Assembly: GCA_020860575.1 (NCBI GenBank)
Contig: JAJBUB010000099.1
Location: forward strand, 1-36,918
Length of the DNA stretch: 36,918 bases
Reading direction: 5' to 3'
Source: Clostridiales bacterium
Lineage (GTDB): Bacteria > Bacillota > Clostridia > Oscillospirales > Oscillospiraceae
The stretch's first letter is position 1. Each line of letters opens with the position of its first letter. The notes beneath the pieces were generated by a model. It was not told the origin of the DNA and ran no database searches. It saw only the letters and a list, made by a program, of their open reading frames with translations. Shown here piece by piece: positions 1 to 36,918 of the stretch. The translations under genes and the position numbers were made by a program.

Positions 1-419
1 GTCTCCGGCAGGGAGAACAGCTTTTTCTGCGCCTCCACCCGCTCCATCTGGGGCCAGGTGCCCAGCCACACGGAGCCGATGCCCAGGCCCTGGGCGGCTA
101 GGATCATGTTCTGCCCGGCGATGGCCCCGTCGATCACCCAGTACTCCTTCGCCGGGGGAAAGGCCCGCTCTAGGTCGCCCAAAATCAGGATGCCCACGTC
201 GCAGCGGCGAAGGGGCTCCGCCGGTCCGCCGTTGGCGTCCGCCATCCGGTTGAGCATCTCCCGGTCGCGGACGACGATGAATTTCCAGTCCCTCGTATTG
301 GCGCAGCTCGGCCCGGTCATCCCCGCCCGGAGGATGGTGTGCAGGTCCTCCTGGGAGATGTGTTTTTTCGTGTACCGGCGGATGCTTCTCCGGCTCAGTA
401 CGCCCTCTGTCAGTTCCAT
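1..419 (-). CDS. nitroreductase family protein (C-terminus cut by window edge)
   Basis: Reverse-strand translation MELTEGVLSRRSIRRYTKKHISQEDLHTILRAGMTGPSCANTRDWKFIVV...GQNMILAAQGLGIGSVWLGTW; typical nitroreductase SRRSIRxY N-terminus and GIGSVWLG motif; not in the ORF track because it is truncated. Confidence 0.9.
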   Translation of the reverse strand, partial: MELTEGVLSRRSIRRYTKKHISQEDLHTILRAGMTGPSCANTRDWKFIVVRDREMLNRMADANGGPAEPLRRCDVGILILGDLERAFPPAKEYWVIDGAIAGQNMILAAQGLGIGSVWLGTWPQMERVEAQKKLFSLPE

Positions 420-442
420 CTGTCTCAGCTCCTTTTCCTTTC

Positions 443-1354
443 TCATTTCTGGTCACAGGCCGCCGGCTCCGTCCCGCAGATCATCCTCTTGATGGTGGCC
501 ACGGCGATGCTCTGGGGCCGGGTGCGGTCCTCCAGAAGAACGATCTTCCGCTCCGGGATCGCCTCCTCCAGCTTGATCTGCCGCACCCGGTCGTGGGCCA
601 GGGCGAGGGCGGCGTATTTCTCCGGGACGAAGCCCACCCCCAAGTTGTGCTCCACCGTCTGCAGCACCTGATCCATGGTGGTCACCTCCACGTCCGGGCG
701 GAACCGGACGTTGTGGGTAAGGAACAGCAGCTGGTAGTGTTCGTAGGTGCTGCTCCCGCTGCCCATGCTCACCAGAGGGTACTCGGTCAACTCCGCCAGG
801 TGGTGCCGCTCCCGGGTCAGCTGGTAAAAGCTGGGGCCGCCCACCAGTATCTCCCGGAAGGAGAGCAGGGCGGTCTCCCGCAGGTTCTGTCCGTGGCTGA
901 CCGGGCTGGTGGCCACCGCCAGCTCGATCTGGCCGCTCTCCAGGGCGTCGCTGGCCTGGGGAGTAAACTGGTTGATGATGCGCAGCCGGACGCCGGGATA
1001 CTGCCGGTGAAAGGCAGTGAGCCGGTCCAGGAGCAGCAGCCGGAGGGCGGTCTCGCTGGTGCCGATGGTGACGATCCCCTGCTCCAGACTGCAATCCTTC
1101 CGCAGCTCCTCCTCCCCGATGCGCAGCTGCTCCACCGCCAGGGCCACATGGGAATACAGCCGCTCCCCCTCCGGGGTCAGGGAGATGCCCCGATTGGACC
1201 GAACGAACAGCTTGCAGCCCAGCTCATGCTCCAGATTGTTCATGCAGCGGGTGATGTTGGGCTGGTTGCTGCCGATGGTCTCGGCGGCCCGGGTGAAGCT
1301 CTTCTGTTGGGCCACAAAGTAAAAAATGCGGTAATAATCATAGGTCGCAGCCAT
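443..1354 (-). CDS. LysR family transcriptional regulator
   Basis: N-terminal LysR wHTH (FTRAAETIGSNQPNITRCMNNLEHELGCKLFVRSNRGISLTPEG) plus substrate-binding domain; sits directly upstream of the nitroreductase. Confidence 0.93.
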   Translation of the reverse strand: MAATYDYYRIFYFVAQQKSFTRAAETIGSNQPNITRCMNNLEHELGCKLFVRSNRGISLTPEGERLYSHVALAVEQLRIGEEELRKDCSLEQGIVTIGTSETALRLLLLDRLTAFHRQYPGVRLRIINQFTPQASDALESGQIELAVATSPVSHGQNLRETALLSFREILVGGPSFYQLTRERHHLAELTEYPLVSMGSGSSTYEHYQLLFLTHNVRFRPDVEVTTMDQVLQTVEHNLGVGFVPEKYAALALAHDRVRQIKLEEAIPERKIVLLEDRTRPQSIAVATIKRMICGTEPAACDQK

Positions 1355-1442
1355 ACGGCACCTCCAGGGCGGCTCCGAACACCGCTTCTGCTCCCATGAT
1401 AGGCCTGAATTCGGGGAACGTCAAGCCCCTTTTCTCCGTCCG

Positions 1443-2108
1443 TCACGTCCGGGCCAGCTCTCTCCGGGAGGCCCAGTAGGTCGGAGCGGACCCGTAGACC
1501 GCCCGGTGCATCCCTCCCGCCAGCAGCAAGGCGCAGACCACGTCCAGCACCGAATGTTGCTTGAGAAACACCGTGGACAGAATGATCAGCACCCCCAGAA
1601 CGCCGCTGGCCCGGTAGATGACCGGATGGCTCTGCTCCAGTCCGTTGCGGGTCAGGCCCGCCTGGATGGCCAGGGTAGCGTAGACGTGGATGCTGGGACA
1701 GACGTTGGTGCTGGTGTCCACCGCCCAGATCCGGCTCACCAGCCAGGTAAAGACGTTCTTCTCCGGGTCGATGACAGGCCGGAGGTTCAGCCCGGTGTGG
1801 AAGAAGGTGTACAGCATCAGACAGACCGTCATCCCTCCGAAGAACATTCCCGCAAACCGGTAATACGCTTCCCTGGGGCGTCTCAGCAGCAGCCATGCCA
1901 CCGCTGCCCCCACATAGAGGAACCACAGGAGATAGGGAATGACAAAATACTCGCAGAAGGGGATCAGCCGATCGATGGGCAGCTGTATGATGAGACAGTC
2001 CCTGGTGTTCCGTCCCTCCAGCAAGGTAAACCAGGGGAGGTACAGGGCAAAATAGGAGAGCGTCCAGATCTGGGGGTACGTCCGGACGAACCGTTTGACG
2101 ACATTCAT
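1443..2108 (-). CDS. PAP2 superfamily phosphatase-like membrane protein
   Basis: Multi-TM protein with PAP2-like motifs CPSIHVYATL and KQHSVLDVVCALLLAG. Confidence 0.75.
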   Translation of the reverse strand: MNVVKRFVRTYPQIWTLSYFALYLPWFTLLEGRNTRDCLIIQLPIDRLIPFCEYFVIPYLLWFLYVGAAVAWLLLRRPREAYYRFAGMFFGGMTVCLMLYTFFHTGLNLRPVIDPEKNVFTWLVSRIWAVDTSTNVCPSIHVYATLAIQAGLTRNGLEQSHPVIYRASGVLGVLIILSTVFLKQHSVLDVVCALLLAGGMHRAVYGSAPTYWASRRELART

Positions 2109-2278
2109 TTGGTCTCCACCTCTCGTTGCCCTCCCGAAGTATTCGGGAGGGCAGGAACGGCCCGGGCCGTTCCTGCTCGTTTTACCGGGCGGCAGAATCC
2201 CTCCGCCCCAGCGAGAGGCATTATATACTATGAAACCGTCAATTTTAAGGAAAATTCTCTTAAATCTTCTTTAAATCC

Positions 2279-2333
2279 CCCAGCACACAGCCCCCCGCTC
2301 TTGAAAGGCAAGAGCGGGGGGCTGTGTGCTGGG
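2279..2333. terminator. very long perfect hairpin downstream of the 79-aa ORF
   Basis: CCCAGCACACAGCCCCCCGCTCTT - gaaaggc - AAGAGCGGGGGGCTGTGTGCTGGG, 24-bp perfect stem; no strong U-tract on either side. Confidence 0.6.
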
Positions 2334-2340
2334 TGTGATG

Positions 2341-2580
2341 TCAGTTCAGATAATCTCCTGTGGCATAGCTGTTGTACTGGCGGCGGAGGACCAGCACGGG
2401 GGTGCCGTCCTCCAGCTGATACTGCTGGTCGATGTGGTAGGCTGTCCCGGTCTCCTCCAGGCGTTTCAGGTAGCGCTCCCGCTCCAGCAGGGCCATCCGG
2501 GTGGCCTCCTCCTGGCCCAGCTTTTCGTTGCGCTCAAAGTGGACCGTCTGAGACAGACAGGCAAATTTAATCCGTTTCAT
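2341..2580 (-). CDS. small hypothetical protein (79 aa)
   Basis: Complete ORF MKRIKFACLSQTVHFERNEKLGQEEATRMALLERERYLKRLEETGTAYHIDQQYQLEDGTPVLVLRRQYNSYATGDYLN; isolated, coding-like composition. Confidence 0.7.
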   Translation of the reverse strand: MKRIKFACLSQTVHFERNEKLGQEEATRMALLERERYLKRLEETGTAYHIDQQYQLEDGTPVLVLRRQYNSYATGDYLN

Positions 2581-2843
2581 GTTCCATATCCTCCATAAAC
2601 GATGATGAGCAAGCCGTCCCGGCGGGGGGTGCAGCTGTACTCTGTTTCTTGTATTTTATCACATCAAACGCAGAAAATGAAAGTGTTTTTTGCCTTGTAC
2701 ACTTATTTTTTCGTTCATTTCGCCCAACGGAAGCGATTCCTTTTTGTGGAAAAAGCGCAGAAAGATTTTCTTATATCTTCTCTGGGAATCTGGTATAATA
2801 TCAGGTAGATTGGGTGTATTGTTGCTTTGGAAAAGGAGTAATT

Positions 2844-3329
2844 ATGTTAACACAAGGAGAACTGGTCATGCACGAGACCGCCGGTGTCTGCCGCGTGGTC
2901 GGAGAGACAAAGCTGGACGGACTGCCTGGGCAGTATTATGTGCTCTGCCCTCTGTACGTCAACGACGCCACCTTTTACACACCGAAGGAGAGCCAGAAGG
3001 TGAAAATCCGCCCGGTGATGACCGAGGGAGAGGCCCAGGCGCTGATCGGTCGGCTCCCCGATGTGCCGTCGCTGACCTTTGAAAATCCGAACGACCAGAA
3101 GCTCCGCTGTGCCGCCATCCTGAAATCGGGAGACAGCTACCAGCTGGCAAGCCTGGCCAAAACCCTGTACCTGGACCAGCTGCGCCGGAGCAAGCAGAAC
3201 AAGCGCTCCGGCATCAGCGACACCACCATGCTGAAAAAGACAGAGCAGCTTCTGTTCGGGGAGCTGGCCACCGCCCTGGGCGTAGAGTACCAGGAGGTGC
3301 TCCAGTATATTCAGGATCATCTGAAATAA
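2844..3329 (+). CDS. CarD family transcriptional regulator
   Basis: MLTQGELVMHETAGVCRVVGETKLDGLPGQYYVLCPLYVNDATFYTPKES... CarD/Tudor-like N-terminus and C-terminal helical domain; AAAGGAG RBS before ATG 2844; good -10 (TATAAT) upstream. Confidence 0.85.
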   Translation: MLTQGELVMHETAGVCRVVGETKLDGLPGQYYVLCPLYVNDATFYTPKESQKVKIRPVMTEGEAQALIGRLPDVPSLTFENPNDQKLRCAAILKSGDSYQLASLAKTLYLDQLRRSKQNKRSGISDTTMLKKTEQLLFGELATALGVEYQEVLQYIQDHLK

Positions 3330-3345
3330 CCGGCAAAAAAACAGC

Positions 3346-3386
3346 TTCACCGCACAAATGCCTTGGGCATTTGTGCGGTGATTTTT
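3346..3386 (+). terminator. Rho-independent terminator of carD-like gene
   Basis: TCACCGCACAAATGCC-ttg-GGCATTTGTGCGGTGA followed by TTTTTTT. Confidence 0.9.
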
Positions 3387-3410
3387 TTCGGAAGGTGCGG
3401 TTTTAGTTTC

Positions 3411-5015
3411 TCAGTCCAGCCTGGCCCCGCCGAACTCGGACAGCTCCAGGCCCTTGTTCTTGTCCAGCACCCACTTGATGGACCATGGGGCGGAGAAGAG
3501 CAGCAGCTTGTTCCCCTGGTAGTCCTCCACCAGCTTCACGTCTTGGCCGTTGCCCAGCACCAGCTCGTCCAGATCCTCCACCGGACTGTGGTCGATCCAG
3601 CGGACGTATTCATAGGGGAGATTCTCCATCACCAGGTCCACCCGGTATTCGTTTTTCAGCCGGTACTCGAACACGTCGAATTGCAGGGTGCCCACCACAC
3701 CCACAATGACCTCCTCCATGCCGGTGTAGGGGATCTTGAAGATCTGGATGGCGCCCTCCTGGGCGATCTGCTCGGTGCCCTTGATGAACTGCTTCCGTTT
3801 CAGGGTGTCCCTGGGACGCACCCGGCGGAAATGCTCCGGGGCGAAGGTGGGGATGGGGTCGAAGCGGCACTTCATCCCCGGCTCGCAGATGGTGTCCCCG
3901 ATGGAGAAGATGCCGGGGTCGAACACGCCGATGATATCCCCGGCGTAGGCCTCCTCGATGATCTCCCGCTCGGCGGCCATGAGCTGCTGGGGGCGGGAGA
4001 GCTTCACCTTCCGGTCCTGCTGGACCAGATAGACCTCCCGGTCGGCGTCGAACCGGCCGGAGCACACCCGGACAAAGGCAATACGGTCCCGGTGGGCCTT
4101 GTTCATGTTGGCCTGAATCTTAAAGACGAAGCCGGAGAACGCGTCGGAGAAAGAGTCCACCACCGTATCTCCCGCGGACCGGGACAGGGGCGGGGTGGTC
4201 ATGCGGAGAAATTCCTCCAGGAACGCCTCCACCCCGAAGCTGGTCAGGGCGGAGCCGAAGAACACCGGGGACAGCTCCCCCCGGCGGACCGTCTCCAAAT
4301 CCAGGGACTCCCCCGCACCGTCCAGCAGCTCCAGGGCGTCCCGGAGCTCCTGACAGCGGCTCTCCCCGATGACCTGGGGCAGCCGGGGGTCGTCCAGTGC
4401 GATTTCCTCGCTGTCGGCGGCACGGGCGCTGCCGTGGGCGGTGAAGTGGAGTACCTGGCTCCTCTGCCGGTCATAGACCCCCTGGAAGTCCTTGCCGCAG
4501 CCGATGGGCCAGTTCACCGGGCAGGTGTCGATACCCAGCTCATGCTCGATCTCCTCGCACAGATCGAAGGGGTCCCGGGCCTCCCGGTCCATCTTGTTGA
4601 TAAAGGTGAAGATGGGGATGTGCCGCATGGCGCAGACCTTGAACAGCTTCCGGGTCTGGGCCTCCACGCCCTTGGCGGCGTCGATGACCATGACGGCGGA
4701 GTCCGCGGCCATGAGGGTGCGGTAGGTGTCCTCGGAGAAGTCCTGGTGGCCCGGGGTGTCCAGGATGTTGATGCAGAAGCCCTGATACTGGAACTGCATC
4801 ACCGCGCTGGTCACCGAGATGCCACGCTGTTTTTCAATTTCCATCCAGTCCGAGGTGGCGGCCCGGGCGTTGCGCTTGCCCTTGACCACTCCCGCCTGGT
4901 TGATGGCCCCGCCGTAGAGCAGGAGCTTTTCCGTCAGCGTCGTCTTGCCTGCGTCCGGGTGGGAGATGATGGCAAAGGTCCTGCGGCGGCTGATCTCCGA
5001 TTCATATTTCGACAT
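3411..5015 (-). CDS. prfC: peptide chain release factor 3
   Basis: MSKYESEISRRRTFAIISHPDAGKTTLTEKLLLYGGAINQAG..., GTPase motifs SHPDAGKTT, DTPGHQDF, NKMDR; start chosen at 5015 behind GGAGGTC RBS. Confidence 0.95.
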   Translation of the reverse strand: MSKYESEISRRRTFAIISHPDAGKTTLTEKLLLYGGAINQAGVVKGKRNARAATSDWMEIEKQRGISVTSAVMQFQYQGFCINILDTPGHQDFSEDTYRTLMAADSAVMVIDAAKGVEAQTRKLFKVCAMRHIPIFTFINKMDREARDPFDLCEEIEHELGIDTCPVNWPIGCGKDFQGVYDRQRSQVLHFTAHGSARAADSEEIALDDPRLPQVIGESRCQELRDALELLDGAGESLDLETVRRGELSPVFFGSALTSFGVEAFLEEFLRMTTPPLSRSAGDTVVDSFSDAFSGFVFKIQANMNKAHRDRIAFVRVCSGRFDADREVYLVQQDRKVKLSRPQQLMAAEREIIEEAYAGDIIGVFDPGIFSIGDTICEPGMKCRFDPIPTFAPEHFRRVRPRDTLKRKQFIKGTEQIAQEGAIQIFKIPYTGMEEVIVGVVGTLQFDVFEYRLKNEYRVDLVMENLPYEYVRWIDHSPVEDLDELVLGNGQDVKLVEDYQGNKLLLFSAPWSIKWVLDKNKGLELSEFGGARLD

Positions 5016-5056
5016 GGAATGACCTCCGTGAAATGCATCTGGCAAAAATCGCTTTT

Positions 5057-5085
5057 ATTATATCCGGTGCAGGGGAAAATTGCAA
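5057..5085 (-). promoter_or_regulatory. predicted sigma-A-type promoter of prfC
   Basis: Reverse strand TTGCAA-17 bp-TATAAT. Confidence 0.65.
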
Positions 5086-5188
5086 GGCTGGGCGGGGAAT
5101 TATCGGGCGACCGCCCGACCATTGCCCTCTTGCCGAAGCGCCGGGCGCTTCGCGGCCCGAAAAACGATTTCCATGACGTTCTCCGCCC

Positions 5189-5217
5189 TTGACACTGGCC
5201 CCGCCCCGTGCTAAACT
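5189..5217 (+). promoter_or_regulatory. predicted sigma-A-type promoter upstream of MFS gene
   Basis: TTGACA-17 bp (ctggccccgccccgtgc)-TAAACT. Confidence 0.6.
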
Positions 5218-5497
5218 GACCACATTCAAAATAGAGAACGGAGGCTTCGGAGCCGCTATGTCTATCATGCAGATTTGATATTCCAGTCGAATCCCATAGT
5301 GTGAACAAAAACGGGCGTGTCCCCATCAGGGACAGGTCCCTGGGTTCCTGTGGGCAGATTGGGTCAGTCGCATGGTAGAATGGGCGCGCTCCGGGTTTTT
5401 TATTGCCTTTTTGCACCCTCTCTCTGCCTGTCTGCCCTTTTTGCGCCCGGATACGGGAACAAGCATCTGCGCAGACGGCGCAGGAGAGGAATTTTTT

Positions 5498-6787
5498 ATG
5501 AAGAAGACGAATACGCCTCCCCACACCGGAGGCGCCGGCCTTTGGAGCCGGGATTTCACCATCATCACCCTGGGCAGCGTGGTCTCTATGGTAGGGGGGA
5601 CCCTGTCCGGCTTTGCCCTGAGCATTATGGTGCTGGACTACACCGGCTCCACCCTGCTCTACATCCTGACCAACGTGGGCTATCAGCTGCCCATGCTCAT
5701 CTGTCCCCTGATCGCCGGGCCGTATCTGGACCGGATGAGCCGGAAGAAGGCGATCTACCGGCTGGATTTTCTCTCCGCCGGGATCGCCCTGGTCATGTTC
5801 CTGCTGCTCCGGTCCGGGTGGTACAGCTACCCGGTGCTGCTGGGCTACACCGTCCTCTCGGGGGCCATCGAGAGCGTCTATTCTGTGGCCTATGACAGTC
5901 TCTACCCCAACCTCATCCCGGAGGGCCATCTGTCCCAGGGCTACTCCGTCTCCAGCCTGCTCTGGCCACTGGCGGCCATGACCAGTCCCATCGCCGCCGT
6001 GATCTACACCGCCCTGGACACGGTGGCCCCCCTGTTCGCCTTCAACGCCGTATGCCTTTTGGTCGCTGCCTGCTTTGAGCGCACCATCAGCTATCAGGAG
6101 ACCCACACGGCCCAGGCAGTCCAAAGAACAGAAGGCTCTCCCCTGTCCCGGTTCCGCCGGGAGTTCCGCTCCGGGCTGGACTATCTGGCGGGGGAGCGGG
6201 GCCTGCTGGTCATCACGGCCTATTTCGCCCTCTCCAACTTTGCGGGGAACGCCGCAGAGGGCCTGTGGCTGCCCTTCTTCCGCAACAACGCCGAGCTGTT
6301 CTCCGCCTGGCCGGTGGCGGCGGTGACGCTGTATGCCATCATCTCCAACTTCTCCGTGGCGGGCCGGTTTGCGGGGGGACTGCTCCACTACCGGCTCAGG
6401 CTCCCTGCCCGGCGAAAATTTACCATCGCCCTGACCGTCTATTTTGTCATTGCCGCCCTGGACTGCGGCATCCTGTTCCTCCCCGTCCCCCTGATGGCGG
6501 CGGCCAACTTCCTCTCTGGGGCGCTGGGCGTCACCTCCTACAATATCCGCACCGCCGCCACCCAGTCCTACGTCCCGGACACGGTGCGGGCCAGGTTCAA
6601 CAGTGTGTTCACCATGGTCTGCTCCATGGGCGGTATCCTCGGCTCCCTGGCGGCGGGCGGCTTGGCGGAGCTGCTGCCGGAGCGGACGGTGGTGCTGAGC
6701 TTCGGCCGGGTGGAGCTGGCCGCCGTGGTCTGCGTCATGGTGCCGGGGCGGAGGGAGGTCTCCAGGATCTACAACCGGGAGGTATAA
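5498..6787 (+). CDS. MFS transporter (multidrug/macrolide-efflux-like)
   Basis: MKKTNTPPHTGGAGLWSRDFTIITLGSVVSMVGGTLSGFALSIMVLDYTGSTLLYILTNVGYQLPML... 12-TM MFS_3-like protein; AGGAGAGGA RBS. Confidence 0.85.
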   Translation: MKKTNTPPHTGGAGLWSRDFTIITLGSVVSMVGGTLSGFALSIMVLDYTGSTLLYILTNVGYQLPMLICPLIAGPYLDRMSRKKAIYRLDFLSAGIALVMFLLLRSGWYSYPVLLGYTVLSGAIESVYSVAYDSLYPNLIPEGHLSQGYSVSSLLWPLAAMTSPIAAVIYTALDTVAPLFAFNAVCLLVAACFERTISYQETHTAQAVQRTEGSPLSRFRREFRSGLDYLAGERGLLVITAYFALSNFAGNAAEGLWLPFFRNNAELFSAWPVAAVTLYAIISNFSVAGRFAGGLLHYRLRLPARRKFTIALTVYFVIAALDCGILFLPVPLMAAANFLSGALGVTSYNIRTAATQSYVPDTVRARFNSVFTMVCSMGGILGSLAAGGLAELLPERTVVLSFGRVELAAVVCVMVPGRREVSRIYNREV

Positions 6788-6867
6788 CGGGCGGCGTTGG
6801 CCGGTCTCCCGGCGCTTTCCCCGAAGGGGTCGGAACATACGCGTCCGTCTCCGCATCCCTTTCGGCG

Positions 6868-9516
6868 CTATTTTTCCGCCCCCGCCTTCTCCGGCACACG
6901 CTCCGCCTCCCGCCGCCGTATCTGCTTCACCCCCTCGCAGATGGGAAGAGGCAGCAGAGACAAAACCAACACCGCCGCCCACTCGCCGTGGGAGAGTGTG
7001 ACCACTGAAAACACCGTCTGGAGGGGCGGCAGCAGCAGGACGGAGAACTGGAGCAGCAGGCCGATGAGAAATGCCCGGTTCATGGCCGGGTTGGAGAGCA
7101 CGCCGATCTGCAAAAGGGAGGCCCGGTCGCTGCGCACGTCGAAGGCGTGAAACAGCTGGCACAGAGTCAGGGTAGCGAAGGCCATCGTATTGGCCGCCTG
7201 GTAGGCCTCCCCCGGGTCGGAGAGGACGTACTCCCCCAGAAAATAGGCCGCCAGGGTCACCAGTCCCACCATCAGCCCCTGCCAGACGAGCTGAAAGGCG
7301 AAGGGGCCGGTGAACAGCGGCTCCTTCCCGGAGCGGGGCGGCTGGTCCATCACCCCCGCCTCCACCGGCTCCACCCCCAGGGCCAGGGCGGGGAGGGAGT
7401 CGGTGACCAGGTTGAGCCACAGCAGCTGCACGGGGACCAGCGGGGTCTGGTGGAAATTGCATACCGTGGCGATAAAAATAGTGAAAATTTCCCCGATATT
7501 GCAGGAGAGCAGGTAGTGGATGGCCTTTCGGATGTTGGCATAAATGCCCCGACCCTGCTCCACGGCGGAGACGATGGTGGAGAAATTGTCGTCGGTGAGT
7601 ACCATATCCGCCGCGCCCTTGGCCACGTCCGTCCCGGTGATGCCCATGGCGCAGCCGATGTCCGCCGCCTTCAGCGCCGGGGCGTCGTTGACCCCGTCCC
7701 CGGTCATGGCCACGATCTCCCCCTGCTTCTGGAGAGCCTGGACGATGCGCAGCTTGTGTTCCGGAGTGACCCGGGCATAGACGGCGCAGCGGCCCACCTG
7801 CTCCTCCAGCAGCTCCTGGGGCATGAAGTCCAGCTCCGCCCCAGTGAGGGCGGTGGACCCCTCCCGATAGATGTCCAGCTCCTTCGCCACGGCTACGGCG
7901 GTGAGCCTGTGATCTCCCGTGATCATCACCGGGCGGATGCCCGCGTGGCGGCAGACGGCCACCGCCTCCCGCACCTCCGGACGGGGCGGGTCCATCATCC
8001 CGATCAGGCCCACGAAGATCAGCTCCCGCTCCACCGTCTCCGGGGTGAGTTGGCCGGGGATACGCTCCAGCTCCCGGTAGGCCACCCCGATCACCCGGAG
8101 AGCCTGGCTGGCCATCAGGCGGTTGGCGGTCTCCGCCGTCACTCTGGCTCCCTCGTCCAGGGGACGGACGCCCCGGTCTAAGTAGGAGGTACATCGCCGG
8201 AGCAGCAGGTCGGGAGCACCCTTGACCATCACCCGGTATCCACCGGCGGGGCTGGGGTGGAGGGTGGACATGAGCTTCCGGTCCGCGTCGAAGGGCAGCT
8301 CCGCCCGCCGGGGGAACTCGGCCTCCAGCTCCTGTTTCCGGATGCCCCGGCTCTGGGCGGCGGCGACAATGGCGTTTTCCGTGGAGTCGCCGGAGAAGGT
8401 CCCGTCCGGCCGGGGGACGGAGTCGCTGCACAACGTACCGATGGAGAGGGCCAGCTGCTCCCCTTTGCCGCTGGCTGTCCAGATCTGGGTGACGGTCATC
8501 TGGTTTTTCGTCAGCGTCCCCGTCTTGTCCGAGCAGACGACGCTGGCGCAGCCCAGAGTCTCCACGGCGGGGAGCTTTTTCACAATGGCGTGCTGACCCG
8601 CCATCCGCTGGACCCCCAGGGCCAGGACGATGGTGACGATGGCGGGCAGCCCCTCGGGGATGGCGGCCACCGCCAGGGAGACGGCGATGAGGAACATGGA
8701 CAGCAGCTCCTTCCCCTGGAGCAGCCCCACCCCAAACATGACGGCGCAGGCGGCCACGCAGAGGAAGGACAGGGACCTGGATATCTCACCCATCTTCCGC
8801 TGGAGGGGGGTCTCCCCCTGCTCCTGGTTCTGGAGCAGGGCGGCGATGCGGCCCACCTCGGTGCGCATTCCCGTCTCCACCACCAGGGCGGTCCCCCGGC
8901 CCCCGGTGACGACGGTGGAGCCGATGAGCAGGTTGACCCGATCTCCCAGAGGGGTGTCCCCCGCCAGGGTGACCTCCGCCCGCTTTTCCACCGGCACCGA
9001 CTCTCCGGTGATGGCGGACTCGTCCGCCCGAAGGCCCGCCGCCTCCATCAGACGGGCGTCCGCCGGGACCAGGTCCCCCGCCTCCAGGCGGATCAGGTCC
9101 CCCGGCACCAACAGGGCGGCGTCGATCCGACACTGCTTGCCCCCTCGGATGACGCTGGCCTGGGGCGCGGCCATCTCCCGGAGGGCCTCCAGGGCCTTTT
9201 CCGCATTGCTCTCCTGGACGATGGAGATCGCCCCGTTCACCAGAACGATGACCAGGATGATGACTGCGTCCAGCAGGTCCTCCCCGCCGCTGGCCAGCCA
9301 GGAGAGAGCGGCGGCCGCCAGCAGGACGAGGATCATAGGGTCCTTCAGCTGCTCCCACAGACGTTGAAGCAGAGAGCGCCCTCCGGTCTGCTCCAGCCGG
9401 TTGGGGCCATACTCCTCCAGCCTGGCCCTGGCCTCGCCGGGGGAGAGGCCCCGGACCGGGTCGGTCCTGAGCTGGGCGGCGGCCTCCTTTGGGGACATGG
9501 CGTGCCATTGCTGCAT
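6868..9516 (-). CDS. cation-translocating P-type ATPase, probable calcium-transporting
   Basis: SDKTGTLTKNQMTV phosphorylation motif, PEGLPAIV, TGDGVNDAPALKAADIGCAMG, N-terminal cation ATPase domain. Confidence 0.93.
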   Translation of the reverse strand: MQQWHAMSPKEAAAQLRTDPVRGLSPGEARARLEEYGPNRLEQTGGRSLLQRLWEQLKDPMILVLLAAAALSWLASGGEDLLDAVIILVIVLVNGAISIVQESNAEKALEALREMAAPQASVIRGGKQCRIDAALLVPGDLIRLEAGDLVPADARLMEAAGLRADESAITGESVPVEKRAEVTLAGDTPLGDRVNLLIGSTVVTGGRGTALVVETGMRTEVGRIAALLQNQEQGETPLQRKMGEISRSLSFLCVAACAVMFGVGLLQGKELLSMFLIAVSLAVAAIPEGLPAIVTIVLALGVQRMAGQHAIVKKLPAVETLGCASVVCSDKTGTLTKNQMTVTQIWTASGKGEQLALSIGTLCSDSVPRPDGTFSGDSTENAIVAAAQSRGIRKQELEAEFPRRAELPFDADRKLMSTLHPSPAGGYRVMVKGAPDLLLRRCTSYLDRGVRPLDEGARVTAETANRLMASQALRVIGVAYRELERIPGQLTPETVERELIFVGLIGMMDPPRPEVREAVAVCRHAGIRPVMITGDHRLTAVAVAKELDIYREGSTALTGAELDFMPQELLEEQVGRCAVYARVTPEHKLRIVQALQKQGEIVAMTGDGVNDAPALKAADIGCAMGITGTDVAKGAADMVLTDDNFSTIVSAVEQGRGIYANIRKAIHYLLSCNIGEIFTIFIATVCNFHQTPLVPVQLLWLNLVTDSLPALALGVEPVEAGVMDQPPRSGKEPLFTGPFAFQLVWQGLMVGLVTLAAYFLGEYVLSDPGEAYQAANTMAFATLTLCQLFHAFDVRSDRASLLQIGVLSNPAMNRAFLIGLLLQFSVLLLPPLQTVFSVVTLSHGEWAAVLVLSLLPLPICEGVKQIRRREAERVPEKAGAEK

Positions 9517-9712
9517 ATCGCATCCTCCTCTGTATCCGCCCCGACACAGCGGGGACGGCTAAACTCTTCTCCCATTATAGAAGAGGACGGCTGGGAAAAA
9601 GAGGGAATCGTGGGGTGGGGCGAGGAGGAAGCGTCCCGCCACGCCCGGCGCAGAGAGGAACAGGGCCGTCCTCTATTCAAAGTTGACTTTTGTGACCGTT
9701 TTTGCGTCTGCA

Positions 9713-9740
9713 TTGACAAATTCGCCCGTTTCCGTATAAT
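9713..9740 (+). promoter_or_regulatory. predicted sigma-A-type promoter of the LytTR regulator
   Basis: TTGACA-16 bp-TATAAT. Confidence 0.75.
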
Positions 9741-9827
9741 GAAACCAGAGAAAGATCCCGCCCGGAGGAGGCGCTCGCCCGCCTCCTCCCCCGGGACAGA
9801 GATACGCCGGAGAGGGGGGAGACAGGT

Positions 9828-10541
9828 ATGCAGCGCATCATCATCTGCGACGACGACCGGCAGGTCTGCGCCTCTCTGTCCACCATGATCGACCAGATCT
9901 ATGAGCTGCCCCACCGGATCAAGCAGGTCTACAGCTGGGACGCCCTCCGGGACGAGGTGCTGGCCATTGCCCCCGGGGAGGCAGACATCGTTTTCATGGA
10001 CATCCAACTGGGCGCGGACAACGGCATCCTGGTCTCCCGGCAGCTCCGAAAGCGGTATCCCCGTATCCGGTTCATCTATATCACCGGCTACATCCAGTTT
10101 TCCGAGGCCATCTTCCACGGATTTCCCACCGCCTTTCTGGTCAAGCCCATCAAGCCCGCCGCTCTTCTGTACGCCCTGGAGAAGGCCACCGCCGAGCTGG
10201 ACGCCCTGGGCGTCGCCGTACTCTCCCTGAAAACCAGGAGCGGAGAGCTTTACACCATCCCCCTGCGGCAGATCCACTATATCGAGTCTCTGGGACGCCT
10301 GGTGCTGGTCCACACCGACGACGGGCCGGTGGAGTGCTACCGTCGGCCGAAGGAGCTGGAGGAGCAGCTGGCGGGAGAGTTCGTCCGCTGCCACCAGAGC
10401 TTTCTGGTCAACCTGGCCCATGTGAAGCAGATGCAGGAGCTACAGCTCCTTCTGTTTACCGGCGAGGCCGTCCCTGTCAGCCGGGTCCGTTTGAAGGAGA
10501 CGAAGGAGCAGCTGATGCGGTATGCGGGAGAGGGCATCTGA
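9828..10541 (+). CDS. LytTR family response regulator (receiver + LytTR DNA-binding domain)
   Basis: IIICDDDRQVCASL receiver, FMDIQLG phospho-Asp, K in FLVKPIKP, LytTR core IHYIESLGRLVLVHTDDG...FVRCHQSFLVNLAHV. Confidence 0.93.
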   Translation: MQRIIICDDDRQVCASLSTMIDQIYELPHRIKQVYSWDALRDEVLAIAPGEADIVFMDIQLGADNGILVSRQLRKRYPRIRFIYITGYIQFSEAIFHGFPTAFLVKPIKPAALLYALEKATAELDALGVAVLSLKTRSGELYTIPLRQIHYIESLGRLVLVHTDDGPVECYRRPKELEEQLAGEFVRCHQSFLVNLAHVKQMQELQLLLFTGEAVPVSRVRLKETKEQLMRYAGEGI

Positions 10542-10590
10542 GCCGTCTTTCTGTAAAGGCATTTCGCCTTACGGGAAGACGGCCTTTTTC
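10542..10590 (+). terminator. Rho-independent terminator after LytTR gene
   Basis: GCCGTCTTtcTGTAAaGGC-atttc-GCCTTACgggAAGACGGC followed by CTTTTTCGCCTTTTT. Confidence 0.85.
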
Positions 10591-10757
10591 GCCTTTTTGG
10601 GGTCTCAACGGCTGTCAAGTGCTAATTTTTACAAAAAAACAACCGATTATGACAAATCGGTTGAAATAGGGCGGACCGTTTTCTACAATTGGGCCATCCA
10701 ATCTCCTCTGGTCGGAGCATCGTCCTTCGGCCGCCCGGTAGAAAGAGCGTGGTCTGA

Positions 10758-11252
10758 ATGAATCCTATCCGTATCCTGTCTGTGACCCCTGTCAGCAATT
10801 ACCGCCTGGTTCTCCTCTGCGACGATGAGACGGTCCGGATCTGGTCGTTCCCCTTTCCGGGACGGTCCCAGAAGGCCCATCCCCTCCGGGACAGTGCGCT
10901 GTTCCGGCAGGCGGAGGTGTCCCCGGACGGTCTTGAGGTCACCTGGCCCAACGGAGAGCTTCGCAGCGCGTCGGAGCTGTGCCGCACCGGCAGGCGGCTG
11001 CCCCTGTCCATGGACGACCTGGCGGAGCTATGCTGTCGCAACGTCCTGTCCACCAGCGAGGTGGCGGAGGAGCTGCGCTGCACCCGGCAAAATGTGGACA
11101 ATCTGACTGCCCGGGGCAAGCTGCGCCCCATCAAATCCTATAAGCGAAACCGCCTTTTCCTCCGGGGCGAGGTCATCCGCAGGCGCTGGTGGAACGCCGA
11201 CGCCCTGCCGGAGTCCCAGGCCCGCCGGGAGCAGGGCCGGGGAGACGCCTGA
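10758..11252 (+). CDS. DUF2442-like domain fused to a C-terminal helix-turn-helix
   Basis: N-term ILSVTPVSNYRLVLLCDDETVRIWSF...HPLRDSALFRQAEVSPDGLEVTWPNG resembles DUF2442; C-term LSTSEVAEELRCTRQNVDNLTARGKLRPIKSYKRNRLFLRGEV resembles a MerR/excisionase HTH_17. Confidence 0.75.
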   Translation: MNPIRILSVTPVSNYRLVLLCDDETVRIWSFPFPGRSQKAHPLRDSALFRQAEVSPDGLEVTWPNGELRSASELCRTGRRLPLSMDDLAELCCRNVLSTSEVAEELRCTRQNVDNLTARGKLRPIKSYKRNRLFLRGEVIRRRWWNADALPESQARREQGRGDA

Positions 11253-11273
11253 CCGGCGGACATACCGAACAGC

Positions 11274-11297
11274 GGGGCGCACCTTACGGTGCGCCCC
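11274..11297. terminator. bidirectional terminator between convergent genes
   Basis: GGGGCGCACC-ttac-GGTGCGCCCC. Confidence 0.75.
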
Positions 11298-11306
11298 CTG
11301 AACATT

Positions 11307-12743
11307 TTATTCTCCGTCCTGCTCCGCCTGGTCAAAGTCGCCGCAGGTGATGGTCATGAGATCCTCCCGGGTGGGCTGCTCCAGCTGGGCCACCCGGTCG
11401 GACTGGATGGACACCAGCTTTTCAAACAGGTTGCGCACATCCCGGGCGTTGCCGAAGTTTTCATCCCGCTCGTCATAGAGGGTCTGGAAAAAGCCGGGGA
11501 GCCGCTCCTTCAATGCGTCCTCCACCTGGTAGCCGTTTTTCTGGCAGATGGAGCGGAAGATCTCGTCCAGCTCCGGGCCGGTGTAGTCGTCGAAGTAGAT
11601 ATATTTGTTGAACCGGGACTCCAGGCCGGGGTTGGAGTGGATGAACTTCATCATCAGGTTGGAGTACCCCGCCACGATGACCACCAGCTCCTTCCGGTGG
11701 TCCTCCATGGCCTTGAGGATGGTGTCGATGGCCTCCTGGCCGAAGTCGTTAGTACCCGGCTGGCTGGCCAGGGAATAGGCCTCGTCGATGAACAGCACCC
11801 CGCCCATGGCGGACTGGATCACCTTCTGAGTCTGGATGGCCGTCTGGCCCACATACCCCGCCACCAGGCCGGAGCGGTCCACCTCCACCAGCTGGCCCTT
11901 GGGCAGCACCCCGATGGCCCGATAGATGCCCGCCAGCAGCCGGGCCACGGTGGTCTTTCCGGTGCCGGGGTTGCCCATGAACACCAGATGGAGGCTCATG
12001 GCGGGGACGGGAAGCTCCTGCTCCTCCCGGAGCTTCCGGATTTTGACCAGATTCACCAGGCTGCGCACGTCCTTTTTCACCTTTTCCAGACCGCACAGGC
12101 TGTCCAGCTCCGCCATCAGCTCCTCCAGGGTGGGCTGAGGCTCCTCCGGCTGGGCCTCCTGCTCCGCCCTGGCGTCCGTCCCGCCCTGGGCGGAGGCGGC
12201 GGCGGCGTTTTTCGCAGCGCCGCTCTGGTCAGGCGCGCTGTCGACAGCGGGGGCGGAGGGGTTCTGAGGCGGCTGTCCCGCCGCCTGGCGGAGACGGTCT
12301 GTATAGGCGTGGGCGCAGTTGGCAGCGGCGGTGTTCAGACTGTCATAGACGGCGGCCAGCAGGAGAAAGACCAGCTGGCACAGGTCGCAGAACTGTCCCG
12401 TCCGGTCCCGTCCGCTGCCCCGGTCGGCAGCCGTGAGCTGGCTGAAAAAGCCGGGGGGCTGGAAGTCGGGGGCGGAGGACACGGCGGCGCACAGCTCCAG
12501 ATACAGCGCCTGGGCGGGGCGGTTCGTCCCGGAGCAGATGGCGTTGTAGGTGTCCACATGGTTGTCCGTCAGCTCGCCGCCCCCGGCGGCCCAGATCCCC
12601 AGGGCGCAGCGGCGGAAATAGGCGTCCGCCTCCTGCTCGAAGCTCAGGCGGAGACTGCCGTCCGACAGCTGGCGACGGTAAGAGGCGATGGCGGAGCGGT
12701 ATTTCTTTCCCACCACGGCGGCGGAGATTTTTGTATATGCCAT
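11307..12743 (-). CDS. AAA family ATPase, CbxX/CfxQ/SpoVK type
   Basis: LDSLCGLEKVKKDVRSLVNL...LVFMGNPGTGKTTVARLLAGIYRAIGVLPKGQLVEVDRSGLVAGYVGQTA...GGVLFIDEAYSLA; additional ~170-aa N-terminal helical domain and A/P-rich linker. Confidence 0.92.
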   Translation of the reverse strand: MAYTKISAAVVGKKYRSAIASYRRQLSDGSLRLSFEQEADAYFRRCALGIWAAGGGELTDNHVDTYNAICSGTNRPAQALYLELCAAVSSAPDFQPPGFFSQLTAADRGSGRDRTGQFCDLCQLVFLLLAAVYDSLNTAAANCAHAYTDRLRQAAGQPPQNPSAPAVDSAPDQSGAAKNAAAASAQGGTDARAEQEAQPEEPQPTLEELMAELDSLCGLEKVKKDVRSLVNLVKIRKLREEQELPVPAMSLHLVFMGNPGTGKTTVARLLAGIYRAIGVLPKGQLVEVDRSGLVAGYVGQTAIQTQKVIQSAMGGVLFIDEAYSLASQPGTNDFGQEAIDTILKAMEDHRKELVVIVAGYSNLMMKFIHSNPGLESRFNKYIYFDDYTGPELDEIFRSICQKNGYQVEDALKERLPGFFQTLYDERDENFGNARDVRNLFEKLVSIQSDRVAQLEQPTREDLMTITCGDFDQAEQDGE

Positions 12744-12823
12744 AGGGAGGCCCTCCCTTTCCGGATTTTCCTGGAATTATTATACCGCCGGAAGGGGATG
12801 GGGGCAAGTGAATTGTTGCGCAC

Positions 12824-14011
12824 TTAACTGTTTTCCATACACTCCAGATACACCTCCCCCGCCGCCCGGGCGAACAACCTGGCCCCGGCCAGGGCCTCCT
12901 GGAGGGTGTTGCCGCTGGTCCCCACCTCCACCAAAAGGGAGCCGACGGTCATGTGCTGGTTGAACCGCTGAGAGCGGAGGTTGATGGGCCGGGGAAACCC
13001 GGCGTCGATGCCCAGCAGCCGGGCCTGGATGTGAGTGGCCAGGGTGAGGTTTTCCGCCCAGTCGGGATGGGTCAGGCCGCCGTCGTCGGTCCCTACCACC
13101 AGCATGACCTGGGCCACCGTCTCTCCATCTACCGTGTCTGTCACCTTGTAGACCGTGCCATCGTCGGCGATGAGGGCGTCCCGGTGGACGTCCAGGACGA
13201 CGGAGATGGTGGGATATTCCTCCAGATAGCCTTTGATGCCCTCCAGAGACCGGGCGTAGGAGCCGGTATAACTGGGATAGTCGTATAGGGTGGTATCGTG
13301 AATGACGGACAGGCCCATCTCCTCAAAGACCGCCTTCATCTCCTCTCCCACCCGGATCATATTGTAATTTTCATCCGTCGTCCGGGCCGTGTCCGAGGCC
13401 ACATACTCGTCCCCGTCGGCGACGGTGTAGGCCTCGGTGGCGTGGGTGTGCATAATGAGGATCTGTGGCCCCTCCCGGGAGACGGTTAGGGTCAGCTCCC
13501 GCTCCAGATAGTCCGCCAGCTCTGCCTCGATGCCGTCCGTGCGGTTGGTCAGCTCCAGCAGAGCGGCGGCCGGGGGGGTGCTGGTCTCTGACCCCCCCTC
13601 CGTCGTGTCCTCTGTCGCCTCCTCCAGCGGGGCCTCCAGAAGACCGGAGACGGGGAGGGCCTCCTCCTCCGTTTCCGGTTTCTCTTCCGGTCCTGCCTCC
13701 TCAGCCTCCGGGAGCGTCTCCTGCTGTTCCTCTTCGAAAGCGGGAAAGCTCGTCTCTGCGGCTTCCTCCTCCTGCGCTGTCTGCGGAAGGGCCTCCAGCA
13801 CCGCCTGTTCCAGCGGAGTGTCCTCCCCGCTCTCCGTCCCCAGCTCAGCGCTGACCGCCTGGGAGAGCAGGTCGGAGCTGCGGAACATCTGGACCAGGGC
13901 TGTTCCCATCTCGGCCACCGCCCCCGGATGGATGGTCAGCCACACCGCCCCTGCCGCCGCCCCCAGAGCGGTCAGCCGCCTCAGACGGCGGCCCTGTCCC
14001 TTGGGACGCAT
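12824..14011 (-). CDS. spoIIP: stage II sporulation protein P
   Basis: ILIMHTHATEAYTVADGDEYVASDTARTTDENYNMIRVGEEMKAVFEEMG...DVHRDAL...VGTDDGGLTHPDWAENLTLA; N-terminal TM; start uncertain (14011 or 14062). Confidence 0.92.
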   Translation of the reverse strand: MRPKGQGRRLRRLTALGAAAGAVWLTIHPGAVAEMGTALVQMFRSSDLLSQAVSAELGTESGEDTPLEQAVLEALPQTAQEEEAAETSFPAFEEEQQETLPEAEEAGPEEKPETEEEALPVSGLLEAPLEEATEDTTEGGSETSTPPAAALLELTNRTDGIEAELADYLERELTLTVSREGPQILIMHTHATEAYTVADGDEYVASDTARTTDENYNMIRVGEEMKAVFEEMGLSVIHDTTLYDYPSYTGSYARSLEGIKGYLEEYPTISVVLDVHRDALIADDGTVYKVTDTVDGETVAQVMLVVGTDDGGLTHPDWAENLTLATHIQARLLGIDAGFPRPINLRSQRFNQHMTVGSLLVEVGTSGNTLQEALAGARLFARAAGEVYLECMENS

Positions 14012-14181
14012 CCGCCTCGCCTCCCCTCCGCCGTGGCTCGTCCGGGATTCCGTGCCACGCAAGCGGTATCAGTCTATGCGGGAGCGGGCGGATTTAGAAC
14101 GCCGCCCGGATTTACTTTTGCCCTCCCTTACGGTACAATAGGGACAGAACCAGACCGTCCCGACCCGGAAAGGAGATTTCC

Positions 14182-15168
14182 ATGTCCAAAAGCGCCCATC
14201 AGAAGAACAAGCTGCTCCTGCTGCTGCAAATCCTACAGGAAGAGAGCGACGAGGAGCATCCCATCTCCGGCCCCCGGCTGCTCAAAATGCTGGTCGCACG
14301 GGGCGTCGCCGCCGAGCGAAAGAGCCTCTATGACGACCTCGCCGCTCCCCGGGAGCGGGGATATGACGTTCAGCTCCAGCGGGGCCGGGGCTATTTTCTG
14401 GGGGAGCGGGACTTCCAGCTGGCGGAGCTGAAGCTGCTGGTGGACGCGGTCCAGTCCTCCCGGTTCATCCCGGTGGGGAAGAGCGGCCAGCTCATCAAAA
14501 AGCTGGAGCGGCTCACCTCCGTCCACCACGCCCGGGAGCTGCAACGGCAGGTCTATGTGGCCGGACGGGTGAAGAGCCTGAACGAGAGCGTCTACTACTC
14601 CATCGACGCTCTCCACCAGGCTATCGGGGACGACCGACAGGTGCGTTTCCGGTACTACAAGTACGACCGGGAGCGGCAGAAGATACTGCAACACGGCGGG
14701 AGCTGGTATCAGGTCAGCCCCTACGCCCTTCTGCGCAGCGACGAAAATTACTATCTGGTGGCCTACGACGGCCGTTCTCAGGAGATCCGCCACTACCGGG
14801 TGGATAAGATGGTGTCCCTGGCCCAGACCGACCTGGCCCGGGAGGGAGGCGACGCCTACCGTTCCTTCGACCTGGGAGCCTATACCCGGCTCCACTTTGG
14901 AATGTTCCGGGGCCGGGAGGCGGACGTGACCCTGCGGTGCGAGAACCGGATGGCGGACATCCTCATCGACCGCTTCGGGGCCGACCTGAGCATGGCCCCG
15001 GACGGGCCGGAGCATTTCACCTGTATGGTCCATCTGGCGGTGAGTCAGCAGTTCTTCGGCTGGCTGTTCGGTCTGGGGCCGGGTATCCGGCTCACCGGCC
15101 CGGAGTGGGCGGTGGACGAGCTGGAGGGGCAGCTGGAGGAATGTCTGGCCCTGCACCGGGAAAAATAG
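14182..15168 (+). CDS. WYL domain-containing transcriptional regulator
   Basis: N-terminal wHTH plus WYL region SWYQVSPYALLRSDENYYLVAYDGRSQEIRHYRVDKM. Confidence 0.9.
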   Translation: MSKSAHQKNKLLLLLQILQEESDEEHPISGPRLLKMLVARGVAAERKSLYDDLAAPRERGYDVQLQRGRGYFLGERDFQLAELKLLVDAVQSSRFIPVGKSGQLIKKLERLTSVHHARELQRQVYVAGRVKSLNESVYYSIDALHQAIGDDRQVRFRYYKYDRERQKILQHGGSWYQVSPYALLRSDENYYLVAYDGRSQEIRHYRVDKMVSLAQTDLAREGGDAYRSFDLGAYTRLHFGMFRGREADVTLRCENRMADILIDRFGADLSMAPDGPEHFTCMVHLAVSQQFFGWLFGLGPGIRLTGPEWAVDELEGQLEECLALHREK

Positions 15169-15236
15169 ACGTTATTGCAGCATTTTGCAGCCCTGATGCG
15201 TATGAAAGGCAGAACATCAAAAGGAGGCTCACAGCC

Positions 15237-15905
15237 ATGAAAAGACTGACTGCCATTTTGCTGGCCCTGGCCCTGCTGTCCACCCTGGTGACCGGGTGCG
15301 CGGAGGAGAACGTCACCGACTATGCGTCGGAAACCGACGATGAAACCGTCAGCACAGAGGAGGAAACGCCCGAGGTAGAAACCGAAACCGAATCAGAATC
15401 AGAGACAGGAACACCCACCGACGAGACGCCGGAGGAGTCCACAGACAGCAACGACGAGACCGCCACAGAGACCGACGTGACCGCCCAGGTGGAGGAGCTG
15501 CTGAGCCAGGCGGGCTTCCAGATAGAGACAACCTTAAACGGTGAGGACAATCTCTATCGGGCGGACTGGACGGATACGATCACGGTCTATCCCTCGCCGG
15601 AGGAGGACGACCCGGAGGGAGATGCCGGGACCGGCGACAGCCTGGGTACGGTACAGATCTTCCACTACGCCGACAGCCAGCGGGCGGCGGAGGTGGCGGG
15701 AGGCTTTGACACCGCCGACCCCTCCCTGTTCAGCATGGAAACAGAGGAGGACGGGGAGGCCGTCGCCATGGTCGTGGACTTTGTGGCCCCCATCCGGCTC
15801 TATCTGGCGGAGGACTGCATCGTGCTCTACTGCGGCGACAGCCAGGGGGTGACGGACACCCTGGAGGTTGGGCTGGGCGCGCCCTTCGCCCCGGTAGATG
15901 AATAA
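15237..15905 (+). CDS. putative lipoprotein with Glu/Thr-rich linker
   Basis: MKRLTAILLALALLSTLVTGC lipobox, ~50-aa ETES-rich segment, C-terminal globular domain; AAGGAGG RBS. Confidence 0.85.
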   Translation: MKRLTAILLALALLSTLVTGCAEENVTDYASETDDETVSTEEETPEVETETESESETGTPTDETPEESTDSNDETATETDVTAQVEELLSQAGFQIETTLNGEDNLYRADWTDTITVYPSPEEDDPEGDAGTGDSLGTVQIFHYADSQRAAEVAGGFDTADPSLFSMETEEDGEAVAMVVDFVAPIRLYLAEDCIVLYCGDSQGVTDTLEVGLGAPFAPVDE

Positions 15906-15912
15906 AAAGACG

Positions 15913-15996
15913 AATATGCAGCTTAATAGTGAATATTCGGCTGCATATTTGGAATAGTATACAAAATAACCGGGAAAGAAACGAAAAAATATGCAG
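15913..15996 (+). promoter_or_regulatory. candidate ArgR-type operator cluster upstream of argG
   Basis: AATATGCAGC (15913) / GCTGCATATT (15940) inverted pair flanking TGAATATTC, plus a third AATATGCAG at 15988, just upstream of a promoter. Confidence 0.45.
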
Positions 15997-16004
15997 AATG
16001 GGGC

Positions 16005-16033
16005 TTGCAATCCGGGGCGGTGGGTGGTAGTAT
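16005..16033 (+). promoter_or_regulatory. predicted argG promoter
   Basis: TTGCAA-17 bp-TAGTAT. Confidence 0.6.
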
Positions 16034-16088
16034 AAAGCTCGAAAGAAATACAGGGCGGTCTGCCGCCCGTTGCAGGAGGCAATCTACC

Positions 16089-17306
16089 ATGAGCAGTGTG
16101 AAGAAAATCGTGCTGGCCTATTCCGGCGGCCTGGATACATCCATCATTATCCCCTGGCTGAAGGAGAACTATGACGACCCGGAGATCATTGCCGTGGCCG
16201 GCAACGTGGGCCAGGCGGACGAGCTGGAGGGGCTGGAGGAAAAGGCCCTCAAGACCGGGGCCTCCAAGCTCATCGTGGCCGATCTGGTGGACGAGATGGT
16301 GGACGACGTGATCATCCCCTCCATGAAGGCCGGGGCCAAGTATGAGACCTATCTCCTGGGTACTGCCTTTGCCCGCCCCATCATCGCCAAGAGCCTGTGC
16401 GAGATCGCCCTGGCCGAGGGCGCGGACGCCATCTGCCACGGTTGCACCGGCAAGGGCAACGACCAGGTGCGGTTTGAGCTGACCATCAAGCACTTCGCTC
16501 CCGGCATGAAGATCATCGCCCCCTGGCGGGAGTGGGACATCAAGAGCCGTGACGAGGAGATCGACTTCGCCGAGGCACACCACGTCCCCCTGAAGATCAC
16601 CCGGGAGACCGACTACTCCAAGGACAAGAACCTGTGGCATCTGTCCCACGAGGGCCTGGACCTGGAGGACCCCGCCAACGAGCCGAACTACGACAAGCCG
16701 GGCTTCCTGGAGATGGGCGTCTCTCCCACCCAGGCGCCGGACGTGCCCACCTATGTCACCCTGACCTTTGACAAGGGCGTGCCCGTGGCCATCAATGGGG
16801 AGCAGAAGAAGGCCAGCGACATTATCGCTGACCTGAACGTCTACGGCGGTCAGAACGGCATCGGCATTATCGACATCGTGGAGAACCGTCTGGTGGGCAT
16901 GAAGGACCGGGGCGTCTATGAGACGCCGGGCGGCACCATCCTCTACAAGGCCCACGAGCTGCTGGAGATGATCTGCGTGGACAAGGACACCCTCCACGAG
17001 AAGGAGAAGCTGGCGGTGGACTTTGCCGATCTGGTGTACAACGGCAAGTGGTATTCCCCCTTGCGGGAGGCCCTCTCCGCCTTTGTGGACAAGACCCAGG
17101 AGTACGTCACCGGAACCGTGCGGGTGAAGCTGTACAAGGGCAACATCATCCCCGCCGGGATGACCTCTCCCTACAGCCTGTATTCCGAGAACCTGGCCAC
17201 CTTTGACGAGTCCGACTACAACCAGAAGGACGCCGAGGGCTTCATCAACCTGTGGGGCCTGCCCACCAAGGTCCAGGCGCTGCGGGCACAGGGCAAATTG
17301 CAGTAA
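16089..17306 (+). CDS. argG: argininosuccinate synthase
   Basis: [28 protein letters not shown]..., [13 protein letters not shown]; start at 16089 behind GCAGGAGGC RBS. Confidence 0.97.
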
Positions 17307-17340
17307 ATTGCGGTAAGCAGCAAATCACAAGGCACAAGAC

Positions 17341-17388
17341 ACAGAATACACGGGGGATAGTGCCACTGTCCCCCTGTATTCTGTTTTA
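17341..17388 (+). terminator. long hairpin with U-tail between argG and argH
   Basis: ACAGAATACA(c)GGGGGATAGT-gcc-ACTGTCCCCCTGTATTCTGT followed by TTTATCC. Confidence 0.6.
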
Positions 17389-17438
17389 TCCGTTTCTCTG
17401 CGCCGGACCGAGGGCGCAGGACGAGGAGGAAGGTACAC

Positions 17439-18824
17439 ATGAAATTATGGGGCGGCCGTTTTGACAAGGAGACCGATGCGCTGGTCAACGACTTCAACTC
17501 CTCCATCCGGTTCGACGCCCGGATGTACCGGGAGGATATCGAGGGCTCCATCGCCCACGCCACCATGCTGGGAGAGCAGGGCATTATCAGCAAGGAGGAG
17601 TCTGACCAGCTGGTAGCCGGCCTGCGGGAGCTGCTGGCGGACATCCAGGCGGGGAAGGTGGAGTTCTCCGAGGACAACGAGGACATCCACATGAATGTGG
17701 AGACCCTGCTGACCCAGCGGCTGGGGGCCGCAGGCAAGCGTCTGCACACCGGCCGGAGCCGGAACGACCAGGTGGCGGTGGACTTCCGGATGCATGTCCG
17801 GGGGGAGATCCCGAAGATCGTAGAGATGCTGCTGGAGCTGGAGCGGGTGCTGGTGCGCCAGGCGGAGGCCAACGTGGACACCGTCATGCCCGGCTACACC
17901 CATCTCCAGCGGGCCCAGCCCGTCACCTTCGGACACTACATGATGGCCTACGCCAATATGTTCCGCCGGGACATCACCCGCTTTGAGGACTGCCTGGAGC
18001 GGATGGACGAGTGCCCCCTGGGGGCCGGGGCGCTGGCAGGCTCCACCCATCCCCTGAACCGGCAGCGGACGGCGGAGCTGCTGGGCTTTGCCCGGCCCAC
18101 GGACAACTCCCTGGACTCCGTCTCCGACCGGGACTTCGCCATTGAGTTCCTCTCCGCCTGCTCCATCCTTATGATGCACCTGTCCCGGTTCTCCGAGGAG
18201 ATCATCCTCTGGTGCTCCTGGGAGTTCAAATTTATCGACCTGGACGACGCCTATTCCACCGGCTCCTCCATCATGCCCCAGAAGAAGAACCCGGACGTGG
18301 CCGAGCTGGTCCGGGGCAAGACGGGCCGGGTGTACGGCAGTCTCATCACCCTGCTCACAGTGATGAAGGGTATCCCTCTGGCCTACAACAAGGATATGCA
18401 GGAGGACAAGGAGTGCGTCTTTGACGCCATTGACACGGTGGAGCTGTGCGTCCCCGTGTTCTCCGCCATGCTGGACACCATGACCGTCCGGCCGGAGAAT
18501 ATGGCAAACGCTGCCGCCGGTGGCTTTATCAATGCCACCGACTGCGCCGACTACCTGGCAAAGAAGGGGGTCCCCTTCCGGGACGCCTATACTCTGGTGG
18601 GCCGTCTGGTGAACCACTGCATCGCCACCGGACAGACGCTGGACAGCCTGCCCCTGGAGGAGTACCAGGCCCTCTCCCCCGCCTTCGGGGAGGACGTGTA
18701 TCAGGCCCTGAGCCTGGATACCTGCGTGAGCCAGCGCAAGACGGTGGGTGGCCCCGCTCATGACGAGGTGCTGCGGCAGATCGCCCGGATCCGGGCCTTT
18801 GTAGAGGAGCGGAGCGAGCAATGA
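17439..18824 (+). CDS. argH: argininosuccinate lyase
   Basis: MKLWGGRFDKETDALVNDFNSS...; signature GSSIMPQKKNPDVAELVRGKTGRV. Confidence 0.97.
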   Translation: MKLWGGRFDKETDALVNDFNSSIRFDARMYREDIEGSIAHATMLGEQGIISKEESDQLVAGLRELLADIQAGKVEFSEDNEDIHMNVETLLTQRLGAAGKRLHTGRSRNDQVAVDFRMHVRGEIPKIVEMLLELERVLVRQAEANVDTVMPGYTHLQRAQPVTFGHYMMAYANMFRRDITRFEDCLERMDECPLGAGALAGSTHPLNRQRTAELLGFARPTDNSLDSVSDRDFAIEFLSACSILMMHLSRFSEEIILWCSWEFKFIDLDDAYSTGSSIMPQKKNPDVAELVRGKTGRVYGSLITLLTVMKGIPLAYNKDMQEDKECVFDAIDTVELCVPVFSAMLDTMTVRPENMANAAAGGFINATDCADYLAKKGVPFRDAYTLVGRLVNHCIATGQTLDSLPLEEYQALSPAFGEDVYQALSLDTCVSQRKTVGGPAHDEVLRQIARIRAFVEERSEQ

Positions 18825-19768
18825 GCAAACCGAAAATCTATATCGACGGTCAGGCGGGGACCACCGGCCTGCAGATCATGGACCGGCTGATCCGCCGGGA
18901 CGACGTGGAACTGCTGCGCATCGATGACGACAAGCGGCACGACAACGCCGAGCGGGCCAGACTGATGAACGCCGCCGACCTGGTGTTTCTCTGTCTCCCG
19001 GACGCCGCCGCCGTGGAGGCGGTGACGCTGGTGACGAACCCCGACACCCGCATCATCGACGCCTCCACCGCCCACCGGACAACCCCCGCCTGGGTCTACG
19101 GCTTTCCGGAGTTGTCCCCTCAGCGGCGGGAGGCCATCCAGTCCGCCAAGCGGGTGGCCAACCCCGGCTGCCACGCCTCCGGGCTGATCGCGTCCGTCTA
19201 TCCTCTGGTGCAGGCGGGCATCCTGTCCCCGGATTATCCCCTGACCTGCTACTCCCTCACCGGCTACTCCGGCGGGGGCAAGAAGATGATCGCAGAGTAT
19301 GAGGACGAGGGGCGGAGCAGTCTGCTCTCCTCCGACCGGGTCTACGGCACCAATCTGAAGCACAAGCACCTGCCGGAGATGCAGGCGGTGTGCGGCCTGA
19401 CCCGGAAACCGGTGTTTTCCCCCGTAGTGGGGGATTTCCCCCAGGGGATGGCTACCACCATCCTGCTCCACAACGACCTGCTGAACGGGCAGCCTGCCGC
19501 CCGGGACATCTGGGCAGCGCTGGCGGCGCACTACGGCCGCTGCCCCGGCCATCCTATGGTCCGGGTGGCCCCCTTCAACGGGGAGGGGAAGCCCATCTTT
19601 GCCGGGACCCTGGCGGGGACCGACGGAATGGAGCTGATCGTCAGCGGCGGCGCAGAGCAGACCATCGTCACCGCCCTGTTCGACAATCTGGGCAAGGGCG
19701 CCTCCGGCGCTGCGGTGCAGAATATGAATTTAATGCTGGGATTTGACGAGGACGCCGGTCTGGTGTAA
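18821..19768 (+). CDS. argC: N-acetyl-gamma-glutamyl-phosphate reductase, type 2 (short form)
   Basis: MSKPKIYIDGQAGTTGLQIMDRL..., VANPGCHASG active-site Cys; 315 aa; ATGA overlap with argH. Confidence 0.93.
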   Translation: MSKPKIYIDGQAGTTGLQIMDRLIRRDDVELLRIDDDKRHDNAERARLMNAADLVFLCLPDAAAVEAVTLVTNPDTRIIDASTAHRTTPAWVYGFPELSPQRREAIQSAKRVANPGCHASGLIASVYPLVQAGILSPDYPLTCYSLTGYSGGGKKMIAEYEDEGRSSLLSSDRVYGTNLKHKHLPEMQAVCGLTRKPVFSPVVGDFPQGMATTILLHNDLLNGQPAARDIWAALAAHYGRCPGHPMVRVAPFNGEGKPIFAGTLAGTDGMELIVSGGAEQTIVTALFDNLGKGASGAAVQNMNLMLGFDEDAGLV

Positions 19769-19818
19769 GATGTTGTCACCCGGCTTTGAGGGAAAAGAAA
19801 AAAGGGAAGTGACTCCAG

Positions 19819-21057
19819 ATGAAGGAGATATCCGGCGGCATTGTGGCCGCAAAGGGATTCCGGGCCGCCGGGATCCGGGTGGGGGTGAAGGCCTCCGCCC
19901 TGCCCATGGACGGAGAGGGAAAAAAAGACTTGATGCTGCTGGTCTCTGACCGGCCCTGCACGATTGCGGGGATGTTCACCACCAACCGGGTGAAGGCCGC
20001 GCCGGTGCTGCTCACGAAGGCAACCATCGCCGACGGCGTGTGCCAGGCGGTCATCGCCAACTCGGGCAACGCCAACGCCTGCGCCCCCAACAGCGAGCAG
20101 CACGCACAGGAGATGTGCCGGGCGGCGGCAACGGCACTGGGCCTGGCTCCGTCGGACGTGGCGGTGGCCTCCACCGGGGTCATTGGGCAGGAGCTGAACA
20201 TTCGGGCTATCACGGAGGGCGTCCCCGCCCTGGTGGAGAAGCTGTCGGATGCCCCCTCCGCCTCGGAGGACGCCGCCCATGCCATTATGACCACCGACAC
20301 CGTCAAAAAGGAGATCGCCGTGGAGACGGAGATCGGCGGCGTCACCGTCCGGGTGGGGGGCATTGCCAAAGGCTCCGGCATGATACACCCCAATATGGGC
20401 ACCATGCTCAGCTTTGTTACCACCGACTGCGCCATCACCCCCAAGCTGCTCACCGAGCTGGTACACGAGGTAGTGCCCCGGACGTTCAACCGGGTGACGG
20501 TGGACGGGGACACCTCCACCAACGACACTTTCCTGGTGCTGGCCAACGGCAGCGCAGGAAATCCCCTCATCGACTGGCAGGGACCGGAGTATCTGGCACT
20601 GAAAGAAGCCCTCACGGCCGTCTGCACCTATCTGGCCCGGAGCATGGCCGCCGACGGAGAGGGGGCCAGCCGACTGCTCACCTGCACCGTCCACGGGGCA
20701 GAAAACGAGGCCAAGGCGGAGCGGCTCAGCCGGGCGGTGGTGGGCTCCTCTCTGGTGAAGGCCGCCATGTTCGGCGCAGATGCCAACTTTGGCCGGGTGC
20801 TGTGCGCCATGGGCTATTCCGGGGCGCAGTTCGACCCGGAGACGGTGGATATCTGCTTCCGCTCCCAGGGGGGCGAGGTCCAGGTCTGCCGGGACGGCAT
20901 GGGCCTGAGCTTTGACGAGGATGTGGCCAAGGTGGTTTTGAGCCAGGATGAGGTAGTGATCGACGTCGCCCTCCGGGAGGGAGCGGCGGAGGCCACCTGC
21001 TGGGGCTGCGACCTGACCTACGACTACGTGAAGATCAACGGAGATTACAGGAGCTGA
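19819..21057 (+). CDS. argJ: bifunctional ornithine acetyltransferase/N-acetylglutamate synthase
   Basis: ANSGNANAC..., VNGDTSTNDT-type autoproteolysis neighbourhood (here VDGDTSTNDTF), C-terminal DLTYDYVKINGDYRS. Confidence 0.96.
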   Translation: MKEISGGIVAAKGFRAAGIRVGVKASALPMDGEGKKDLMLLVSDRPCTIAGMFTTNRVKAAPVLLTKATIADGVCQAVIANSGNANACAPNSEQHAQEMCRAAATALGLAPSDVAVASTGVIGQELNIRAITEGVPALVEKLSDAPSASEDAAHAIMTTDTVKKEIAVETEIGGVTVRVGGIAKGSGMIHPNMGTMLSFVTTDCAITPKLLTELVHEVVPRTFNRVTVDGDTSTNDTFLVLANGSAGNPLIDWQGPEYLALKEALTAVCTYLARSMAADGEGASRLLTCTVHGAENEAKAERLSRAVVGSSLVKAAMFGADANFGRVLCAMGYSGAQFDPETVDICFRSQGGEVQVCRDGMGLSFDEDVAKVVLSQDEVVIDVALREGAAEATCWGCDLTYDYVKINGDYRS

Positions 21058-21065
21058 GAGAGAAA

Positions 21066-21920
21066 ATGGCCTACGATCATGTGCAGCGGGCGCAGGTGCT
21101 GGTAGAGGCCCTGCCCTATATCCAGAAGTACAGCGGTAAGACGGTGGTGGTGAAGTATGGCGGCAACGCCATGGTCTCCGAGGACCTCCGCTCCGCCGTC
21201 ATGAGCGACATTATCCTCCTCCGGCTGGTGGGCATCCATGTGGTGGTGGTCCACGGCGGCGGGCCGGAGATCAACGAGATGCTGAAAAAGATCGGCAAGC
21301 AGTCTCAATTTGTAGACGGTCTCCGCTACACCGACGAGGAGACGATAGACATCGTCCAGCAGGTGCTCTGCGGCCGGGTGAACAAAAACCTGGTGGCCAC
21401 TCTGAACCGGATGGGCGGTCGGGCCATGGGCCTGTGCGGGATGGACGCCTCTCTGTTTGAGGCGAAGGTAAAGGACGTGAAATACGGCCTGGTGGGAGAG
21501 ATCGTCAAGGTGAACCCCCAGGTGGTCCAGGACTGCATCGACAACGGCTATATCCCGGTGGTCTCCACCGTTGCCCAGGGGATGGACGCTCAGACCGCCT
21601 ATAACATCAACGCCGACACTGCCGCCGCCAAGCTGGCGGTGGCCCTGAATGCGGAAAAGCTCATCCTGCTGACCGACGTCCGGGGCCTCTTGCGGGACCC
21701 CAAGGATGAGGACACCCTCATCCATGTGGTGCATATGTCCGACGTACCCATGCTGAAAAAGACAGGGGTCATCTCCGGGGGCATGATCCCCAAGGTGGAG
21801 TGCTGCGTGGAGGCGGTGCGCTCCGGCGTCAAGCGGAGCCACATCCTGGACGGGCGCATTCCCCACTCCATCCTCATTGAGATGCTGTCGGACAAGGGCA
21901 TCGGCACCATGCTGCTGTGA
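21066..21920 (+). CDS. argB: acetylglutamate kinase
   Basis: GKTVVVKYGGNAM, VVVHGGGPEINEML, C-terminal GMIPKVECCVEAV. Confidence 0.97.
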   Translation: MAYDHVQRAQVLVEALPYIQKYSGKTVVVKYGGNAMVSEDLRSAVMSDIILLRLVGIHVVVVHGGGPEINEMLKKIGKQSQFVDGLRYTDEETIDIVQQVLCGRVNKNLVATLNRMGGRAMGLCGMDASLFEAKVKDVKYGLVGEIVKVNPQVVQDCIDNGYIPVVSTVAQGMDAQTAYNINADTAAAKLAVALNAEKLILLTDVRGLLRDPKDEDTLIHVVHMSDVPMLKKTGVISGGMIPKVECCVEAVRSGVKRSHILDGRIPHSILIEMLSDKGIGTMLL

Positions 21921-21939
21921 CATGGGAGGCGAGAATGAG

Positions 21940-23127
21940 ATGACGTTTGAAGAATTGAAGGCGCTGGACCACCAGTACACCATGCAGACCTATGGACGCT
22001 TTGACGTGGCCCTGGACCACGGCGTGGGGGCCACCCTCTACGGCCTGGAGGGAGAGGAGTACATCGACTTTGCCAGCGGCATCGGGGTGAATTCCCTGGG
22101 CTACGGCCACCCCGCCTGGGTGAAGGCGGTGGAGGAGCAGGCTCACAAGCTGGCCCACGCCTCCAACCTGTTCTATACCGAGCCATACGCCCGGCTGGCG
22201 GAGACGCTTTGCAAGCGCACAGGGATGTCCGCTGTGTTTTTCGCCAACGGCGGCGGCGAGGCCAACGAGGGCATTATCAAGCTGGCCCGGAAATACTCCT
22301 TTGACAAATACGGCAAGGGCCGGGCCAACATCGTGACCCTCCGCAACTCCTTCCACGGACGCACCATCACCACCCTCCAGGCCACGGGTCAGGAGGTGTT
22401 CCACAACTACTTTTTCCCCTTCACCGAGGGTTTCCGCTATGCCGAGGCCAACGACCTGGCCTCCGTCCAGGCCCAGGCGGGGGAGGACACCTGCGCCGTC
22501 CTGCTGGAGCTGGTGCAGGGAGAGGGGGGCGTGCTGCCCCTGGACAAGGGCTTTGTCCAGTCGGTGGCAGACTGGTGCCGGGAGCGGGACCTGCTCCTGC
22601 TGGTGGACGAGGTGCAGACCGGCGTGGGCCGGACCGGCTCCCTGTTCTGCTTCCAGCAGTACGGCATTCAGCCGGACGCCGTGACCTTTGCCAAGGGCAT
22701 TGCCGGAGGCCTCCCCATGGCGGGAGTGATGGCGAACGAGAAGTGCCGGAACGTTCTCGGCCCCGGCACCCACGCCACCACCTTCGGCGGCAACCCCAGC
22801 ACCGCCAGCGCGGCGCTGGCGGTGCTGGATGTGCTGAGCGACGACTATATGCCGGAGATCAACGCCAAGGGCAATTACATCATGGAGACGGTCCGCAGCT
22901 GGGACGCCCCCTGTGTGGAGACTGTCCGGGGCCTGGGCCTGATGGTGGGTATCGTCCTGAAGGACGGGACGGACCGGGCCGCTTTGATTGGGCAGATCTA
23001 CGGGAAAAACGTCCTGGTGCTCACCGCCGGACCGAAAACCATCCGGCTGCTACCGCCGCTGACCATCTCCTATGAAGAGCTGGACAAGGGGCTGGCCGCC
23101 GTGAAGGACGTACTGGTAAACGCCTGA
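21940..23127 (+). CDS. argD: acetylornithine aminotransferase
   Basis: Class-III aminotransferase: YIDFASGIGVNSLGYGHPAW, LLLVDEVQTGVGRTG, TFAKGIAGGLPMAG; start could also be 21922. Confidence 0.95.
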   Translation: MTFEELKALDHQYTMQTYGRFDVALDHGVGATLYGLEGEEYIDFASGIGVNSLGYGHPAWVKAVEEQAHKLAHASNLFYTEPYARLAETLCKRTGMSAVFFANGGGEANEGIIKLARKYSFDKYGKGRANIVTLRNSFHGRTITTLQATGQEVFHNYFFPFTEGFRYAEANDLASVQAQAGEDTCAVLLELVQGEGGVLPLDKGFVQSVADWCRERDLLLLVDEVQTGVGRTGSLFCFQQYGIQPDAVTFAKGIAGGLPMAGVMANEKCRNVLGPGTHATTFGGNPSTASAALAVLDVLSDDYMPEINAKGNYIMETVRSWDAPCVETVRGLGLMVGIVLKDGTDRAALIGQIYGKNVLVLTAGPKTIRLLPPLTISYEELDKGLAAVKDVLVNA

Positions 23128-23128
23128 A

Positions 23129-23295
23129 TTAAGGCATCACCGCACAAATGTGTCTGCGACGTCTGGCGGCCATTTTCCGCCAGAAATGCGTTGCAAAAAC
23201 TTGAAATACACAAAGTATTCCTGCGTTTTTGCGCCTTTTTCTGACGAAAAATTTCTCGCCAGCCGTTCTTGCCAATTTATGCGGTGACGCCTTAA
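23129..23295. repeat. MITE-like foldable element with imperfect terminal inverted repeats
   Basis: TTAAGGCATCACCGCACAAAT ... AATTTATGCGGTGACGCCTTAA (167 bp) with internal nested palindromes (TGGCGG/CCGCCA, GCAAAAAC/GTTTTTGC, AAATAC/GTATT). Confidence 0.6.
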
Positions 23296-23322
23296 CCCTG
23301 TCAACGAGAGGAGCGAAAAACA

Positions 23323-24246
23323 ATGAAAAAAGACCTGTTAAAGATGCTGGACCTGTCCGGCGACGACATTCTGAGTATTCTCGACCTGGCGGATCAGCTG
23401 AAATATGAGCAGCAGCACGGTCTGCCCCACCACTATCTGGAGGGCAAGACTCTGGCCATGATCTTTGAGAAAAATTCCACCCGCACCCGGGTCTCCTTTG
23501 AGACGGGGATGTTCCAGCTGGGGGGCCACGCCCTGTTCCTCTCCGGCAAAGAGAGCCAGATCGGCCGGGGTGAGCCTATCCAGGACACCGCACGGGTCCT
23601 CAGCCGCTACTGCGACGGCATTATGATCCGCACCTTCGACCAGGCTGAGGTGGAGAACCTGGCAAAGTACGCGGACATCCCGGTCATCAACGGCCTGACC
23701 GACTTCGCCCACCCCTGTCAGGTGCTGGCAGACCTGATGACTGTCCGGGAGCGGATGGCCCATCTGGACGGGCTGAAGCTCTGCTTCATCGGAGACGGCA
23801 ACAATATGGCAAACTCCCTCATCGTAGGCGGCCTGAAATGCGGTATGGAAGTGGCCGTGGCCTGCCCGGAGGGATACTGGCCAGACCAGCAGGTGCTGGA
23901 CTTCGCCGCCTCCGTCCAGGGCGGCAGCCGGTTTACCCTCACCGGGGACATCTTTGAGGCGGCCAAGGACGCCGACGTGATCTTTACCGACGTCTGGGCC
24001 TCCATGGGCCAGGAGGAGGAACGGGCCAAGCGGGCCGTGGCCTTCGCCGGGTACCAGGTGAACGACCAGCTCATGGCTGTGGCCCATCCCGGCTGCATGG
24101 TGCAGCACTGCCTCCCCGCTCACCGGGGGGAGGAGATCACCGAAGAGGTGTTCGAGCAGCACGCCGACGAGATCTTCGACGAGGCGGAGAACCGTCTCCA
24201 CGCCCAGAAGGCCGTCATGGTCCTGTTGATGCACGGCGAGATCTGA
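23323..24246 (+). CDS. argF: ornithine carbamoyltransferase
   Basis: MIFEKNSTRTRVSFETGM, NGLTDFAHPCQVLADLMT, HCLPAHRGEEIT. Confidence 0.97.
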   Translation: MKKDLLKMLDLSGDDILSILDLADQLKYEQQHGLPHHYLEGKTLAMIFEKNSTRTRVSFETGMFQLGGHALFLSGKESQIGRGEPIQDTARVLSRYCDGIMIRTFDQAEVENLAKYADIPVINGLTDFAHPCQVLADLMTVRERMAHLDGLKLCFIGDGNNMANSLIVGGLKCGMEVAVACPEGYWPDQQVLDFAASVQGGSRFTLTGDIFEAAKDADVIFTDVWASMGQEEERAKRAVAFAGYQVNDQLMAVAHPGCMVQHCLPAHRGEEITEEVFEQHADEIFDEAENRLHAQKAVMVLLMHGEI

Positions 24247-24265
24247 GATTTTCTGAAATGAACGA

Positions 24266-24305
24266 CCGCCCTCCGGGCTTCGCGTTTGCGAGGCTCGGAG
24301 GGCGG
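24266..24305. terminator. bidirectional terminator between argF and convergent M14 gene
   Basis: CCGCCCTCCGgGC...GCtCGGAGGGCGG hairpin followed by CTTTCTT. Confidence 0.75.
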
Positions 24306-24321
24306 CTTTCTTACATTCTGC

Positions 24322-25254
24322 TCAACTTTGCTCCGGCAGGAGCTTGACCACAGCGGTGTTGGCGTAGGTCATGGGGTCGGTGTGGAGGAAGAAGACCACC
24401 CCATCGCAGGGGGCCAGAAGCCGCTCCATCGTCTCTCCTGCACCCGGGTCCAAAATCTCCGCCAGAGGGTCGCCGGCGATGACCCGGTCCCCCGGCTTGC
24501 AGACGGGGCGGAAGATGCCCGCGTAACGGGGCCGGACGGAGGCCATGCTGCTGTCCTCCCAGATCTGGGAGCGGAAGCCCCCCTGAATGGGCCGGTTGAG
24601 GATGCCCTCCCGGCTGAGGAACCGGAAGATGGCCCGCACCGCCTGGTCGGCGCTCTCCTCATCGATGGAGGTGGTGGTCGTGGTGTAGAGGCTGTAGGCG
24701 TTGGTGTCCCAGATCTGCCAGTTGTAGTTCAGTGTGGTGGTATCGTAGGGCCGGGGGTCCCGGAGGACGATGTGGGGCATACCGAACCACTCCGCCTTTT
24801 CCACGTTCTCAAATCCGGTGCGCATGATGCGGATATGGGGCAGGAACCGGCCCGGCATATAGAAGGAGGCCAGCTGGATGCCGTTGTCGTACCGGGAGAT
24901 CTGGCGGAACACTCCGTCGGCGATGCGCTGGGTGGTCTCCCCCAGGTCGTAGCCGGGGAACATCCGGTTGATGTCCGTGTTGTCCGTGGGCCAGAACCGC
25001 TTGCCCACGTTCATGGAGTAGGGGTTCAGGGAGGGGAGCACCAGAATCTCCTTCCCGGGATTCAACTCCCCCCGCTGCTCCGCCCGGCGGAGGGCCTTCA
25101 CCAGCTGGGAGCAGGTATAAATTTGCTGATACTCGTTGCCCCGGAGGCTACCCACCACGCAGAGGGAGCGCTCCCCCTGGCCAAAGGTGTAGCCGTGGAC
25201 CCGGAAGTTCTCTCGGTAAAGGGAGGGGATCTCATAGATGACCGACTGCCTCAT
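24322..25254 (-). CDS. AstE/aspartoacylase-like M14-fold protein, degenerate metal site
   Basis: Co-linear with downstream paralog (SLNPYSMN.../DINRMFPG; FLPHIRI) but RGNE replaces HGxE and the third-His position is Ala (IQLAS); C-terminal barrel-like domain AGIFRPVCKPGDRVIAGDPLAEI. Confidence 0.85.
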   Translation of the reverse strand: MRQSVIYEIPSLYRENFRVHGYTFGQGERSLCVVGSLRGNEYQQIYTCSQLVKALRRAEQRGELNPGKEILVLPSLNPYSMNVGKRFWPTDNTDINRMFPGYDLGETTQRIADGVFRQISRYDNGIQLASFYMPGRFLPHIRIMRTGFENVEKAEWFGMPHIVLRDPRPYDTTTLNYNWQIWDTNAYSLYTTTTTSIDEESADQAVRAIFRFLSREGILNRPIQGGFRSQIWEDSSMASVRPRYAGIFRPVCKPGDRVIAGDPLAEILDPGAGETMERLLAPCDGVVFFLHTDPMTYANTAVVKLLPEQS

Positions 25255-25255
25255 G

Positions 25256-26194
25256 TCACATCGCCTCCTTGCGGATACGGGCCAGCAGAGAGCCCTCGTC
25301 CACCACGGGGTATTCCCGGACGGTGAACAGCAGCCCGTCCGCCGGGGCGGTGATCTCCCGGAGCAGCTCTCCGGTGAGGGGGTTTACCACAGAGCCAATG
25401 CGATCTCCGGCGGAGAGGATGGCCCCGTGGGGCTGCTCCTTCAAAAAGATGCCGGAAACCGGGGCGTTTAAGTAGCAGATGGCGTCGTCCTTCTCGGAGA
25501 CGAGGGGGGTGCGCACCGGGGCCACCGGCCCCGTCCAGATGCCCAGCTCAGCCATGAGCCGGAAAATGCCCTCGGTGAGCTGGTCGCCATAGGCGGGGGT
25601 CAGGCGCATCCCCACTCCCATCTCCACCACCAGGGTGGGCACGTCCCGGCTGTTGAGGCTGTGGGCCAGGGTGGACTCCAGCACCGTACTGGCCCCATGG
25701 ACCCAGATAAAGTCCACGTTGGCCAGCTTCGCGTAGTCCATCAGCCGGTCACGGAACAGCTCATTGATGCGGATTTGGGGCAACTCGGTGAGATAGATAT
25801 TGCTGGCGTGGATGTCCAGGCACAGGTCGGAGCCCAGCAGGTCCTCCATAATACGGGCGGCCATATCCTCCGTCATCGCCCCGTCCCGGCTGCCGGGAAA
25901 GAGCCGGTTCATGTCCAGGTCAAACCCTGGGATGCCCCGGGTCACGGAGTTGATGCCCAGGGGATTCATGGCGGGGTACAGGTCCACCGTCCCCGCCAGA
26001 TACTCCGGGTGGGCGGCAATGCGCCGGTTCACCTGATAGCAGACGTACTGCCCCTCCAGCTCGTCCCCGTGGATGCCGGTGACGATGCTGATGCGCCTGC
26101 CGCAGTCCTGGCCCCCGGTGGGGGTCAGGCGGTTTTTCTGGATGACCAGATTTTCAAAGACAGGCAGGGGAATGGATGCCACTGTCTGTATCAT
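25256..26194 (-). CDS. succinylglutamate desuccinylase/aspartoacylase family protein (intact zinc site)
   Basis: GIHGDELEGQ (HxxE zinc ligands), DLCLDIHAS (third His), TLVVEMGVG (candidate catalytic Glu), DMNRLFPG; start 26194 behind AGGAGGAAG RBS. Confidence 0.9.
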   Translation of the reverse strand: MIQTVASIPLPVFENLVIQKNRLTPTGGQDCGRRISIVTGIHGDELEGQYVCYQVNRRIAAHPEYLAGTVDLYPAMNPLGINSVTRGIPGFDLDMNRLFPGSRDGAMTEDMAARIMEDLLGSDLCLDIHASNIYLTELPQIRINELFRDRLMDYAKLANVDFIWVHGASTVLESTLAHSLNSRDVPTLVVEMGVGMRLTPAYGDQLTEGIFRLMAELGIWTGPVAPVRTPLVSEKDDAICYLNAPVSGIFLKEQPHGAILSAGDRIGSVVNPLTGELLREITAPADGLLFTVREYPVVDEGSLLARIRKEAM

Positions 26195-26228
26195 ACTGCT
26201 TCCTCCTTTTTGTGTGGAACGGAACAAA

Positions 26229-27017
26229 TCACATGGGATGAACGGATACCCGGACGGTCTGGAACTGGTCGCCGCCGCCCAGAAAGCTGCCCCGGTTCAG
26301 GGGGCAGTCGCCGCCGTCCCGGCCCCAGGCCAGAACGATGTGCTGCCCCCGGATGGGGAGCAGATTGGTGGGGTCCAGGCCATACCAGCGGCCCTGGCTG
26401 AGTACCTCCACCCAGGCGTGGCTGGCCCCCTCTCCCACCAGCATCCCCGCCGCATACCGGGCAGGGATGCCCTCCAGACGGCAGAGGGCCAGCAAAATAT
26501 GGGCGTAGTCCTGGCAGACTCCCTCTCCCAGCGCCAGCGCCTCCTCGGCGGTGGTGCGGGTATCCGTCACCCGGGGGCAGTAGGTCAGCCCGTCGTGTAC
26601 CCCCTGGGCCAGCGTCCAGGCCCGCTCCAGGGGGGAGCGGTCACGGTCATCCGCCAGACGGCAGGAGAGGGCCAGCAAATGCGAACCGGGTCGTGTATAG
26701 GGAGAGGGGGACCTCATCATGCCCCACCGGACCGGGTCAGGCTCGGCCACTCCGTCGGACAGGCCGGTGCGCACCCGTCCTGTGGCGATGGCCTGAAACT
26801 GCTGATGGGACTGGGAGATGTGCCCGTAAAGGCAGCGATTGCCAAAGGCGTCGGCGGTCTCCGCCCCCTCGTGGGAGGGGGACAGCTCCAGCCGCTGCTC
26901 CAAAACCTGCTGCCCTTCATTGGACGGGGGAGAGAGACGAAGAAGGTAGCTGTGGTCATGGGCAGGGCGGGAGAACCGGAGATTCAGCTCGTACGCATAA
27001 CACAGCGTCTCCGCCAT
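26229..27017 (-). CDS. transglutaminase-like domain protein
   Basis: GEGVCQDYAHILLALCRLEGIPARYAAG (Cys), ASHAWVEV (His), GLDPTN (Asp); N-terminal beta domain typical of bacterial transglutaminase-like proteins. Confidence 0.92.
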   Translation of the reverse strand: MAETLCYAYELNLRFSRPAHDHSYLLRLSPPSNEGQQVLEQRLELSPSHEGAETADAFGNRCLYGHISQSHQQFQAIATGRVRTGLSDGVAEPDPVRWGMMRSPSPYTRPGSHLLALSCRLADDRDRSPLERAWTLAQGVHDGLTYCPRVTDTRTTAEEALALGEGVCQDYAHILLALCRLEGIPARYAAGMLVGEGASHAWVEVLSQGRWYGLDPTNLLPIRGQHIVLAWGRDGGDCPLNRGSFLGGGDQFQTVRVSVHPM

Positions 27018-27018
27018 C

Positions 27019-27684
27019 TCACACCGCCGTCAACCGTTCCACCGTCTGCACGATGCCGCTGTAGTCCAGAGGCTCTGCCTCCACCAGGCGGCCCAGCTCT
27101 GCCAGGCACGCCCGGTCATACCGGATGGTACACCGGTCGATGCGGCCCTGGAGCCGCCGGACCTCCCGGTGCAGGTCCACCTGGGAGGCGTGGAGCCGAC
27201 CAAAGAGGTCGATGCGCTCCACCCGCTTGCCCACCTTGATGATGTTCCGGGTGTTCTCGTCCTCTACCTGGTCGTCGATGATGCCCCAGAAGGCCAGAAT
27301 GTTGTCCGCGATCTTCTGAAACTCCAGCATGGGGGCGTCGCTGAGACGGGCACGGTTCATCTCATAGACCGCCAGCTGGATGTAGCTCAGCTCCTCGGTG
27401 CCGATCTCCTGGCGCAGCTCGACAGCGTTGTCATAGGCCCGGCGGAGGTTGCTGGCGATGGAGTTGGGGTCGCTCTCGTCAAAGGGGTAGCGGCGGAGAA
27501 AGTTCTGCGCCGTGGGGTAGATGTTGGGGATCTCCAGGGAGCGGCACAGCTCCCCATAGGTGTCCCCCTTGTCCAGCATATCGTCATAGCTCTTGGCAAA
27601 CAGCCGCAGGGAGGTGTACACCCGCTCGGAATAACGACCCAGCCAGTACAGCCGGTCGGTGACCTCTATCGACTTAATACCCAT
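27019..27684 (-). CDS. alpha-E domain protein (former DUF403), short form
   Basis: LYWLGRYSERVYTSLRLF N-terminal alpha-E signature; all-helical 221 aa; located between CP-ATP-grasp and transglutaminase genes. Confidence 0.88.
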   Translation of the reverse strand: MGIKSIEVTDRLYWLGRYSERVYTSLRLFAKSYDDMLDKGDTYGELCRSLEIPNIYPTAQNFLRRYPFDESDPNSIASNLRRAYDNAVELRQEIGTEELSYIQLAVYEMNRARLSDAPMLEFQKIADNILAFWGIIDDQVEDENTRNIIKVGKRVERIDLFGRLHASQVDLHREVRRLQGRIDRCTIRYDRACLAELGRLVEAEPLDYSGIVQTVERLTAV

Positions 27685-28985
27685 GTGTCCTTAAATCCTC
27701 CTCCCTGAGATGAGTTGACAATGAAGGAATCCGGGTTCCGGGAGAACCGGGTCAGGCCGCTCTTCCACACCACCGGCTCCTCGGCGGAGAGGACGAAGGC
27801 CCGCAGGTCGGCCTTCCGGGGGACCCGGACGCCGTTATCCATGATGTCCAGGTCCTGGAAATCGATGACCTCCTGAGCGATGAACCGGCGGGGCTCCGCT
27901 TTCAACAGGGCTACAAAGTCCTCCTTCTGCCGGGCGGACATCTTGCTGCCAAAGACCACGCCGTAGCCGCCCGCCTCGGCCACGTCCTTGAGCACCAGTG
28001 TGTCCAGATGCTCCAGAACGTACTTCATATCCTCCTTGTAGAAGGGCAGATAGGTGGGTGCATTGGAGAGGATGGGCGTCTCTCCCAGATAGTACTGAAT
28101 CATTTTGGGGACGAAGTAATAGATGCCCTTGTCGTCCGCCACTCCGTTGCCCGGGGCGTTGAGGATGGCTACCTGGCCCTTCCGGTAGGCCTGGAACAGA
28201 CCGGGCACGCCGATGAGGGATTCCGGACGGAAGCTGAGGGGGTCCAGGAAATCGTCGGAAATGCGGCGGTAGACCGCCCCCACCCGCTCCTTTTTGCCGG
28301 TGTAGTCCAGGAGGTAAACCCCGTCCTCCTCCACCACCAGGTCCTGACCGTTGACCAGGGGGGAGTGGGTCTGCTCCGCCAGATAGGAGTGTTCAAAATA
28401 GGCGGCGTTGTACCGTCCGGGGGTGAGCACCACCGTCAGCCCTCCCACGTTGGCGTAGTCCATGGTGTGGCGCAGCAGCTGGGCGTAGTTTCGGTTGTCC
28501 TCGATGTGGAACTCCTGGAAGGTGCGGGGGCTGCTCCGGCGGCACAGGTCCCGGACGATCAGGGGATAAGATGCCCCGGACGGCACCCGGAGATTGTCCT
28601 CCAGAATGTACCAGCTCCCGTCCTTCCCCAGCACCAGGTCGATGCCGGAGATGTGGGAGAACACCCCGCCGGGAGGCCGGATGCCCTCGCACTGGGGCAG
28701 GTAGCCGCTGGAGGCGTAGATGAACTCCTCCGGCACCACCCGGTCCCGGACGATCTTCTTCTCGTTGTAGATGTCCTCCAGAAACAGGTTCAGCGCCTTC
28801 ACCCGCTGCCGCAGGCCCCGGTCCAGCAGGTCAAATTCGTCCGCCGGAATGACCCGGGGGATGGCGTCGAAGGGGAACAGCTGCTCCTTGAAGGTCCCGT
28901 TCTTGTAGATGCCGAACTTCACGCCGTACCGGGCCAGCAGCTCGTTGACCGAGTTGGCCCGTTCGATCAGATCCATCTCATACAT
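27666..28985 (-). CDS. circularly permuted type 2 ATP-grasp protein (former DUF404/407)
   Basis: KDGSWYILEDNLRVPSGASYPLIVR, LTPGRYNAAYFEHSYLA, SFIVNSSQGGGFKDTWVL; start MYEMDLIERANSVN at 28985. Confidence 0.92.
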   Translation of the reverse strand: MYEMDLIERANSVNELLARYGVKFGIYKNGTFKEQLFPFDAIPRVIPADEFDLLDRGLRQRVKALNLFLEDIYNEKKIVRDRVVPEEFIYASSGYLPQCEGIRPPGGVFSHISGIDLVLGKDGSWYILEDNLRVPSGASYPLIVRDLCRRSSPRTFQEFHIEDNRNYAQLLRHTMDYANVGGLTVVLTPGRYNAAYFEHSYLAEQTHSPLVNGQDLVVEEDGVYLLDYTGKKERVGAVYRRISDDFLDPLSFRPESLIGVPGLFQAYRKGQVAILNAPGNGVADDKGIYYFVPKMIQYYLGETPILSNAPTYLPFYKEDMKYVLEHLDTLVLKDVAEAGGYGVVFGSKMSARQKEDFVALLKAEPRRFIAQEVIDFQDLDIMDNGVRVPRKADLRAFVLSAEEPVVWKSGLTRFSRNPDSFIVNSSQGGGFKDTWVLSR

Positions 28986-29034
28986 AGAATCACCCTTTTC
29001 TCTCTCCGAAGGGGCGGGGAATGCGCTCCGCCCC

Positions 29035-29086
29035 AAAAACGAGACAAAGACGCCTTGCATCTCTGCAAAACGCCTTCGTTTTGTCT
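29035..29086 (-). terminator. terminator-like hairpin in the leader of the ATP-grasp operon
   Basis: Reverse strand AGACAAAacg...TTTTGCA-gaga-TGCAA...cgtcTTTGTCT followed by CGTTTTT, between predicted promoter and ATG. Confidence 0.5.
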
Positions 29087-29116
29087 ATGTTATCACGTCA
29101 GGGCAAGGAATGTCAA
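29087..29116 (-). promoter_or_regulatory. predicted promoter of the ATP-grasp operon
   Basis: Reverse strand TTGACA-18 bp-TAACAT. Confidence 0.5.
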
Positions 29117-29258
29117 GAGGGAGCGGGGCGCTCCTGCAAAACATTGCCTTTGCAATTTTATAACAAATCTCTGTTGAATCTTGAGGGGGTTTATGATAGA
29201 ATATCTCCACAGCAATCCCACCCGGGCTGCCGGGTGTATTTTAAAGGAGTGACTGATC

Positions 29259-29669
29259 ATGGTTAGAGTTATCATGGACCACAAGGGTTCCGGCAAGACA
29301 AAGCAACTGATCGATCTGATCAATTCCGCGGTTCTCACAGAGCACGGCAACGTCGTGTGCATCGAGTGGGATCGGGAGCTGGTCTATGCGATTCACTATC
29401 ATATCCGCCTGATCGAGGCCAGCGACTTCTATCTGCCCAATTTTGAGGTGCTCAAGGGCTTTGTCAGCGGCCTTTACGCAGGTAATTACGACATCACCCA
29501 CATCTTTATCGACAATCTGAGCAAGGTCGTCCCCATCAAGGACGCCAACCAGATCGAGGAGTTCCTGGACTGGATGGAGCGGTTCAGTGAGAAGAACGGT
29601 CTGAAGTTCACCATCACCATCTCCGCCGATGCCGAGACGGCCACCGACGGGATCAAGAAGTATATGTAA
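29259..29669 (+). CDS. small P-loop-like protein of unknown function (136 aa)
   Basis: MVRVIMDHKGSGKTKQLIDLINSA (P-loop-like) and ITHIFIDNLSKV (Walker B-like); AAAGGAG RBS; promoter TTGAAT-17-TAGAAT upstream. Confidence 0.8.
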   Translation: MVRVIMDHKGSGKTKQLIDLINSAVLTEHGNVVCIEWDRELVYAIHYHIRLIEASDFYLPNFEVLKGFVSGLYAGNYDITHIFIDNLSKVVPIKDANQIEEFLDWMERFSEKNGLKFTITISADAETATDGIKKYM

Positions 29670-29688
29670 GGCGAACGCCTGACCTGCA

Positions 29689-29717
29689 ACGCCTCCGCAA
29701 AGGCTGCGGAGGCGTTT
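29689..29717 (+). terminator. Rho-independent terminator
   Basis: ACGCCTCCGCA-aaggc-TGCGGAGGCGTTTT. Confidence 0.85.
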
Positions 29718-29735
29718 TCGTGTGGAGGGAAAACG

Positions 29736-30428
29736 ATGGAACCCTTAGAGGCTCAACTGGGCGGCTGGTCGGAGATCGCCGCCCCCATGCTCCGGGAGGA
29801 CTGGTGCCGGGCGCTGTTTGACCGGGTGGAGACGGCCTACAACGGCCCAAAACCGGTCTACCCGCCGAAGGAGCAGCTGTTCACTGCCCTGCGTCTGACC
29901 CCGCCGGAGGCGGTGCGCTGCGTCATTCTGGGACAGGACCCCTACCCCGGACAGGGACAGGCCCACGGTCTGGCCTTTTCCGTTCAGCCGGGGGTAGCCG
30001 TCCCCCGCTCTCTGCGGAACATCTATCTGGAGCTGGAGGCGGACCTGGGCATCCCGCCCGCCGCCACCGGGAGCCTGCTCCCCTGGGCGGAGCGGGGGGT
30101 GCTGCTGCTCAACAATGTCCTCACTGTCTACGACGGAGAGGCGGACAGTCACAAGGGCTGGGGCTGGGAACGGTTCACCGCCGGCCTGCTCCTGGCCCTC
30201 CGGGAGCAGCCACGGCCCATGGCCTTCCTCCTCTGGGGCCGGAACGCCCAGACCAAGGGCCGGGAGGCCCGCATCACGGAGAGCCCCTATCCCCGGCTGG
30301 TGCTCTCCTCCGCCCATCCCAGCCCCCTGTCCGCCCGCCGGGGCTTTTTCGGCTCCCGGCCGTTCAGCCAGGTGAACCGGTTCCTGGAGGCCCACGGAGA
30401 GCCGGGCATCGACTGGAGGGTGGAATAA
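29736..30428 (+). CDS. ung: uracil-DNA glycosylase
   Basis: VILGQDPYPGQGQAHGLAFSV..., SAHPSPLSA. Confidence 0.95.
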   Translation: MEPLEAQLGGWSEIAAPMLREDWCRALFDRVETAYNGPKPVYPPKEQLFTALRLTPPEAVRCVILGQDPYPGQGQAHGLAFSVQPGVAVPRSLRNIYLELEADLGIPPAATGSLLPWAERGVLLLNNVLTVYDGEADSHKGWGWERFTAGLLLALREQPRPMAFLLWGRNAQTKGREARITESPYPRLVLSSAHPSPLSARRGFFGSRPFSQVNRFLEAHGEPGIDWRVE

Positions 30429-30462
30429 GCTGCTCAGCGTGTCAAAATCCTTTTTTTGACAC

Positions 30463-30503
30463 ATTATTGCCCCCTGACGGCGGACCCGTCAGGGGGCAAT
30501 AAT
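30463..30503. terminator. bidirectional terminator between ung and MATE gene
   Basis: ATTATTGCCCCCTGACgG-cggac-CcGTCAGGGGGCAATAAT. Confidence 0.85.
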
Positions 30504-30509
30504 GGTTGC

Positions 30510-31877
30510 TCACACCTTGGAGATGATCTTCCGGTTGATCCTGACCAGATACCAGGTGCTCAGGCACAGGCTGGCCAGCTCTGCGATGGGGAAGGCCCAC
30601 CACACATAGTCCAGCACGCCGGTCTGGGCCAGCAGCCAGGCCACCGGCAGCAGCACCACCAGCTGGCGGACGATGGAGATGATCATGGAGTAGAGACCGT
30701 TGCCCAGCGCCTGGAACACGGTGCCGCAGGCGATGCAGTAGCCCGCAAAGGCGAAGCTCAACGCGATGGTGCGCAGGGCGGGGACGCCGATCTCCAGCAT
30801 ATAGTCCGAGGCGTTGAACAGCCCCAGCAGCTGGGCGGGGAGCAGCTCGAACACCGCCATACCCGCCAGCATGAAGCACATGGCGTAGAAGATGCCCAGC
30901 TTGATGGTGGTGATCATCCGCTCCCGCTTCCGGGCGCCGAAGTTGTAGGCGATGATGGGCACCAGCGCCCCGTTCAGGCCAAAGACGGGCATAAAGACGA
31001 AGGACTGGAGCTTGAAGTACACCCCCAGCACCGCCATAGCAGTGGAGGAGAAGACCCCCAAAATCAGGTTCATGCCGTAGGTCATCACCGAGCTGATGGA
31101 GGCCATAATGATGGAGGGAACGCCCACGACGTAGATGCGCCGGATGGTGGGGCCGTGAGGCCGGAACCAGTTGCGCACCACAAAGTGCAGCTCCTTGTTG
31201 CAGCGGAAGTTCAGGACGATCACCACGGCGGCCCCCACGAACTGGCCCAGAACGGTGGCGACGGCGGCTCCCGCCACCCCCAGCTCCGGGAAGGGGCCAA
31301 GGCCGAAGATGAGCACCGGGTCCATAATGATGTTGACCACCGCTCCGGACATCTGGGAGATCATGCTCAGCACCGTATGTCCCGTGGCCTGGAGCAGCCG
31401 CTCAAAGGCCAGCTGGAGGAACAGTCCCTGGCACAGCAGGGCGCAGATGGTGAGATAGCTCACCCCGTACTCCAAAATGGCGGAGTCCTCCGCCACCTGG
31501 CTGGCGTAGAAGGGCCGCACCACCGTCTGGGACAGCACCATAAACACAGCCATGGAGCAGAAGGCCAGGAAGATGCCGTTGCTGGCCGCCCGGTTGGCGG
31601 TGGCCTCGTCCCCCTCTCCCAGAGATTTGGAGAGCATGGCGTTGATGCCAACGCCGGTGCCGGTGCCGACGGCGATCATAATATTCTGGGCCGGGAACGC
31701 CAGGGAAACCGCCGTCAGGGCGTCCTCCCCCAGCATGGAGACAAAGATGCTGTCTACCACGTTGTAGCAGGCCTGTACCAGCATGGACAGCATCATGGGC
31801 AGCGCCATGGTCAGCAGCAGCCGGTTCACCGGCATGGTGCCCATTTTGTTCTCGTGAAGCGCGCTGGATGATTGCAC
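30510..31877 (-). CDS. MATE family efflux transporter
   Basis: Two MatE repeats (LTMALPMMLSMLVQACYNVVDSIFVSMLGEDALTAVSLAFP...); GTG start at 31877 has AAGGAGG at good spacing; ATG at 31904 is an alternative. Confidence 0.9.
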   Translation of the reverse strand: MQSSSALHENKMGTMPVNRLLLTMALPMMLSMLVQACYNVVDSIFVSMLGEDALTAVSLAFPAQNIMIAVGTGTGVGINAMLSKSLGEGDEATANRAASNGIFLAFCSMAVFMVLSQTVVRPFYASQVAEDSAILEYGVSYLTICALLCQGLFLQLAFERLLQATGHTVLSMISQMSGAVVNIIMDPVLIFGLGPFPELGVAGAAVATVLGQFVGAAVVIVLNFRCNKELHFVVRNWFRPHGPTIRRIYVVGVPSIIMASISSVMTYGMNLILGVFSSTAMAVLGVYFKLQSFVFMPVFGLNGALVPIIAYNFGARKRERMITTIKLGIFYAMCFMLAGMAVFELLPAQLLGLFNASDYMLEIGVPALRTIALSFAFAGYCIACGTVFQALGNGLYSMIISIVRQLVVLLPVAWLLAQTGVLDYVWWAFPIAELASLCLSTWYLVRINRKIISKV

Positions 31878-31909
31878 TTGATTTTCCTCCTTTGTGTCAG
31901 GCATATCAG

Positions 31910-31963
31910 GCTCCGTCCCGCAGACTGGCAAGGGCATTGGCACATCTGCGGGACGGAGCTGCG
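31910..31963 (-). promoter_or_regulatory. long-stem hairpin in 5' leader of MATE gene
   Basis: Reverse strand AGCTCCGTCCCGCAGA - tgtgccaatgcccttgccag - TCTGCGGGACGGAGC. Confidence 0.6.
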
Positions 31964-31980
31964 ATATTTTACCACGACAG

Positions 31981-32008
31981 ATTATAGCGATTCTATATCG
32001 GTTGTCAA
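31981..32008 (-). promoter_or_regulatory. consensus sigma-A promoter of MATE gene
   Basis: Reverse strand TTGACA-16 bp-TATAAT. Confidence 0.8.
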
Positions 32009-32186
32009 GCATGGAAAACGGGCCGGTTCGACCCTTTTTCCAAAAGCGCAAAATTGTCGGTGAAATTCCACAAAAAGCCGGTTTCCATTTTCCTGCTGCC
32101 ATGATATACTGTACAACAGAATTGGGGACTTGCCCCACATACTGGGAGAACGTCCCATTTTGATTTTTGCAAGGAGGACACACGCC

Positions 32187-33662
32187 ATGATCAACATTCC
32201 CCAGGTCAAGCTTGGCATCATCGCCGTCAGCCGTGACTGTTTCCCCATTGCCCTGTCCACCCAGCGCCGGAAGAACATCGCCGCTGCCTATGGCGAGGGG
32301 CTGTACGAGTGCCCCATCACCGTGGAGAACGAAAAGGATATGCTCAAGGCGGTGGCCGACGTGAAGGAGGCCGGGGTCAACGCCCTGGTGGTGTTCCTGG
32401 GCAACTTCGGCCCCGAGACCCCCGAGACCCTCATCGCCAAATACTTTGACGGCCCCTGTATGTTCGTGGCCGCCGCCGAGGGCGACGGCGACATGATCAA
32501 CGGCCGGGGCGACGCCTATTGCGGGATGCTCAACTGCTCCTACAACTTGGGGATGCGCCATCTCAAGGGCTATATCCCCGAGTACCCCATCGGCACGGCG
32601 GAGGAGCTGGCGGAGAAGATGCACGAGTTCGTCCCCATTGCCCGGACGATTCTGGGGCTGAAGGACCTGAAGATTATCACCTTCGGCCCCCGTCCCCAGG
32701 ACTTCTTCGCCTGCAACGCCCCCATCAAGGGCCTGTACGAGCTGGGAGTGGAGATCGAGGAGAACTCCGAGCTGGATCTGCTGGTCTCCTACCAGGAGCA
32801 CGCAGGCGACCCCCGCATCCCCGACGTCTGCGCCGACATGGCGCAGGAGATGGGCGAGGGGCGGTATTATCCAGAGCTGAACGAGCGCATGGCTCAGTTT
32901 GAGCTGACCCTGCTGGACTGGGCGGAGAACCACAAGGGCAGCCGGAAGTATGTGGCCTTTGCGGACAAGTGCTGGCCCGCCTTCCCCAGTCAGTTCGGCT
33001 TTGAGCCCTGCTATGTGAACAGCCGCCTGGCCAGCCGGGGCATCCCCGTCTCCTGCGAGGTGGACATCTATGGCGCGCTCTCCGAGTACATCGGTATGTG
33101 CGTCTCCGGGGACACCGTCACCCTGCTGGACATCAATAACTCCGTGCCTCAGTACATCTATGACGAGGACATCAGGGGCAAGTACGATTACAAGCTCACC
33201 GACACCTTTATGGGCTTCCACTGCGGCAACACCCCCTCGTGCAAGATGTGCGCAGACCGGGCGGTAAAGTATCAGCTCATCCAGCACCGTCTGCTGGAGC
33301 CTCAGGACAGCGAGCCGGACTTCACCCGGGGGACCCTGGAGGGCGACATCGCCGCCAGCGACATCACCTTCTATCGTCTCCAGTGTGACAGCCAGGGCCA
33401 GCTCCGGGCCTACATCGCCCAGGGGGAGATTTTGGACGTGCCCACCCGCTCCTTCGGCGGCATCGGCGTCTTTGCCATCCCGGAGATGGGCCGGTTCTAC
33501 CGCCATGTGCTGGTGCAGAAGGGGTATCCCCACCACGGGGCGGTGGCCTTCCACCACTGCGGAAAGGAGCTGTTCGAGGTGTTCAAGTATCTGGGCATCG
33601 CCGACATCGCCTACAATCAGCCCAAGGGCGTCCTCTATCCCACGGAGAACCCCTTCGCCTGA
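32187..33662 (+). CDS. L-fucose/L-arabinose isomerase family protein
   Basis: KLGIIAVSRDCFPIALSTQRRKNIAAAYG..., VNALVVFLGNFGPETPETLIAKYFDGPCMFVAAAEGDG..., MGFHCGNTPSCKM; AAGGAGG RBS before 32187. Confidence 0.85.
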   Translation: MINIPQVKLGIIAVSRDCFPIALSTQRRKNIAAAYGEGLYECPITVENEKDMLKAVADVKEAGVNALVVFLGNFGPETPETLIAKYFDGPCMFVAAAEGDGDMINGRGDAYCGMLNCSYNLGMRHLKGYIPEYPIGTAEELAEKMHEFVPIARTILGLKDLKIITFGPRPQDFFACNAPIKGLYELGVEIEENSELDLLVSYQEHAGDPRIPDVCADMAQEMGEGRYYPELNERMAQFELTLLDWAENHKGSRKYVAFADKCWPAFPSQFGFEPCYVNSRLASRGIPVSCEVDIYGALSEYIGMCVSGDTVTLLDINNSVPQYIYDEDIRGKYDYKLTDTFMGFHCGNTPSCKMCADRAVKYQLIQHRLLEPQDSEPDFTRGTLEGDIAASDITFYRLQCDSQGQLRAYIAQGEILDVPTRSFGGIGVFAIPEMGRFYRHVLVQKGYPHHGAVAFHHCGKELFEVFKYLGIADIAYNQPKGVLYPTENPFA

Positions 33663-33679
33663 GCCGAATCCCACAAAAA

Positions 33680-33716
33680 CAGCGGCCTGCATCGTAACGG
33701 TGCAGGCCGCTTTCTT
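33680..33716 (+). terminator. terminator of isomerase-family gene
   Basis: AGCGGCCTGCAtC-gtaac-GgTGCAGGCCGCT TTCTTT. Confidence 0.85.
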
Positions 33717-33726
33717 TATGGGGTCG

Positions 33727-33764
33727 AAAAAAACGGGCGACAGACGGAAAACCGTCTGCCGCCC
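33727..33764 (-). terminator. terminator of glgP
   Basis: Reverse strand GGGCGgCAGACGG-tttt-CCGTCTGtCGCCCGTTTTTTT. Confidence 0.85.
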
Positions 33765-33784
33765 ATGGCATACAGAGGGAGAGA

Positions 33785-36220
33785 TCAGCTCTTGTTGCGC
33801 ACGTCCACATGCCAGATGTTGGCGGCGTAGTCGGCGATGGAACGGTCGGAGGAGAAGATACCGGAGCGGGCGATGTTGGACACGGACATCTGGTTCCAGT
33901 GCTTCTGGTCCTGATAGGCCTCGGCCACCTTCTCCTGGGTGTAGCGGTAGCTCTCGAAGTCGGCCAGCAGCAGATAGGGGTCCGCCTGACCGCCGTTGCC
34001 GTAGAGCAGGCCGTTGGTCAGATCCTCATACCGCTTGCCGTCGGAGAAGCCGTTGGTGATGGCGGCCAGCACCTCCCGGATGACCGGGTTCTGGTTGTAG
34101 TACTCATAGGAGTTGTAGCCGGAGCGGAGCCTGCTGGAGACCTCGTCGGAGGTGAGGCCGAAGATGAAGATGTTGTCGTCGCCCAGGATGCTGTGCATCT
34201 CCACATTGGCGCCGTCCTCGGTGCCGATGGTCAGGGCGCCGTTCATCATGAACTTCATGTTGCCGGTGCCGGAGGCCTCCTTGCCGGCGGTGGAGATCTG
34301 CTCGGACACCTCGGCGGCGGGCATCAGCTTCTCTGCCAGGGAGACACGGTAGTTCTCCAGGAAGAACACCTGGAGCTGATCCTTGCACCGGGGGTCGTTG
34401 TTGATCTCCCGGCTCAGGGAGTTGATCAGCTCGATGATCCGCTTGGCGGTGTAGTAGGCCGGGGCGGCCTTGGCGCCGAAGAGGAAGGTGCGGGGCTGGA
34501 TGGTCTTGCCGTTCTGGATCTGCTGGTACAGATAGATGATGTGCATCACGTTGAGCAGCTGGCGCTTATACTCGTGCAGCCGCTTCACCTGCACGTCGAA
34601 GATGGCGTCGGGGTTGAGCCGGAAGCCGTACTGCTTCAGGGCGTAGTCGGCAAACGCCTCCTTGTTGGACCGCTTGATCTTGGCCAGCTGGTTCAGGGCG
34701 GAGGGGTCCTCCCGGGCGGCCTCGAACTTTTTCAGGCCGGACTGGGGATGGAGCAGATACTCGTCGCTGCCGGTGACGTCTTTGATGAGCTGATCCAGCT
34801 GGGGATTGATCTGGCTGAGCCAGCGGCGATGGTCCACGCCGTTGGTGACGTTGGTGAACTTGTCCGGAGTGCGCAGCCATGCGGTGTGGAACACGTCGTC
34901 CTTCAGAATCTGGGAGTGGAGGGCGGCCACGCCGTTGACGGCGTAGCAGGCGGCCACGCAGAGGTTGGCCATGCGCACGTCGCCGTCCCAGATGATGGCC
35001 AGCTCCCGGGCCTTGTTCTCGTCGCCGTGGAAGAAGGAGCGGACCTCCTTCAGATAGCGGTCGTTGATCTCGCACATGATCTGGAAGATACGGGGCAGCA
35101 GGCCCTGCACCAGGATCTGGGGCCAATGCTCCAGGGCCTCGGCCAGAACGGTGTGGTTGGTATAGGCCACGGAGTGGGTGGTGATATACCAGGCCTCATC
35201 CCAGCTGTAGCCCTCCTGGTCGATGAAAATGCGCATCAGCTCAGGGATGACCAGAGTGGGATGGGTGTCGTTGATCTGGAGAACGTGCTTCTCGTGGAAG
35301 TTTTTCAGAGTGCCGTACAGCTTCTTATGCTTCCGGCAGATGGACTGGACGGTGGCGGAGACGAAGAAGTACTGCTGCTTGAGCCGCAGGCTCTTGCCCT
35401 CGTAGTGGTCGTCGGCGGGATAGATGACCTTGGCGATGGTCTCGGCGGTGATCTGCTGCTCCACGGCCTTGAGGTACTCGCCGGAGGAGTAGTAGTCCAT
35501 GTTCACCGGCGTGGGGCTCTTGGCGTCCCACAGGCGGAGCTTGTTTACATGGCTGGTCTGGTAGCCGGCGATCTCCATGTCCATGGGGACGGCCAGCACC
35601 TCGGTGTAGCCCACCTGACGGCAGACGAACCGGCCCTCTTCGTCCACGTCGTTTTCCACGGTGCCGCCAAAGCGGACGGTTTCGCACTCGTCCCGGCGGG
35701 GCATCAGCCACGCGTCGCCCAGGGACAGCCACTCGTCGGCCAGCTCGATCTGCTTGCCGTCGGAGATCTTTTGCTTGAACAGGCCCAGCTGATAGCAGAT
35801 GGAGTAGCCGGTGGCGGGGATCTCCTGGGTGGTCATGGACTCCAGGTAGCAGGCAGCCAGACGGCCCAGACCGCCGTTGCCCAGGCTGGCGTCCGGCTCC
35901 AGCTCAAACAGGTCTGCGGCGGAGAAGCCCATGGACTCGATGGCCTCGGTCAGCGGCTCCACCACGCCCAGGTTGTAGGCGTTCTTCATCAGGGAGCGGC
36001 CCATGAGGAACTCCATGGACAGATAGTGTACCTGGCGGGCCTGGGCCACGTCGATGGACTTGGAGGTGACGATCCGGTTGGCGGACATGATGTCCCGGAT
36101 GACCAGAGCGCAGGACTTGAACATCTGGGTGGGGGTGGCCTCAGAGGGGATGCGGCCGTAGTGGCGGCGGAGCTTGCCCTCGATGAGGGTACGAAGCTCT
36201 TCCTTGCTGTATTCGTGCAT
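33785..36220 (-). CDS. glgP: glycogen/starch/alpha-glucan phosphorylase
   Basis: MEFLMGRSLMKNAYNLG, LGNGGLGRLAACYLES, PLP site EASGTGNMKFMMNGALTIGTEDGANVE. Confidence 0.96.
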   Translation of the reverse strand: MHEYSKEELRTLIEGKLRRHYGRIPSEATPTQMFKSCALVIRDIMSANRIVTSKSIDVAQARQVHYLSMEFLMGRSLMKNAYNLGVVEPLTEAIESMGFSAADLFELEPDASLGNGGLGRLAACYLESMTTQEIPATGYSICYQLGLFKQKISDGKQIELADEWLSLGDAWLMPRRDECETVRFGGTVENDVDEEGRFVCRQVGYTEVLAVPMDMEIAGYQTSHVNKLRLWDAKSPTPVNMDYYSSGEYLKAVEQQITAETIAKVIYPADDHYEGKSLRLKQQYFFVSATVQSICRKHKKLYGTLKNFHEKHVLQINDTHPTLVIPELMRIFIDQEGYSWDEAWYITTHSVAYTNHTVLAEALEHWPQILVQGLLPRIFQIMCEINDRYLKEVRSFFHGDENKARELAIIWDGDVRMANLCVAACYAVNGVAALHSQILKDDVFHTAWLRTPDKFTNVTNGVDHRRWLSQINPQLDQLIKDVTGSDEYLLHPQSGLKKFEAAREDPSALNQLAKIKRSNKEAFADYALKQYGFRLNPDAIFDVQVKRLHEYKRQLLNVMHIIYLYQQIQNGKTIQPRTFLFGAKAAPAYYTAKRIIELINSLSREINNDPRCKDQLQVFFLENYRVSLAEKLMPAAEVSEQISTAGKEASGTGNMKFMMNGALTIGTEDGANVEMHSILGDDNIFIFGLTSDEVSSRLRSGYNSYEYYNQNPVIREVLAAITNGFSDGKRYEDLTNGLLYGNGGQADPYLLLADFESYRYTQEKVAEAYQDQKHWNQMSVSNIARSGIFSSDRSIADYAANIWHVDVRNKS

Positions 36221-36479
36221 ATTAAAAAGCCTCCAATCAAATGATGGTTGTTCCGGCGGGCGGGAAATTCGCCCGGGCCGGGAAGGGTACAAATTTTCAT
36301 TGTCTTAGAAACTTTATCACGGTAAGCGCCAAATGTCAATTGTCACTGATGCACGAAAACCGCCCTCAGAGGCAAAAAATGGGACGACTGGAGACATTCT
36401 GCCCCGGATTTTGCTCCGTCGGCCCCCGACGCGTCTCCAGCAAGGGGCGAAAAAACAGGCGGCGTCGATGAAATTCCTC

Positions 36480-36508
36480 TTGTCATTTGCCGCCGCAGAT
36501 GATAAAAT
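36480..36508 (+). promoter_or_regulatory. predicted promoter of T-box/glyS
   Basis: TTGTCA-17 bp-TAAAAT. Confidence 0.65.
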
Positions 36509-36514
36509 ACCCCC

Positions 36515-36763
36515 AGACAGCAGGCGATGAGAAGGAAGAGTACGGCTGCCCCGCCGCCCCAGAGAGGGGATGGACGGTGCAAATCCCCGCGGAGGACAGT
36601 CGGAAGGCCCCTTTGAGCTGCGGCCCCAACGGGACGGAGGTCCCCGGTAGGCGCCGCCGGTTTCCCCCGTTACCGGGAGTTCGAGTGTGGCGCGCTGCGC
36701 CAAATTCAGGTGGTACCACGGACATCGTTCGCCCTGAGCAGAAAACTGCTCGGGGCGTTTTTG
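36515..36763 (+). ncRNA. T-box leader upstream of glycyl-tRNA synthetase
   Basis: GAAGAGTA stem-I motif (36534-36541), CCCCAGAGAGGGG, T-box sequence CAGGTGGTACCACGG (36707-36721), terminator CGCCCTGAGCAG-aaaa-CTGCTCGGGGCGTTTTT. Confidence 0.9.
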
Positions 36764-36782
36764 GCGGTCAGGAGGAGATTTC

Positions 36783-36918
36783 ATGAAAAACGAGCAAAAG
36801 ACAATGGAAAAGGTGGTCGCCCTCTGCAAGAACCGGGGCTTTATCTTCCCGGGCAGCGAGATCTACGGCGGCCTGGCCAACACCTGGGACTACGGCCCTC
36901 TGGGTGTGGAGCTGAAAA
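36783..36918 (+). CDS. glyS: glycyl-tRNA synthetase (N-terminus; truncated by window edge)
   Basis: [45 protein letters not shown], class-II alpha2-type GlyRS N-terminus. Confidence 0.93.

Follow-up and report, generated by a model that had tools for sequence, protein, structure and literature searches.

A tandem pair of AstE/DoeB-like M14 proteins, one intact and one apparently a pseudoenzyme, at the end of an ATP-grasp/transglutaminase operon of a Clostridiales bacterium

The stretch of DNA considered here (36,918 nucleotides, called the window below) contains an operon of five overlapping or closely spaced genes on the reverse strand, in the order circularly permuted ATP-grasp, Alpha-E, transglutaminase, M14 and degenerate M14. 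This context was not part of the initial annotation of the M14 pair. The predicted circularly permuted ATP-grasp ligase (PF14403/PF04174) occupies positions 27666–28985, with a likely ATG start at 28985 and a longest open reading frame to 29060, and is followed by the Alpha-E protein (PF04168; 27019–27684) and a transglutaminase-like protein (PF08379 and PF01841; 26229–27017), in which Cys, His and Asp motifs were seen by eye. A candidate promoter of the operon (29087–29116, reverse strand; TTGACA-18-TAACAT, with TG before the -10 element) and a candidate terminator between the operon and the forward-strand argF (24266–24305, with a stem of 18 pairs) are consensus matches only. Genes resembling argJ, argB and argD by eye, together with argF recognised by Pfam, lie beside the operon on the forward strand (19819–24246); this neighbourhood occurs only in the closest relatives, so a functional link to arginine biosynthesis was rejected and the proximity treated as chance. 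Divergently from the operon, a forward-strand gene at 29259–29669 encodes 136 amino acids with a P-loop-like GSGKTKQ near the start; it matches no Pfam family above the cut-off.

The intact M14 gene, predicted to encode an AstE/DoeB-like hydrolase of 312 amino acids, is located at 25256–26194, and the degenerate one (310 amino acids) at 24322–25254, both on the reverse strand, with 1 nt between the stop codon of the former and the ATG of the latter. The intact gene begins with an ATG preceded by AGGAGG, which was preferred to an unlikely longer frame with a TTG start reaching 26227, and residues of both proteins are numbered from the ATG; the window's row in one alignment (A2) begins one residue past the ATG-coded Met, which leaves the conclusions unaffected. 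Judged by their sequences, the two proteins are paralogs, as the initial annotation had held, being 23% identical (E 2e-19) and both matching the Pfam family AstE_AspA_cat (PF24827) with 84.7 and 47.1 bits, respectively, above the cut-off (25, as given for the active copy). The DoeB equivalog TIGR02994 was reached by neither of them (50.9 and 31.6 bits against a cut-off of 402.7). Of the features of the AstE/aspartoacylase M14 family, the active copy has the domain, the zinc ligands His, Glu and His and the catalytic Glu; the degenerate copy has the domain and the fold and lacks the zinc-ligand set and the catalytic Glu.

Aligned site by site, His42 of the active copy (26071–26069) corresponds to Arg38 of the degenerate one (25143–25141), Glu45 (26062–26060) to Glu41 (25134–25132), Asp127 (25816–25814) to Gln127 (24876–24874), His129 (25810–25808) to Ala129 (24870–24868) and the catalytic Glu191 (25624–25622) to Tyr190 (24687–24685). 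Both zinc histidines and the catalytic Glu are thus gone, and the ligand Glu41 alone is kept. The degenerate copy was located at 80 loci by a genome scan and at further loci in 295 genomes of the order, and residues were counted in 102–103 ortholog sequences. Arg38 and Glu41 are each present in 102 of 102; position 127 is Gln in 97 and His in 6, position 129 is Ala in 73, Thr in 22, Pro in 4, Cys in 2 and Ser in 2, and position 190 is Tyr in 102 and Phe in one. The active orthologs (n=100) have His, Glu, Asp, His and Glu without variation wherever these sites are covered. The substitutions in the degenerate copy are thus fixed and no product of chance.

The initial annotation, made from the sequence of the window alone, had read a change of His to Arg in SLRGNE, a change of His to Ala in DNGIQLAS and the absence of any VVEMG equivalent. 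All three readings are upheld by the family alignment, in which the RGNE/no-His state is fixed in about 100 orthologs: Arg38 has no exception, Ala129 of the window is never replaced by His among 103 sequences, and Tyr190 stands for the catalytic Glu in 102 of 103. The statement that the protein lacks zinc ligands is correct for both histidines and not for Glu41, and the fixed substitutions support the proposed loss of metal catalysis, as far as sequences can indicate it. Across the ortholog alignment of the degenerate copy no invariant cluster of His or Cys was found, and an alternative metal site was rejected on this ground.

What remains around the former active site is far from variable. 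Arg38, Gly39, Glu41, Gln43, Ser130 and Tyr132 are invariant and Asn40, Gln127 and Tyr190 nearly so; Phe87-Trp88, Asp94 and Asn96-Arg97 around the site are invariant or nearly so, and the orthologs share a DTTTLNYNWQIW-like stretch (Asp-Thr-Thr-Thr-Leu-Asn-Tyr-Asn) with the same degree of conservation. Such unusually strict conservation of polar residues is what might be expected if the degenerate copy were an enzyme of another kind, with a metal-independent or differently metallated chemistry based on Arg38, Glu41, Ser130, Tyr132 and Tyr190. We consider this improbable, given the lack of an invariant cluster of alternative His/Cys ligands, and we know of no M14 relative that works without a metal.

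The predicted structures agree with the view that the fold has been kept. AF2 gave a model of the degenerate copy with pLDDT 88.2 and pTM 0.88, confident apart from residues 82–90, and a similarly confident one of the active copy (pLDDT 87.2), each with an M14-type fold. A Foldseek search with the degenerate copy gave a best E of 1.3e-19 and a TM of 0.76, its best neighbours in the PDB being 3cdx, CphZ (8eip/8ein), 3na6 and DoeB (6twm), and both copies are structurally nearest to AstE/DoeB-type structures. Among the four nearest relatives, which are 98–99% identical at the protein level, dN/dS (omega) is about 0.03 for the degenerate copy and 0.06–0.09 for the active copy; purifying selection on the degenerate copy is strong in these relatives, and stronger than on the active copy. 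A recent pseudogene is ruled out by this value together with fixation across about 100 orthologs. The expectation that the fold would persist after the loss of the site is thus borne out by the model and by selection.

A less degenerate form of the second gene was found in a distant family, represented by six genomes (L165, L166, L176–L187), where the tandem of M14 genes ends the same kind of ATP-grasp/transglutaminase operon (neighbourhood read in two genomes). The second copy keeps HGDE and D(V/I)H there, and Met stands in the position of its catalytic Glu without exception among the six, so that it is possibly, to judge by these motifs, a zinc-binding protein that does not hydrolyse. Orthologs with an intact HxxE...H had been named by the initial annotation as evidence against its own reading; HxxE and DxH do occur in these six genomes, but with Met for the catalytic Glu, and no copy with a complete active site was found at the second position. 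It is conceivable that in some of the lineages that have it the second copy binds metal or acts as a hydrolase, the degenerate form being a product of functionless secondary decay, as the HxxE and DxH of the distant family might suggest. We regard this as highly improbable: the distant copies have themselves lost the catalytic Glu, and the copy of the window type, whose frame is open throughout about 100 orthologs, experiences strong purifying selection (omega about 0.03).

Phylogenetic analysis of 99 sequences places the second copy of the distant family (f81) with the degenerate clade (support 94/91), and the gene next to it joins the active clade (support 100/99), the pattern expected of one old duplication. 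Stepwise decay along one line is therefore likely, although alternative placements of the distant second copy were not rejected (p-AU 0.33 and 0.42). If the tree is right, the catalytic base would have been lost before the metal ligands.

The association of the two genes is close. The active gene is directly upstream of the degenerate copy in 74 of the 80 ortholog loci; the gap does not exceed 10 nt in 81% of the 74 measured pairs, 35 of which have a 4-nt overlap, and a Shine-Dalgarno-like sequence was seen in 68 of the 74. The gene order of the window is found again at most of the orthologous loci: where enough upstream DNA is available, 62 of 67 have the transglutaminase, 60 of 65 Alpha-E and 52 of 57 ATP-grasp. 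In the survey of 295 genomes of the order, the degenerate copy was found in 22 and Alpha-E in 15, all within those 22, and a sixteenth genome has a partial Alpha-E. The remaining six genomes with the pair belong to one genus (L158–L163), in which the M14 genes remain adjacent in varied surroundings; searches of the six genomes, one of them a single contig, detected neither the circularly permuted ATP-grasp nor Alpha-E. No common partner was seen among the neighbours of these stand-alone pairs; a gene similar to NAD-dependent epimerases/dehydratases occurs near four of them, adjoining three and about 2.5 kb off in the fourth.

Correlated evolution was studied by the mirror-tree approach. For 52 complete operons, the partial correlation of the active and degenerate copies was 0.57 (0.47–0.66) and that of ATP-grasp and Alpha-E 0.61, all other pairings giving 0.24 or less, which suggests two modules in the operon, the M14 pair and ATP-grasp with Alpha-E. 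With 29 non-redundant loci, the values were 0.34, 0.49 and 0.27 or less, respectively; the active copy is still the top correlate of the degenerate one after this control, with a weaker signal, and the fall to 0.34 was counted against a partnership of the two proteins.

Several exceptions to the pairing were counted on the same side. Three draft genomes appear to have the degenerate copy without an active one, in a fourth the active copy is broken, one genome has the two M14 genes about 4 kb apart, and genome G249 contains an additional degenerate copy and an additional active copy, unlinked, on different contigs. The three drafts with no active copy found and the fourth with its broken one, as well as the fact that few residues of the protein are as strictly fixed as those at the former active site, would be in accordance with a degenerate copy acting alone as a ligand-binding protein (a sensor, buffer or carrier of the operon product), in which Arg38 would supply the charge formerly contributed by the metal and no stable complex would be formed. 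Such a function seems rather unlikely to us, though it is the main alternative: adjacency at 74 of 80 loci, frequent 4-nt overlaps, co-retention and correlated rates indicate the active copy as a partner, and the exceptions are drafts, with locus L063 looking like a chimeric or truncated reading frame.

Some loci are unusual in other ways. At L063 (1231–2955), likewise a draft and probably chimeric or truncated, the degenerate copy carries an unrelated N-terminal half, about 270 residues long and in the same frame. At L173 (1–12000) the operon is eroded, with an ATP-grasp fragment of 167 amino acids, an intact active M14 gene and a degenerate copy cut to its first 47 residues. In genome G204 (L171 and L172) the M14 pair is more than 20 kb from the ATP-grasp, Alpha-E and transglutaminase genes on one contig.

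To our knowledge, no product of the Anbu-type ATP-grasp/Alpha-E/transglutaminase system is known. The three genes belong to the known Anbu operon, for which peptide making or modification was proposed (PMC6376114, PMC5666114). The first three genes of the window's operon match it in kind and order (PMC6376114; PMC5666114), whereas the peptidase slot, filled there by Anbu, is occupied here by the active/dead M14 pair. No gene of the proteasome fold (PF00227) was matched in the genome of the window, and among 17 genomes PF00227 exceeded the cut-off in four cases, each either on a different contig or at a great distance from the M14 pair.

Comparison with characterised proteins places the pair more closely. 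DoeB/EutE, the N-acetyl-L-2,4-diaminobutanoate deacetylase (6twl, 6twm), and the structures 3cdx, 3na6 and 2qj8 share the fold and family and are, in structure and in sequence, the best neighbours of both copies; the active copy has the same His/Glu/His/Glu site as DoeB/EutE but, by its TIGR02994 score, is not DoeB, and the degenerate copy differs from it by the loss of the zinc His pair and the catalytic Glu. CphZ, the hydrolase of cyanophycin (beta-Asp-Arg) dipeptides (8ein, 8eip), has the same fold, with 14–16% identity in structural alignments, cuts a ligase-made isopeptide and may serve as a model of the active copy. We know of no pseudoenzyme partner of CphZ. Pseudoenzyme partners of active paralogs are already known as a kind. 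In the heterodimeric protease TldD/TldE, TldE is devoid of the conserved metal ligands, and the two act together on a peptide product (PMC5810440); the likeness lies in the pairing of an active protein with a paralog without metal ligands, whereas fold and family are unrelated. TldD/TldE is a precedent of principle, and CphZ one for the cutting of an isopeptide by this fold; neither is a family assignment for the proteins of the window.

The degenerate protein very probably does a real job, since it is strictly conserved in a five-gene operon of these gut bacteria. It would be an ancient fixed pseudoenzyme, descended from a duplicate of the AstE/DoeB-like zinc amidohydrolase beside it, that has lost the zinc site and the catalytic base and still has the fold and, on the substrate side, part of the pocket (Asn96-Arg97, the NR motif). 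We favour, with moderate confidence, the view that it works together with the active M14 protein, either in a heteromer or as a functional pair, on what the ligase makes. The initial annotation had suggested a regulatory or substrate-binding subunit, possibly in an active/inactive heterodimer. Adjacency with close spacing or overlap, retention of the pair where the ligase genes have been lost and correlated evolution speak indirectly for such a partnership; the fixed loss of the site with a distinct invariant pocket, purifying selection, the kept fold and the TldD/TldE precedent also favour it. The dead subunit would shape, stabilise or gate the active one, or hold the substrate, and the pair would hydrolyse an amide or isopeptide product of the ATP-grasp/Alpha-E ligase, with the transglutaminase, filling the place of Anbu in other bacteria. 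Paralogy, the loss of the site and its fixation, selection, the operon, the close spacing and the co-retention are observed, whereas we infer that the two proteins form a complex, what they cut and which way the pathway runs. A bolder version is doubtful, namely that the zinc-free pocket, with an invariant Arg for the metal, makes the protein a product sensor or a metal-independent enzyme in an Anbu-like system whose peptidase was replaced by the M14 pair.

None of the papers found, among which Iyer et al. 2009 (PMC3268129), the founding paper on the operon, was not included, names a pair of M14 proteins encoded here. An operon form with another hydrolase, together with a lineage that has the hydrolase pair only, gives a handle on the bond cut in the Anbu-type system. 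The intact copy, the copy with zinc ligands and no catalytic Glu and the copy without the zinc histidines make up a natural series, which may display the way from a metallo-hydrolase to a partner protein.
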